DNA of 64,000 bases, taken from positions 53,842,920 through 53,906,919 of the forward strand of contig CM037861.1 in NCBI GenBank assembly GCA_021292105.1, written 5' to 3'. The notes beneath the pieces were generated by a model that was not told the DNA's origin, searched no databases, and saw only the letters and a program-made list of their open reading frames with translations. Position 1 is the first letter of the stretch. Every line of letters starts with the position of its first letter. Positions 1 through 64,000 of the stretch are shown one piece after another. A program made the position numbers and the translations under genes. This DNA is from Anadara kagoshimensis. Taxonomy: Eukaryota > Mollusca > Bivalvia > Arcoida > Arcidae.

Positions 1-690
1 ATTTTCTACAAAGTTAAGTACGTACACTCTATGGTCTGATTTTATTTGTTCATTTTTTCCCGTGTCATATAACATCCACTCCCGCTTTTTGGTCAATCAT
101 TGTTCTAGAAGTATTAGACATACTTATTAAATATATGGTGGTTTTCATTGCCCCCACTTAACTTACACGTCCAGTGATGTGTAACTGTCGTAATGGGTAC
201 AATGTACGTAGTTTCGAAATACCCCGCTCAGGCTTCATTTAAATGAAATGGAACAACAACAAAACAAACAAACTTGTGCTGAAAATTTTCAGAACAACTG
301 AAACACAATAACAACGATATACCACTCACAATTCAAACCTATTGAGGCCACCTATCAGAAAAAAACAACAATTTTGTATTAATTGGTACAATTTGAGTTA
401 CAATGTGATAAGGTAAACCCCTAAGTATTATAATTAACCAGATGTTCGATCACTTATCAAGCATATGTACATTGTCCATATTTTGCATTTTGTATCGAAA
501 CTTTACGAAAAAGGCATATGCTATACTTTGTTTGAAGCAAAAGATTTTTGAAACAGTGTTTGATAAAATATGACCACAATATAGATGGGATTGATCAGTT
601 GCTATCGGCCTATGTGAAGGAGACGATAGGTCAGTCTTAGTAGCCAAGTTAGACTAATCAAATAATTTAACACTTTTTACTAATAAATAG
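1..690. other. AT-rich DNA without recognisable gene
   Basis: I see no coding signal, RNA gene or clear repeat here. The single open frame near 450-647 (minus) has no domain-like composition and no splice context. Confidence 0.5.
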
Positions 691-927
691 TGTGCAAGTT
701 CAGAATGATTACAACGAATCGGTGAAACAAAAGAAACAAAAGGGGTACATGAGACGTATTTTGTACATACTGCATTTGATTGCAACTGAAGGAAGGTAAT
801 AGTGTTCATCCCTCAAATGTGATTAAAATAAAACAGTAAAATCCAACATTGCATATATCTATTTACATACTCATGTTTAATTATTTAAAATAAATCTTCC
901 CCAATAGATGTAACTTCGATCTTTTGT

Positions 928-984
<57 letters not shown>

Positions 985-1650
985 AATACGCCTGACCTAT
1001 ATGCCGACATCACTTCAAAAGTGACGCATTGTCCCAAGTAGAGGATTTCTGTTTCATAACAATGACTGACCAACCAGAAATCTGTCAACATAAAAAAGTT
1101 TATTGGTGACAATAACCTGTAACCACCCACAGCTAACACACTCTTGGTATTAGAACTTATAGTATTCGCCGAAATTTTGATGTAAATAATCGTTAAAAAA
1201 CGTGCTACCTTACACATGGCATCAACGACCATTGACTGATTAATTTTCGCCATTATTGGTTTTGGGTTTAACTATACTTTTTACGTTCCTTCCTCAGTGT
1301 TTGTAAAACATTTATATTGAGCTCGATAAGATAATGTGCAACTTATTCTACAATTGGTATAGTAGACTTCACACTAATGATACACCATTAGCCTTCTCAT
1401 ACAGAAGAGTAAAAATATTACTTTTGTAAACGTTCGTTGAACTATTCTTTTTTATCATTAACGTGTATAAAACTAGTAGGAAAATTGGTTTAATTAGTAT
1501 AATTTGGCAGTTAGTTAATGCGGAACGCTAGTTTATGCAAAAGTAAACAGAATTATTAGAATCGGGTTAAACATCGAAGTCATAATGTTATAGTAAATTT
1601 GCAGCATTAAAAACCTTTGATTTATTTAGTTCTTATTTTATATATACATC
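690..1650 (+). repeat. Segmental duplication, copy A
   Basis: The stretch is repeated downstream in the same order. 720-930 matches 1943-2160, and 1015-1640 matches about 3168-3770, with many substitutions and small indels. Both copies carry a GA microsatellite at the same internal position. Copy B is longer because a retroelement fragment sits between its two halves. No gene is visible in either copy. Confidence 0.75.
933..980. repeat. (GA)n microsatellite
   Basis: About 24 uninterrupted GA units. It lies inside duplication copy A, at the position where copy B has its own GA array. Confidence 0.95.
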
Positions 1651-2288
1651 CATTCAAATAGTATAAGATTTATTTGTGTAAAACTCTAACACAAATTTTA
1701 ACAATCGCCAAAGATGGTCTTCAGCCTAGCTGAACAGGGATTCTGCTTATTTTGTCAAGCACCATACTGATTACAAAGAAAAATATACTGAAGATACCAT
1801 CATCAAAATGTTGGAGTTTTTGGTAGATAAAATATTTGTTGTGTTTGGTAATATAGTTTTTCAGCAATGGGTACCAAAGGGTACAAACTGTGCACCCAAA
1901 GTGCACTACGCTAATCAAGAAAATTCATTAGTTCATAAAGATTGCAATGGATCCAAGAAACAGAAGGGTTACATATGAAACACTTTTTGTATTGCAAGTT
2001 ATTACAATTAAAGGAGGGAAATAATGCCCATCCCACAAATGCGATTAAAGAAAACAGTAGTAAATTAAAATCCAGTCGAGTATTGATCTATTTCTAAACT
2101 CGTGTTTATTTATTAAAAATAAATCCTCCTCAATGGATGCGACTTCCATGCTTTGTTTTCTGTATTGCATATAAGAGTAAAACGTTTTCTATTTATTCAT
2201 GAGCAATAGTTAAAGGCGCCTGTTAGAGTACAGTGGAACACATATTATTGGTTAGATAGTTGTAAAATAAGAGAAACATAAAATCAAA

Positions 2289-2407
<119 letters not shown>

Positions 2408-2520
2408 GAATGAGATCCCCTGCCCTATGTGCCGGCATCACCTAAAGTGACATATACACATCAGCCAAATCACAGCAAGGCAAGAAAAAACCTAGGTTTC
2501 GTACGGCGGAATATGCAGGG

Positions 2521-3010
2521 ATGCAAACCACCAGCCACAGCAGCCGAATAACACTAGTACGCCCAACACTAGAATATTCTTCGCCAGTGTGGGATCCTCA
2601 TACTCAGCAGTACATCAATTCCTTAGAGGCAGTACAAAGAAGGGCAGCACGATTTGTAGTCAACCACTTCCACGACTACCACGACTACACCCCTGAGACT
2701 GTGACGAACATCTTGTAGCAGCACTACTGGGAAACCCTGCAAGCTAGAATATCTAACGTCAGACTCATTATGTCGTATAAAGTCCTGCATGATGAAGTTG
2801 CGATTCCACCCAACAAGTTTGTCACAGCAGGGGATTCGGGAACCTGGGAAGCCCATAAACTGTTGGAAAATACCATCATCCCGATACACCTTAAGATTCT
2901 CATTCTTTTCGTGGACAGTAATTACAGTGGAACCTGTTGCCATCAGAATCAGATATAACAGCTGCAACGACCACAGAAGACTTCTGACGACGATTAAGTG
3001 GTCCGCCTGT
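2521..3010 (+). pseudogene. Non-LTR retrotransposon reverse-transcriptase C-terminal fragment
   Basis: The frame from 2521 reads LVRPTLEYSSPVWDPHTQ, then LEAVQRRAARFV. These are hallmark sequences just C-terminal to the catalytic core of CR1/Jockey-like non-LTR reverse transcriptases (seen motif; family knowledge). The frame stops at 2718. Homologous-looking sequence continues past the stop (WETLQARISNVRLIMSYKVL), and a further piece follows in another frame with RFSFFSWTVITVEPVAIRI, resembling the usual R-x-SFFPRTIxxWNxLP end. It has no catalytic motif and has stops and frameshifts, so it is a dead 3' fragment. Confidence 0.8.
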
Positions 3011-3966
3011 GAACCACAGCGCCATGTATATGTAAGAAAGATACAAGGTGTTTTTACCAGTTTTTTAATAATTGAGGATTTTAACTGCCATCAACATGCG
3101 CCTGAGTCATAACATCTTATGAAGGATTATACTCAGTAACAAGAAGACGAATAAGATCACTTGAAAAGTGACGCATTGTCCTGACTAGAGGGTTTCTGTA
3201 TCATAACAGTAACTGACCAACCAGAAATCTGTCAACATCATAAACGTTTATTGGTGACAATTATCGGTATCCATCCACAGCTAACACACCCTTGGTATTA
3301 GAACTTATAGAACTCGCCGAAATGTCGATGTAACTAATCGTTAAAAACGTGACACCTTACACATGGCATCAATGGTCATTAACTCACCGTTATTGGAACA
3401 GTGGTTTTGAGTGCAACCCAACTTTCTTATCTTCCTTCATCAGTTTTCCGTCAACAAGTGGATATTGCTTTGTTATTCGAAAACATTTAAATTGATTTCT
3501 ACAAGATAGTGCGCAGCTAATACTACTATGGATATAGTATACTTCACGATACATCATTACCTTTCCTATAGAAAAGAGTAATAGTATTGTTTTTGTAAAT
3601 GTTCATTGAACTTTTTTATTTTATCATTAACGTGTATAAAACTGGAAGGAAAATTGTTTTAATTGGAGATAGTTTGGCAGTTAGTTAATGTAGAATGCTG
3701 ATTTATGCTTCAGTAAACAGACTTGATAGGACGGGTTAAACGTCAAAGTGAAGTCGCAGCATGAAAACCCTTTTTTAATTTCTTATTTAATATTAAAATT
3801 TATCCAAATCCAACATTAAGTTTTAATATATAATAATTCACGTGTTTTCCAAAAGTATACAAAACCCTATGTGTTTGTCGAAATTGATACATTCAGCATT
3901 ACAATACTTAATAATCGTGGCATCTATAGAACTATTCATCTATAGAATTATTTCATATAAGATATA

Positions 3967-4145
3967 CAGTCAAACCTGGCTATAAAGGCCACCCCAGGGA
4001 ACCAGTAAAAGTGGTCTTTATGGACAGGTGGTTCTTTTATACAGGTTCAAATAATATGAATAAAGAACAATTGGAATACAATTCTACTGGCCTTTATAAG
4101 CAGGTGGCCCTTTTATAGAGGTGGCCTTTAAGGCAGGTTGGACTG
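3967..4145 (+). mobile_element. MITE-1 (mariner-like TIRs), copy 1
   Basis: A 179-bp element with ~27-bp terminal inverted repeats: CAGTCAAACCTGGCTATAAA at the left and its imperfect complement ending GGTTGGACTG at the right. It is flanked by TA on both sides (3965-3966, 4146-4147), as for Tc1/mariner-mobilised elements. It has no coding capacity. Further copies lie at 58,405 and, degraded, at 59,114. Confidence 0.85.
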
Positions 4146-4147
4146 TA

Positions 4148-5355
4148 CAATGGAACCTGTTATAGCAACCATCTACATACAAAGACCATCTTTCTTTTTT
4201 ACTAATACCACTGTTTTAGGATTCCCTTAATTCATATTTGAACCATATATAAGTACTAACTGTCTAAAAAGTCCCCTATGTGGTCGTAACATACAGGTTT
4301 TACTATAATTTAAACGCCATTTTATTCCTTGCGCAAACTATCACTTTTTGTAACAATTTTTATACCTCATTTCTTATCTGACTGATCACTCATTTAAATT
4401 AAATTCGCCGAGGGATTGACTTTCACGAGGATTGTCATATGATATATTTTGTTGTAGGGGAAGCTGCTGTCGTATATTGTCACGATTACATAACTCATGT
4501 GCACTACAATAAAGCCAAAATATATGAAATGTCATTGCATGTTTATTGGAAGCATGTCCTCTCCTTTTTTCGGAAATTGTATTGTTCCTACAATTCTCTA
4601 TCGTATATCATAAGTTTAATCATATATTTACACAAAGACAAAGGAAACATTCGTTTTTCAAAAAAACTTAGACTTTGAATCAGGTTCAACTTTCGGTTCT
4701 GGGTTTTCTTTTGTTTCATATTTATGAATGAATGCAGAGCAAAATCAATAAAATGACAGAAAGTACAACCTACAAGTAATATAATTATCAAGTGATGATA
4801 TAAACAACCTGGTTTAAATAATAGTAGGTCATTAGGTCTTTAACAGTGTTAGATGAAAAGAATGTGCTATATAATGTTCCTTTTAAATAATTCTAGTTTT
4901 GTTTACAAGTGTTATACATAAAATTTAACTGACATAGTTTTTAAATCACAAAAATGATGACAGAAAGCGTTGTATGAAAATAACATATACTAGTATATAA
5001 AGTCTCGGACCCATGTTACAGTAAAAAATTATTTTTTGTTTGAAGAACATTAACGGTAGCTAAAAATACTGGAAGTTGTGTCTTGAGATAAGAATTGGTC
5101 TCTGTGTGGTCGAGTGTACTAAACGTCAAAGTGCCTCCTAGCTCTTGGCATCACATTCAGCTAAAGTCTAGTTAGAAATGTATGTCAGTTCACCTCACGA
5201 AGATAATCGATTTCAAATTGGTATTTTTGATACCACTAAAAGTACTTATACAGTACTTTGTATTTCACAAAAGATAGAAAGTATCAAATGGCAGTGTTGA
5301 CCTAACAAATTCCAATTGCCTTTATGTTAGGTTGTCGATTTATGAAGGGCTTAAT
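4148..5355. other. Intergenic DNA, nothing recognised
   Basis: AT-rich sequence. The small open frames (for example 4439-4678) lack domain features or good splice signals. I see no repeat matching other parts of the window. Confidence 0.45.
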
Positions 5356-5357
5356 GC

Positions 5358-5470
5358 TAAGTCAAGTGAGAGCGGTTGCTTCGGAAAGGTTAGTACCTCC
5401 AGTTAAGCTATCACACCCGCTCCGTGTGTAATCAAAATATATTAAAAAAAGTTCATAGAAACTATATCAA
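5358..5470 (+). repeat. REP interspersed repeat, partial copy
   Basis: Matches the middle of the REP family best seen at 10,146-10,400: a 'gaggccgggtgctccggaag'-like stretch, a 'gttagctagctacacccgc'-like stretch, then TGTGTAATCAAAAT. The left end is missing and the copy is quite diverged. Confidence 0.65.
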
Positions 5471-5554
5471 TCAATGTTTCAGTTTAACTTTCTGCTCTTA
5501 TGTTTTATAATGCAACTGAAGGGATCTGCAATAAAATATCATCAAGCTAAAGAC

Positions 5555-5830
5555 AACAAATTGAATTATAAATATATTAGGATAATAAAAAAATCCCGAA
5601 CTAATACAAAAATCCTGAACTAATACAATATTTTCTGAACAATACAAAGAGAATTACAAATATATTTGGATATTTAAAAATCATGAACAATACAGAGGGA
5701 ATTATAAAACATATATGGAGACAATTTGTAATTCACCGCTAATAAAGAGAGAATTGTAAATATGAAAAATGGAAACTCTCTACAAATTGAGAGAGAATTA
5801 TAACAATTGGACATAAATGCAAAGAATAAT
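5555..5830. repeat. Degenerate AT-rich tandem repeat, block 1
   Basis: Units of roughly 55-70 bp repeat the order 'acaaagagaattataaatat', then 'attgggataatt', then 'cccgaacta'. The units are strongly diverged. A longer block of the same family lies at 7000-7960. Confidence 0.6.
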
Positions 5831-5869
5831 ATCATCTTTGAAGACAAGTAAAAAGATATTTATGGTGTA

Positions 5870-6600
5870 AAAGTGCTTAAGTATTTGTGTACTGGGCATG
5901 TACATGTTAATTTGGCAAATCTTTTATTATGACATAAGTATTATAACGTGATGATATTAAGTCATCTTTTTAACAACCCATTAGCCCTCTATGAACGCAT
6001 TTCTTATTTTTATCATTTAAACGTCCAAGTAAACAAAAATCATCACGATCAAATACTAGTATTTTCAATTTCATTCTTTACTATAAATATTTTATGCATC
6101 ATTTTACTTCCTTGCAAGTATAAGTAGGGTGTTGGGGTCAAAGAAATGGCTTTAACCATTGAGGTGTCTAGAAATGACGTTTATAGTACTTTGGATTCTA
6201 TTGCTAGAGGGCGTTTTGCAGCTTGCCTTGCACGGCAAAGGAAGCCATAGCACAATAAACGCATTTGTGGACAGTTCAATGGTAATATTTATTTTCGTTT
6301 TTCAGATTAAAGACGCCGGTACTTTATGGTGTTAAAACGGGTTTAATCTCACCAACACAGTGCAGTCACACGTGTACGCCATTGTATATCTATCAATATT
6401 GGAGTTCTATGATACAATGTTACATTAGTATTTTAGTTATGCACTCTAGCACAGAATCTTTGATATTTGAAATAATAGGAAGACACGACAAAAGCGGTAA
6501 TAAAAACCGCTACATTGCTTTCTCGTGTTAAAAATAACGATGTACACTCATGTGAAAGATTACTCAGCTGAGTAAATTTTCTTGAATCAATAAAATTATG
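5870..6600 (+). repeat. Segmental duplication, upstream copy
   Basis: 5870-6080 matches about 8060-8390, sharing TAACGTGATGATATTAAGTC and flanks. 6490-6600 matches about 9242-9380, sharing GATTACTCAGCTG and flanks. The order is kept, with extra sequence in the downstream copy. Together with the two tandem blocks this suggests duplication of a block of about 2.2-2.7 kb. Confidence 0.65.
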
Positions 6601-6696
6601 GCGATTCATCTATTATAACAAAAATATATTTGAAAAACCTTTAATTAAACTCTCAATTAAAATCATGACAAATTATTGATAACTTAATTTTTTGAG

Positions 6697-6740
6697 AAAT
6701 AAATAAATAAATAAATAAATAAATAAATTAATTAATAAAT
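6697..6740. repeat. (AAAT)n microsatellite
   Basis: About ten AAAT units, slightly imperfect at the right end. Confidence 0.9.
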
Positions 6741-6999
6741 AAAAATGAAAACCCCAAAACAACTTAAACTAAACAATAACAGTATTGTCAAGGTTTCACT
6801 GGTTGTAAAAATTAGATGCTGTTCGACCATTACAAAAGCAATTGAAGCAAACCACTAGGTAAAATTGTTACCATTACATAAAGTATCCATATCAGAGTTG
6901 AGCGATACAGGCTTTAGTTTGTCACTTTAAAACATAATCACCTATGATAATTTCGCAGAATGATTTATTATTCCAACATAGGAATTGTTTTCAAATTAC

Positions 7000-7506
7000 G
7001 ATAATGTCACAGACAAATGGGAAATAAATACTTTAAAATAGTTTTAAATTACCGACCAAAAGAGAAATATAAATATATTAAAATAGTTTGAAACTCCAAA
7101 ACAATAGAAATTGGAATATAAATGTATAGGTTTAGTGTGAAATATCCGACTAATACTGAGAGAATTATAAATATATTGGGATCATTCGAATTCCCGACCT
7201 GTACAAAGAGTAATTAGTAACTTTCGTATCAAATATATATCTGAGGATAATAAATTCAAACTCCCGACCAATTTAGAGAAAAGAATAAGTATATTTGGAT
7301 AATTTGAAAATACCGACTTACCGAGAAATGTATTGGCAAAATTAATAACTTAGCAAATACAGAGAGGAAAATATATTTTATGAAATAATTCAAATCTCCT
7401 CATATAAAACAGTGAGATGTACAAATATATTGGGATAATTTGAAAATTCCCGACTTATACAAAGAGAAATATATCTGAATGATAAATAACCCTCAGCAAA
7501 TACAGA

Positions 7507-7545
<39 letters not shown>

Positions 7546-7960
7546 ATGATTTAATTCTCTCAACTTAAACAGATGAATGTATAAATATATTAAGATAATT
7601 TGAAATCTCCGCCTTATACAAAGACAAAGAGAAATACATTTGGATATTAATAGTTTCCGGCAAATACATATTTATTGAAAAAAATTACATCTCCCAACCA
7701 AATCAGAGGGTGTAGACTGGAATAGCTTGAAACAAAAAGAAATGCATTGTGATGATCAAAAGTTCCCTGCAAATACAGAAGAAAATCCATATTGATTGGT
7801 ATAATTGACAACTTCAGATTTATTAAAATATTGTGGAAATTTTAATCTCCAGTCTTATACAGTATACCAGCCCGAAAAATAATAAGCCATAAAAAGACTA
7901 ATAAACTTTGAAGTTATCGACCAAATAACAAAAGTATAGATAAATTAGGAAAATAGAGAT
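7000..7960. repeat. Degenerate AT-rich tandem repeat, block 2
   Basis: Some 13-15 diverged units of about 60-75 bp of the block-1 family, each with a version of 'tataaatatattgggataat' then 'tcccgacctatacaaagaga'. A (TA)n microsatellite (7510-7541) sits in one unit. No coding signal. Confidence 0.65.
7510..7541. repeat. (TA)n microsatellite
   Basis: Sixteen TA units within the degenerate tandem block. Confidence 0.95.
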
Positions 7961-8100
7961 AAATATATAGAATTGTGTCTATCTAAAAGGAACATTATCA
8001 TATTTGAATAAAATGTAAAAGAATGACATTCTATAAACTATAAAAGAGCTAATGTTTTTATAGATTGGGGATGTATATGTTTGTTTGGCAAACATAATTT

Positions 8101-8225
8101 AAAAATCTCAAACTAAGTCAAAGCTGACAATCTTAGTTAAACACGCAAACTTCCATTAGAGTTGTGAGACCGGATGTTCCGAAAGGGTAAGGTACCTCTT
8201 ATTTAGCTAGGTACACTAACGGCAC
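8101..8225 (+). repeat. REP interspersed repeat, partial copy
   Basis: Contains the REP core (AAACACGCAAACTTCCATTA, then GAGACCGGATGTTCCGAAAG, then TTAGCTAGGTACAC). It is truncated at the right, where the 8225-8390 segmental-duplication sequence begins. Confidence 0.7.
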
Positions 8226-9058
8226 GGCATAAGTGTTATAACGTGATGATATTAAGTCATTTTTTGAACAACCAATCAGTCCTTTATAAACGCATTCCTT
8301 ATTTTTCAATAATACAGTTTGAACGTCCAAGTAAACCAAAAAAACCACGATCAATTATACATGTTGATTTATTTCTTTATTTCCGTAATAGCATAAACCA
8401 GGAAAGTCAATATAATATCAATGATATAAGTCAGAGTTGTTTTTCATAAAACTGTGTATACCATGACTAGGTGGTCCACATGTCACTTAAATCGCTATTT
8501 TTGACCATATGGCTCCTTAGCACCTTATGTGTTGCTTCAAAATGTATTTATGTTATTAGTTACATATTATAATGTAATATAATTTCCAGATAATATTTTT
8601 TCTGCAAAATCAAAAGCGAGACTGATGAAACTGCTTAAACACATACATTTTGTCTGAAACAAAAAATGCCGGCTTTCTGCAGCCACCCATACTAACAAAA
8701 ATTCTGAGACTTTTTGTTCTAAACCAAACAAATCGTCTAGACATATAAAATTGTTTACTCATAATTTATTATGTTATAATTCAATTTTAATACTATCCAG
8801 TGTTGTAAATTTTTCATATCTATGATCCCATAGGATTTTTTAAGCATGCCGAAACTACCATTTTTATTTCTCTGTTGACGCCCTTGACGTATTGTTTACA
8901 TGGTTGCCATTGGCAATTAGCTATATTCCGCTTTTCGATTAATGCGCCATGTTTTTGTTTTAATGCGCTGTTTTTTTTTTATTTCATGTGTATAATTTAA
9001 TAAAAGATAACATGAATGTTATGAATATTGAACTTATTTTTGAATTTAATTATAAGAA

Positions 9059-9202
9059 ATGATTGTATTTTTTTGTTTTTATTGGGTCATAGATAAAATT
9101 ATTTAGTGCACGCGTATGCATAAACCACTTTGCTTTTTTATGACGCGCGCACCAAATAATTTTATCTCTGACCCCATAGATAGAAAAAAAAATTACAATC
9201 AT
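9059..9202. mobile_element. Foldback (long-palindrome) MITE
   Basis: Two ~62-bp arms (9059-9120 and 9140-9202) are imperfect reverse complements around a ~20-bp loop. Both outer ends read ATGATTGTA(A/T)TTTTTT inward, and the inner arms share AGATAAAATTATTT and a GCGCG-rich stretch. There is no coding capacity. It would form a strong hairpin. Confidence 0.8.
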
Positions 9203-10145
9203 ATTCAAATAATGTAACATTTATATTGAATTTGTAAGAAATGAGAACCGGATTAATAATAAAAACCGCAACATTTCTTTCTCTTTTTAAAATAATGATG
9301 TATACTCATGTGATAGATTACTCAGCTGGGTTTTTTTATCTAAATTTTCCAAAACTACTAAATCATGGCGAATCAGTAATGGCTAAATTGTTTGTCAAAA
9401 TCCTTGTAATTGCTGCATATTTTTCGGATGTCAGGTTCTAACAATTGGATGTAGTTAGGGTATAAATCATTAAAGTACAACACAAGACACCATTTTCCCC
9501 ATTACAGACTTTAATTCATCTCATTTAATATAATTAAAAAAAGACTAAAATGACGAAAGCAAACTGTTTGATTTTATTCAAATATTTTACAAACAAGTTA
9601 ATGGTTAAGATTTCAAAAGAAAGTATTACCTAATTTGTCTGTAAATTTGCGTTTTTTTAACTTTGATTGACTGTGCTTTATATTGGTAAAAACTATAGTG
9701 GTGAAGAATTTTATTCGGAAATGGCCGTCTAATGCCGTACAATTAACATGTTATAAGATTAATTTAAACCACTGGGTCGGGTGTCTCTGTTAGTAGACTA
9801 AGCATCCCTTGATTATAAACTCGGTAGGCATTACTTTTGAATTGTCATACATATACTACTGTCTAAATTTGCCGCTAGTTAAATAAGTAAATCCACCCCC
9901 AAAATAAGGTATACTACCTCATGAAAAGTACATCATCAGCTAAAATTGGTTAACTATATTTTGGTTCTTTGGATATTTTTACAATCCTTTTAAATAATGT
10001 GGTTTTACAGTTTGATCCAAGCACTGTTGATAAGAGTTATATTCAGAAACAACCGTCTCGTTATGTTTAATTAAAATTGGTATAATGTGTAACGCAAACA
10101 TTATTGCTTGGATCAATGAACATTAAACAAAGACTTAGATATAAT

Positions 10146-10400
10146 CAAAAACAAACATACTAATCCATTTCCGAAGCACAATCCAGAAGCAAAGTAAAAA
10201 CTTTGGAACCGACAAGTTAGGTTAGACACGTGAACTTCCACCAGGGAAGTGAGGCCGGGTGCTCCGGAAGGGTAAGCACCTTCTGTTTAGCTAGCTACAC
10301 CCGCCACGTGTGTAATCAAAATTGTGTGAAAGGAACATGGAACTATGAGACGTCAAATATATCCAAGGCAATCCTGGATATATTAACGATGTGTTCACAT
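10146..10400 (+). repeat. REP interspersed repeat, most complete copy
   Basis: The reference copy in this window. It starts AAAAACAAACATACTAATCC, runs through CAAAGTAAAAACTTTGGAAC, CACGTGAACTTCCACCAGGG, GGCCGGGTGCTCCGGAAGGG and TAGCTAGCTACACCCGCCAC, and ends near GACGTCAAATATATCCAAGG. I see no long terminal inverted repeats, no A/B-box pair and no poly(A), so its class is unresolved. The apparent open frames across it recur in other copies and are not genes. Confidence 0.75.
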
Positions 10401-11844
10401 ACATCAAGAACAAAAATACCAGAAATAATACTTTTAACATTGAGTCAATATTACAGAGTATCGAAAATGTTTTCCATCGAGTACTCGTTGACATCAATAA
10501 GAGAAATATATATAACCGTAAAAGAAGTTCCTATATTGTCTCTATGTAGAGGTGTGTGTCATATTTTTAAGCATTTCTAACCTTGTTATTTGGCTGGTAT
10601 AGAATTACTACAAACTCTTTGTAGAAAAATAATGTGTTGTTGTACTAACATTTAATCTGATAATTACGACACAAAAGACGATCAAGGATCGTCTTTTAAA
10701 ATGTTAGATCATACTGACTGACAAAGCAACAGGATAGTCACTCGATATAATAGAGTTAAGTATTTTTACTATCAATGAGCAGCCATGACGATTACGCAAC
10801 TGATACTTATGGTATTAAATATACATCCTTGCAAAGGCCAGTTTCAACCGTAAAATAAAAATATATATTTTACAAATTTTGGGCATATACGGTTTGAAAA
10901 TTAAACGGATAATTATACCTAGATAAAACTCAAACAATGGATTACATTATGTCATGCATATCCGGTGCAGTCGTTAAGCATTCCATCAAAAGACACGTGT
11001 TTAATACACATCTGAAACCTATAAGTAAGAGGGGAAACACGCCACCTATGGCTTGACGGTCTTCATTACTAAAAACGACACAAAATCAGCTATAGTATTA
11101 AGATTTGGATTTATTATTATAAAGTTGTTTGGCGATAACGGGTTATGGCTGTACAATACAAAAGCCAAGACTACAATTGAGTCTGTAATGGGCATCCTCA
11201 ACACACAATTATATAACAAGTAAAATGATTATTAAAAGAATGCAAAGATGATTCCTGGTAACAGAAGGTCAGCATTCACTTAAAATGAAAACATTTCCAT
11301 ATTTATATTTACGAAAATAGCTTTATTCAATATACTGGTGAGAGCAACATTTGCCAATCATTGTCACTTTTTGTATCAGCCGTGACAAATTGTTGTCTGG
11401 GTGGTTGAGCAGTTAATCTGAAAATATAAATTGTAAAACTACAGCAGTACACGCTCTTCTTCATAAAAAACATATATACGAGGTGGGTTGATGGGTGAAA
11501 ATTTTTAAGAAGCTGACACTTTCCAAAGGAAAACCGCGTGTTTTATACACATTAAAAAAGAGTTTAGTTAAAGGGACGTGATAACACTAAGTATGCGTTC
11601 GATATACAATAATAAAAATTCTTAAGATAATAGTGCACACTTAGCTTTGATAAATTGATTTAAAGCATTAAATCTTATTAAAAACTTTTTATTATTTCAA
11701 TATTAATTGGTGATCTTAATAGAATTTGGTTTTTCCCGTGTTTTGATTTTGATTCCGTTTGTTCTGTCTTGATTATTTCTCTTGTCAAGTGGATATTGTT
11801 CATTGGATTGTTGACTGTCTGTATCCTAAACGAACTTACTTACA
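10401..11844. other. Intergenic DNA, nothing recognised
   Basis: AT-rich sequence without exon-like or RNA-like signals. I found no match to the repeat families named elsewhere. Confidence 0.4.
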
Positions 11845-12117
11845 GTGTTGTCCTTCACATGTTTTCTTAAATACTTGGTGCATCTGAACCGTAAAGTAGC
11901 TAGGTTAAGTATGTCTAGGCAAATTAAATTTAAAACATATGTTAATTACATAGTATTACAGATCGGATGCTCAACTAAATTTGTCAGTTTTCAAAATTTT
12001 GACTTTGCTTTTGAGATTGTTATTTTTACAGACACCATTGTGTTCGTATTTGGTTTGTTTATAAAGCTTGATTTATACACATCCTTGTCAACTCTTGAGA
12101 AAAGAATATCCTAAATT

Positions 12118-12435
12118 CATTGGACTCCATATGCATGTAGAGATGACGTTCTATCTCTTAATAATCCTGAATATGAGAAATATTGGAAAACCGTCTATCC
12201 TTCTGTGCTTAAAATAGTAGATACGACTGATATCCCCAAATTACAACAACCACTTAAGGTTACATAAGAGTTGTATGACAAACTTGACAACTATAATTTT
12301 TCTAATGTCAACATTCCTTTTAAATGCAACAATGGTTCTCCTGCTATGATGTTACAGTTAATACAAAATGAAGGACTTTGTTCTCACATCTGGAACTCTA
12401 TAAAAAGAAAGAGGCTGTTTACGAACCCTTGTTGA
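12118..12435 (+). pseudogene. Decayed coding remnant, unrecognised
   Basis: Read in the frame beginning at 12,121, about 100 codons look protein-like (WTPYACRDDVLSLNNPEYEK, later NVNIPFKCNNGSPAMMLQ) with one internal stop near codon 50 and a stop after FTNPC. The amino-acid make-up is far more ordinary than that of the surrounding AT-rich frames. I do not recognise a domain. A retroelement ORF1 fragment or an old retrocopy would fit. Confidence 0.35.
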
Positions 12436-12959
12436 CACAGAGATATTCACGCATTTGCTAATTTCAAAGTATATACTTTGCCTTTTGGGTTTTGATTTTA
12501 ACATGTGCCGTTTAGAATAATTCTGAGAGATTATTGGAAAAGTCTTAATTTCTTAATCCGCTATTGACTCTTTCTCAACTTAAGTCCTATTTTCAGTTGA
12601 CAAAGATTAACGTTTTACGTTTAGAATGAATGATTAATACTTTTCTTTAAAGGTAGGTAGACGCTAAGGTATGCCTTCTAGAATTTTGAATGATCGTAAT
12701 CGCTCAAACTTGTTTAAAACATGTGGTGTGAAATAACATGTAAAACCATTGAACAGTACACATGTACTAAACAAAACAATTAGTAGCGTATAATATGAAT
12801 GATGAGAAAATTAGAGCCATTTAGTAATAGTTTTAACAAGGCAGAATAACATAACACAACAAATGGAAGATCGCACGTTTTGTGATTTAAAATTGAATAC
12901 TTCATATTGTAGTAGACAGGTGACTCAACAAAACTTTATCAGCATCCTAACAGATTTTG

Positions 12960-13230
12960 TCTGAGAACTTATGTAGGAGGTCTTCGTTAATATGTCATCA
13001 ATCGTCAGATCTATTTACATAAACTTTCATAGATTATATGAGTAATCCGGTGTGATTTCCTGATTCAAAAAGATGTTTCAAAGCAATCATCAATGTGTAA
13101 AATAATGTAGACAACATTGAGACTAATCCATAAGAAATTTATCGTTGATAAATGTATAATAATTATACAGGAAATTCTAAAAAACAGTTTGTTTTATCAG
13201 CATAATCACAGACAGTTGTATTACTTTCAA
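12960..13230 (+). repeat. Diverged duplication pair with 14,440-14,720
   Basis: Shared landmarks in order: a 'gtctgagaacttatgtaggag'-like start, TCATC..TCAGATCT, AACTTT.AT, GTGATTTCCTG and GTAGACAACAT. The second copy contains a ~50-bp tandem duplication (14,462-14,545). No coding function is evident. Confidence 0.55.
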
Positions 13231-13864
13231 GAATTACAAGAAATTTTCGTGATGGGAGTGTTTTTATTACATCAAATTTTTACAAGAACATTCGTCGTTC
13301 ATTTATACATGCATTTTTTCTCAAAAGTCTCTTTTCATATCAAAAAGAACCAACACTTCAATGTTCAAAAAGATCTAGTCACCTAGACAGAATTGTGTGA
13401 TTTATTATCCTCATTCAAATACGAAGTTTGAAAATTTTATTTTATCTTTCACTGATTATCACTAGACTAGAAGCTGATAAAGTTGCCAAGGGTTACCGAG
13501 GCATAATTGTAAATGTCATATTTTCCTATTGAAAGAATATGTTAACCTTTCTATTTTTTTTTTAAATAAAGGGTTTCATATCAAAGTTTTTATTTTATCT
13601 TTCACACTTATTAGAATGTATAGGGGGCTCCAAACTTTCTGGACAGACCTGTATATATTGGACACGGATTGATTTGTTTGTTTTTGATTGATAAAACATT
13701 CAATCTAGATATCACTTATCCATCTTGTTAATTAACTAACGTATGCCGTTGACAGTAATAGGTCTAAGAATACTTTAAAGGTTTCTTTAAAGAGAAAATG
13801 TAAAAATTGTGACACACAACATGTACACAGCCTAGAACATAGCACAATACAAATTAAAAGTAAA

Positions 13865-14135
13865 AACAAAAAGGCTTAATATCGGAAGAATATAGTACTT
13901 TGGATGGTCACAGGTGTGAATGACTAGTGTTATGGTTATAGAACTATTTGAGGGATTATTAAATCTACTCATTTTACAATTTGATTTATGTTAAATGTCA
14001 AAGAAAAGTGCAGATTAAAAGTCAAAAAGGTTAAACATCGGAAGAAGATAGCACTTCGGACGGTCACAGGTGTGAATGATTAGTTGTATGGTTATAGAAC
14101 TATTTCACTCATTTTACAATTTTGATTTATGTCAG
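13865..14135 (+). repeat. ~160-bp tandem direct duplication
   Basis: 13,872-13,985 and 14,030-14,135 share GGTCACAGGTGTGAATGA, TATGGTTATAGAACTATTT and CTCATTTTACAATTT. The copies are offset by about 160 bp and moderately diverged. Confidence 0.75.
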
Positions 14136-14950
14136 AAAACAAATTGTGAGTAAAACGTAACCTTTACCTGGGAAGAGTCGTTCCTTTGTTGTCTGATTCA
14201 TGACCTTAAGTTAACTAAGTGGTCGTTATCGCCAAACCTTTATAATGGGTGATACGACAATATACAAACCACTGTTAAAATACTATGAGACAATAACACG
14301 AGTCTGGTAATGACAAGAAGAAGAAAAAACACAAGAAATCGAACATATTTTTTATAATTAAGCATTTGATTCATCATGATTTACCAGACAAATGATTAAA
14401 CTTAAACAATAAACAGCACCCAAACGTGTTTTGTCTAAGAATTGTGTAGGCAGACTATGTAAATAGGTCATCACTCATCAGATCTTCTTAAATAAACTTT
14501 TATTGGCTTCATCATCACTCATCAGATCTTCTTTATTAAACTTTTATTGGCTTCATGAGTATTCCAATGTGATTTCCTGTTTCAAAACATATTCAGACGA
14601 AAAATGATTAAATCATCAGTAATTTGTTTAGTTATGTAGACAACATAAGATTTAATTCATATGTAGTATATCAATTATTACAACATTGTATAAAGAACGT
14701 TTTGAAAGAAACTGTTACTTTATCATAGACAGACATCTGTGGTACTTAGAAGAGGTTTATATTTTTATTTTTACCATTTGTGTTTTGTGTGATAAATTAT
14801 GTCACAGGGCAGACGAACTTCCTGATCTATTATTACATGGTGGTTTCAAAACTCGCGCCTCATTTCAACTAAACCTTGACGAAAGCTTCAAGTTTAATCA
14901 TCCTACAAAATGTAGAATTTGGTTTCCGTTTCAATTGAAATGACAAAAAA

Positions 14951-15084
14951 TAATGTTCAAAGGTTTTGGTGGAAATTCATTCAAGATTATTTAGATAATG
15001 TCATTGAAATAGGTCTAATCAATAAAATTAAATCCGACATGTACAGACGTTCTACTTTCAACTACAAGAATTTGTTATCTTTTG

Positions 15085-15131
<47 letters not shown>
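14951..15131 (+). repeat. Poly(A)-tailed segment, possible retroposed 3' end
   Basis: A 45-nt A tract (15,087-15,131) follows a short stretch that reads as ordinary protein sequence (VQRFWWKFIQDYLDNVIEI and onward) into the A run. A long pure A tract after coding-like sequence fits the 3' end of a LINE or processed retrocopy. No target-site duplication could be confirmed by eye. Confidence 0.4.
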
Positions 15132-15133
<2 letters not shown>

Positions 15134-18100
15134 AAAAAGGGTAAATTACCTGTTATGAAAAATATTGTATATGTTTGGAATTACTGTGAATTATTTTGAC
15201 ACATATATACCAAAATAAACCGTTTGATATGCATATGCATTGAAACTGAACAGATAGATACAAGGGCGTATCTGTTTATATGAAAGTAAAGCAAGGTGTA
15301 TTTCTTATGAGGAGGTCTAATAATACATGTGTTTAAACTTTTGAACTCAACGAATTAGTCACAAATTATTAAGAGAAAATACTTCCAAATACATGTAGTT
15401 GTAAAATTGAATATGATTTGTTTTGTGTTATTGATGCCACATTGACTCACATAGATTGTATCTTAAAAAAGAAAAAGAAAACGTTTCGAAAGATGAAAGG
15501 AATATACAAATAAAAAACTTACATTTTTACAACAGCCAATACACCAAGAACACGATGTAATAGAAACAGGTTAACAATAAACAAACACATTTGGGTCCAC
15601 GCTTAGTTTGATAACATAACGTATAGATAAGAAATTAGATGATCATATATTAAGGCAACAGATAATGTAGTTATATAGTATAGTTATGACTATGAGTGTA
15701 TTGTTCATTATTTGGTAAAAAGATGATTTTTAAAAAAATTTAATTGTTCGCATTTATTGACCAATTTTTAAAAAAAAAAAAAAGGCTGATAGAAGGTCAA
15801 CCAAGTCGAGAACTGTGTGATCATTTGCTTCCAATGTGCTTTTGCCATTCTTGTTACATATTTTTGACTGTTCTATTTACTGCCTGTATTGTGACGTGTT
15901 CTTGGTTGCTTTGACCCCTGCCCCTGCCCCTGCCCTGAAGGATAAATCTCTTTGAGGGTCTTGACATTGTATTGTTAAACATCACTAAAAGTAAAATACA
16001 TAAAATATATTTACAAAACTTAGTTATATAAAATTAGAATTTGTAAATTCCATGCAGGTGTCTGGTTCTCCTTAATTTTCTGAAAAAGTGGTCATGGCTT
16101 CCAAGCTATGTTTATAATAAAATCAAAGATCAATAACGTTGTGGACTATCTATACAAAATAGATTTATTTATTGTCAAAACACGGCGCCTAGAAAGGCCT
16201 AAAATTGTAACTTACAACCAATACTTAATTACCTATTGTCCATGGTCTATATCTTGATTTGATCATCAAGGTGATTGAGAAAACTGTACTCTTTTGTCAT
16301 TCTTTATGGTCTTAACTGGAAGAAAATTTTGAGAAAATGGTTGTAAATTTTTATAAATATATATTTTGTATGACATTTCATTCATTTAAAACTATTACAT
16401 GCAATTATATGTTTACATGAAGCGGTATGTTTGTTTTTGATTTATATGAAAATTCCTTTAAAATTAGCAGGAAAATGTTTTTTTAAATGTTTATCTTAGA
16501 AAGGGTTTTATATTTATTTGATGGTCAATAAAAATAGTATATTTATTGATCTTTTGGAAAAAGACGTATTGCAGCTTTGTCAAATAATTGAATCACTTTG
16601 GCTATAGAAAATAATAAAATCATTGTTTTAACTTTGATTTTGTATATGTAAGTATTTTTGGTTTCCACGAAATTGCCAATCAATATCAAAGTTTTGTTGA
16701 TAAAAATAAACAAATACAAGGAGATTTTTCGGATTTCCTCAAGTAAACTGTCGTGGATTGATGGTATGTTCCAACAACTTTCTGTTATGATATCTACATA
16801 CGCTTCGGTCTTGTTTTTCTGATGTTGATTTTATTTTAATTGTTTCTCAACATTGTATTCCATGGGTAATGTTATCATAACATTGGAACATATATTGGTC
16901 ATTGTTTTCAAAATTTCAGATTTAGTTTCGTTTAAATTTTGATTTTATTTAAAAGAATATCAAACAAGGAATAGAACATCTTAAAATTTAACAATTTTCC
17001 TTTTAATTCAATATTCGGCGATAAGGGCAATGTTTCCAATGAAAAACGTATTAAAGCGTGTATTTAAAAGGTACGATAAAGTATCACACACTATATTAAA
17101 GGCTTCTCAGTAGCCGCTTTCCTTTTACACTAAAGGGAATCAATGACTAGACCCATTTCTACATATAGATGATGGGTCCTTACTACTACCCAAGTCTGTT
17201 TATCGATCAGACCCAAACAATGTTCCTTATTAAAGCGTAGAGCATTTGTGTCACAGTTTATCAAACTTATATATTTTGTTACTATGACAACAAAATAAAA
17301 ATTACAAGTATTATAAATTTCTCCTGTATGAATGACATCAATGACCTGTGTTTAGTTCATTTTTGGTACATACAGTTTGTTTAATGTAATTGTTAAATGT
17401 TCATACATGTATTTATTAACAACTTTGTAAATTGCATATACCATTTTTAATTTTTCAGCACTATACGACCGTTTCGAATTTGAATTCCTCAGTAGTTTGA
17501 ACACAATTTTTTTTGTCAAGGGGTTGAAATAAATATCCAAAGGACCAAAATATATTTAACAAAATTAAGCTAAAATAAGATTAGTGGATCCTTTTATATA
17601 TCTTAATCACGTCACTTTTCACCAGTTTGTTTTTCAATACAAAACCCTTCCAAATTAAAAGTCGTCAGTTTAATAATCAGCTGTCCCAATTGATATACAT
17701 TTATATATGGCTTCATAGATATTACTTGCTACTTTCTTTTATTTACTGTTTCGTGCTCTTGATCACAATGATTTTTACCAAATATATATTTATTTAATTG
17801 ATGTTAATTTCAGAAAATAAAAGATAAATTTAAATGGAAAACATAAATGGCAACACCCAATGCAACCAAGAACAGAACACAATACATAGTACAGGTAAAT
17901 GATAAAAACTCTTTCCATGAATGCCAAAATGTGCAGGACACGACTTGTGTTAGCCAACCTCTGTACTTTTAGATTAGACCAGGAACATATATTCCATCTC
18001 GACTGACCTTTTTTGTACATTAAATCCATTTATTTTCTGCAAAATTATTAAATGTTTAGTAAATGTTACATGATACATTCATTGGTAGTAGAATGTTTTA

Positions 18101-18300
18101 TAAGATTTGTTATTACCCTTCTTCATTGTTGTAACGGAAATGTATACAACTTATGTACCTGACTTTGTGCGTTAACTTTATACAACGGGGCTAGCTGATT
18201 ACAAATAAATTGTTGACCCAAGTATATTGCAAGCTTCTGCTTATCAGGGGCCTCAAAAGTGTAATGAGCGTCATCACAGTATTGTTAATAAGTATGTTGT
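15132..18300. other. Intergenic DNA, nothing recognised
   Basis: About 3.2 kb of AT-rich sequence with only small open frames and a short CCCCTG tandem (about 15,915-15,937). No exon chains, RNA genes or named repeats are seen. Confidence 0.4.
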
Positions 18301-18309
18301 CCCTGTGTC

Positions 18310-18395
18310 CAAGATTGTTCTGTATATATTTGATGTTGCATGGTTCCATGTTCCATTCAGTTTATTTTGATTGCACACGTGATACAAATTCCCTT
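18310..18395 (-). repeat. REP interspersed repeat, right-end fragment
   Basis: On the minus strand it matches the REP right end: ATCACGTGTGCAATCAAAAT, then GGAACATGGAACCATG, then a GACGTCAAATATAT-like stretch. Confidence 0.6.
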
Positions 18396-18689
18396 CTTAT
18401 ATTTCACAATTTTCAGATAAATACATATAGTGCGGATAAGCATAAAGGGAATCGTAAGTGAAATGTATCAATTGTGCCAGTTTGCCATTAGTTATTCAGA
18501 AGCAACAAATCAATAAATAGTAGAGTTATAAAAAACAAAACACAGAAGAAATAAACTTACAGTACAAAATAAACAATTCAGAAATCACGGAATAAAAATA
18601 CAGTACATGAACAAAACGGCAACCATCGCTACTGTCCGGCGTCAATAGCGCCTTAATTAAAATATCTACATTTAAACTTAACAAGCGTT

Positions 18690-18955
18690 TTTTAATGATA
18701 TATATTGAAAGCTTATTTGACGTCGCATAGTTCCATCTTGTATTCCTTATTTTGAAAGACGTAAGACGGTTGTAGCTAGCGAAGCAGGAGTTCTTACCCT
18801 TCCTGAGCACCCGGCCTCATTATCTGATTGCAAGTTCACGTGTTAAGCTAAATTTGCCAGTTTAAAAATTTTAACACTGATTTTTGTTGGGGGTTGTTGT
18901 GATTTCAACATGGACTGGTATGTTTGTTTTTATGTTAACTAAAAAGATATAGCAG
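18690..18955 (-). repeat. REP interspersed repeat, near-complete copy (minus)
   Basis: Reverse complement carries the REP landmarks in order: AAAAACAAACATACCAGTCC, then TTAACACGTGAACTTGCAAT, then GAGGCCGGGTGCTCAGGAAG, then the TAGCTACA-like stretch and a GACGTCAAATA-like end. Confidence 0.7.
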
Positions 18956-19109
18956 CATGACGAAAGTTATGGTTATCTTCATCTGTCTGTTATCGTCTAG
19001 ATAGATCAGTTAAAACTAAATTGATTGATAAATGTTCCAGCAGAGATACCTGCTGTACAATCAACGAAATCTTATAAATCGCTGTAACTTAGAAATCGGG
19101 TGAAATCTT

Positions 19110-19335
19110 TTACTACACTGTACAGACCAGCTAAAAGTTTAACACTGTGCTAACAAAAGGACTGCTAATTGGTTGTCAAGTGGTCGAAATATGGCAACTA
19201 TTGACTAGGAGCTGTCGATGATAGATAGCAGCTTTCGAGGAATTGCTAAGGGGGTGGTGAGATAAGCTGTCGATGCTACGCTAATTCGTTAGCCTAGTGT
19301 TAAAATTTCGACAGGAATGTACTGTATATACGTTA
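19110..19335. mobile_element. MITE-2 copy (diverged)
   Basis: Left end ACTGTACAGACC(A)GCTAAAAG and right end TTTCGACAGGAATGTACTGT are imperfect inverted repeats. Internal GCTAAC and AGCTGTCGATGATAGATA are shared with the better copy at 40,055-40,275. Length ~220 bp, non-coding. Confidence 0.65.
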
Positions 19336-19539
19336 TATAGAAAATGGCCTTGGCTGGTAACATCATTTGTAGGTTTGATATAATCAATGGGAATGAATCA
19401 AAAACACGGTTAACAGAACAACGTCCTTGAATCTTGTTTTGAAATTTAAAATACCATTTCTACAGCTTTGCTTACTAGCAGACGATATTAGTATCCCTTA
19501 TCCCAATGTTTACAATGTTATATCCATTATCCATTAACA

Positions 19540-22300
19540 TCATCAGTTGGTAGAATGGTAGTAAAAGGCCACGGGTTCTATCCTTTGTCTAGGGTGAAAC
19601 AAGATGACTTTTTTGATACCCGAAAACATCCCAATTTTTTTCACCGAAATTGCAGAGGTTGGAGACTACGTCCATTATCCAAGGTGTTGGGCAGTTTTTC
19701 TAATGTTACAATATTGTGTACCTTAACGGAATCGAACCCTGATCTTAGCATCTAGAGTACCACGTGACATCACTAGTGCCACTTGTACATCCGACCATTT
19801 TTTCCATCAAGGTGTAATGGTTTCTCATATCATTTTAGTCGGATTTAAACTTTGCCTTAAAGAGGAATAACTCGTTGATACTTATACAAAGTCACCGACA
19901 GTAAAATTAGCATTATATCTCACATTGGAATATATTTAATATATAGAGCTTATAACAAGTGTATCCCAATAATATGATAGTGTTTAATTTTAAAATTTTC
20001 ATTATCAAATAATAAAATAATTTTTAGTCAAAATTCATAAAATCGTTTCAATTGTCTTATTGGTACCATCTGAAGAAATTTTATCAAGCTGTCTGCTTTA
20101 AAAAATGTTACAATATTGTGTACTTGGACGAAATTGAATCCCAGCTCTTGGCATTTAGAGAAGCACGCATGACTAATTGTGCCACTGGAACATCTGCCTA
20201 TTGTTCAATACATAGGCATTCCTCATATCATGTTCCGCTTTTCCTTGAAGAGGGATAACTCGTAGATGCTTACATAGAAGTTGCTGACATTATGTATCAG
20301 ACTGATATATTCAATATAAAAGAGCTAATAGAATTTGTTCTTAAACCTCATATGAAAGTATTGCAATCTTATAATAAAATGCGTACCCAAGACACATATA
20401 TGATTGTTTAGTAAATTTTACAATTTCATTCATCTTTTTTTCTGTGAGTGTCTCCCTCAAATCTCAGTATATTCACACTGTAAACTGCAATTGCCAGTAG
20501 GTTCCGTCTCGATTTAAAAAATCGTTAAATTTGTCTCTGGAGCCATTTTACTTTTGGTTATTTCTTTTTAAGAAGTTATCTAGCTGTCTATATTGAGCAA
20601 TGCTATAATTACAATATCGTGTACTTAAGGAAATCAAACCCGAGATCTTTGTACCCGGAGTGGCACATGAGAGCAATAGTGTCACTGGAACATTCGACCC
20701 TTAGTCATACAATGTCTAATGAAACACATTGACATTTCTTATTGTTATTGTTTGTTGTCGAATGTGTTTACCTGGCCTTGATGTGGGACATCTCGTATAT
20801 ACTTACATAGAATTCACCGACAATAAAATGAACAGTATAGCTCAAATTGGCATAAATTCAATAAATAGAGTTAACAGAATGTGTACCCAAAACACACATG
20901 ATAGTATTGTGATTCATAATTCCCGTCATTGAACAATAGAGGTTTATTTTCTCTGTTTCTTTGTTTGTCTCTGGGCACCATTTTCCTTTTAGCTATTTCT
21001 TTTGAAGATAGTATCTAGCTGCCTATATTACACAATTCTAAATTTTTGTGTACGAAATCAAATCAGATCTTGGTAATTGGAATGGCACAGGACACCAATA
21101 ATGCCAGTACTACTTGAATATTCCCATCATTGTTCGAGCAACATAGGTCGACATTTCATAATTTTATGTGTAGTCAGATGTGTTTGCTCTGTTTTGAAGC
21201 GGGGTAACTCGTAGACACTTATCGAACATTATATCTCATCTTGGCATATATTCAATATATAGAGCATCCAAAACTCACATGTTAAAATATCCATCATCGT
21301 ACAATAGAAGTAGTTTTCAGTTTCGGTTTAAGAAATCGATTGATTTGTTTCTGATCACAATTTTACTTTTATCCATTTCTTTTGAAGAAATTATCTAGCT
21401 GTCTATATTCAACAACATTATAGTATTGTGTACTTAAGGAATCACACCCCAGATCTTGGCATCCAGAGTAGCACATGACAGCAATAATGTCACTGCAAAT
21501 CAGACAAAATAGGTTTTACATTAATTAATTATTGTGTGTAGTCAGATGTGTTCGCTGTTCCGTGAAGCGGAATAAAGCGTACAAATACTAAGATAGAAGC
21601 CATCGAAAATAAAAACGGGCATTATATCTCATATTGGCATCAATTCAATATAAGAGCTAATAGAAATTGTACCCAAAAACTCACATGACAGTATTGTAAT
21701 TTTATGATATCCATCATCGAACAATAAAAACCGTTAACAGTTTCAGTTTAAGAAATGTTTAATTTGTCTGCGTGTACTTTTTTTTAACTTTTTCTTTCGA
21801 AAAAATTATCTAGCTGTCTTTATAAACAAAATTACATTATAGTGTACTAAGAAAATCAAACCTCAGATCTTAGCATCCGGAGTAGCACGTGCTCACTGGA
21901 ACATCTGACCATTGTTCAAACAAGGTCTTATTGAACGACATTGTGTTCACTTTGCCTTGAAGAGGGATAACTTGTAGATGCTTATATAGAAGTCGTCAAC
22001 AGTAAAATGCACATTATGTCTTAGATTGGCATGTATTTAATACATCAGAGATATTAGAATTCATACCCAAATCTCAAATGATAGCATTGTAATTTTATAT
22101 TAAAAACAATGCGTATCCATAATTCATATATGATTGTTTAGTAATTTTATAATTTCTTTCATCTTCTTTTCTTCTTCCCCCGAGTGCCTTCCTTAAAATC
22201 TGAGTATTAGATTCACACTGTAAACTGCAAGTACAACAATGGAAGTTGTTTCAGTTTCGGTTTGAGTAATCTTTTAATTCCTCTCTGGGTACAATTTTCT
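19540..22300 (-). repeat. Tandem array of ~400-bp units with tRNA-like core
   Basis: A conserved core recurs at about 19,730, 20,131, 20,632, 21,055, 21,439 and 21,856 (spacing 384-501 bp), with partial units at the ends. Read on the minus strand the core of the first unit runs GGCACTAGTG to TCAGGGTTCGATTCC, the latter a good RNA polymerase III B-box. The rest of each unit shares TTATCTAGCTGTCTATATT, AACATCTGACCATTGTTC and CTTGAAGAGGGATAACTCGT-like sequences. The units are old and diverged. The probable origin is tandem amplification of a tRNA-derived SINE with flanks. Confidence 0.65.
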
Positions 22301-23537
22301 TTTAGGTACAACCACTGTTAATTTTGGTTATACATGTATTACAAACACTGGTTGGTATCTCCGCTGATGGACTAAACACCTAGGCCCTAGAGGACACCGT
22401 TAACCATAGGTGGCAATACATATTATTGTCAGAAAAAATAGTGTTCATAAAAATTATCCGATTTCTAAATTTATCAATTACCCCAATAATGTTAGCCATG
22501 CTTTACTGTTCAAAGTATTGCCTTAGATGAAAAAATTATAAGTAACATGGTTTGTAGATTAATGTTACAGGGTCAGTAGAAAAGATACCGGGTGAGGCGT
22601 CAGCGTATCTGACTGCAATGAAATCCTATAGCAAAATAAAACGGATACTAAAGTTTAGCATACTAACGAAGTCTAGCAGCCAGTTTTCGTTGACTTTTAT
22701 GTCTCATAATGATTCGTCCATGCGTTTTAAACCTCTATCATCAGCAGAAGGTTCCGCAAACCTTTTATTGTTTTTATACGGTCGCCATTTTGCCTGACGT
22801 TTACGTAAAAGACAGAGGACGTACTCTCATTCACGCGGTATGAGCCTCCTGACACAGTATTTTTCGCGTGTGGCTGGGTTGGTCATGTGGTTCGATTTAG
22901 CCAATCACTTTCATAGATTGTCAGAGGTAGGGTCATTTCAGGATTTTGGTAATGTTTGGTTTTCGCAGTATTGTTTCGGACGCTGCTGATGGGAGGGGTA
23001 TTGTTCCGGGTCGACCTTCTGGTACTGCAGAAATAAAGCAGGTTTATTAATGACTAAAAACAATTTTTATCTATATCTGTTTGAAGATGCTGTCATGTCT
23101 GATCCCATTATGTAAAAAATGGTAAGGCTCGTATAACATTTGATGTTAGTAAATTATCACACAGATGCAAAGAAACATGATCATTACAAACATCGTCAGA
23201 AATGTGTTTGATCCAGCTGGTGTAGGCGTGTCAAGTTGGCGTGTGACGATTTGTTTTATCTTACCACAGATATGTATATATTTATGTAATAAAGGGGCGT
23301 TGACATCTTATTCCGTCTGTAATACAGACATTCTCTCATTGTATAAATTAAATAGACGGGTTTAGAATAGCATCTGTAAGATATTTATATACAGACAAAT
23401 TAAGTATATTACATATGTGATGATAAGTAATAAAAAGATATGTAAAATTTATAAACACTTAGAGACTTGTTAGCGATTCTTTTATGACATGTATTTGAAC
23501 TACTCGATAAAGATAGGAAAGGAATTGCTTATTGAAT
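22301..23537. other. Intergenic DNA, nothing recognised
   Basis: Less AT-rich than its neighbours (22,740-23,030) but I find no convincing exon, RNA gene or repeat. Confidence 0.4.
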
Positions 23538-23800
23538 CAGCTGTTTTATTTATGGACTAATTGTTATAAGGTGGGATGGTTGGAAATGGGGTTTCTTCAA
23601 CAGCTGCTTTATTATTGAAGCATTGGTTATAAAATGGTGAGATGGTTGGGAATGGAGTCACACCAATAGCTGTTTTATTTATGGCCACTGGTTATTAAAT
23701 GGATGGGATGGTTGGGAATGGGGTCATACCAACAGCTGTTTTATTTATGACCACTGGTTATTAAATGGATGGGGTGGTTGGATAATGGGTCTCTCTAAAA
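23538..23800. repeat. ~75-bp minisatellite, about 3.5 units
   Basis: Units follow the order CAGCTGTTTTATTTATGG, ACTGGTTATTAAATGG, GATGGTTGGGAATGGGGTC. The last two units are nearly identical; the first two are more diverged. Confidence 0.85.
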
Positions 23801-24027
23801 GTATTATAACAATACCATTGTAAATCAACTACTGTACCTTAATTTATAATTAAATACTGTTTTATAATCATTGGCCCCTATATACAAATGTATGTTTGTC
23901 TTAAATTTTTATTGTTTCATGTTTAGTGACGTTGGATGTTGCAAAAATGCATACTTTCTTTAAATACGCATTTCAATACATGTGCTAATAACATTTTACG
24001 GATTTATTGATTGATTTTAACATTTCT

Positions 24028-24190
24028 GTTCAGACTATTTTACTTATATCGAGACGTCGACACCTAAAATGGCATTTTTGGGTTTTGTGGTGCTCTCATG
24101 GCCATGTGTAGAGAGAGAGTTCTTTATAATGTCAAACCTATCGTGACACCGGTTATCGGTTTTAAGGTTTTTTTCAGAAGGTTCTCTGTT
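24028..24190 (-). repeat. SINE-T 3'-end fragment (minus)
   Basis: Contains TTACTTATATCGAGACGTCG, the complement of the conserved 3' end of the tRNA-derived SINE seen complete at 36,828-37,110, and a degraded 'cctatcgtgacacc' segment. Confidence 0.6.
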
Positions 24191-24735
24191 ACTGTCATAT
24201 GCTTTGAGAACTACCTATTGTTATCGATACTATCATATTAATTAATTGTTACGTAGTCTTATAGCTTTAAAAAGTGAAAAAAAGTATTTCCCCTTGAAGC
24301 CATGGGCTCTCTTACAAATCCGTCATTGACCGATTATTTTGTAAACAGAAGCAAGTACCTATGTGTATTGTGTGTAATATAATGGATTATTATATAACTA
24401 TTATCTACTTGACATTTAAGATTAATTTTACAGGAGTCTGCAGGAATTATGCACTCGTGTATTTTCCGTGCATTGTATAATATAGTAGACAGCATCCGGC
24501 TTCAATGTTTACTTCAAGTGCAGGTTTCGGGTCCTCGGATACAATAAGCAATAGTGATAACAAAATAAAAATAAAAGCTTATATAACAACAAGTGTGCGT
24601 GTTTGATGTTTTCATATATCCCATGGGTATCAAATTACTTCTCGATGGAGAAAGCGACTTCTCCCAATGTTGTAATGTATAAAATGCAAATTAATACAAA
24701 AAATTAAGACGCTATGTTGCAATCCTCTGGTATTT

Positions 24736-24860
24736 CTTAGACCTTGGTGGCCGAGCGCTTACAAATAAAAGGCCTTCTCATTGTCTAGGATCGAAGCACA
24801 CTAGGATTGTGTGAGAAAGACTTCAGTTCCCTTCTTACTTTTCTCCGAGCATTCCGGTTT
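24736..24860 (+). repeat. tRNA-derived SINE remnant (Leu/Ser-like head)
   Basis: GGTGGCCGAGCGCTTA resembles the A-box region of a leucine or serine tRNA, and TAGGATCGAAGCACAC is a weak B-box at suitable distance. The arms do not fold into a clean cloverleaf by eye, so this is a SINE head rather than a tRNA gene. The related head at 61,366 is better preserved. Confidence 0.5.
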
Positions 24861-24869
24861 CCTATACCA

Positions 24870-26675
24870 TTCCTGAACTGAATACCTAGATATAAGTGAA
24901 CAAAATCTTAAATGGGCTGTAAAACAAACAACAGTAGTAGAATCTTCTGATATATATTCTAAGGTAAGATTAAATTAAAACATAATTTAAAGTATGTAGG
25001 AGATTTTACGGCGGCATAGAAGTATATTTCGTGTGTTCACGCGATAGTTGTCACATGATCACGCAAAAAGCTATTGCGTGTTTGCGCAAATATCGCGGAT
25101 CACTTTTGCTTGAGTATGGAAATGTGATGTACATTGTACCACATTTTTTGTCTAAATTTAATCATAAAATACGATCAAAATGGTATCTGACACAAATACC
25201 AATCAATTATTTTTGAGCACGTGGTATAAAAATATATTTGTGTCACTCCTGTGACTCTGTAGTTATATTTGTCGTCATTAAAATGCACTGGTTACTGTTT
25301 TAACTTCAAGAAAGTTGTGTTAGTATGCTGCAAAAGATCTTGCTTAATATTTAACTGCTTTTTTTGCTTTGTCTGTTTGTTGTTGTTGTTTTTTAAACAT
25401 CTGTTTTCTAGAAAATATTTTTAAAAAAAATCAAAATATGACCTACGTGATGGATTCAGTTAGAGGGTTTAGACGTTCAGCCAAGCCCGCAGTGGTTGGT
25501 GGAATGGGTCAGCAACTAGCTCTGAAGATGCTGAAGTAGGTGTATTAAAATCGTGATTAATCCCTTATATTGTGAAAATACCCACTTATCGCACCAGTCG
25601 TTGGGTACATCAGCCTAAGGTATCAAAATCTGTAAAAATAAAGCTTCTGAATTCTGAGTAATCAGCGGTCATTTGAGACCAAATTTAATGACCATGTCTA
25701 CAATATAATGACCATATCTTCGTTTGTGGGAATATATCTCACAAGGGACTATTTTACGAGGTCACATAATCAAACTAATTTAAAAGAAACCCCATCATTT
25801 TTGAATTAGAATCATTAGTTCCGTATACCACTAGCTGTGACATCAAGTCATTAACGGGGCGTCGTACTTGTATATAGCAGAGACGGGAATTCCAAACTTG
25901 ATATATCTAGTACACTTACACTGCCAGTATTTTATGTAATACGTAGAAGAACGGATCAACAACCACATGTCTTACTTGTATCGATTTTATGATTTTAGTT
26001 GGATAATTAAGAAATAATTTGACGACGATTCTGAAGACATTTTCATGTAAGTACACAAAGTTGAACATATATAAATGGAATTTCCAAATTACCAAGATGC
26101 TGCAAAGAAGTACGTGCTGGCCTTGACACATTAGTGATATGTTTGTAGTTTATGATACATGCACGCGTTTACTTTTTCCTCAAAAGAGTCTGATTGATGG
26201 AGTTAATGTTCTAGCCAAGATGTGTTAACTTATATTGGGATTTAACCAGTTACAGTCAAAACTTAGATAACGCGCAGGTGAAGCTGCAGAGGTATTTCAG
26301 GGCTTGTTTCAAGAAGTATTCAAAACTATGTTCACTGATTAATTTTGAGTCCCATGTTACACGACGTTGCATTATACATGTTTTGAGCTGAATTTCGGAT
26401 ACAGCGTATTAATTAATGTCTTGACAGCACCAAGCTTGTTTCTCATTTTGGAAGCCTTAAGAATTCGACACACCGCACCACCTTATATTGAACAATAAGA
26501 ATTAAAACCTTTAAGCTTTGCAGGTAAGTGATCCGTTTGACTTGTAGTAATAGGCACAACTCAACGCTAATCAAAAATGTTTGGTGGCGCATCGTAACTT
26601 GGCGAAACGCAACGGATTCACAACAATGCGAATATGGTGTATTGCATATATGTGCAGTATTGATAACTTTTTAAC
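24870..26675. other. Intergenic DNA left of the transposon
   Basis: No gene or named repeat is recognised. A short ATT microsatellite (26,680-26,708) separates this stretch from the transposon. Confidence 0.4.
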
Positions 26676-26676
26676 G

Positions 26677-26679
<3 letters not shown>

Positions 26680-26708
<29 letters not shown>
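26680..26708. repeat. (ATT)n microsatellite
   Basis: About nine ATT units, 68 bp outside the left end of the large transposon. Confidence 0.9.
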
Positions 26709-26709
<1 letters not shown>

Positions 26710-26775
26710 ATACATGCACTGTTTTAGCCCCTTTTAACCCCTTAATTATGTCAACATCCAGAATTAAAAAAGATA

Positions 26776-27725
26776 TAGCCCAAGAGCTAGTGGGGTTTGA
26801 AATATGTGTCAATGGCCAAAAGCTTTGAAGGTTGTTTCTGATAGAAAAATGTCTGTAGTTTTCGAATTTGGGCGTCTTGTGAATGAACTCGTTTCCGATT
26901 TTTTTTCAGACGCGAGTTTTTACACTAGAATCGCATTTTTCAGCCGGTTTTTCGGTAATTTGATAATTCTGCATTATGGACGCGATATGGCCTTAAAATG
27001 TCTTATTACTGATGCGGTTATCAAGAATTATGATCATTGTTGACATTTAAGTTAAAAACTTCTTGATACATTTCAGATTTTTTTTAAAATAACTATTTTA
27101 GGAAAAAAATAGACCAAAAATTTTGCGTTTTTAATATTTTGCCCTCTTTTATGTCTTATAAAAAAATAATAAAAGCATTTAAGTGAAATGTTTTACCATA
27201 TTGTCACAGCCTAATGTGTTTTGCATTCAATAAAAGTAGCTGCATATCATTTGGTAGGAAATTGCGGCACCCACAGTGGAAAAACTTTCCCCTACCCCAA
27301 AAATTGCAAATTTCTCAAAAAATCGATCTTTACTACAAATTTTGCTATTAGTTGCCATACTGATTGTTATACCGTGTAAGCTTTAATACTTGGGTGACAA
27401 CATTGAAGACCTCTAACTAAAAACTTCTTGTTAAGCATTCAATCTCAATTTTGTGGCCAATTTTAAACAACCGAGTTTTGCGTTTTTACTTAATCTTTAT
27501 TCGTTAAAGTCTTGTAGCGCATTCAAAAAAAGCCTGATTATCAATATACTATTTTATTTAGAATCCCTGATGTTTGTGCTTTATTGTGCAAGTATAATGT
27601 ATAACACAATCGTCACACAAACCCTTTCACCACAATTTATTCTTCCCCCTACCCCATATGCAATAAATAAGCGAGTTCGCGAGATATTGATTTTACACTT
27701 GTGCGTTCTCAGGCAGTGAGATTTT
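26776..27725 (+). repeat. Left ~950-bp terminal inverted repeat
   Basis: Reverse-complementary to 32,873-33,822. The outer ~650 bp is almost identical, and a 79-codon open frame (26,804-27,043) encodes the same peptide in both arms. Differences there are mostly one-base changes in T or A runs (T8/T9, T4/T3, A6/A5) plus CACAGTGG against CACGTGG. The inner ~250 bp is clearly more diverged. The open frames are probably incidental. The arm may carry promoter sequence for the gene that starts about 500 bp further in. Confidence 0.9.
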
Positions 27726-28216
27726 AAACACGGTAGAGTGTTATAACGTAAATTTGTACTTGAAACATATAGTAAATTACGCTGTTAGCTTGTTTATTCA
27801 ATGCTTTGATTTTTTGTATTATTAAGCAATGATAGTGCCACGCCCTTTTGTATGACTCGGCAGATGGCGCTGCGCAAAGCGTTTGTGTTACGTTTTCTGT
27901 CATTGCAAATCACACGTGGTTGCAATTATAGATACTTTCATATGGTTGTTGTTTATGATAAGTAAGAAAAAACTATTCACCCCTTTTTTCTATTGTTTTG
28001 TTACCGTTTATATTTCGTGTGAACAAGTTGATTTTATTTAATATTTGTTTTTAAAAAGAATCCGTGTTCACAATAGAATCAATGAAGTTTTGACGCAGAT
28101 AAGTAATCTGTTTGTTAATTCTATTTGATTCCGTGACTGAATTAAAATCACTGTAAATAATATTTTGCGATTTGTTTGTGATAACTCATTGTCATTTCAA
28201 TTAGAAGTGTTGCAAA

Positions 28217-28708
28217 ATGGCCAGCACACGGCTGGATACATCTAAGGGGAAACAGATATTACAGGGCGATAGCACAGATGAAACAAATCTTGTTTGTTGC
28301 CTTCATGTCGATAAACGTTTCCAAGATATAGAAATTAAACCTTTTGATGAAACAACATGGAGTAAAGTGGCAAAAGTTGCTGAATATCGTCTTTCGAAAA
28401 CAAAATCCCACAAATATAAACAAATTTGTCAAGATCTTCCTCAAAACTTTGATCCTAAAACCAATGGTTATCACAGAATGTGTTACAAGAACTTCACTGC
28501 TGTCTCAAAAAAAGAACTAGAGTCTTTTTCCACTGTAGAAGTAGAAGAAGTTTCTTACACTTTAAGATCCCACACTGAACATTTATCGGACGAAACTTCC
28601 TCCTCCGGTATTTTTCTTCCCGTATGTTTGTTTTGTGGCCTCCTGACGAAGGGTAAGAAAAGGGAACAGTTAGGCAATTGTGAAAGTTCGGAAGCGGGAG
28701 AAAAATAA
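28217..28708 (+). CDS. Transposon protein, N-terminal segment (zinc modules)
   Basis: 163 codons starting at an ATG in good context (AAAATGG). It encodes the N-terminus of the transposon protein. Visible features are Cys27-Cys28 with His86-x2-Cys89 (GYHRMC), then CLFCG with Cys137 and Cys140. The partners of the second pair, YHHSC, lie in the next segment. This gives two similar C/C...YH-x2-C zinc-binding units, as expected for a DNA-binding head (inference). The frame ends at a TAA just after GAGAAAAA, while family-like sequence continues at once in the -1 frame. A one-base loss in the A run, real or a consensus error, is the simplest explanation. A donor-like GGTAAG at 28,652 is probably not used, because coding resemblance continues across it. 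Confidence 0.75.
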   Translation: MASTRLDTSKGKQILQGDSTDETNLVCCLHVDKRFQDIEIKPFDETTWSKVAKVAEYRLSKTKSHKYKQICQDLPQNFDPKTNGYHRMCYKNFTAVSKKELESFSTVEVEEVSYTLRSHTEHLSDETSSSGIFLPVCLFCGLLTKGKKREQLGNCESSEAGEK

Positions 28709-28719
28709 AAAATGCTGCA

Positions 28720-31700
28720 ATGGTTCTGGGTGATACAGATATGATTGCCAGAGTTTGTGATATAGATTTTGTTGCTAAAGAGGTTAAATATCACCATAGC
28801 TGCCGAAAACATTACTTAAATCTTTCTGAGAGGTGTATACCCGGGTCTGCTAAGACAGAATATGGCAACATTAGGCTAGGACACGAAAAAGCATTTAAAT
28901 GGTTGACCGAATACATAAATAAAAACGTTATAGCACAAGGTCAAGCTGTAACAATTGCCTCCTTGTATGAATATTACACTACAATGCTGATGGACATTGG
29001 TCTTGATTGCTCCTCATATACCATCCAGACTTTAGAAGTAAAACTTCTAAATCACTTCAAAGATGATATTTGCATGAGTAAAATAGGTAAACGACAAGGC
29101 AAAATATTATATCCAAGCTTTCTAGATACAGATCAGATTATAGGTTTCCATAATACGTTTTTATTAAATTCCAAAGTCACTGAAGCTGCATACCAGTTGC
29201 GAAATACAATATTAGAAATGTCAAAGACATGTCCCCAATTACAGAACCCATTGACTGTAAATGAAATACAGAAAGGCCAAGCTAACCCCCCAGACATACT
29301 TATGCAGTTTTTTAAAACTCTATATACAGGGTCTTCAACAAAAGAACCTTCTGAAAGAATGAATAGATGCATCAGTTCAGCAGCAGATGATGCTTTGTTT
29401 GCTGTAACCAATGGCGAAATAAAGCCATCAAAACATTTATGTCTTGGACTGGGTTTTAAAAGTATGACTGGTAGTAGGAAAATTATTGAAGTACTAAATC
29501 ATTTAGGGCACTCAATAAGTTACCATGTTGCGGAGACACTTGAAACTGAACTTGCAATGACAATATCAGACAGGAATCTGCTAACTCCTGATGGATTACT
29601 GAAAATTCCAAACTTGTCAACCGGAACGGCTTGGGATAATTATGATGAAAACACCGAGACTTTGTCTGGAAGCGGAACTTTGCACGACACAGTTGGAATA
29701 TGTTACCAGAACACTCCCGACGAACAACATTCAATGGGGGACTCTCTAGGAATTCCACAAGTATCCACTACACAAACAAAGTCATTGAAACGTAAACGCT
29801 CTTTAGATATTGAGGACCCTATTTTAGAATCTTACAGAAAGCGTCCAAAAATAACAAAATTTCAATATCCCGTAAAAGCAATTTCGGACCCCTCTAATTT
29901 AAATGAGACCAGAAAAAGGGATTTAACATGGGTGATTTGTCACCATTTATTTTCTAATATACCCATGTGGTCAGGATGGAATTCTCTAATCACAGTAGAT
30001 CATCTACCAGAGCAAGTGATAGGCTATATGGACAATATAAGTTTGCCACCGACCCGATTAGATGTGGTGTCGGAAACATTACGTCGATCGCAGATTGTGG
30101 CACGGGAATGTTCTGATAACACAGCAATTGTCCACTATGATCTTGCCATAGCTAAACCAGCGATGCAGATACAATCGGAAGAATCACCAAAGTACGACAA
30201 TATTTTCATATGTTTTGGTCCTTTCCATATAATGTTGGCATATTTTGGCGCTCTTGGTCACTTAATTGAGGGCTCTGGCGGACCATATGTGCTAACCGAG
30301 ACCAAAGTTCTGGCAGAAGGGTCTCTAAATGGGTTCATAAAAGGGAAGCATTATAACAGATGTCAGAGAATGCATACTATATTATCTCTTTCTTTCCGTA
30401 TTCTCCATTTTCGGTCTTTTCTGGAAGAGCATGGTCAGATATCTGAATCTTTATACGAGCAGTTAGAACAATTCATTACAAATACTTCTTCAGAAGAAAT
30501 GCAAAACGTTCTAGAGCAAGAAAATTTAAAATCTATTTTTGATATGTATGAAGCCTTTTCCAATGACACAAGAACTGGAAACCATGGATCAACAGCACAG
30601 TATTGGTTTATGTATATTGAATTAGTTGAACTTCTGTTACTTTTCAGTAGATCTTGTCGAACTAACGATCTACCTTTATTTACTTACTGCTTAGGAAAAA
30701 TGTGTCCAGTATTTTTTGCAGCTAATAGACCAAACTATGCAAGATGGATGACACGCTATCACTTAAATTTACTTAACATTGATATAAGTCATCCACAAGC
30801 AAGAGCAATGCTTGAGAATGGTGGTTTGTCTATAAGACGCTCGAATAAATCATTTTCCAGAATTCCAGTGGACATGACACTTGAGCAGACAATCAATGCT
30901 GATGCTGCATCTCGTCTAACTGGCATTTCTGCATTCAGCCAGTCATATACGGCCAGGCGAAGATGGATGATTACACGAAGTGTCCGCAGTGCTATCGTTG
31001 GTGCTCTTCTCTCAAAAACTGGAATCCGGAAAAAGGGGGATGTGAATCAAGAGCTCAAGCCGTCGCGAATTCAGAGAGATAATAAAGATGTAAGTAGTTT
31101 GATCGACTGTATTAAAGCAACTAAGAATCCGTTTGATACAGAGATAAGAAATGAGGATCTCCTGTGCATATCAACTGGTAACAGAGTCAAAGATGATGTG
31201 AAAAATGAGATACTTAGTTGTGTAAAATATGGCGAGCAATCTTTTCACGACTTTAGAAATGGCTGTTTTGCAGATCCCTCTAGATTTGAAAAACCTATTA
31301 CAAGAAACAAATTGCGCACTTTTGCATCTTTGGCACTTAAGGTTCGGGTTGAGGTGAAAGCAAAGAAAATCATACAGCTACAGTGTTCACGTGATCTATT
31401 TGGTAGGCTTTTGTTTTTGGCAACGACAACAGATATAAACTTGCAGAAAGTTTTTGAATATCCTCTCACTCCCGTGCCGCCAGCTCTTGCACAAATTGAC
31501 GGGAATATGAATAAAACCGACAAATCAATACTTATGAAAATGTTAGAGAGCAAGGCTCATTCTGATCCTCCAGCTGCAAATCAAATTGATGCTTATGTCG
31601 TTGATGCCATGTTCCTTATACAGTTGCTGTCAAACCTACCAGATACTTTTGAAGGTGTAGCCAAAACCATTCTCAAGCTATTATGTAAACTGGCAAAAGA

Positions 31701-32745
31701 AATACACTTTGTTTGTGACACATATGTCCATCCATCCATCAAAGATATTGAAAGAGATATGCGAGGAGAGAGCAGTGGACCAGATATTGTAGTAATGGGC
31801 CCAAAACAAAAGCGACCTCATGATTTCCGTTCAGCTTTGAAATCTGCTAATTTCAAGAGGTCATTACTATCGTTTTTGCTACAAGAATGGAAGAATGATA
31901 ACTATGCTGACATTCTTGCAGGCCATACATTATATTATGCAACAGAGGACCACTGCCATCAATTCTATTGCGAAAATGATGCAACAGTAGTGTGCAGTGA
32001 AGTGTCCAATCTTGCCTGTACCCACGAGGAGGCAGATACCAGGATCACCTTACATGTGCAATACATTGCCTCAAGGTCCGATTCTCCTAACGTAGTGGTT
32101 AGAGCAAATGACACGGATGTAATGGTTATTTTATTGTATCATTGTCACCAAATACATGCAAACATATGGATGGATTCAGGCACTGACGGCACCAATACTA
32201 GGCGATTTATTGATCTAACAAAACTGTCCAATGAAATTGGGATCGAAATGTGCCAAGTTCTTCCAGCTATCCATGCTTTCACTGGATGTGATTATACTGC
32301 AGCATTTCTTAGAAAAGGTAAAATTAGGCCTTATAATATCGTTGAAAAAAGTGCAACTTTCAGAAGCGTTTTCTCAAATATTGGAACAAATCAAAGAGTT
32401 AATGAAAGAGATATGAAGGTAATGGAATCTTTTGTCTGTGAAATGTATGGCAAAAAAAACATTAAAACAGTAAATGAGGCACGATTTGCCATTTTCAGAG
32501 AGAAATACGCTCCAACAAATCAAACTGACCCATTAGAAAAGCTCAAAGGAGCCGATCCGAGTTCACTACCTCCTTGTAAAAGTGTTCTTGTTCAGAAAAT
32601 CCTCCGAACAGAATATGTTGCATATTTTTGGAAACATGCCAATTGCAGTTGTCCTACATTAAATACTCCACAAGAAAATGGAAAAAAGAAAATAACAAGT
32701 ATGCGATTCAATGGTTTGAAGGTGAACAGATTCCGAAAGATATAA
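28720..32745 (+). CDS. Transposon protein, main segment with FEN1/XPG-like nuclease
   Basis: 1,341 codons from the first ATG of this frame; the frame is open from 28,684, so translation probably enters from the upstream segment (see 28,217). Features in order: YHHSC at 24-28 completing a zinc module; basic KRKR and RKRPK around 357-378, a likely nuclear signal; a long middle region I cannot assign. Then come the nuclease motifs: VVDAMFL (Asp962), FVCDTYVHPSIKDIE (Asp1000), HEEADTR (Glu1104, Asp1106), NDTDVMV (Asp1131, Asp1133) and HAFTGCDYTAAF (Asp1191), followed by GKGK. Order, spacing and context mirror the seven metal-binding acids of FEN1/XPG nucleases (family knowledge). It is the likely endonuclease of the element (inference). 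The frame runs off at 32,745 into an unlike tail; the true C-terminus lies in the -1 frame. Confidence 0.85.
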   Translation: MVLGDTDMIARVCDIDFVAKEVKYHHSCRKHYLNLSERCIPGSAKTEYGNIRLGHEKAFKWLTEYINKNVIAQGQAVTIASLYEYYTTMLMDIGLDCSSYTIQTLEVKLLNHFKDDICMSKIGKRQGKILYPSFLDTDQIIGFHNTFLLNSKVTEAAYQLRNTILEMSKTCPQLQNPLTVNEIQKGQANPPDILMQFFKTLYTGSSTKEPSERMNRCISSAADDALFAVTNGEIKPSKHLCLGLGFKSMTGSRKIIEVLNHLGHSISYHVAETLETELAMTISDRNLLTPDGLLKIPNLSTGTAWDNYDENTETLSGSGTLHDTVGICYQNTPDEQHSMGDSLGIPQVSTTQTKSLKRKRSLDIEDPILESYRKRPKITKFQYPVKAISDPSNLNETRKRDLTWVICHHLFSNIPMWSGWNSLITVDHLPEQVIGYMDNISLPPTRLDVVSETLRRSQIVARECSDNTAIVHYDLAIAKPAMQIQSEESPKYDNIFICFGPFHIMLAYFGALGHLIEGSGGPYVLTETKVLAEGSLNGFIKGKHYNRCQRMHTILSLSFRILHFRSFLEEHGQISESLYEQLEQFITNTSSEEMQNVLEQENLKSIFDMYEAFSNDTRTGNHGSTAQYWFMYIELVELLLLFSRSCRTNDLPLFTYCLGKMCPVFFAANRPNYARWMTRYHLNLLNIDISHPQARAMLENGGLSIRRSNKSFSRIPVDMTLEQTINADAASRLTGISAFSQSYTARRRWMITRSVRSAIVGALLSKTGIRKKGDVNQELKPSRIQRDNKDVSSLIDCIKATKNPFDTEIRNEDLLCISTGNRVKDDVKNEILSCVKYGEQSFHDFRNGCFADPSRFEKPITRNKLRTFASLALKVRVEVKAKKIIQLQCSRDLFGRLLFLATTTDINLQKVFEYPLTPVPPALAQIDGNMNKTDKSILMKMLESKAHSDPPAANQIDAYVVDAMFLIQLLSNLPDTFEGVAKTILKLLCKLAKEIHFVCDTYVHPSIKDIERDMRGESSGPDIVVMGPKQKRPHDFRSALKSANFKRSLLSFLLQEWKNDNYADILAGHTLYYATEDHCHQFYCENDATVVCSEVSNLACTHEEADTRITLHVQYIASRSDSPNVVVRANDTDVMVILLYHCHQIHANIWMDSGTDGTNTRRFIDLTKLSNEIGIEMCQVLPAIHAFTGCDYTAAFLRKGKIRPYNIVEKSATFRSVFSNIGTNQRVNERDMKVMESFVCEMYGKKNIKTVNEARFAIFREKYAPTNQTDPLEKLKGADPSSLPPCKSVLVQKILRTEYVAYFWKHANCSCPTLNTPQENGKKKITSMRFNGLKVNRFRKI

Positions 32746-32849
32746 GACTGAAGATGGACAGTACAACTTTTACAGAGGATGACATGGGAGAAGATGAGGA
32801 TGTACGTGAATCCGACAGTAGTGATAGTGAAGACACTGATGATGAATGA
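32688..32849 (+). CDS. Transposon protein, C-terminal acidic tail (frame-shifted)
   Basis: About 53 codons in the -1 frame relative to the main segment, starting at the heptamer A AAA AAG (32,682-32,688). It reads AIQWFEGEQIPKDI, then an extremely acidic end with DDMGEDEDVRESDSSDSEDT. The WFEG-x-x-IP stretch and the acidic tail look like the natural end of the protein, whereas the main frame ends in a basic, low-information tail. Joined across both breaks the protein would be about 1,544 residues. Either a base was lost from the A run or ribosomes shift here; the first is likelier because a similar break occurs at 28,705. Confidence 0.6.
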   Translation, partial: ENNKYAIQWFEGEQIPKDIRLKMDSTTFTEDDMGEDEDVRESDSSDSEDTDDE

Positions 32850-32872
32850 AATTATAATTCTGAATGAATACG

Positions 32873-33822
32873 AGTTATTTTGAACCAGCCTGTCTAAGAG
32901 CACTAACACAGTATATCCCGTGAATTCGCATATCGTTAGCATATTGGGGTAGGGGAAGAATAAATCGTGGGTAATGGGTTAATGTGACGATTTTGTTACA
33001 CATTATACTTGCACAATAAAGCACACACATCAGGGATTCTAAATAAAATAGTATATTGATAATCAGGCTTTTTTTGAATGCGCTACAAGACTTTAACGAA
33101 TAAAGATTAAGTAAAAACGCAAAACTCGGTTGTTTAAAATTGGCCACAAAATTGAGATTGAATGCTTAACAAGAAGTTTTTAGTTAGAGGTCTTCAATGT
33201 TGTCACCCAAGTATTAAAGCTTACACGGTATAACAATCAGTATGGCAACTAATAGCAAAATTTGTAGTAAAGATCGATTTTTGAGAAATTTGCAATTTTT
33301 GGGGTAGGGGAAAGTTTTTCCACGTGGGTGCCGCAATTTCCTACCAAATGATATGCAGCTACTTTTATTGAATGCAAAACACATTAGGCTGTGACAATAT
33401 GGTAAAACATTTCACTTAAATGCTTTTATTATTTTTTTATAAGACATAAAAGAGGGCAAAATATTAAAAACGCAAAATTTTTGGTCTATTTTTTTCCTAA
33501 ATAGTTATTTTAAAAAAAAATCTGAAATGTATCAAGAAGTTTTTAACTTAAATGTCAACAATGATCATAATTCTTGATAACCGCATCAGTAATAAGACAT
33601 TTTAAGGCCATATCGCGTCCATAATGCAGAATTATCAAATTACCGAAAAACCGGCTGAAAAATGCGATTCTAGTGTAAAAACTCGCGTCTGAAAAAAAAT
33701 CGGAAACGAGTTCATTCACAAGACGCCCAAATTCGAAAACTACAGACATTTTTCTATCAGAAACAACCTTCAAAGCTTTTGGCCATTGACACATATTTCA
33801 AACCCCACTAGCTCTTGGGCTA
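32873..33822 (-). repeat. Right ~950-bp terminal inverted repeat
   Basis: Inverted copy of 26,776-27,725. It begins 24 bp after the stop codon of the acidic tail. Two AATAAA motifs read in the gene's direction (32,959-32,964 and 33,015-33,020), so the arm probably supplies the polyadenylation site. Confidence 0.9.
32959..33020 (+). terminator. Candidate polyadenylation signals of the transposon gene
   Basis: Two canonical AATAAA hexamers, at 32,959 and 33,015, lie 110 and 166 bp after the last in-frame stop. Only the motifs are seen; use is inferred. Confidence 0.45.
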
Positions 33823-34980
33823 ATATATTCAAGCTGTGACAGCTGTCATACAAATATGTGATAATCGGATAGATAATAGGTCATCCCAGTTTGAAACATC
33901 ACAAAAATAATTCAGCATTTCAATTTGAATTTTAAGATGAAGAATTTACACCCTATTAATTTATTGAAAGGAATTAAGTGCAAATCATTTTATCATTTGC
34001 TAAAAGTGTGATATACCAGTGGCATTTGTGTTACTTTATTATATCACGTTTAGTTGTATTGCATTACTGATTACATGAAGCGTGTGTGAGGTTGGGGAGA
34101 ACATGGCATTACATAGGTCATACATCATGTTTCATTACTTAACAAACAGGTTCATGTGGTATTAAAAAAGTTGGAAAATGGATGATAAAAAAGATTGAAA
34201 TAAAATTACTGAAATAAGTATGACTATAATATATTTTTATGAAGGTAATATAACAGTGTATAGATATACAGTACACAAAAATGTTTCATTTTGGAGAAAA
34301 AACAACTTTTAAAACTTGCACTTTCAGAATTCCGATCACCGGGAGATAAGTGCGTTAACCTATACGGAACTCAATGCCATGTGGTGTGCCCAAACAAAAA
34401 GTGTTACATGTAATTTTCTTGTCATTTTGTTTGAGATGTTCACAGATTGATATGATACAGAGGTGATAAAGCATGCAAAGAAAACAGGGTACAAAGAAGG
34501 GTTATGACGTGTTTAAAATTAAAAAAATAAATAAATAAATAAATAAATAAAAAAACTAAAATGAAATAATAAAAAAAACAGACCACAGTATAAAAGTGTA
34601 ATATAAAATCATGAAACAATTTTTGCTGTATTTGTTCATTGTGTATGTGTTTCGGTATATTATGTTTATTCCTATGTTATACATATTTAATAAATCCAAG
34701 TCTAAGCATTTTATATTCTTATTTAATATTGCCTTATGCAAGTACATTGAGTATACCCATGCAAATAGAGTTGTACATTCAATAATGATTCATGACTTGA
34801 AACCAAGGTTATATCTTGAAAGTAGAAATGACTATTTTATTTTTCATAAAATAAAGTTTCCAAAATTGTACAACTTTTGAATACTTTATTCTATAAAAAA
34901 TCAAAATTAGCACATGGTCCCGTTTACGATGTGTTGGGTCATGACTCAACAACTCTGAGCTGCTTCAGAAACTCGACGCA
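33823..34980. other. Intergenic DNA right of the transposon
   Basis: AT-rich, with an (AAAT)n run at 34,521-34,551 and an open frame at 34,611-34,880 of biased composition (many I, Y, F and K) that I do not regard as a gene. Confidence 0.4.
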
Positions 34981-34984
34981 AAAA

Positions 34985-35325
34985 ATCTCCCTATCTTCAA
35001 GGTGAAGGTGACAGAGGTGTTATGTTTGAAAATTGTCTCCGAACCACGATCCATTGCCATTTTTAATGCATTGCATGCAACTTCACAAAGATTATCTAAA
35101 TGCTTAATTGGCGAGGCATGACATATCAAGGTCATATATATAGAAGGTCAAGGTAACACAGGAATAGTATGTTTGATCCGATCCGAATTCATAGCTGGTT
35201 TGCAGAAATTTAATGAAGCTTGGCACATATGATATCTTTATAGTCCAATGATATGTCTTAACCTTGATAACATTAAACGAAGCTCCTAAGGTCAAGGTCA
35301 CTGGAATTATTGTTTGCAATTTATG
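34985..35325 (+). repeat. Degenerate ~160-bp repeat rich in TCAAGGTCA
   Basis: About two diverged units, each with AAGGTGAAGGTGAC- or AAGGTCAAGGTAAC-like sequence followed by a 'gtttga..' stretch. TCAAGGTCA occurs near 35,127 and again near 35,292. The units look like part of an interspersed family; no coding. Confidence 0.5.
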
Positions 35326-35775
35326 TTGGGTTCATTACGCATAACACGGTAGTAATTTCGTGAAACGATATAAAATTGCAGCGTCTGCTGTTGCAAATTG
35401 TCGTAATTTGTATCTTCAAAACTCGATATAGTAAATTGAGGTCGAGTAAAAATAATCTAATTTGACATTCTTCACATTTTATGTGGCTGGTAACGTATTA
35501 ACTCAGTCAAAAGTACATTATATACTCTCTACCTTTAGTTTATATATAGTTGCTATCATGATCCTTTGATGTTCGCGTTCCGGTTTAACTTTGACTGTTG
35601 AATGTCAGCACATTTTATTAACACTATAAATTTCGGCTACTAGTATTACGTTCAAAATTGATAGAATTATTTAAATAAATACATTAAACAATTCGACTAG
35701 TAAAAAATTCCGCGCAGAGGTCCATGTACAAAATGTATAGACTTTCCTGGATAAACGAACATATTTTATGAGTTG

Positions 35776-36130
35776 AGTTAGTTAATGGTGTTTAACGTCC
35801 CAGTCTAGAATATTTCACTTATATCGAGGTGTTACCACCTATAGACGAAGGAGCAGAAATTTTGCCCGAGAGTTACGCTGGTGACATTATACATCAGGGT
35901 TCTCTATCGTGTCACGCCTACCGTGACACGGGACCTATAGGCGAAGGTGCAGAAATTTCGCTTGTGAGTTACTCTTTATCGTGCCACACCTACTGAGACA
36001 AGGACCCCCCCTTTTTTTTAAGTTCCCATCCGAAAGGACCATGATTTTCATTTCGTAATGCCGAGTCACTACCTACTTTCTAGTCTTGGGTGAGACTCTG
36101 TCAGGGTTCGAGCCCGCGACCTCCCACTTG
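35776..36130 (-). repeat. SINE-T copy (minus) with internal duplication
   Basis: tRNA-derived SINE in reverse orientation. The conserved 3' end (complement of ATATAAGTGAAATATTC) is at the left, and the B-box GGGTTCGAGCCC reads at about 36,107. A ~95-bp internal segment holding the 'gtgtcacgcctac' and 'gcgaaggtgcagaaattt' motifs occurs twice (about 35,840-36,000). Confidence 0.75.
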
Positions 36131-36827
36131 CATTTTATGAGTTTATAGACCTAATAGAAAGAGGTCTGTATAAAAGGGCGCTATCATTTCATTACTACTT
36201 TAATTTGTACTAATCCTTACACAAGGGCCATTGTGTTTTGCGAAGATGTTTTGTATTATATTTTCATAGATGACACGTAAATATACCTTTTTATTTGTTC
36301 AAGGCACACAATTAACCCCAAATAAAAATCTCACCTGTATTGAATCATCTTGATTCGTTCGTTCTTTTCGTTATAGCCAAGTACATAATTTAACTGAGCT
36401 AAATTTTAAAATTAGGAAGAATGACCTCTTATCATTATAATAAACTAAGTCTGATTTTAACACATATTCTGACATGTAGGTTAAAACCTCATAAAAAAGA
36501 AGTTAAAATGTCATAAATTTAATCCACGTGTTTATGTTGAAGTAATTTAGAATAATTTATTGATCAATGATGATAAGCTTACTTAATTTTACTGTAGTAT
36601 ATGTAGTATCTGTATCGGTCAGTTTAAAATAAATTATTCAGAACCAAATCACGTATGTTCACATATTTGTAGATTAATTAAAAATCACTACTTTTGGTGC
36701 TAGATATGAAAATATCTATCCGAGTAGTAATATATTTGGTTTAAAATTCCCTATCTCAACCCCGAATTAATATATTTTCGGTCCAGATCTCCCTATTTCA
36801 TCCAGATTTCTGACGTATTTTGTCGAA

Positions 36828-37110
36828 TGACTACTGCAGTAGCTCAGTTAGTAGAGTGCTCGCTCTGTAAGTACGAGGTCGTGGGTTCGAAATCATACCG
36901 GGTCTGACCCAAGACTTTAAAGTTGGTAGTGACTGTTTTTGGCGAAGCACTCGGAGTTACGTTTCTTTCGGATGGGAACTTAAAATAAACGTGGTCTCGT
37001 GTCACTGTAGGCGTGACACGATACAGTATAATAGCATCAGGCATATCGCACCGGCGAAATTTCTGCACTTCCATCTATATCTATTTATGTGAAATGTTCT
37101 TGACTGGGAT
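36828..37110 (+). repeat. SINE-T, complete tRNA-derived SINE
   Basis: The head carries a pol III A-box (TAGCTCAGTTAGTAGAGTG) and B-box (GGTTCGAAATC) at tRNA spacing. A conserved body follows (GACCCAAGACTTTAAAGTTG, CTTTCGGATGGGAACTT, GTGTCACTGTAGGCGTGACA), ending near GAAATGTTCTTGACTGGGA. It is the reference copy for the family found throughout 35-50 kb. It is not a functional tRNA gene. Confidence 0.85.
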
Positions 37111-37792
37111 CTTTTGAGAGGGTGTCTTGCCAATGCTTTTGTTAGTTTTTTTTTTTTTTTTGACTACACATGCCGATCTTTACAGAAATATAATATTGAC
37201 TTCAATGTTTGACCGACATATTCAACATTTCTAAAGTTAGTTTTGTTCAAGAAAGACGCCCATTTAGGTCTTAAACACAGACAGACTCTCTGATTTAAAG
37301 CACTGGAAATAGATAAATCAACCACTAAATATATTTCTGTGTTAAGAACCGGTATAATTTAAAACCTGGGCTAGACTCTGGACTTGGACTTACTAACCTA
37401 TATTTAAAGTATATAACTTTTTTGTTTGACAATGGATATCACTGCTGAATGTAATTTAATTATAAGCATCAACTGTAAATGACAATGGTATACTGTAAAT
37501 ACTGTCTAGAGGGCTCGACAATGTCCACCAAAGTCCAAATCTAGAATCAAAGTCCAGAGTTCAAAGTACATCGCATGTTTTCTATTATTCCTTAATGATC
37601 AATGGAACAATATAAGTAATTATAGATGGCTTCAACAAAGTTTTTTTCGCGTCGGTCACACCTTAAAACAGAAAGTACTAATATATTTTTGAATGAAAAG
37701 AGTACTAATATATTTTTGAATGAAAAGGGATATTGTATACACATTTACACTGAGCGTATATTGTTAGTACCTCGTGAATTCTGACATGTATA

Positions 37793-37910
37793 CAGTAGAG
37801 ACCTGTCGAGAATTTAACTTGAAGCAAACGAATTATTAGTAAATCGACACAACATCTCGTTATCTATATATCGACAGCTGCCATCTATCTCTCTGTCGCT
37901 TTTCTGGACC
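37793..37910 (+). mobile_element. MITE-2 partial copy
   Basis: Has the left end of the family (ACAGTAGAGACCTGTCGAGA, then TTAACTTG and AACGAATT). The right end is missing; SINE-T starts shortly after. Confidence 0.55.
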
Positions 37911-37946
37911 ACTCGCTAATATTTCGGCCACTTCGTTTTTGTTACC

Positions 37947-38257
37947 TTGGTAGACTGCTAGCTCCGTAAGTGGGAGGTCGTGGGTTCGAACCCCGACCGG
38001 GTCTGACTCAAGACTTGAAAGTGGGTAGTGACTGTTTTTCGCCAAGCACTTGGCATTATGAAATGAACACGGTTCTTTCGGATGGGAACTTAAAAATAAA
38101 CGGGGTCCCGTGTCTTGGTAGGCTTGGCACAAAAAACATGCTGTATAATGCCATCAGCGCAACGCACAGACAAAATTAATTGCTGCACCTTCGCCTTTAG
38201 CTGACGAAGTCTCGATATAAGTGAAATATTCTTGACTGGGACGTTAAACATCATTAC
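37947..38257 (+). repeat. SINE-T copy
   Basis: Good B-box (GGTTCGAACCCCGACC) and the full body, ending GATATAAGTGAAATATTC, then TTGACTGGGACGTTAAACAT. The A-box is degraded. Confidence 0.8.
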
Positions 38258-38259
38258 TA

Positions 38260-39140
38260 GTCAACTTAAATCAACTCGTTTTTGTGACTTATTAAGTGTT
38301 AAACTTTCGACTGTACCGTAACTCTTATTTTCAACAAATACCAGTTTTTACATTTACAAGATGTAAACTGTGAAATGATGCCACTTTTAAATATAAAGAT
38401 GTATATCATTAAGAATGTCTTTTTCAATAAAAATCAGTTTCTCTTCGACCACGACAGTACTGATGTTAGTACACTTACTATCTGTAATATTGTGGTATCG
38501 AGATGGTATGGTAGTAGATACTAACATATCTGTGTAGTAAGTACAAATGCATGTATACTTTTTTTTATTTAAGCAAGAACCTGTTGTAAAATTTTGTCAT
38601 GATACTATTTTTAAATGAATTTAATTTTTTTTTTAAAGTTATATGATGACATTTTGTTAATTACGATAAGTTAAGATCTTGGTAAAGAACTAAGATTTGA
38701 GTACAATGTGTTTTATTTTGACGAAATCTTGAGATCTTTGAATTCCCGTCATTCTGTATTTGTTAGGTCGTGTTTTATATGCAATGGTTATTGCTAAGTA
38801 CGTACTTTTCAGCCTTTGTCAGTTATAACGAATCATGTTAAGCAGAAGTTATGGGCATATTAAGCAAAATTGTTTTTTTTAAATCCAAGCATCATGGAAT
38901 AAGCAATAAATTAAAGGTGTCATTTGCTACTTTTCAATGTATTCATTAATAAAGTGGCACATGACAAAGAGGCTACAGTCACGTTATGAGGAAACCACAT
39001 TGTAATACATTCATTCGCATTCTTGGTTAAATTTGAAACCATGTATGTTGGAATCTGTTAGAATAAGTTGTCTTGACAAAGTGTTTGGTCTGTTTGTGTT
39101 TATTTTTGGGTACTCAATATCTAGTAATATGCTATCTCAT
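38260..39140. other. Intergenic DNA, nothing recognised
   Basis: AT-rich; no exon-like or repeat signal found. Confidence 0.4.
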
Positions 39141-39150
39141 TTCGTTCAAA

Positions 39151-39342
39151 ACCACTGCGGTAGCCTTTAAAAACTTAAAATAAACGAGGTACCATGTCAC
39201 GGTAGGCGTGGCACGATAAAGAACCCTGCTGTATAATTCCATCAGCGCAACACACAAGCAAAATTTGTTGTACCTTCTCCTATAGCTGGCGACGTTTCGA
39301 TATAAGTGAAATATTCTTGATTGGGACGTTAAACGTCATTAC
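39151..39342 (+). repeat. SINE-T copy with internal deletion
   Basis: The head 'accactgcggtagc' is joined directly to the 3' half (ACTTAAAATAAACGAGG onward), so the B-box and mid-body are missing. It ends with the usual GGGACGTTAAACGTCATTAC. Confidence 0.75.
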
Positions 39343-39360
39343 TTAACTCATTTCGCCCAT

Positions 39361-39361
39361 T

Positions 39362-39400
<39 letters not shown>

Positions 39401-39402
39401 TT
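39361..39402. repeat. (TTTA)n microsatellite
   Basis: About ten TTTA units directly after the SINE-T 3' end, where such SINEs often carry simple-repeat tails. Confidence 0.9.
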
Positions 39403-39607
39403 TTGTTAATTTTTTTGCTACTGCCAATATCAAATACATTTATTAACTTCAAAGACAACGAATGGAATCTTTACTTACAATCACTGTACTTCATTTATCA
39501 ACAAGCCGTGTTATGCTCAATTGTATACATGTAGATGGTATAGTCTGACATAATCTTGATATTATCATGTTTATTGTTCCTTTGTACACCGTTTATCGTT
39601 CCTTTGA

Positions 39608-39609
<2 letters not shown>

Positions 39610-39655
<46 letters not shown>
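39610..39655. repeat. (CT)n microsatellite with C run
   Basis: A run of C residues followed by about 18 CT units. Confidence 0.95.
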
Positions 39656-39660
<5 letters not shown>

Positions 39661-40054
39661 AGGGATTTAACGCAAAATCCATGTACTTGTGCCCGATATA
39701 GGGGATCTAAAACATAACATCTGACATAACAAATGAATATACTATCTGATAGTCAATCGATCCGTACAAGTTGATTGTAAATAACAAAAACAAAGTTATT
39801 GCGACTTTGATTCGCATCTTTGATTACAACAACTGCTTTAACATTAGAAGATATTAAATCCTTACACTAAAAGGCCTCCGTACATTATATTTAACTAAAT
39901 CTACAACGCTTGACAGCAAATTCAAAGAGAGTGCAAATCGGCATCTTGTTTTTAACGAATAAAAAGTTTGTGTTTTGGGTGTAATTAAGTTTTAACGATA
40001 ATGTTACAACTAATTATCTATATTCTAACACTAAATAAGAAAATTAAGAACGTA

Positions 40055-40275
40055 CAGTACAGGCCTGTCGAGAGTTCAAACATTGCGCTAACGAAGCTCG
40101 GCTGCCGAGTGTCAGATATATTAATTGATGGCCGAAAAGCTGTCGAGAGATAGGTAACAGCTGCCGTAAAGCTGTCGAGATAAAGCTAGCTAAGAGCCGG
40201 GATTAGCTGCTGATTCGGTACGTATTCAATAGCTGCTTAGTGTTAAACTTTCGACAGGCCTGTACTGTAGCTAAT
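40055..40275. mobile_element. MITE-2, best copy
   Basis: TIRs ACAGTACAGGCCTGTCGAGA (left) and TTTCGACAGGCCTGTACTGT (right) match almost perfectly. Internal sequence includes GCTGTCGAGAGATAGGTAAC and a second GCTGTCGAGATAAAGCTAGC. Non-coding, ~215 bp. Other copies are at 19.1, 37.8, 40.8, 41.0 and 41.6 kb. Confidence 0.85.
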
Positions 40276-40767
40276 TACTGAGGAGAGATCCTAGTTTATC
40301 TCCTTAGTGTACCAGTATTACTAAATGACATGTCTGCTTTTTGTGGCTGCAATACATGGAACATTGCAATTTATGGAACATATCCAAGAATTACTTGTAA
40401 TTATAAGCCCTATAGGAATCTTGATGGGGCGTAAAACATCATTACTCGATTCCACTTCTATAACCCTTAACACGGTTTTATATCATAGGAATTGAAAATG
40501 GAAATTTTACTATTGCGCTAATTTTAATTTACTCATGGAACTTATCTAATCGATGTTTATTCTACAGGAATTTTCAGAGGAGCAATTATTAAAAAAAACC
40601 TTTTAAACACCATAACATCAATATTTTTGCATTCATATAATGTAAAATAAAACCCCTAAGGCTTTGACAATGGGGTCATTTGGCAAAATAAGTGATCAGT
40701 GACCTCATGGCCGCCTTATAGAATGAACACTGTTAAAGTGGAATAAAACAAATGGTATACATGTACA

Positions 40768-40960
40768 GTAGAGACATGTCGACGTCAAAGAAGATACGTC
40801 GAAGTTAGGCTGCTGAATGGCCGACATATGTATTGCAAGTAGCCTAAAAGCTTACGAGAGATAGATAACAGCTGCCTAGATATAGCTAACGAGTGGCCGA
40901 GATGAGCTGCCGCTATAGCACAAATTCGTTAGATTACTGTTAAACTTTCAAGTCTATTTT
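40768..40960. mobile_element. MITE-2 copy
   Basis: Left end ACAGTAGAGACATGTCGACG; internal TTACGAGAGATAGATAACAG; right end TGTTAAACTTTCAAGTCTA is decayed. Confidence 0.65.
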
Positions 40961-40974
40961 ATGCTCTAGAACCC

Positions 40975-41195
40975 ACAGTAGAGACACGTCGAAAGTTTAA
41001 CACTAGGCTGGGAAATTCGTGCCGGATCGGCAGTTTTCGGTTGATATGTATATCACAACAGCTTTTTGACAGCTGTTAACTATCTCCAGCAGCTTTTCAG
41101 ACATTAGCTATTCAAAATTCGGACACTCGGCAGTCGCGTTTCGACTCCTTTTTAAGTCATAGTTAAACTTTCTACAGATCTGTTCTGTAATTGTG
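40975..41195. mobile_element. MITE-2 copy (inverted core)
   Basis: Begins CACAGTAGAGACACGTCGAA and ends TTAAACTTTCTACAGATCTG. Its core ('cagctttttgacagctgtta', 'cagcttttcagacattagct') reads as the reverse complement of the core in the 40,055 copy, as is possible for an element with symmetric ends. Confidence 0.65.
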
Positions 41196-41599
41196 GTTTG
41201 AGGTCCATTTACAGGTTTTAAGAGCTGTAGGTTCACACCCACCAGCTGTGTAATGCTTTAAAATCATTGACAGATCCGGGTTCAATTTATTGGGGTCCGT
41301 AGGTCCAAGGCCATAAGATATTCAGCCCAAAGACATGTAAACTCGAGAGTCTGATAGGTTTTTTCTTTCTTTTTGTTCTGAGATATAGATTTTCAGAATA
41401 TAAGAACAGTTAATTGAAGTTAATAATTGACATTTTTGTGTTTTTAAACAATTGTCATGTAATACAAAATGTAATTTGTATATTGAGATCATGCCCGTTA
41501 TATAAGCACATGCTACTCGAAAGGTAAACACTGAACTTATCGTGGCTTAGATATGAAAAATTAGTGATAGAAAACCTACAAAGAAATATAACAGTTACC

Positions 41600-41705
41600 A
41601 AGCTCGAACTGTCGCGATGTAGCCAAGTTGAGCTGCAGTTTCAGCATTAATTCGTCTGCATAGTGTTGAACTTTCGACATGCCTTTAATGTATATAGCAA
41701 GTAAC
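41600..41705. mobile_element. MITE-2 right-end fragment
   Basis: GTTGAACTTTCGACATGCCT preceded by 'agctgcagtttcagcattaattcgt'. The left part is missing or scrambled. Confidence 0.5.
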
Positions 41706-41785
41706 TTTGAACTTACCCACATTTTATGATTGATACAGTAAATTTATTTTTTATCTTGGCCAACATTTTTAAAAGCACTCATTTT

Positions 41786-42098
41786 CCAGTCCCGGTCAAG
41801 AATATTTTACTTATATCGAGACGTCGACAGTACAGGCGAAGGTGCAGAAATTTTGTCTGTGCGTTGCGCTAATGGTATTATACAACAGGCCTAGGATCTT
41901 TATCGTGCCACGCCTAGCCGGACTTCGTTTATTTTAAGTTCCCATCAGAAAGAACTGTGACTTTTATTTCGTAATGCAGAGTTCTTGGCGAACAGTCACT
42001 ACCAACTTTCAAGTCTTTGGTCAGACCCATGTGGGGTTTAAACACACGGCCTCGACTTACAAAGCGAGCACTCTACTAACTGAGCTGCCGCAGTGGTT
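41786..42098 (-). repeat. SINE-T copy (minus)
   Basis: Reverse-oriented complete copy. The 3' end lies at the left (TTTTACTTATATCGAGACGT), and the A-box complement (CTCTACTAACTGAGCTGC) at about 42,071-42,089. Confidence 0.8.
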
Positions 42099-42870
42099 AT
42101 TTGCAGACCAAGAGGTGTGTACGTCCTAATTATACCGCCCCTTGTACTGCTTGAACTTATTGAAACATTTGTTCACATAAATACAGGTTACCAATCCAAG
42201 GTGTACTATATACTTTTTAATTATTTCAGCAATAAACCAAATAAAATAAAAGTTTATGATGAACGAAAATCAAAATTGAAGAATTTTTATTATAACTAAA
42301 TCGTTTTAGAGGCACCATATGTCTAGTTATATATATATGTTGTGGTCATATATCACGTGTGTGGCTAGTGTGATAGTCTGTCTGGCATTGTTAATCTTCA
42401 GATGATAATTTTTCATTTTTATCTTGAGTTGATATTAATCTCTGTCTTTACTCTGGGATTGTGGAGCCTTTTTATCTTACAAAGACCATTTGTAAAGTAC
42501 ATACTTATTGATGTTATTGATGAATAATTTGAATTTAAGATAGTTCAAAGGTTCTAGGGTTGGTATACATTTCTTTAAATCAAACTTACCATGTATAAGA
42601 TATTTCATTTTAAAACAAATCCGCTGTGTACTTTTTTTTAGTATTAGATATTTGACCTTGCTGTTTTTTAACTTATGGTTATAAGCCAGAATAGAAAGAA
42701 ACTAGTTTAATTTTTTTATCGATTATCTATTTGTAACATTTTAATTTTATCTTTTCACACTAACACACTATTAGTAATAAACAAGTATTCATTGTGTATA
42801 TTAACCGTTTGGATTTTATGACGTTACACTTTAACAAAAATAAATCAAACCATTTGGTTCCGTTTTGTGA

Positions 42871-43185
42871 ACTGTAACTCAGTTGGTATAATGCTCGCTC
42901 CGTAATTGGGAGGTTGTTGGTTCTAACCCTGGCCGGGTTTGACCCAAGACTTGAAAGTGGGTAGTGACTGTTCTTGGCATTACAAAATGAAAGTCACTGT
43001 TCTTTCGGATGGAAACTTACAATAAACGAGGTCCCTTGTCACAATGGACTTGGCACGATAAAGACCCTTTTGTATAATGTCATCAGCGCAACGCACTGGC
43101 AAATTTTCTGCACTTTCGCTTACAGCTGACGACGTCTCGATATAAGTGAAATATTCTTGACTGGGACGTTAACACCATTACTCAA
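42871..43185 (+). repeat. SINE-T copy
   Basis: A-box TAACTCAGTTGGTATAATG, B-box GGTTCTAACCCTGGCC, and a full body to GGGACGTTAACACCATTACT. Confidence 0.8.
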
Positions 43186-43413
43186 TTCAACTTGTTTTGT
43201 GAATATTCAAAACTTAAAAAATTGTTTAAATGTTTTCTAAAACATAACGGAATTTATTCTTTCTGAAACATGTTTCACCGTTGTGTAGGATTCTTCTTTT
43301 TACATATTGTTATATATTATCATATGTAAGATGTTTTAAAAAACATTTTAACCTATAATTAAGTTTTGAAAATATAAATTCACCTAAGACAAGAGAAAAC
43401 TTTATCGACATAT

Positions 43414-43416
<3 letters not shown>

Positions 43417-43499
<83 letters not shown>

Positions 43500-43516
43500 T
43501 GTGTGTGTGTGTGTGT
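43417..43516. repeat. Compound (GA)n(GT)n microsatellite
   Basis: About 23 GA units pass directly into about 26 GT units with one GA interruption. Frames across it give Ser/Leu and Thr/His repeats that are not genes. Confidence 0.95.
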
Positions 43517-43820
43517 TTTAAGGTAGTTTCCAGTTACCCAGTCATGTATGTCATGCAATATTACTAGTGGTACAATAATTCCCTAGTTGTCTGCCTTTAC
43601 TGACCACCAATCTACCTTAACTTTCTGTTCAGACTACTTTCACTTGTGGTATGCATTTTTGATTTGTTTATAATTTGTTGATCATCAAGCAGTCTTAACT
43701 TGTGATAAACATATCAGAGTTGTCTATATTTGTTGACCACGGTGCTATCTTAACTTTATTATACCTCAATGATACATGTGTGTATGTATTTTTCAAGTGT
43801 TCTGTTGTTTTTCATTACAG

Positions 43821-44308
43821 AAACATGCTGGACAGATTTAAGGTAAAGTTAACTTATAATTCAATATTTCACTTTGTTCTTGCATTCTTTTTTTATTAAC
43901 TTAATAACATGATCAAAAGATTGGATTTTGACATGCTGAAATCCATTCAATTCTCTGACTAATTGTGATGATTACTATTTAGTCTTCAAACAATAAAAAG
44001 TTGTGCATTAGAAGTAATATTTTCATCCATGAACAAGTACGGTTCAAAGCTCTGTTAGCTGAACCATCTGGTAAGGGAAAATTTGTAACTTTTGTATTAT
44101 GCAATATATTTTGAAAAAAAATCAAATTCTCACAAGCACACGTGATTTCGTGTTAAAGGTTTTCTTCGTTATTGGCCGATTAGAAGATTGTCAGATGACT
44201 AAATTTCGTCAGTTCTGCATAACGATTTATGAATGCTCCAAAGAAAATAATGTTGACCACCCCGAAGAACCGAGTCCTTCATTTACACATTCGTTGCTTG
44301 TTTACTAA
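43821..44308 (+). CDS. Candidate 3' exons of an unrecognised gene
   Basis: Three consecutive pieces join in phase. 43,821-43,842 lies between TTTTCATTACAG and GTAAAG and reads NMLDRFK. 43,982-44,070 lies between ATTACTATTTAG and GTAAGG and reads SSNNKKLCIRSNIFIHEQVR, then FKALLAEPSG. 44,182-44,308 follows GGCCGATTAG and reads EDCQMTKFRQFCITIYEC onward to a stop after HSLLVY. Phases are 0 and 1 at the two joins, both compatible. The sequence is well mixed in charge and unlike nearby AT-rich frames. Introns are only ~140 and ~110 bp. I do not recognise the protein and could not find the upstream exons, so the gene may extend far leftward through the SINE-rich region, or this may be an isolated fragment. 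Confidence 0.45.
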
Positions 44309-44387
44309 TGGTTGGAAAATGATGTGTTTGTAAAACAGTTGGTTTCGGGAAATGACAATTAATTATATAATGTTTGGAAAAACAGAA

Positions 44388-46735
44388 GGAACCAAAATAA
44401 CCCATACCAATCCATGTCCATAATCCCAAAGTAAAATTAAAATAACCCATACCAATCCATGTCCATAATCCCAAAGTAAAATTAAAATAACCCATACCAA
44501 TCCATGTCCATAATCCCAAAGTAAAATTAAAATAACCCATACCAATCCATGTCCAAATCATAATCCCAAAGTAAAATTAAAATAACCCATACCAATCCAT
44601 GTCCAAATCATAATCCCAAAGTAAAATTATAATAACCCATACCAATCCATGTCCATAATCCCAAAGTAAAATTAAAATAACCCATACCAATCCATGTCCA
44701 AATCATAATCCCAAAATAAAATTAAAATAACCCATACCAATCCATGTCCAAATCATAATCCCAAAGTAAAATTTAAATAACCCATACCAATCTATGTCTA
44801 AATCATAATCCCAAAGTAAAATTAAAATAACCCATATCAATCCATGTCCAAATCATAATCCCAAAGTAAAATTAAAATAACCCATACCAATCCATGTCCA
44901 TCATCCCAAAGTAAAATTAAAATGACCCATACCAATCCATGTCCATAATCCAAAAGTAAAATTAAAATAACCCATACCAATCCATGTCCATAATCCCAAA
45001 GTAAAATTAAAATGACCCATACCAATCCATGTCCATAATCCCAAAGTAAAATTAAAATAACCCATACCAATCCATGTCCATAATCCCAAAGTAAAATTAA
45101 AATAACCCATACCAATCCATGTCCTAATCATAATGCCCAAGTAAAATTAAAATAACCCATACCAATCCATGTCCAAATCATAATCCCAAAGTAAAATTAA
45201 AATAACCCATACCAATCCATGTCTAAATCATAATCCCAAAGTAAAATTAAAATAACCCATACCAATCCATGTCCATAATCCCAAAGTAAAATTACAATAA
45301 CCCATACCAATCCATGTCCAAATCATAATCCCAAAGTAAAATTAAAATAACCCATACCAATCCATGTCCAAATCATAATCCCAAAGTAAAATTAAAATAA
45401 CCCATACCAATCCATGTCCAAATCATAATCCCAAAGTAAAATTAAAATAACCCATACCAATCCATGTCCATAATCCAAAAGTAAAATTAAAATAACCCAT
45501 ACCAATCCATGTCCAAATCGTAATCCAAAATTAAAATTAAAATAACCCATACCACTCCATGTCCATAATCCCAAAGTAAAATTAAAATAACCCATACCAA
45601 TCCATGTCCAAATCATAATCCAAAGTAAAATTAAAATAACCCATACCAATCCATGTCTAAATCATAATCCCAAAGTAAAATTAAAATAACCCATACCAAT
45701 CCATGTCCAAATCATAATCCCAAAGTAAAATTAAAATAACCCATACCAATCCATGTCCAAATCGTAATCCAAAAGTAAAATTAAAATAACCAATACCAAT
45801 CCATGTCCAAATCATAATCCAAAGTAAAATTAAAATAACCCATACCAATCTATGTCCAAATCATAATCCCAAAGTAAAATTAAAATAACCCATACCAATC
45901 CATGTCCAAATCATAATCCAAAGTAAAATTAAAATAACCCATACCAATCCATGTCCATAATCCCAAAGTAAAATTAAAATAACCCATACCAATCCATGTC
46001 CAAATCATAATCCCAAAGTAAAATTAAAATAACCCATACCAATCCATGTCCAAATCATAATCCCAAAGTAAAATTAAAATAACCCATACCAATCCATGTC
46101 CATAATCCAAAGTAAAATTAAAATAACCCATACCAATCCATGTCCAAATCATAATCTTAAAGTAAAATTAAAATAACCCGTACCAATCCATGTCCATAAT
46201 CCCAAAGTAAAATTAAAATAACCCATACCAATCCATGTCCATAATCCAATGTAAAATTAAAATAACCCATACCATCCATGTCCAAATCATAATCCCAAAG
46301 TAAAATTTAAATAACCCATACCAATCCATGTCCATAATCCCAAAGTAAAATTAAAATAACCCATACCAATCCATGTCCATAATCCAAAGTAAAATTAAAA
46401 TAACCCATACCAATCCATGTCCATAATCCAAAGTAAAATTAAAATAACCCATACCAATCCATGTCCATAATCCCAAAGTAAAATTAAAATAACCCATACC
46501 AATCCATGTCCAAATCATAATCCCAAAGTAAAATTAAAAAACCCATACTAATCCATGTCCATAATCCGAAAGTAAAATTAAAATAACCCATACCAATCCA
46601 TGTCCAAATCATAATCCCAAAGTAAAATTAAAATAACCCATACCAATCCATGTCCAAATCATAATCCCAAAGTAAAAGTAAAATAACCCATACCAATCCA
46701 TGTCTAAATCATATTCCTAGAGCAAAATTAAAAAC
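44388..46735. repeat. Minisatellite array, 45/50-bp units, ~49 copies
   Basis: The unit reads AATAACCCATACCAATCC, then ATGTCC(AAATC)ATAATCCC, then AAAGTAAAATTAA. There are two length classes, differing by AAATC (45 and 50 bp), plus occasional one-base variants. Where 45-bp units run together, the minus strand stays open and encodes a 15-residue repeat (GLWTWIGMGYFNFTL); 50-bp units break it, so no gene is supported. The unit matches the left end of the REP element, a copy of which begins where the array ends (about 46,740). Confidence 0.95.
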
Positions 46736-46739
46736 AAAC

Positions 46740-46990
46740 ATGACAATCCATGTAAAAGTAAAAAACAACATACCAATTCAGGCATATCCATACAAAGGCA
46801 AAGTATACAAAAAATTGAAGCAAGATAAATAAGTTAACTTTCAGCAGGGAAGTGAGACCGAGTGCTTCGGGAGGCTAAATGCCGTCTGTTAAGTTAGCTA
46901 CACCTACCACGTGAAACATCAAAATTGAGAATGAAAGAAATGTGGAACTATTCGATGTCAAATATATTCAGGATAAATTTATATACAGAA
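46740..46990 (+). repeat. REP interspersed repeat adjoining the minisatellite
   Basis: After two degraded left-end units the REP core follows: TTAACTTTCAGCAGGGAAGT, GAGACCGAGTGCTTCGGGAG, TTAGCTACACCTACCACGTG, ATCAAAATTGAGAATGAAAG, and a 'gatgtcaaatatattcagga' end. Confidence 0.75.
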
Positions 46991-47505
46991 CCATCATACT
47001 TATTATTGACATTAATATTGTGATGATGACCATAATTGTTTTGCAGTAAGCTTAGGCTTGCAATACCCTAACTCAGCAATTTATTTGCTTGTTTTATTGC
47101 CTAAAGTTTGTTATTTATTCTCTATTGGCCTTTAGAATGCGAAAACTGTAAATCTAGTCACTGAAAACTCGATGACTATGGAATGATTCATAATGGAAAA
47201 TACGTATTTTCTATATGTCAAATAGTCTAATTTGATATTTAACAGTAATCACTATATATATAGTACGTTTCATGTTACTACTATTGCAGTTATTAATTTA
47301 TTTTATCTCTCCGTGTACATAGCTAATTATATTTAATTATGTTATCTGAAAAATTTTGATTTTGACCTCTTAAAATCTGGGATTTTGTGTGAATCAAATT
47401 TACATGAAACCAAAAATAAACCGTATTAATTTATATTATGTAATAACAAGAACGTGTCCTCTGTTACAGAAGCCGTATGCTGTGATATTTGGCCGTTATC
47501 CTGTT

Positions 47506-47513
47506 TATAAATA
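47506..47513 (+). promoter_or_regulatory. Possible TATA box
   Basis: TATAAATA lies 32 bp before the ATG of the signal-peptide exon. If used, the 5' UTR would be only a few bases, so this is weak; a non-coding upstream exon is equally possible. Confidence 0.2.
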
Positions 47514-47544
47514 TAGTTACACGTGATATTTACTACTTTCAAGA

Positions 47545-47644
47545 ATGAAAATTTTTGAGACAACGCCAGTGATTTTCTTTTGGTTTATACTGAATCTATT
47601 CAGATATTTTCCAACTATCTGTTTCCAAGAACTGCAACCCAACG
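47545..47644 (+). CDS. Exon 1: start codon and signal peptide
   Basis: ATG with a hydrophobic run (VIFFWFILNLF) after a short N-terminus, then CFQELQPN, ending in phase 1 at a GTAAGT donor. Without the downstream exons it would not stand as a gene. A signal peptide is expected for the extracellular domains encoded later. Confidence 0.6.
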
Positions 47645-50600
47645 GTAAGTACAGAACAAACTAATGGAAATTCCGCGTGGGTGTATTGAAAATAGGTTAC
47701 TATAACTCTACAGCAGCCGTTACCTGGCAGAAATAAATCCATATCCTGGTTAAAAATTACCACTTACTACTATCGACAACAAAGTAGGATTCTATTTTGT
47801 ATTTCGTGAAGTATTAGTATATTTATATTGGAATTCCATTATCTGTCGATGGATGTTACCTAGGTTACACTGTATAAAAAATTGTATGTATTTTTGAAAT
47901 AGGGGGTTTCTGGGAAGTATTTGAAGAACCAAAACCACAACTTCAGTTTGACTAAAGATTTTTATCTTGTAAAGGTTATGCAAACAGAACAGATCGGCCA
48001 GAACCACAGCTAATAATGTAAATCAAATGGCTTACCGTCTTCAGTTTGGTTGGAGATGTTCATCTTGTTATATTAAATGAATCAGAACGACAGATGATAA
48101 TATTAATCTATTACCTTACTATCTTTGCCTTCACATAGAATGTTAATCTGGTTTCAGTATAATGGCAATATCTGGTTTTACTAGTAATGTCAATTACTTT
48201 CAAGTTTTTTTATTTCTCAAATTATAGATTACAATATTAATAATATATAAATATGATTATAAAGAAAATAACATACGTGAGTAAACATATGCAAATAGAA
48301 GATTATATTATAAAGTTTAACTCAGAGTACTGAATCTCTCATTAATTATTTTGATAAACTTACATAAATTATTAAAAACAGATAATTTTTTATGAAAACT
48401 TTAAAAAAAAATAGTATGCAATTTGGTTTCAGTATAGTAGCGATAAGAACGGCTCTAAACTACTCCTAAACTAAGCTTATTTTCAAATGTCTATTTCAGA
48501 TTATAGATGTCTTATGAAGAAGAAAGTCGTCAATACTATAGGTAAGGAAAGGTGTTACTTTAATATAAAGACTGGCCTGTTTCACAATCATTTTTAACTT
48601 AAATTTTCTATAACTTAAATCTGGCAAATTTGAAATCAGAATAATTTTAAGTGTCTGTCGTAGCTAGGTTAACAGGTGGTGCTTACTCTTCTGGAGCACT
48701 CGGTCTCACTTCCCTGTTGCAAATATACGTGATTAACGTAACTTTAATTTTAAAGTATTTACTTTGCTTCTGGAATTTTATATGTTTGTTTTTGATTCGT
48801 TAATTTTTAAGATAAATGTAATCATTGATTTAAGATGTCTTTTTTAAGATCAACCTAAGCTTTTTGTCATCTATATTAGATCTGTCGAACCGTTTTATTT
48901 GTAGTGTAATTTACCATTTTTTAAATTTATTTCATCATTAAATTAAAAATGGTATATGACAGTAGTATCATTAAATGTTTCCAAATTTTGTCAGATTTAA
49001 GTTAAGGTAAATCTTAGTATGGAATGATAGTGAAACTGGAGCCTTTTTGTCCAATAAGTGGTAAGTGGAATGGTCTTCTAACGGTGCAACACTCAATATT
49101 GGCTGTTGGTTGGTTGGTTTAAACGTTGTTTAACGTCACATCAACCATTAAACAGCTTATCGCTACAAATGTTTATTATACACTAATTTCTCATGCATTT
49201 TAATACAAAAAATTACAAGTATTATATGCATAAAAATAAATATTTCAAAGTGTATTGTTTTGCATGAATTAGAAAATGTAAAAAAAAATAAAAAAAATAA
49301 AAATAAAAAAGATTAAAAAACTACTCTATGTACTGTTGTAATTTTCTGAAATGTATTCATATAAAATTCAAAGTTTGCATACATTTTGAAACATAACTAG
49401 AATATTGCAGTGGTATTACTTTTGGTATACCTAGAAATCTAAAACTATACATCTGTACAGCCAAGTAGCTTGTAAGGCTGCCTTTATCTGTAACAATGTA
49501 ATAATTATTCTAACTCTTCGCATTTTTATTTATTATAGAAGATCATATGAACTTGAGTTTGGCGGAGAGAAAACAGGAATGTATTGTAAATGAGTTATAT
49601 GGTAATTGTACCTAATTCTTAATTTATAATACTTTTCAACGAAAAAACACATTTAAAAGTAACAAATGGGAGGTCAGGATTCGAACCCCGACCGAGTCTT
49701 ACCAACTTAGTAGTGATTGCTCTTTTGCTAAGTCACGGGATTTAGAAATGCAAATGACAGGGTCCTTCTGAAGAGGCATTTAAACCCGATGTCCAGTGCC
49801 ATATTAGACCTGGCACGCTTATAAACTTTTTCTGCCGTGATTGAACCGCAAAGGTAAAATTTTTTACCTCTTCATCTATAACTGGTGACGTCTTGATATA
49901 AGTGAAATATTCTTGACTGGGAAGTAAAACTTCATTTATATATTCTATCAATCAATATTTTCAATCTGTTTACTTAGTATTTGTTAATAATAATTAAAGG
50001 GAGATAATTAGTGTTTTTGCATATGACCTTACAATAATAGTTAGGATTGAGGAGTTTATTTTGTTAGATGAAATTTTTAGTTTCTACAGTGACTAAAAAT
50101 TAAAAACACATACGTATGCCTTAAGCATCTATCTAAATGCACTTTGTGTTAACCAGAAGTAATTTCACAGATGGATGTCATGATGCATTAGTAAATGTGA
50201 AATAGTATCTGTATATTGATAATGATACTAATGTTATATAACATCTTTAGAGTATAAACACGATATGACATGAAACAGTATAGCTTTTGGGTGTGTGTTG
50301 TTTCTAGCTTCTTTTTTTGTGATTATGCGTTTACTCGTTTGTTTTGACTATTTCCAAATACCAGGGCAAGTCAATAAAAAACCGGCCTAACCTTTTTCCG
50401 GTAAAGATCCAACTCTTTTTTTCCAATATAATTACCCTCTTGTGTGATGCATTTAGACGAGCGGTGTTCAAATGTCATAAGCCAAGAACTGAAAAAATCA
50501 GGGTTCTTCACATTGAGCCACTCCTCAACTGTCTCCATGAGTTCTTCGTCAGACCAGAAATGACATCCATTGATTTTAATTTTTAATTTTGGGAATGAAA

Positions 50601-53600
50601 AGAAGACGTTAAGAGCTAGGTCAAGTGAAAAGACAGGGTAAGGTGTTTATTCATACCCGTTTCGCCAAACAACATCCATTGTAACTTTGCAAGTGTGAAC
50701 TCTTGCGTTGGCCTGTTGCAGGAAAACACCATAAGATAGTTTACCTCGGCGTTTTTTAAGGATGACGGTTCTCAGCTGGTCTAGCAAGTTTACATAGTGT
50801 GCACTCCAGTTATTGTACTTTTCTGGAATAAAATAATCAACACAATTTCACCTTTTGCGTCTCAAAATACCTTGCCAGCCGATGGTTGCGTCTTGAACTT
50901 CTTAGGTTTCGGGGACCCAGGCCTGACTTTGATCTTTATTCTCTGGCTCAAAATAAGCAGAGTCTCATCTACAGTCACCAGACGAAAAAGAAAATGATCT
51001 TTTGACATAAACGCTTCAACAAGGAGCTGTATACTGATGCTCTGGTTGCCATTTGCTTATTACTAAGAGATTTGGGGAGCCAACAGGCTGTTAGATTGCG
51101 TATTCTTAAACGACCATGTAAATTTGTTAAGACATTTCCATGTGAAATGACTAATGCCTACGCTGAATTATTCACTTATCAGAGTAAACCAGACTTAGAA
51201 CGTCATTACACAATTCTTCATCGGTGGCATCAAGTTGGCGTCAAGACCGAACTGTCTTCATCTTCTAAAGACGTTCTATCGCGTTTGAATTCCCTAACCT
51301 TGAATTTAAACTTGAGCGCAAGATGGTACAGAAGACCCATAAACAACGGCTAACTCGCCCTTTATTACCTCTTGCCTGTTTTACTTTTTAAATACAAGTA
51401 CCAAATTACAGCACAGTACTCAACTTTAGATAACGAGAGGCTCAGTGTGGCTTAGCCTGTATCGCTCACCTGACTAAAATGCTTTTAAAGCAAATTTGTA
51501 TTCCAGTGATGAACAAATGCACTGTTTATATCAGACAGAATGGCTAAGGAAATATGTACCATTCACAGTTTTTTCAATCTGATTAAAATCACATCTCTCA
51601 CTTGCTCCCCCATGTTTGATATAGGCGCGGAGTGGGAGATCTGAGTAAACACCGTTTAGGGGCATATGTGAATGACCCATTGTCGTAACATTTATTGTCC
51701 AATGAAATTTCAGCTTCCGAGATTTTGAAAGTGTTAAGCCTTTATTGTAAATGAAACTCGCAATTTGAATGGTCAGTTATAGTTAATTACCATAAGGTCA
51801 TTTACATATGACCCTTAACGGGGTTTCCTCAGATCTCCCACGACGCAACTATATCAGAAAAGAGCAGCAAGTGAGAGATCTGATTATAATCAGATTGCAG
51901 TTTTTTGGATTTTTTTGCATTTGGTCCCATATTCAACTATAAATAAATAAATAAGTTTTATTTAGAGGCGGCATATACATAGATAAATTACAAACATAAG
52001 CTCTGATGAGCTTTTGATCGATCGACTATGATCAGCTTTTGACTGACTGTGTACCCCACTGGAAGTTATATTTTTTGTTGAAAAAAAATTTGGTCAATGT
52101 TACAGTTCAGCTAGACTTTCCAAGATAAATCACTGTGATCGACATATCAAATGGAATGTAGCTTTTTTCCTGGTAGTGCTTTTGACAAGTTTTCTTTTGT
52201 GTTTAAAGTTGCACAATGCATCATTTTAAATGCAAAAGAAAGCTTTTTGATAGATTAAACAAGAGAAAGGATATACACATTTCACTAACCAGAGTGGTAT
52301 GTCTGTCACAGTGATTTATCATGATACGTCTTTGGCTGTATTGTAGTAAAGGGTTTAATATATATAATTATTGTATAGAATGGAGAATTGCTTTAGTAGT
52401 TTCAAGAGATGGTTGTTTTTTTTATATCTATGTTGGTGGCCATGTGTTTAGTGGAGGCAAGGAGGCAAGGAGGCAATCTTGGTGAATTTCTTTCATACAT
52501 CATTCCTGTAAAGTTTAATTCAATTTGCTTCAGTAGCTTGAGAGGAAATAGCAAATATATATGCTTTTCCCATAGGGTCCAATGTTAAACTATGTTCTGT
52601 ATTACGGCCATGTTTTAGGCAGATCTGAAAAATTTCGGCAATCTAACTAAAGAACCATCCATACATCATTCCTGTAAAGTTTGGTTCAATTTGCTTCAGT
52701 CATTTCTGAGGACATAGTCAAAAATGCGTTTTTCCCATAGGGTCCAATGTTAAACTATCTTTTGCGCTGGCAGCCATGTTTTTGGCAGATCAGAAACATT
52801 TTGGCAATCAATGTAAAGGACCTTCTATACATCATTCCTGTAAAGTTTTGTTCAATTTGCTTCTCTAGCTTCAGAGGAGATAGCATATATATGCTTTTCC
52901 CATAGGACCCAATGTGAAACTATGTTCTCCGCTGGCCGCCATGTTTTTTGGCAGATCAGAAAAATTTTGGCAATCTATGTAAATGACCTTCTATACATCA
53001 TTCCTGTAAAGTTTGGTTCAATTTGCTTCAGTCATTTCTGAGGACATAGTCAAAAATGCGTTTTCCCATAGGCTCCAATGTTAAACTATCTTCTGCCCTT
53101 GGGGCCATGTTTTTCGGCGGATCAGAAAAAGTTTGGCAATCTAAGTAAAGGACCTTCTATACATCGTTTCTGTAAAGTTTGGTTAAATTCGCTTCAGTCA
53201 TTTTTTAGGCAGATCGGAAAAAATTGGCAATTAAAGTAAAGGACTTTCCATACATCATTCCTGTAAACTTTGGTTAAAATTGGTTCAGGGGTTTCAGAGG
53301 AGATTGCCAAAATGTGAAAAGTTTACGGACGGACTGACGGACGGACAGACGGACAGACTGACGGACGACGGACGCCAAGTGATGACAAAATTAGGCCAGG
53401 TAAGCTAAAAAGCATGCCTTTTCACCACTACCATGTTTGACATTTATATCTTATTTAAGTCTCTTATATATCGATACGCATGCAATTTTGTATCAAGGTA
53501 TAAAACATGCATTGAAACAAAGCGCGAAAATCAATATCGTTTTGAATAATCGGAAATGGGCTAGTAACTTATTGACTCAGTATGTGCATACTGTAAGACA

Positions 53601-56600
53601 TTGTAGTTAAATTGTGTTTCGTTGATAAGCAGTCTAATACATAGTTCAATTTTTAGTTGTATACTGATCTAAGTATATGTTTTTATTTTTGTGACATCAT
53701 TTTTATAAAGACTGATACTCCCGAAAGTGGTTTGGTGTTTTGGTTTTTTTTTGTGCATTTGTTCTGATCAAAAACAAACATTCCAATCTATGCCTAAATT
53801 ACAATCCCAACAGCAAAGAAGTAAAACATTGAAAACACGCAAATTTAGTTTAACACGTCAACTTCCACTAGGGAAGCGAAATCTGACACTCCGGGAGGTT
53901 AACGAACATTTGTCTAGCTAGTTTCACTTACCACTAGTGAAATCAAAATTGAGAAAGAAACATGGAATTATGGGAACATACATCCGGGATATCTTTGGAT
54001 ACAATATTGTCATGACGGCCATAAAACTTTTATAGGGTATCTTTAAGACTAGACCTGCAATTTTCCCGAGTCAACAATATTTTCGTAAGAAGCTTGCTTC
54101 GTTGTATAAAGTTCCCTTAGTAGGAACAAACTCTGCCATAGCGTGTTTACTGTTAAAGAAATGTGCCATAAATAGAGAAGTAGGAATATTGCTGCTAAAA
54201 AATTGAAAGTTGCCTATAGAAAATTTGAAGTCACCACGTCTGTCATACATCTTCACGAATGCTTTCTTTGGCGTCATTATTCAGGTATATGGCTCAATAT
54301 GAAACAGAGCTTGAAGAATCAGTTGAATCTTTTATTTCAAACTCGTAGGATAGAAGACATTTACACAATTTCAAAGTTAAGGATTAATTTTTATTCTTTT
54401 TGCAGGTTTGGATACTGAGTTTTGTTGCTTCACGAATTGTACTGTTTTCGTAAAGTGGAAATGTTTGTTGTGTGGCTTAGAAAAGAGTGTTACCAAAAAT
54501 GGATTTCTATGTCCAAATTTAAAAGATAGATTTTAACTGTATGTATGTTAAGTACAGGTAGTATAGCGATTAAAGATTCTGATTAAATACTAATTAAAAA
54601 CAAACATACTAATGCGTGTCCAAATCAATATCCTAAACAGAGTAAAATCTTTGAAAAGGTGGCAAATTTAGTTAATCATAAATTTACACCAATGATTTTT
54701 GGTGCTCCGAAAGGGTAGTTCTACAAATTCTAACTGGCTCAATCTCATATGTAAATATATGTAATATTAGTTCACCTTTCACTTACATGAGTCAAAGCGC
54801 TATTTAGACAAATATTTAAGTCTAGTTGATGCATATAAAATGTAACGGTTGAAATTAAGTGTATTGGTGCCTGGTTGATACAGAGATTCAATGCATTCTA
54901 GTTTAATTGATGAAGTATTAAGTGTAATGTAAGTGTGGTTGATGAAGTTTTAGTGGATCGTATTGAATGTTGTTTAGTATGGTTGATACAAAAAATAAAT
55001 GAATTGATAATCTGGTCGAAAATTTAATGTGTCATAAATCTGTTTGATGCAAAAATTAAGTGTACTGTATCTTAAGTCTTGCTGAAAGTTAACAATGCGA
55101 CCGCGTGCTCCTAAAGAATAAGTACCTCCTGTTTAGCTACCTGAATATGTTTATACCAATTTGTATCGTGCCAAAGTAATACTAGTACCCTGAAATAAAA
55201 AACAACATATCAATTCATGTCCAAACCTCAATCCCAAATCAAAGTAAAAACTTTGAATCTAGGTTAAACCCGTGATCTTCCAACAGTCAAGTGAAACCGG
55301 GTTCTCCAGAAGGGAAATTTCAAGAACTGTTAAGTTACTTAGAGATATTAAGGTGACAAGGTCAACATATATAATTTGAACATAATTCCAAGACAACTTT
55401 TAAAGCAGTCAATATAGCGTTATAGATAGGATGATTGCTAACCAAGAATGTAACTGTTAGAACAGTTGTCTTATCTTAGCACATCAACTCCTTTCTTTAA
55501 TATGTCATTTTATTTTTAAACTTAAACAGGTAATGAATGCAAGAAAGCAAATCCCTGTAAAAATAACGGTACAGTTGTTTGTCCGACAGAATTCTCTTAC
55601 GAATATAATATGACCTGCGAGTGCAAAACGGGATATACTGGAAAGTTCTGTGAGGAGGTGAGTATTATATAATTAGTGTTCAGAATGGGAAAATGTTTGT
55701 AGTACTTCTGTTATAAAATTGAAAAAAAATTATTCAGAAAAATGTTCGATATAACCGAACCGAAACCAATAATGGTAATAAAATTAAAATTACCTCATCA
55801 TTAAAGATTATCCAATCGATAACTATGATATAGATGATATATTTCTGATACACCAAAGGTCATAGACGCCACCTAGATATTCTAAAATCTGTCATGATTA
55901 TAGTTCAAAAGCGTAATATAATGTTCTGGCGCGGTGTCCAAAATCTTATATGACCTCCATTTATGACTCACAGCTATAGAATATATTCTACCGACTTTCA
56001 AGCCAAACTTGTGTTTATGATATGGAGATTATTTAAAAGTTTTAAAAGTGTTTGATTATCTTTTTAAACTCAAAATAGTAGTTCGACAAACACAATTACA
56101 GCTTAAAACGTATTTTCTTCCATTTTTATTTTATATTTTTATCATTGAGTACACATGCATATCCATAGTGGGTTATTGGTTCATTGTTTAGTAAAAATTG
56201 CCGTAGTAAATCAGTAACTCTCATATGAGTGGAATATTTAGCCTGTTAAAGGTACGTAGATCACACAAGTGGACATAATATCCATCCATGGTCGAAACTT
56301 TTATAATCAGTGGCATCAATATGTCCTCTTGCTTTATGTTATTGGACTGTTGGATTTAGCCAGTCTATGTTTCAATAAAATTACATTTGCAGTTTTTGGA
56401 GGAAGTAACCGAAGTATTTTTTTAATTTAGAAAATATTCGTATGTAACTACACTTGTGAAAAACAGCAGTCAACTACGATATTAACTTATGATGACACCA
56501 GTGATGCCTCATGTCCTCATCTAGTAGGCGAAGACTGTAGACTTCTGGATCAGTATCCACGTAAGTTCTTTTTTTCTATCTTATACAAACTTTTTTCACT

Positions 56601-59600
56601 ACCCTTTGGTCATTATTTACATTTGCATTACTACGTATAGATTGTATCTAAATAAGGTTATGATAGATTTGACTCATTTAAGATCAAATTCTTCCCAACA
56701 ATAGAGGAGTTCTCGAGTCTTTCGGTACCAATCTAAAGGAGGAGGAACTTTACTTTCCTTACTTGGATTGGATATCTAAACTTCACAAAATCCATGCAAG
56801 GAGAGGTTTAAAGAAGTTTCCTATAAGCATACTTCTAAAGCATTATCAGTAATTATACCACTAATTTGACACTCACCAAAGATGTCCTTAAGTCTTATTT
56901 AGATAAAGTCTATTATTCGTTTAGCATCAATCAAATGAAGATGCTAAGACAATCTAAAGAATTACTTGAACAACTTGTTTCTTATAATTTATGTGGTGTA
57001 AAAAGTATAAAAATCATTTGGTTTTTTCTACATTTTACCCTACTATCCCTCATTCTAAATTGAAAGAACGTCTGAAATAAATTAGTCAGTAAGGATATAC
57101 TATGTAAATATGTAAGTCTGAACAGGTTTTCTTGTAGTGTTGTCAAGCACTATGCGAATTATAAAGATATATATTGAAAAAACCATCAACGAAATGTTTG
57201 ATTTCTCTACTTTATCCACCTTTCTCTCATTCTAGTGAAAGAACATTAAAACAAAGTATCCACTTGTTTATCTTTATCATTGTTTTCTAATCACAATATT
57301 ATTCATAAACTTATGTTGATGTCTCTGTTTCTAAAATTATCCTGGATATATTTGACGTCACATATTCACATGTTACTTTCATTATCAATTTTGGTTTCAC
57401 ATAAAAACCAAACAAACCAAACCATGTCCAAATCACAACCCTAAAGCAAAGTAAAATTTGAAACTGACAATTTATTTAGGTTAAACATTGAACTTCCACC
57501 AGGGAAATTGGGAAGTGCTGGGGGGGGGGGGGGGGGGGGGGGGTAAGCATCACCTCTTTTTGGCTAGCTTCGCCCGCCACGTGTGTAATCATGTAATCAA
57601 AATTAGGAGTGAAAGGATCATGGAATTATGGAACAATCATGGACATAAACATGTTTCTAGATATTGGACATATTTTAGTTAATGTATTTCAAATTTCAGA
57701 GAGTAAGACGAATGATGCTCTCCACTTTTGTGACGATTTACCAACGTGGATGTATGGCAGTTGGAGTCAGGTATATAAATAGTGTATATTGCGGATGTAA
57801 ATAAATAGTATTTACCTTCCATCGATTATTACTCTAATTTATAGACTTTTCTATAAATGATAACAATGATTAATAATTTATATATTATTATAATTAACAA
57901 GACAAGAATTGTTTACCCATCAGGAGAACCCAGTCTCACTTCTCCGATGAAATTATCACACGATTAAAGAAATTTGACATTTCAAAGTTTTTACTTTCTT
58001 TTAGAAAAATATTTAATCTGATATCATTAATGGATATCCAAAACTGGAGAGGATTTGTTGGATAATAGAGGTGGTTGTATGTGAATATGATTTCATCCAA
58101 TGAAATTTAGTTTAATGTTATTTGTTTTTTATTCTCTAATTTGGTAATAATCTGGTTTTTAGAATGAAGTACCATACTTAATTTTTGGTCATATAGCCCA
58201 GGATCTGAGAATTTAAAAATTTAGAGATACATCAAGATCTTTTTGTTTAGTTGGGTCGAGGATTGAAATATTTTTATTTATTAAAATATCTTTAAAATGA
58301 AATTTAGGTCACGCGTAAAAATTTATATTCCATTTTGCAAAGTTTTTTCTTAATTTTTTATTGCAATTTGAACGAACAGGTATGTTTTTGTTTGGTTGGA
58401 TATACAGTCAAACCTGTGTATAAATGCCACCCAAGGAAATCAGTAAAAATGTCCTTTAAAGGCAGGTGGCCTTAATACACAGGTTCAATAATATGAATAA
58501 AAACAATTGGAATACAATTCTGCTGGCCTTTATAAGCAGGTGACCCTTATAAAAAGCAGGTCTTTTAAGTCAGGTTGGACGGTAGATACTAGTGATCTGG
58601 TCCGTATTATGTTTTTGAATATTCGCATAAATACACCACTGTTTGTATTGGAATAGTTGGGACCTCTATTAGTAGTACTATGACTACATCACTTCACTTG
58701 ACATTTGTCTGTCCATAGTACGAACTTTTGTAAATAATGTCCTAATATGTGTTTTCCTCTATGTACCTTGTCTTGTTTGGCTGTTCTATCATTGAGTTAT
58801 ATTGTGCCATGTTCTTGGTTACGTTGGCTATACCAAGTACAAATTACAAACGTTTCTTTGTTAATTTCTCTTTTCTATTTTACAACTTAAAAAGGTTGAA
58901 AATTGAGATAATAAATCAATATTTTTCTGTTTAGGGGACATTTCCTCTTAGGCACTTTGACACAAATGAATCTTATTAAAATTAAATTTCTTTTAAATTG
59001 TCACTTTATTTCATTTTTTAAAATTTCTGATGGAGTTGGACAAGTACAATGTTTTCCGTTGCAAATTTCCCTCGTCGATTTTAATTGCTTGATACGAAAA
59101 ATAGTTCCACGATCTATAAAGGCCACCCAGGGTCACCAGTAAAATGGATTCTCAAAGTAAATAGCTCTTATATAAAGGTTCAAATGACATAAATAACGAG
59201 CACTTGGCATACAAATCAACTGGCTTTTAAAAGCAGGTCTCTCTTATATAAAGGTGGCTTTAAAAATGGGTTCTAATTTATAAGCTTTCTATTTTAAAAA
59301 AAACAATTGCAATCAGTATATGACCCATAAATTTGATTATATTTTTTATTTCAGTGTTCCAAATCATGCGGTGTAGGTAAATCAATTCGTACAGTGATTT
59401 GTGTCAGAAATTTTGGTAACGGCACCATTGAAGAATTCAATTCTTCAGCTTGCAGATATTTGGAACAATTGGAACTTGTTAAAAACTGTGAATTGATGAA
59501 ATGCCCAGTAATAAAGGCATTTGATATAAACTTTTACCAAATAAAGACATTCAGTCCTGTAAATATACTAGCGGGGATGAAGGCATATATTTTCCAAAAC

Positions 59601-60164
59601 ACATCACTTATAGTGGAATGTAGAACTAAAATGAGATACAAAAAGCGTGTACAGTGGTTAATGGATGGGAAACTTCTTAAAAACGGTCGATACTCAAACG
59701 TTAGAATATCTAAAAAGAAAAAGTTGAAGATACTGCAAGACTTTACTAATGATAAGATTACAGTATTTACATGTCACGTTGGTAACTTTAGTGTTGATAG
59801 TAAAGTTTTTAGAATCAAATATTTAAATAGGAATGTCTCATACCCAATAAAGACAAACACAACAGTGAAGGATCCGTCAGATAGAAAACATAAACATTTA
59901 AACGTGTCGTTAACACCATGGTCATCTTGTAGTCAGCTTTGTGGGCTTGGTATTCAAACCCGAGACTTTAAATGTGAGATAATAACGGACAATTACATCC
60001 AAGAATTTCCGAAATCGAATTGTCCATATCAGGAATTAAACATAACACTTAATAAAACATGTTATATTCAGCCATGCGTGAAGTGGACGTATACGCTCTG
60101 GACTCCGGTTTGTATATTACTATTCATCCTTATTTTGTATTTGTATAAATGTTTACCGGAGTAA
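47545..60164 (+). CDS. EGF-TSP1-Ig-TSP1 single-pass membrane protein (split gene)
   Basis: Seven exons join in phase into 447 codons: 47545-47644, 48500-48541, 49539-49601, 55530-55657, 56431-56560, 57700-57770 and 59355-60164. Each internal border has AG and GT. Order: signal peptide (KIFETTPVIFFWFILNLF); two short linker exons; an EGF-like exon (six Cys, 72-109); a Cys-rich exon (112-154); then TSP1 starting WMYGSWSQ|CSKSCGVG; an Ig domain (VEC...VQW...FTC); a second TSP1 (WSSCSQLCGLG); a transmembrane helix (about 426-442); and a six-residue cytoplasmic tail. The architecture implies a cell-surface adhesion or recognition protein (inference). I cannot name an orthologue. The exon chain is my reading; splice phases agree throughout, which is the strongest support. 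A homologous last exon lies at 61,737. Confidence 0.75.
48500..48541 (+). CDS. Exon 2: 42-nt linker exon
   Basis: Between TATTTCAG and GTAAGG, phase 1 at both ends. Encodes YRCLMKKKVVNTI within a junction-completed reading. Short but flanked by good sites. Confidence 0.5.
48650..48810 (-). repeat. REP interspersed repeat (minus), in intron 2
   Basis: Reverse complement shows AAAAACAAACATATAAAATT, AAGTAAATACTTTAAA, GAGACCGAGTGCTCCAGAAG and TAACCTAGCTAC in REP order. The right end is truncated. Confidence 0.65.
49539..49601 (+). CDS. Exon 3: 63-nt linker exon
   Basis: Between TTTATTATAG and GTAATT, phase 1 at both ends. Encodes DHMNLSLAERKQECIVNELY, with one Cys. The donor is weaker than the others. 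Confidence 0.45.
49664..49940 (+). repeat. SINE-T copy, 5'-truncated, in intron 3
   Basis: Begins at the B-box (GATTCGAACCCCGACCGAGT) 63 bp after exon 3 and runs to GATATAAGTGAAATATTC, then TTGACTGGGA. Confidence 0.75.
50361..51345 (-). pseudogene. Mariner-like transposase remnant (minus)
   Basis: On the minus strand, in several frames and from right to left: a degraded helix-turn-helix part (SLEDEDSSVLTPT), VTVDETLL matching the TxDET catalytic stretch, SPKPKKFKTQPSAGKV, a damaged WDAKG segment, then NLLDQLRTVILKKRRGKLS, QQANARVHT (usual form QDNAxxHT, so the second catalytic Asp is altered) and the C-terminal FPKLK...FEHRSSKCI part. These are recognisable mariner/Tc1 transposase motifs in the right order. 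Many stops and shifts show it is dead. The left end near 50,363 (GGCAAGTCAATAAAAAACCG) may be one terminus. Confidence 0.8.
51563..51915. mobile_element. Foldback MITE with ~115-bp arms
   Basis: Arms 51,563-51,680 and 51,800-51,915 are imperfect reverse complements. They share CAATCTGATTA(A/T)AATCA, ATCTCTCACTTGCT, TGATATAG, GTGGGAGATCTGAG and a GGGTCATATG-like inner end. The loop is about 120 bp. Confidence 0.8.
52440..53300 (+). repeat. ~190-bp tandem repeat, 4-5 units
   Basis: Each unit has CCATAGG(G/A)(T/C)CCAATGT, AAACTAT, GGCCATGTTTT, AGATC.GAAAAATTT.GGCAA, CATCATTCCTGTAAAGTTTG and CAATTTGCTTCAGT. Units are moderately diverged; the last is incomplete. Confidence 0.85.
53300..53415. repeat. 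(GACG)n-rich short tandem and element end
   Basis: GACGGACGGACTGACGGACG-like repeats at about 53,327-53,370, just before the right end of the composite element. Confidence 0.8.
53765..54010 (+). repeat. REP interspersed repeat, near-complete
   Basis: AAAAACAAACATTCCAATCT, AACACGTCAACTTCCACTAG, GACACTCCGGGAGGTTAACG, GTCTAGCTAGTTTCACTTAC, then AATCAAAATTGAGAAAGAAA. Confidence 0.75.
54597..54770 (+). repeat. REP interspersed repeat, diverged
   Basis: Starts AAAAACAAACATACTAATGC; the core is eroded (GGTGCTCCGAAAGGGTAG remains). Confidence 0.65.
55095..55345 (+). repeat. Two REP pieces in tandem
   Basis: 55,095-55,145 is a core fragment (GACCGCGTGCTCCTAAAGAA, then CTCCTGTTTAGCTAC). 55,196-55,345 is a second, left-complete copy (AAAAACAACATATCAATTCA to GAAACCGGGTTCTCCAGAAG). 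They lie about 185 bp before the EGF exon. Confidence 0.65.
55530..55657 (+). CDS. Exon 4: EGF-like domain
   Basis: Between TTAAACAG and GTGAGT; phase 1 in, 0 out. Six cysteines with the EGF ending CECKTGYTGKFC. One N-glycosylation sequon (NMT) precedes the C-x-C. It is the clearest single exon of the gene. Confidence 0.8.
56431..56560 (+). CDS. Exon 5: Cys-rich segment
   Basis: Between TTTAATTTAG and GTAAGT; phase 0 in, 1 out. Four cysteines (VCNYTCEKQQ, then SCPHLVGEDCRLL). No named domain recognised. Confidence 0.65.
56695..57270 (+). pseudogene. Penelope-like reverse transcriptase remnant, in intron 5
   Basis: Across frames it reads YLDWISKLHK, a short RFIA-like region, TLTKDVLKSYLDKVYY, MLRQSKELLEQLVSYNL and then FSTLYTTIPH-like sequence followed by LKERLK. 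This is the finger-palm layout of Penelope-like or related reverse transcriptases. A second short copy of the FDFSTL and ERTLKQS motifs follows at about 57,190-57,260. Frameshifts and stops make it inactive. Confidence 0.6.
57330..57680 (+). repeat. REP copy with poly(G) expansion, plus inverted fragment
   Basis: 57,405-57,680 is a near-complete plus-strand REP (CCATGTCCAAATCACAACCC, GAACTTCCACCAGGGAAATT, CGCCCGCCACGTGTGTAATC). Its 'gtgctccggaagggtaag' core is replaced by GTGCTG followed by a 24-G run. 57,330-57,400 is a minus-strand REP right-end fragment (complement of GACGTCAAATATATCCAGG). The copy ends ~20-30 bp before exon 6. Confidence 0.75.
57520..57543 (+). repeat. 24-nt G homopolymer
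   Basis: Uninterrupted G run inside the REP copy. A frame across it gives poly-Gly and is not a gene. Confidence 0.95.
57700..57770 (+). CDS. Exon 6: start of TSP1 repeat
   Basis: Between AAATTTCAG and GTATAT; phase 1 in, 0 out. Ends WMYGSWSQ, the tryptophan-rich start of a thrombospondin type-1 repeat whose CSxxCG lies in the next exon. The same junction fits both terminal exons (59,355 and 61,737). Confidence 0.7.
57905..58020 (-). repeat. REP fragment (minus), in intron 6
   Basis: Reverse complement has AAGTAAAAACTTTGAAATGT, CGTGTGATAATTTCATCGGA, GAGACTGGGTTCTCCTGATG. Core and left part only. Confidence 0.6.
58405..58582 (+). mobile_element. MITE-1 copy 2, in intron 6
   Basis: Same element as 3967-4145: CAGTCAAACCTGTGTATAAA at the left and CAGGTTGGACGG at the right, flanked by TA. 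178 bp. Confidence 0.85.
59114..59273 (+). mobile_element. MITE-1 copy 3, degraded
   Basis: Internal sequence matches (CTATAAAGGCCACCCAGGGT, TTATATAAAGGTTCAAATGA, TATATAAAGGTGGCTTTAAA). Both termini have been lost. Confidence 0.65.
59355..60164 (+). CDS. Exon 7a: TSP1 end, Ig, TSP1 and transmembrane helix
   Basis: Acceptor TTTATTTCAG, phase 0, 269 codons. CSKSCGVGKSIRTVICVR completes TSP1. The Ig-like domain has Cys and Trp at the usual places. A linker ending KDPSDRKHKHLNV leads to a second TSP1 (WSSCSQLCGLG...CYIQPC), then LWTPVCILLFILILYLY as transmembrane segment and KCLPE at the end. Several N-x-S/T sequons fit an extracellular domain. An ATTAAA at about 60,286 could serve polyadenylation. 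Confidence 0.85.
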   Translation, partial: CSKSCGVGKSIRTVICVRNFGNGTIEEFNSSACRYLEQLELVKNCELMKCPVIKAFDINFYQIKTFSPVNILAGMKAYIFQNTSLIVECRTKMRYKKRVQWLMDGKLLKNGRYSNVRISKKKKLKILQDFTNDKITVFTCHVGNFSVDSKVFRIKYLNRNVSYPIKTNTTVKDPSDRKHKHLNVSLTPWSSCSQLCGLGIQTRDFKCEIITDNYIQEFPKSNCPYQELNITLNKTCYIQPCVKWTYTLWTPVCILLFILILYLYKCLPE

Positions 60165-60424
60165 TATGTATATGCAAACAACATTGACCTGTCTGTTTGA
60201 CCTTTAGTGTTAATATTTATCACGAAGAAGTTTATTTATCTATAGGAAACACGCATGTGTTTATTTGTGTTTGCATAATGAGTAACATTAAACAAAACCC
60301 GACCACTGTTAAGTATAAGGACTACCATGTAATGGGTGTACTCTCCTATAAGAATATTCCTATTAAAAGGTTAAGCGTACAGGTCAATGTTGTTTGACTA
60401 TACATATCATATTGTTTACCCTTA

Positions 60425-61290
60425 TGTTGTATATGTGTAAAGTGTACATGTACCGGACCCCGGTACGTATCATAGCTTATTATTTTGTGTTGAGTTTACA
60501 TGTACTAGACCCCGGTATATGCGTATCATAGCTTATTATTATTTTGTGTTGAGTTTACATGTACCGGACCCCGTTGTAAATATTATAGCTTTGTATTATT
60601 TTGTGTGAAGTGTATATGTACCGGACCCAGGATTTTGCGTATCATAGCTTGTTATTATTATTATTTTATGTTCAGTTTACATGTTTTCGATCCTGGTATG
60701 CGTATCAATTTATAGCTTGATATTATTTTGTGTGAACTGTACATGTACCGGACCCTTTATGCGTATCATAGCTTCTTATTATTTTGTGTTCAGTTTACAT
60801 GTTTTCGATCCTGGTATGCGTATCAATTTATAGCTTGATATTATTTTGTGTGAACTGTACATGTACCGGACCCTTTATGCATATCATAGCTTGCTATTAT
60901 TTTGTGTTCAGTTTACATGTACCGGACCCCGTTATAAATATTATAGCTTGGTATTATTTGTGTACCGGACCCAGGGTTTTGCGTGTCATAGCTTCTTATT
61001 ATTTTGTGTTCAGTTTACATGTTTCCTTGATATTATTTTGTGTGAACTGTACATGTACCGGACCCTTTATGCCTATCATAGCTTGCTATTATTTTGTGTG
61101 AAGTTTACATGTACCGGACGACCACGGTATGCGTATCATACATTGATATTTTGTTGTGTAGGTGTACATGTGCCGAAACCCAGTATGCGTATCATAGCTT
61201 GTTATAATTTTGTGTGAAGTGTTGAAGTGTACATGTACCGGACCCCTGTTTGAGTGTCTTAGCTTGTTATTATTTTGTGTGACATGTACA
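60425..61290 (+). repeat. ~65-bp minisatellite between the two last exons
   Basis: About 13 irregular units: ACATGTACCGGACCC, GTATGCGTATCATAGCTT, (G/A)TTATTATTTTGTGT, GAAGTTT. Unit length varies from about 50 to 90 bp; a larger ~115-bp higher-order unit is repeated at 60,660-60,890. The open frames across it (60,784-61,217) are repeat translations. Confidence 0.9.
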
Positions 61291-61365
61291 CATATCGGAC
61301 TTCTGTTTCTGCTGTTGATACAATTTTAGCGCGACATTGTTATTCAAACAACACAACTTGAGGGA

Positions 61366-61445
61366 CCCACGGTGGCCGATTGGATAAGGCGTGAGCGTTC
61401 ACACTCAAGGAATCTCGCCGCTGTGGGTTCGAATTCGTTCGACTT
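61366..61445 (+). repeat. tRNA-like SINE head
   Basis: GGTGGCCGATTGGATAAGGC (A-box region of a Leu/Ser-type tRNA) and GTGGGTTCGAATTC (B-box) at suitable distance, with a long variable part. No convincing acceptor stem is seen by eye, so a SINE head is preferred over a tRNA gene. Confidence 0.55.
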
Positions 61446-61736
61446 AAAGAGAGAAAATGTTTTTCCTTATCGGAGGCTTTTACTGGTAGGATTGATACCG
61501 GTATAATGGACTGAGTGGTCTGCTACATTTATCTGCGATATTACGGGCGAGTGTACTGGAGCACTCTAAATAACCAACTAAAGCCCCCCTCCCATCCAGT
61601 TTTTAAAAAATCGAGTTGGTATTATGCCTTTTCAGTCTATTCAATATGTATAGTTTTGCTTGTTCTTTGGTTGCCTTGTTATTGCTCAATGCTAGTTTTT
61701 ACATTCTTGGTTATTTAAAAATATTTTTACTTTTAG

Positions 61737-62462
61737 TGTTCAAAAACATGTGGTGGCGGAGTCATGAAGAGGTCAGCCATTTGTGTCCGGTTGCAGGCTA
61801 ACGGTACATTTGTTCCCACTGCTGATTGGGAGTGTGACAATTTGACACGTGACTCTATTTTTAAACAATGCAATTTATATAACTGTTCTGTTCGGGAGAT
61901 TGTTAAGAAAGACATAGAATTTTTCCAGTTGGATACTGTTCCGAAAGTCTACTTGTATGTGGGTATGAAAGCATCAGTATTAACTAACTCAAATCTAGTC
62001 ATTACCTGTCGTACTAGGGGTATAAATATAAACAAAATTCGTTGGTTTAAAAATGGAATACGTGTGCGGAGTGTAAGGAATACAAGAATTTCCAAAAAAT
62101 GTAAACTTCGGATAAAATCTGTGTCTTTAGCAAATGAGGGTAAATACTGCTGCCGGTATAAATCACATGAGGAGTGTTTATATCTTAAAGTCCATACAAG
62201 AAGTAAAGTGGTTAAAGTTAACCGTATCCGACAGTTGTATCAGTACCATGACACGTCTGATCAATTCATAAAAGACCCGTTTGATAGAGAAAAACGACGT
62301 CTTAATATCCGTCTGTCAAATTGGACATGCGTACTAGGCGAGGAAGTAAGAAAATACCTTTCATGTGAAATTATCACAAATTTTTATATTGAAGCGTTTG
62401 ACACTAAGTTTTGCCATAAAAACTATTTTGAGGAAGAAATAGAACTTAGACGAAGATGTTAG
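61737..62462 (+). CDS. Exon 7b: alternative or duplicated last exon, no transmembrane helix
   Basis: Acceptor ACTTTTAG, phase 0, 241 codons. It is homologous to exon 7a along its length: CSKTCGGG TSP1 part, Ig domain (ITC, IRWF, EGKYCC), linker KDPFDREKRRLNI, and CEIITNFYIEAF. The last TSP1 is damaged: the WSSCSQLCG stretch is shortened and one Cys pair is lost. A stop follows directly after ELRRRC, so no transmembrane helix is made. The Ig motif is better kept than in 7a. No separate upstream exons lie between 7a and 7b. It could be an alternative terminal exon giving a soluble 419-residue form, or a decaying duplicate. Confidence 0.75.
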   Translation, partial: CSKTCGGGVMKRSAICVRLQANGTFVPTADWECDNLTRDSIFKQCNLYNCSVREIVKKDIEFFQLDTVPKVYLYVGMKASVLTNSNLVITCRTRGININKIRWFKNGIRVRSVRNTRISKKCKLRIKSVSLANEGKYCCRYKSHEECLYLKVHTRSKVVKVNRIRQLYQYHDTSDQFIKDPFDREKRRLNIRLSNWTCVLGEEVRKYLSCEIITNFYIEAFDTKFCHKNYFEEEIELRRRC

Positions 62463-62566
62463 TGTTGACATGTTATGAATATTGAATGTATATAATTTTG
62501 TTGAATTTTATTAAAAAATGAATTAAAAATAAGTGTATAGTGTTGAGACACTACCTTTACCTTTCT

Positions 62567-62620
62567 GACCAGTACGGTAGCTCAGTTGGTAAGTGCTCTC
62601 TTCGTATATGGGAGAAAAAT
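62567..62620 (+). repeat. SINE-T head fragment
   Basis: GTACGGTAGCTCAGTTGGTA, then GTGCTCTCTTCGTATATGGG: the A-box region of SINE-T only. Confidence 0.6.
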
Positions 62621-62759
62621 ATTCCGTCCCCAACATTTGATCTTGTGACTTTGACGATTGGCCTATCGCGGCATTTGAATTTGGTATACGACACACATTG
62701 TTTCATGTTGGTTTACATTTGTAGCTAGTTTGATACATTCTGAAATTATGATAATGTAA

Positions 62760-63065
62760 CCCCCTACAGTAGGAACACTTTACCAGTTTTTCGGAGATTG
62801 AGTTTCGGTTTTACATTTTCTCCATTTTGAAAATTCAGATCAATTGCATGATGGTCGAAAAAGGAACCTGTCTTTATACTATTAGAAATTGAATAGCATT
62901 GTGCACCAATGAACTATTTGCCAGAATAACTAAGGTTTTGATGCAATAGAATGACCTTACATATTTTACATATTTGAAACTCTACAGACTTTCTGTTTTG
63001 GGAAAATAAAATAAAATGGATACGAATTCTTGATATAAGCAGTTTTTCATCAGAAAATTTCTATT
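62760..63065. other. Intergenic DNA, nothing recognised
   Basis: AT-rich stretch between the last exon and the L1-like remnant; no signal. Confidence 0.4.
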
Positions 63066-63069
63066 TTTA

Positions 63070-64000
63070 TCGAGGTGTTCGTAAAGGATGCCACTTTTCA
63101 TCCTATTTATTTATTTCAGGACCAGAATTACTAATTATAGTAATAAGAAATTATATTTAAATCAAAGGCATAAATATTGGTTCAACAGAATTCAAATAAA
63201 TTTACTTGCTGATGACATGACATGTTTTTAAGAGGAAAAACAGTTTTGCAAAAACATTTATACCTGGCACTCTTCCACTATGGTATGAAGTTTTTTTATT
63301 TAAGAGTATGAATTCAGTTATGGCATTGGAAATGGTAATTTAGGAAATTAACCCTTAACTACAAACTTGCTGTTTAAATTGAAAACCACATTGAACGTAT
63401 GGAGAATGAGGAACTTAATTAATAGGTAAAATTCTCATTACAAAAACCTTAGCTTTATCTAAACTGGCTTATCAGTTCGTCCTTCTTCATTATCATAAAC
63501 CCTTTATAAATGATATTCAGACTGAAATTAATAAATTTATATGAAAAAATGAATATCTAGGGTAAAACAAAATCTGTTCTTACAAAATACGGAAAATGGG
63601 AGCTCAAAAGTTCCAGAGATGTTGATAGCAAATAAAATCTTTTAAATTAAATTTGATCAAAAGAATACTCATAAATAATAAATCTAAAAAAAATATTGTT
63701 TTCGACAAATCATCAAAAATGCATCTTGCATATCAGTGCAATGACACAATATCCTGTATTCAGAAGCTAGACCAAGTGCGACCTTTTTATAAAGATATAC
63801 TAACATCTTGTAAGGAATTATGTAATTGTTACAATTTAGTACTGCTACCCAAAATGTTCAAAGAAAGTATCCTTTGTACATAATGATAATATTGAAATAA
63901 ATAAACTTGCAAACAGTATTTTATAAAGCAATGGTTCGAAAAAAGGAATGTATTATTTAGAGGACTTAATTAATGAAAATGGGATCTTTTTATTACTCAA
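63070..64000 (+). pseudogene. L1-like retrotransposon ORF2 remnant, runs off the window
   Basis: Across frames: RGVRKGCHFSSYLF matches the RGxRQGxPLSPxLF reverse-transcriptase motif. LLADDMTCF matches the YADDxxxF catalytic box (Tyr replaced by Leu). ALSKLAYQFV and INDIQTEINKFI follow. Then comes the frame at 63,653-63,883 with LIKRILINNKS at its start (LIKRI from 63,653), QCNDTISCIQKL and PFYKDIL, and finally LEDLINENGIF close to the window end. This is the usual C-terminal order of L1/Tx1-type ORF2 proteins. Multiple stops and frame changes make it a dead copy. The element continues beyond the window. Confidence 0.75.

Follow-up and report, generated by a model that had tools for sequence, protein, structure and literature searches.

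Results

A complete transposon with long inverted arms and a single gene

The window analyzed here, a 64,000-nucleotide stretch of the genome of the bivalve Anadara kagoshimensis, contains a complete transposon with terminal inverted repeats (TIRs), which spans positions 26776-33822 (7,047 bp), has the termini TAGCCC...GGGCTA and is bordered by ATA on both sides (Table 1). It carries one gene, just as the original prediction had stated, and the product of this gene is predicted to combine a DDE/RNase H-like transposase core with a nuclease domain resembling FEN1, EXO1 and XPG. Inverted arms had also been noted previously, but their length is ~0.9 kb rather than ~950 bp, because the arm-to-arm alignment (first 910 bases of each end) spans 888 columns, over which the arms are 98.3% identical. 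Elsewhere in the window we observed a satellite-like array with a 50-bp unit in ~49 copies (44394-46733), and two ORFs that are probable host exons, one encoding a thrombospondin type 1 domain, along with an Ig-like match too weak to pass the cut-off (59394-60164), and the other with Ig-like domains (61764-62462).

Table 1. Features of the element and its target site in the window
Feature	Position	Strand	Basis
Left target-site duplication, ATA	26773..26775	.	Read from sequence
5' terminal inverted repeat, start TAGCCCAAGAGCTAG	26776..27687	+	Inverted-arm match and arm-to-arm alignment
N-terminal part of transposase gene, 163 aa	28217..28708	+	ORF list; continuous with the main frame in L014, L018 and L024
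Main ORF, 1341 aa, predicted DDE transposase and FEN-like nuclease	28720..32745	+	ORF list and homology
Predicted DDE/RNase H-like transposase domain with helical insertion, residues ~298-733	29611..30918	+	Structure prediction, structural comparison, conservation
Predicted FEN/XPG/EXO1-like nuclease domain, residues ~934-1317	31519..32670	+	Predicted fold and conservation
Acidic C-terminal tail, in another frame in the window copy	32746..32849	+	Comparison with P0001 and the 1545-aa frames
3' terminal inverted repeat, terminus CTCTTGGGCTA	32913..33822	-	Inverted-arm match and arm-to-arm alignment
Right target-site duplication, ATA	33823..33825	.	Sequence and copy comparison

In the window copy the gene is broken into three parts, with both the N-terminal 163 residues and the tail out of frame. 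The N-terminal part displays Cys/His motifs that, judged by eye, are possibly zinc-binding. An uninterrupted frame of 1545 codons, starting at element position 1442-1443, is present in three of the 20 fetched copies (L014, L018 and L024). Across the 20 complete copies described below there are 70 indel events and 21 substituted sites, 10 of the latter in a single copy (L023). Of the indels, 43 fall in homopolymers at least 4 bases long, a class of sequence that occupies 12% of the element. Such an excess of indels in homopolymers, set against so few substitutions, suggests assembly errors, and some of the frameshifts in the window copy may be of this kind; this copy also has a 4-base deletion outside any homopolymer. 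A search of NCBIfam with the element's protein gave no match at E <= 1, while a Pfam match of the first ORF to dynein light chain (E 0.084) and a match to cyclodipeptide synthase (E 0.55) were taken as chance.

A multicopy family with 3-bp target-site duplications

An exact search of the genome assembly (1.115 Gb in 36 contigs) with the terminal 25-mer recovered 205 forward and 205 reverse matches, and a reversed-pattern control recovered none. Among the first 100 of these 410 places, 96 form 48 convergent pairs by hand count and 4 are unpaired; 47 of the pairs are spaced by ~7.0 kb and one by 5.4 kb, the sole shortened copy among the places listed. A left-end search produced 449 first-look candidates, of which the best 40, the window included, were scored; 26 of these 40 matches start at 26775 or 26776. 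Twenty of the other 39 scored copies were fetched, of which 19 have both ends and one (L025) a single end, giving 20 complete copies together with the window.

Indels aside, the pairwise identity of the 20 complete copies has a median of 99.99% and a minimum of 99.8%, figures that favor close copies because the fetched 20 were among the 40 best-scoring of 449 candidates. This near-identity points to a very recent burst, with a family that appears unusually young and uniform as far as sampled. An exact 3-bp duplication flanks 18 of the 20 complete copies, where chance would yield such a match in ~1/64 copies, or somewhat more in AT-rich DNA; L011 has a 4-bp duplication and L013, as cut, has none. 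For one site, that of L010, the joined flanks were searched, and they matched only L010's own two flanks, overlapping by the 3-bp duplication, with no unoccupied relative found. L009 and L011, located at ~27.22 and 27.32 Mb on contig C4 of the assembly (G000), lie in opposite orientation and have one flank sequence in common, ATACAAAATATA, as expected from a local duplication or inversion between copies.

A predicted DDE transposase core upstream of the nuclease

The original prediction recognized no DDE motif elsewhere in the element and regarded the nuclease as the only candidate transposase, with a chemistry outside any named superfamily. This is not supported by our results, since a DDE/RNase H domain is predicted in the same ORF, with its putative catalytic residues D309, D474 and E722 encoded at 29644, 30139 and 30883, respectively. 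A recognizable DDE domain in the middle region, the observation which that prediction itself had set as its refutation, is indicated by structure prediction, structural comparison and conservation together. The model of this domain matches the P element, Transib, ISCth4, Hermes and RAG1 in a second structural comparison, and the nearest solved fold is that of the P element (6pe2), at 8% identity over the structural alignment. Foldseek alone returned no significant match for the domain, sequence-profile searches of the protein retrieved no named DDE family, and the Pfam scan gave a sub-threshold match to DUF6589 (residues 486-725) that overlaps the predicted domain; a literature search found no paper on DUF6589. 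Among the relatives that cover each site, D309 is conserved in 113/114, D474 in 124/125 and E722 in 113/114. The upstream RNase H-like core is predicted to be an ordinary DDE transposase domain, residing in the same protein as the nuclease.

The FEN-like nuclease domain

The earlier identification of a FEN/XPG-like nuclease is well supported by both predicted fold and conservation. Structural comparison assigns the predicted fold of the C-terminal domain to the FEN1/EXO1/XPG (PIN-like) class, and all seven acids occur at the residues previously given in the ORF starting at 28720 (D962, D1000, E1104, D1106, D1131, D1133 and D1191), together with the gaps of 25 residues from D1106 to D1131 and 58 from D1133 to D1191. 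Their conservation among the relatives covering each site ranges from 87/90 (D1191) to 99/101 (D962). The XPG-N and XPG-I profiles, which had been proposed as a check, gave a different picture: no XPG match was found by the Pfam scan at E <= 1 in the window protein, the same held for five relatives and for one further copy, and a sequence search of the PDB gave nothing better than E 0.33. The domain is thus best described as FEN1/EXO1/XPG-like by predicted fold and acids, and not as a member of that family at the sequence level.

Co-conservation of the two domains and the role of the nuclease

The search for distant relatives by alignment was limited to the 7,990 candidates with the most shared words. 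Judged by BLAST range, both domains occur in a single polypeptide in 74 of 136 relatives, down to 25% identity (P0133). Of the remaining matches, 22 take in the DDE part alone, 16 the nuclease part alone, and 24 include neither domain completely; many belong to shorter proteins. We scored 72 relatives for the letters present at D309, D474, E722, D962, E1104, D1131 and D1191. In 68 of them every nuclease site holds D or E, the exceptions being P0051, P0069, P0088 and P0089, and the DDE residues are kept in 71, with the weak match P0089 as the sole exception. The nuclease has a selected role, because these 68 of 72 relatives keep acids at all seven sites.

Such selection is also what would be expected if the FEN-like nuclease were itself the transposase and the upstream domain were non-catalytic, as the original prediction would have it, and the outcomes of the sequence searches and of Foldseek alone for the upstream domain agree with that reading as well. 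Against it, the second structural comparison matches the upstream domain to known DDE transposases, the three acidic residues of this domain are at least as conserved as those of the nuclease, and P0069 retains the DDE residues although two of its seven nuclease sites are serine. Moreover, FEN folds are not known to carry out strand transfer. As sole transposase the nuclease was rejected on account of the DDE domain predicted in the same protein, and we consider this reading very improbable. With it the claimed new transposition chemistry falls away, and the question becomes instead why a flap-type nuclease should be part of a DDE transposase chain and conserved over such deep divergence.

One answer is that transposition does not require the nuclease, which would instead be a passenger, or a regulator acting on intermediates of host repair. 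The loss of two nuclease acids in P0069 is in keeping with this, as are the variable accessory nucleases and helicases of other DDE lineages, such as Kolobok (PMC9587614). The presence of both domains in one polypeptide in over half of the relatives, together with the near-universal retention of the nuclease acids, argues in the other direction, and we regard a passenger role as unlikely.

Distant relatives offer some further observations. In P0133 (1601 aa, 25% identity) and P0136 (2209 aa, 22% identity), inspection by eye shows the nuclease motifs preserved downstream of a transposase-like region, and Cys-rich, CXC-like stretches close to the C-terminus; P0136 also seems to have an OTU-protease-like stretch. 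Two relatives, P0002 and P0047, are filed under bacterial MAGs (Candidatus Thiodiazotropha and Desulfocapsa), where we suspect contamination from an animal host.

Discussion

Probable placement within the Academ superfamily

The best explanation of the whole, to which we assign a probability of about 0.88, is an autonomous-type TIR transposon of the nuclease-encoding (AcademX) type of the Academ superfamily, carrying both a predicted DDE transposase core and a nuclease. This filing is based on the published description of AcademX, which three features of the element match: 1) A DDD/E transposase, represented by the predicted RNase H core with D309, D474 and E722, though Foldseek alone gives it no significant match. 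2) A nuclease rather than a helicase, as predicted from the FEN/XPG fold and its acids. 3) Duplications of 3 or 4 bp, with 3 bp in 18 of 20 copies, 4 bp in one and neither in one. Compared by description, no difference from AcademX was established. The AcademX nuclease is of the XPG type; our literature search found no paper naming Academ together with XPG.

Academ is listed among the superfamilies with a DDD/E transposase in PMC9587614, and PMC10294476 describes an Academ expansion in bivalves, with Academ elements in that study's library averaging 5,565 bp. References for the AcademX lineage of Academ are Kapitonov and Jurka 2010 (cited in PMC4455052) and Kojima 2020 (cited in PMC10045372). 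According to the Discussion of PMC10045372, duplications are 9-10 bp in AcademH and 3-4 bp in AcademX, a difference related there to the encoded helicase and nuclease, respectively. AcademH, part of the superfamily to which we assign our element, differs from it in having a helicase in place of the nuclease and duplications of 9-10 bp instead of 3 bp. A DDE transposon with a nuclease that belongs to an unnamed superfamily apart from Academ might also be considered, given that the likeness to Academ is one of description and that, among solved folds, the P element comes closest to the middle domain; nevertheless, the presence of a nuclease and the duplication length both agree with the published AcademX description, and a separate superfamily seems quite improbable.

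A proposed mechanism

The element's single protein of ~1545 aa would begin with a region rich in Cys and His, followed by the predicted DDE/RNase H core, into which a large helical segment is inserted, and by the C-terminal nuclease. The catalytic steps and the division of labor between core and nuclease we infer as follows. At the TAGCCC ends the DDE core would nick the transferred strand, which it would then join to the target at sites separated by 3 bp, generating the 3-bp duplications; such a core would explain end cleavage, strand transfer and the fixed length of the duplication. The most likely task of the fused nuclease would be to remove or cut either a branched intermediate or the 5' strand that is not transferred. 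Tentatively, and at less than even odds, we suggest that the FEN-like domain is an integral second catalytic center that makes or trims the cut in the non-transferred strand, so that one eukaryotic polypeptide would do the jobs of both TnsA and TnsB of Tn7, and that this pairing sets the 3-bp duplication separating AcademX from AcademH. The family numbers ~200 copies as judged from exact ends; those sampled are nearly identical, and some have unbroken frames, which makes it a promising experimental model for AcademX transposition.

Comparison with other known systems

The C-terminal domain of the element is predicted to share its fold and seven-acid active site with EXO1, FEN1, XPG and GEN1, but is fused to a transposase and shows 10-14% identity in the structural rows. 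EXO1 has an E-x-D in the middle motif, as does the element. The P element transposase, whose solved fold is the closest to the middle domain, is without a nuclease domain and makes 8-bp target duplications, in contrast to the 3-bp duplications of our copies. In Tn7, a DDE transposase is paired with an unrelated nuclease as two separate proteins, TnsA and TnsB. KolobokE/D/P likewise have a DDE transposase with an unrelated nuclease, according to PMC9587614. Both systems resemble the element in placing an unrelated nuclease alongside a DDE transposase, but their nuclease folds are unlike that of the element, and the Tn7 pair is not fused.
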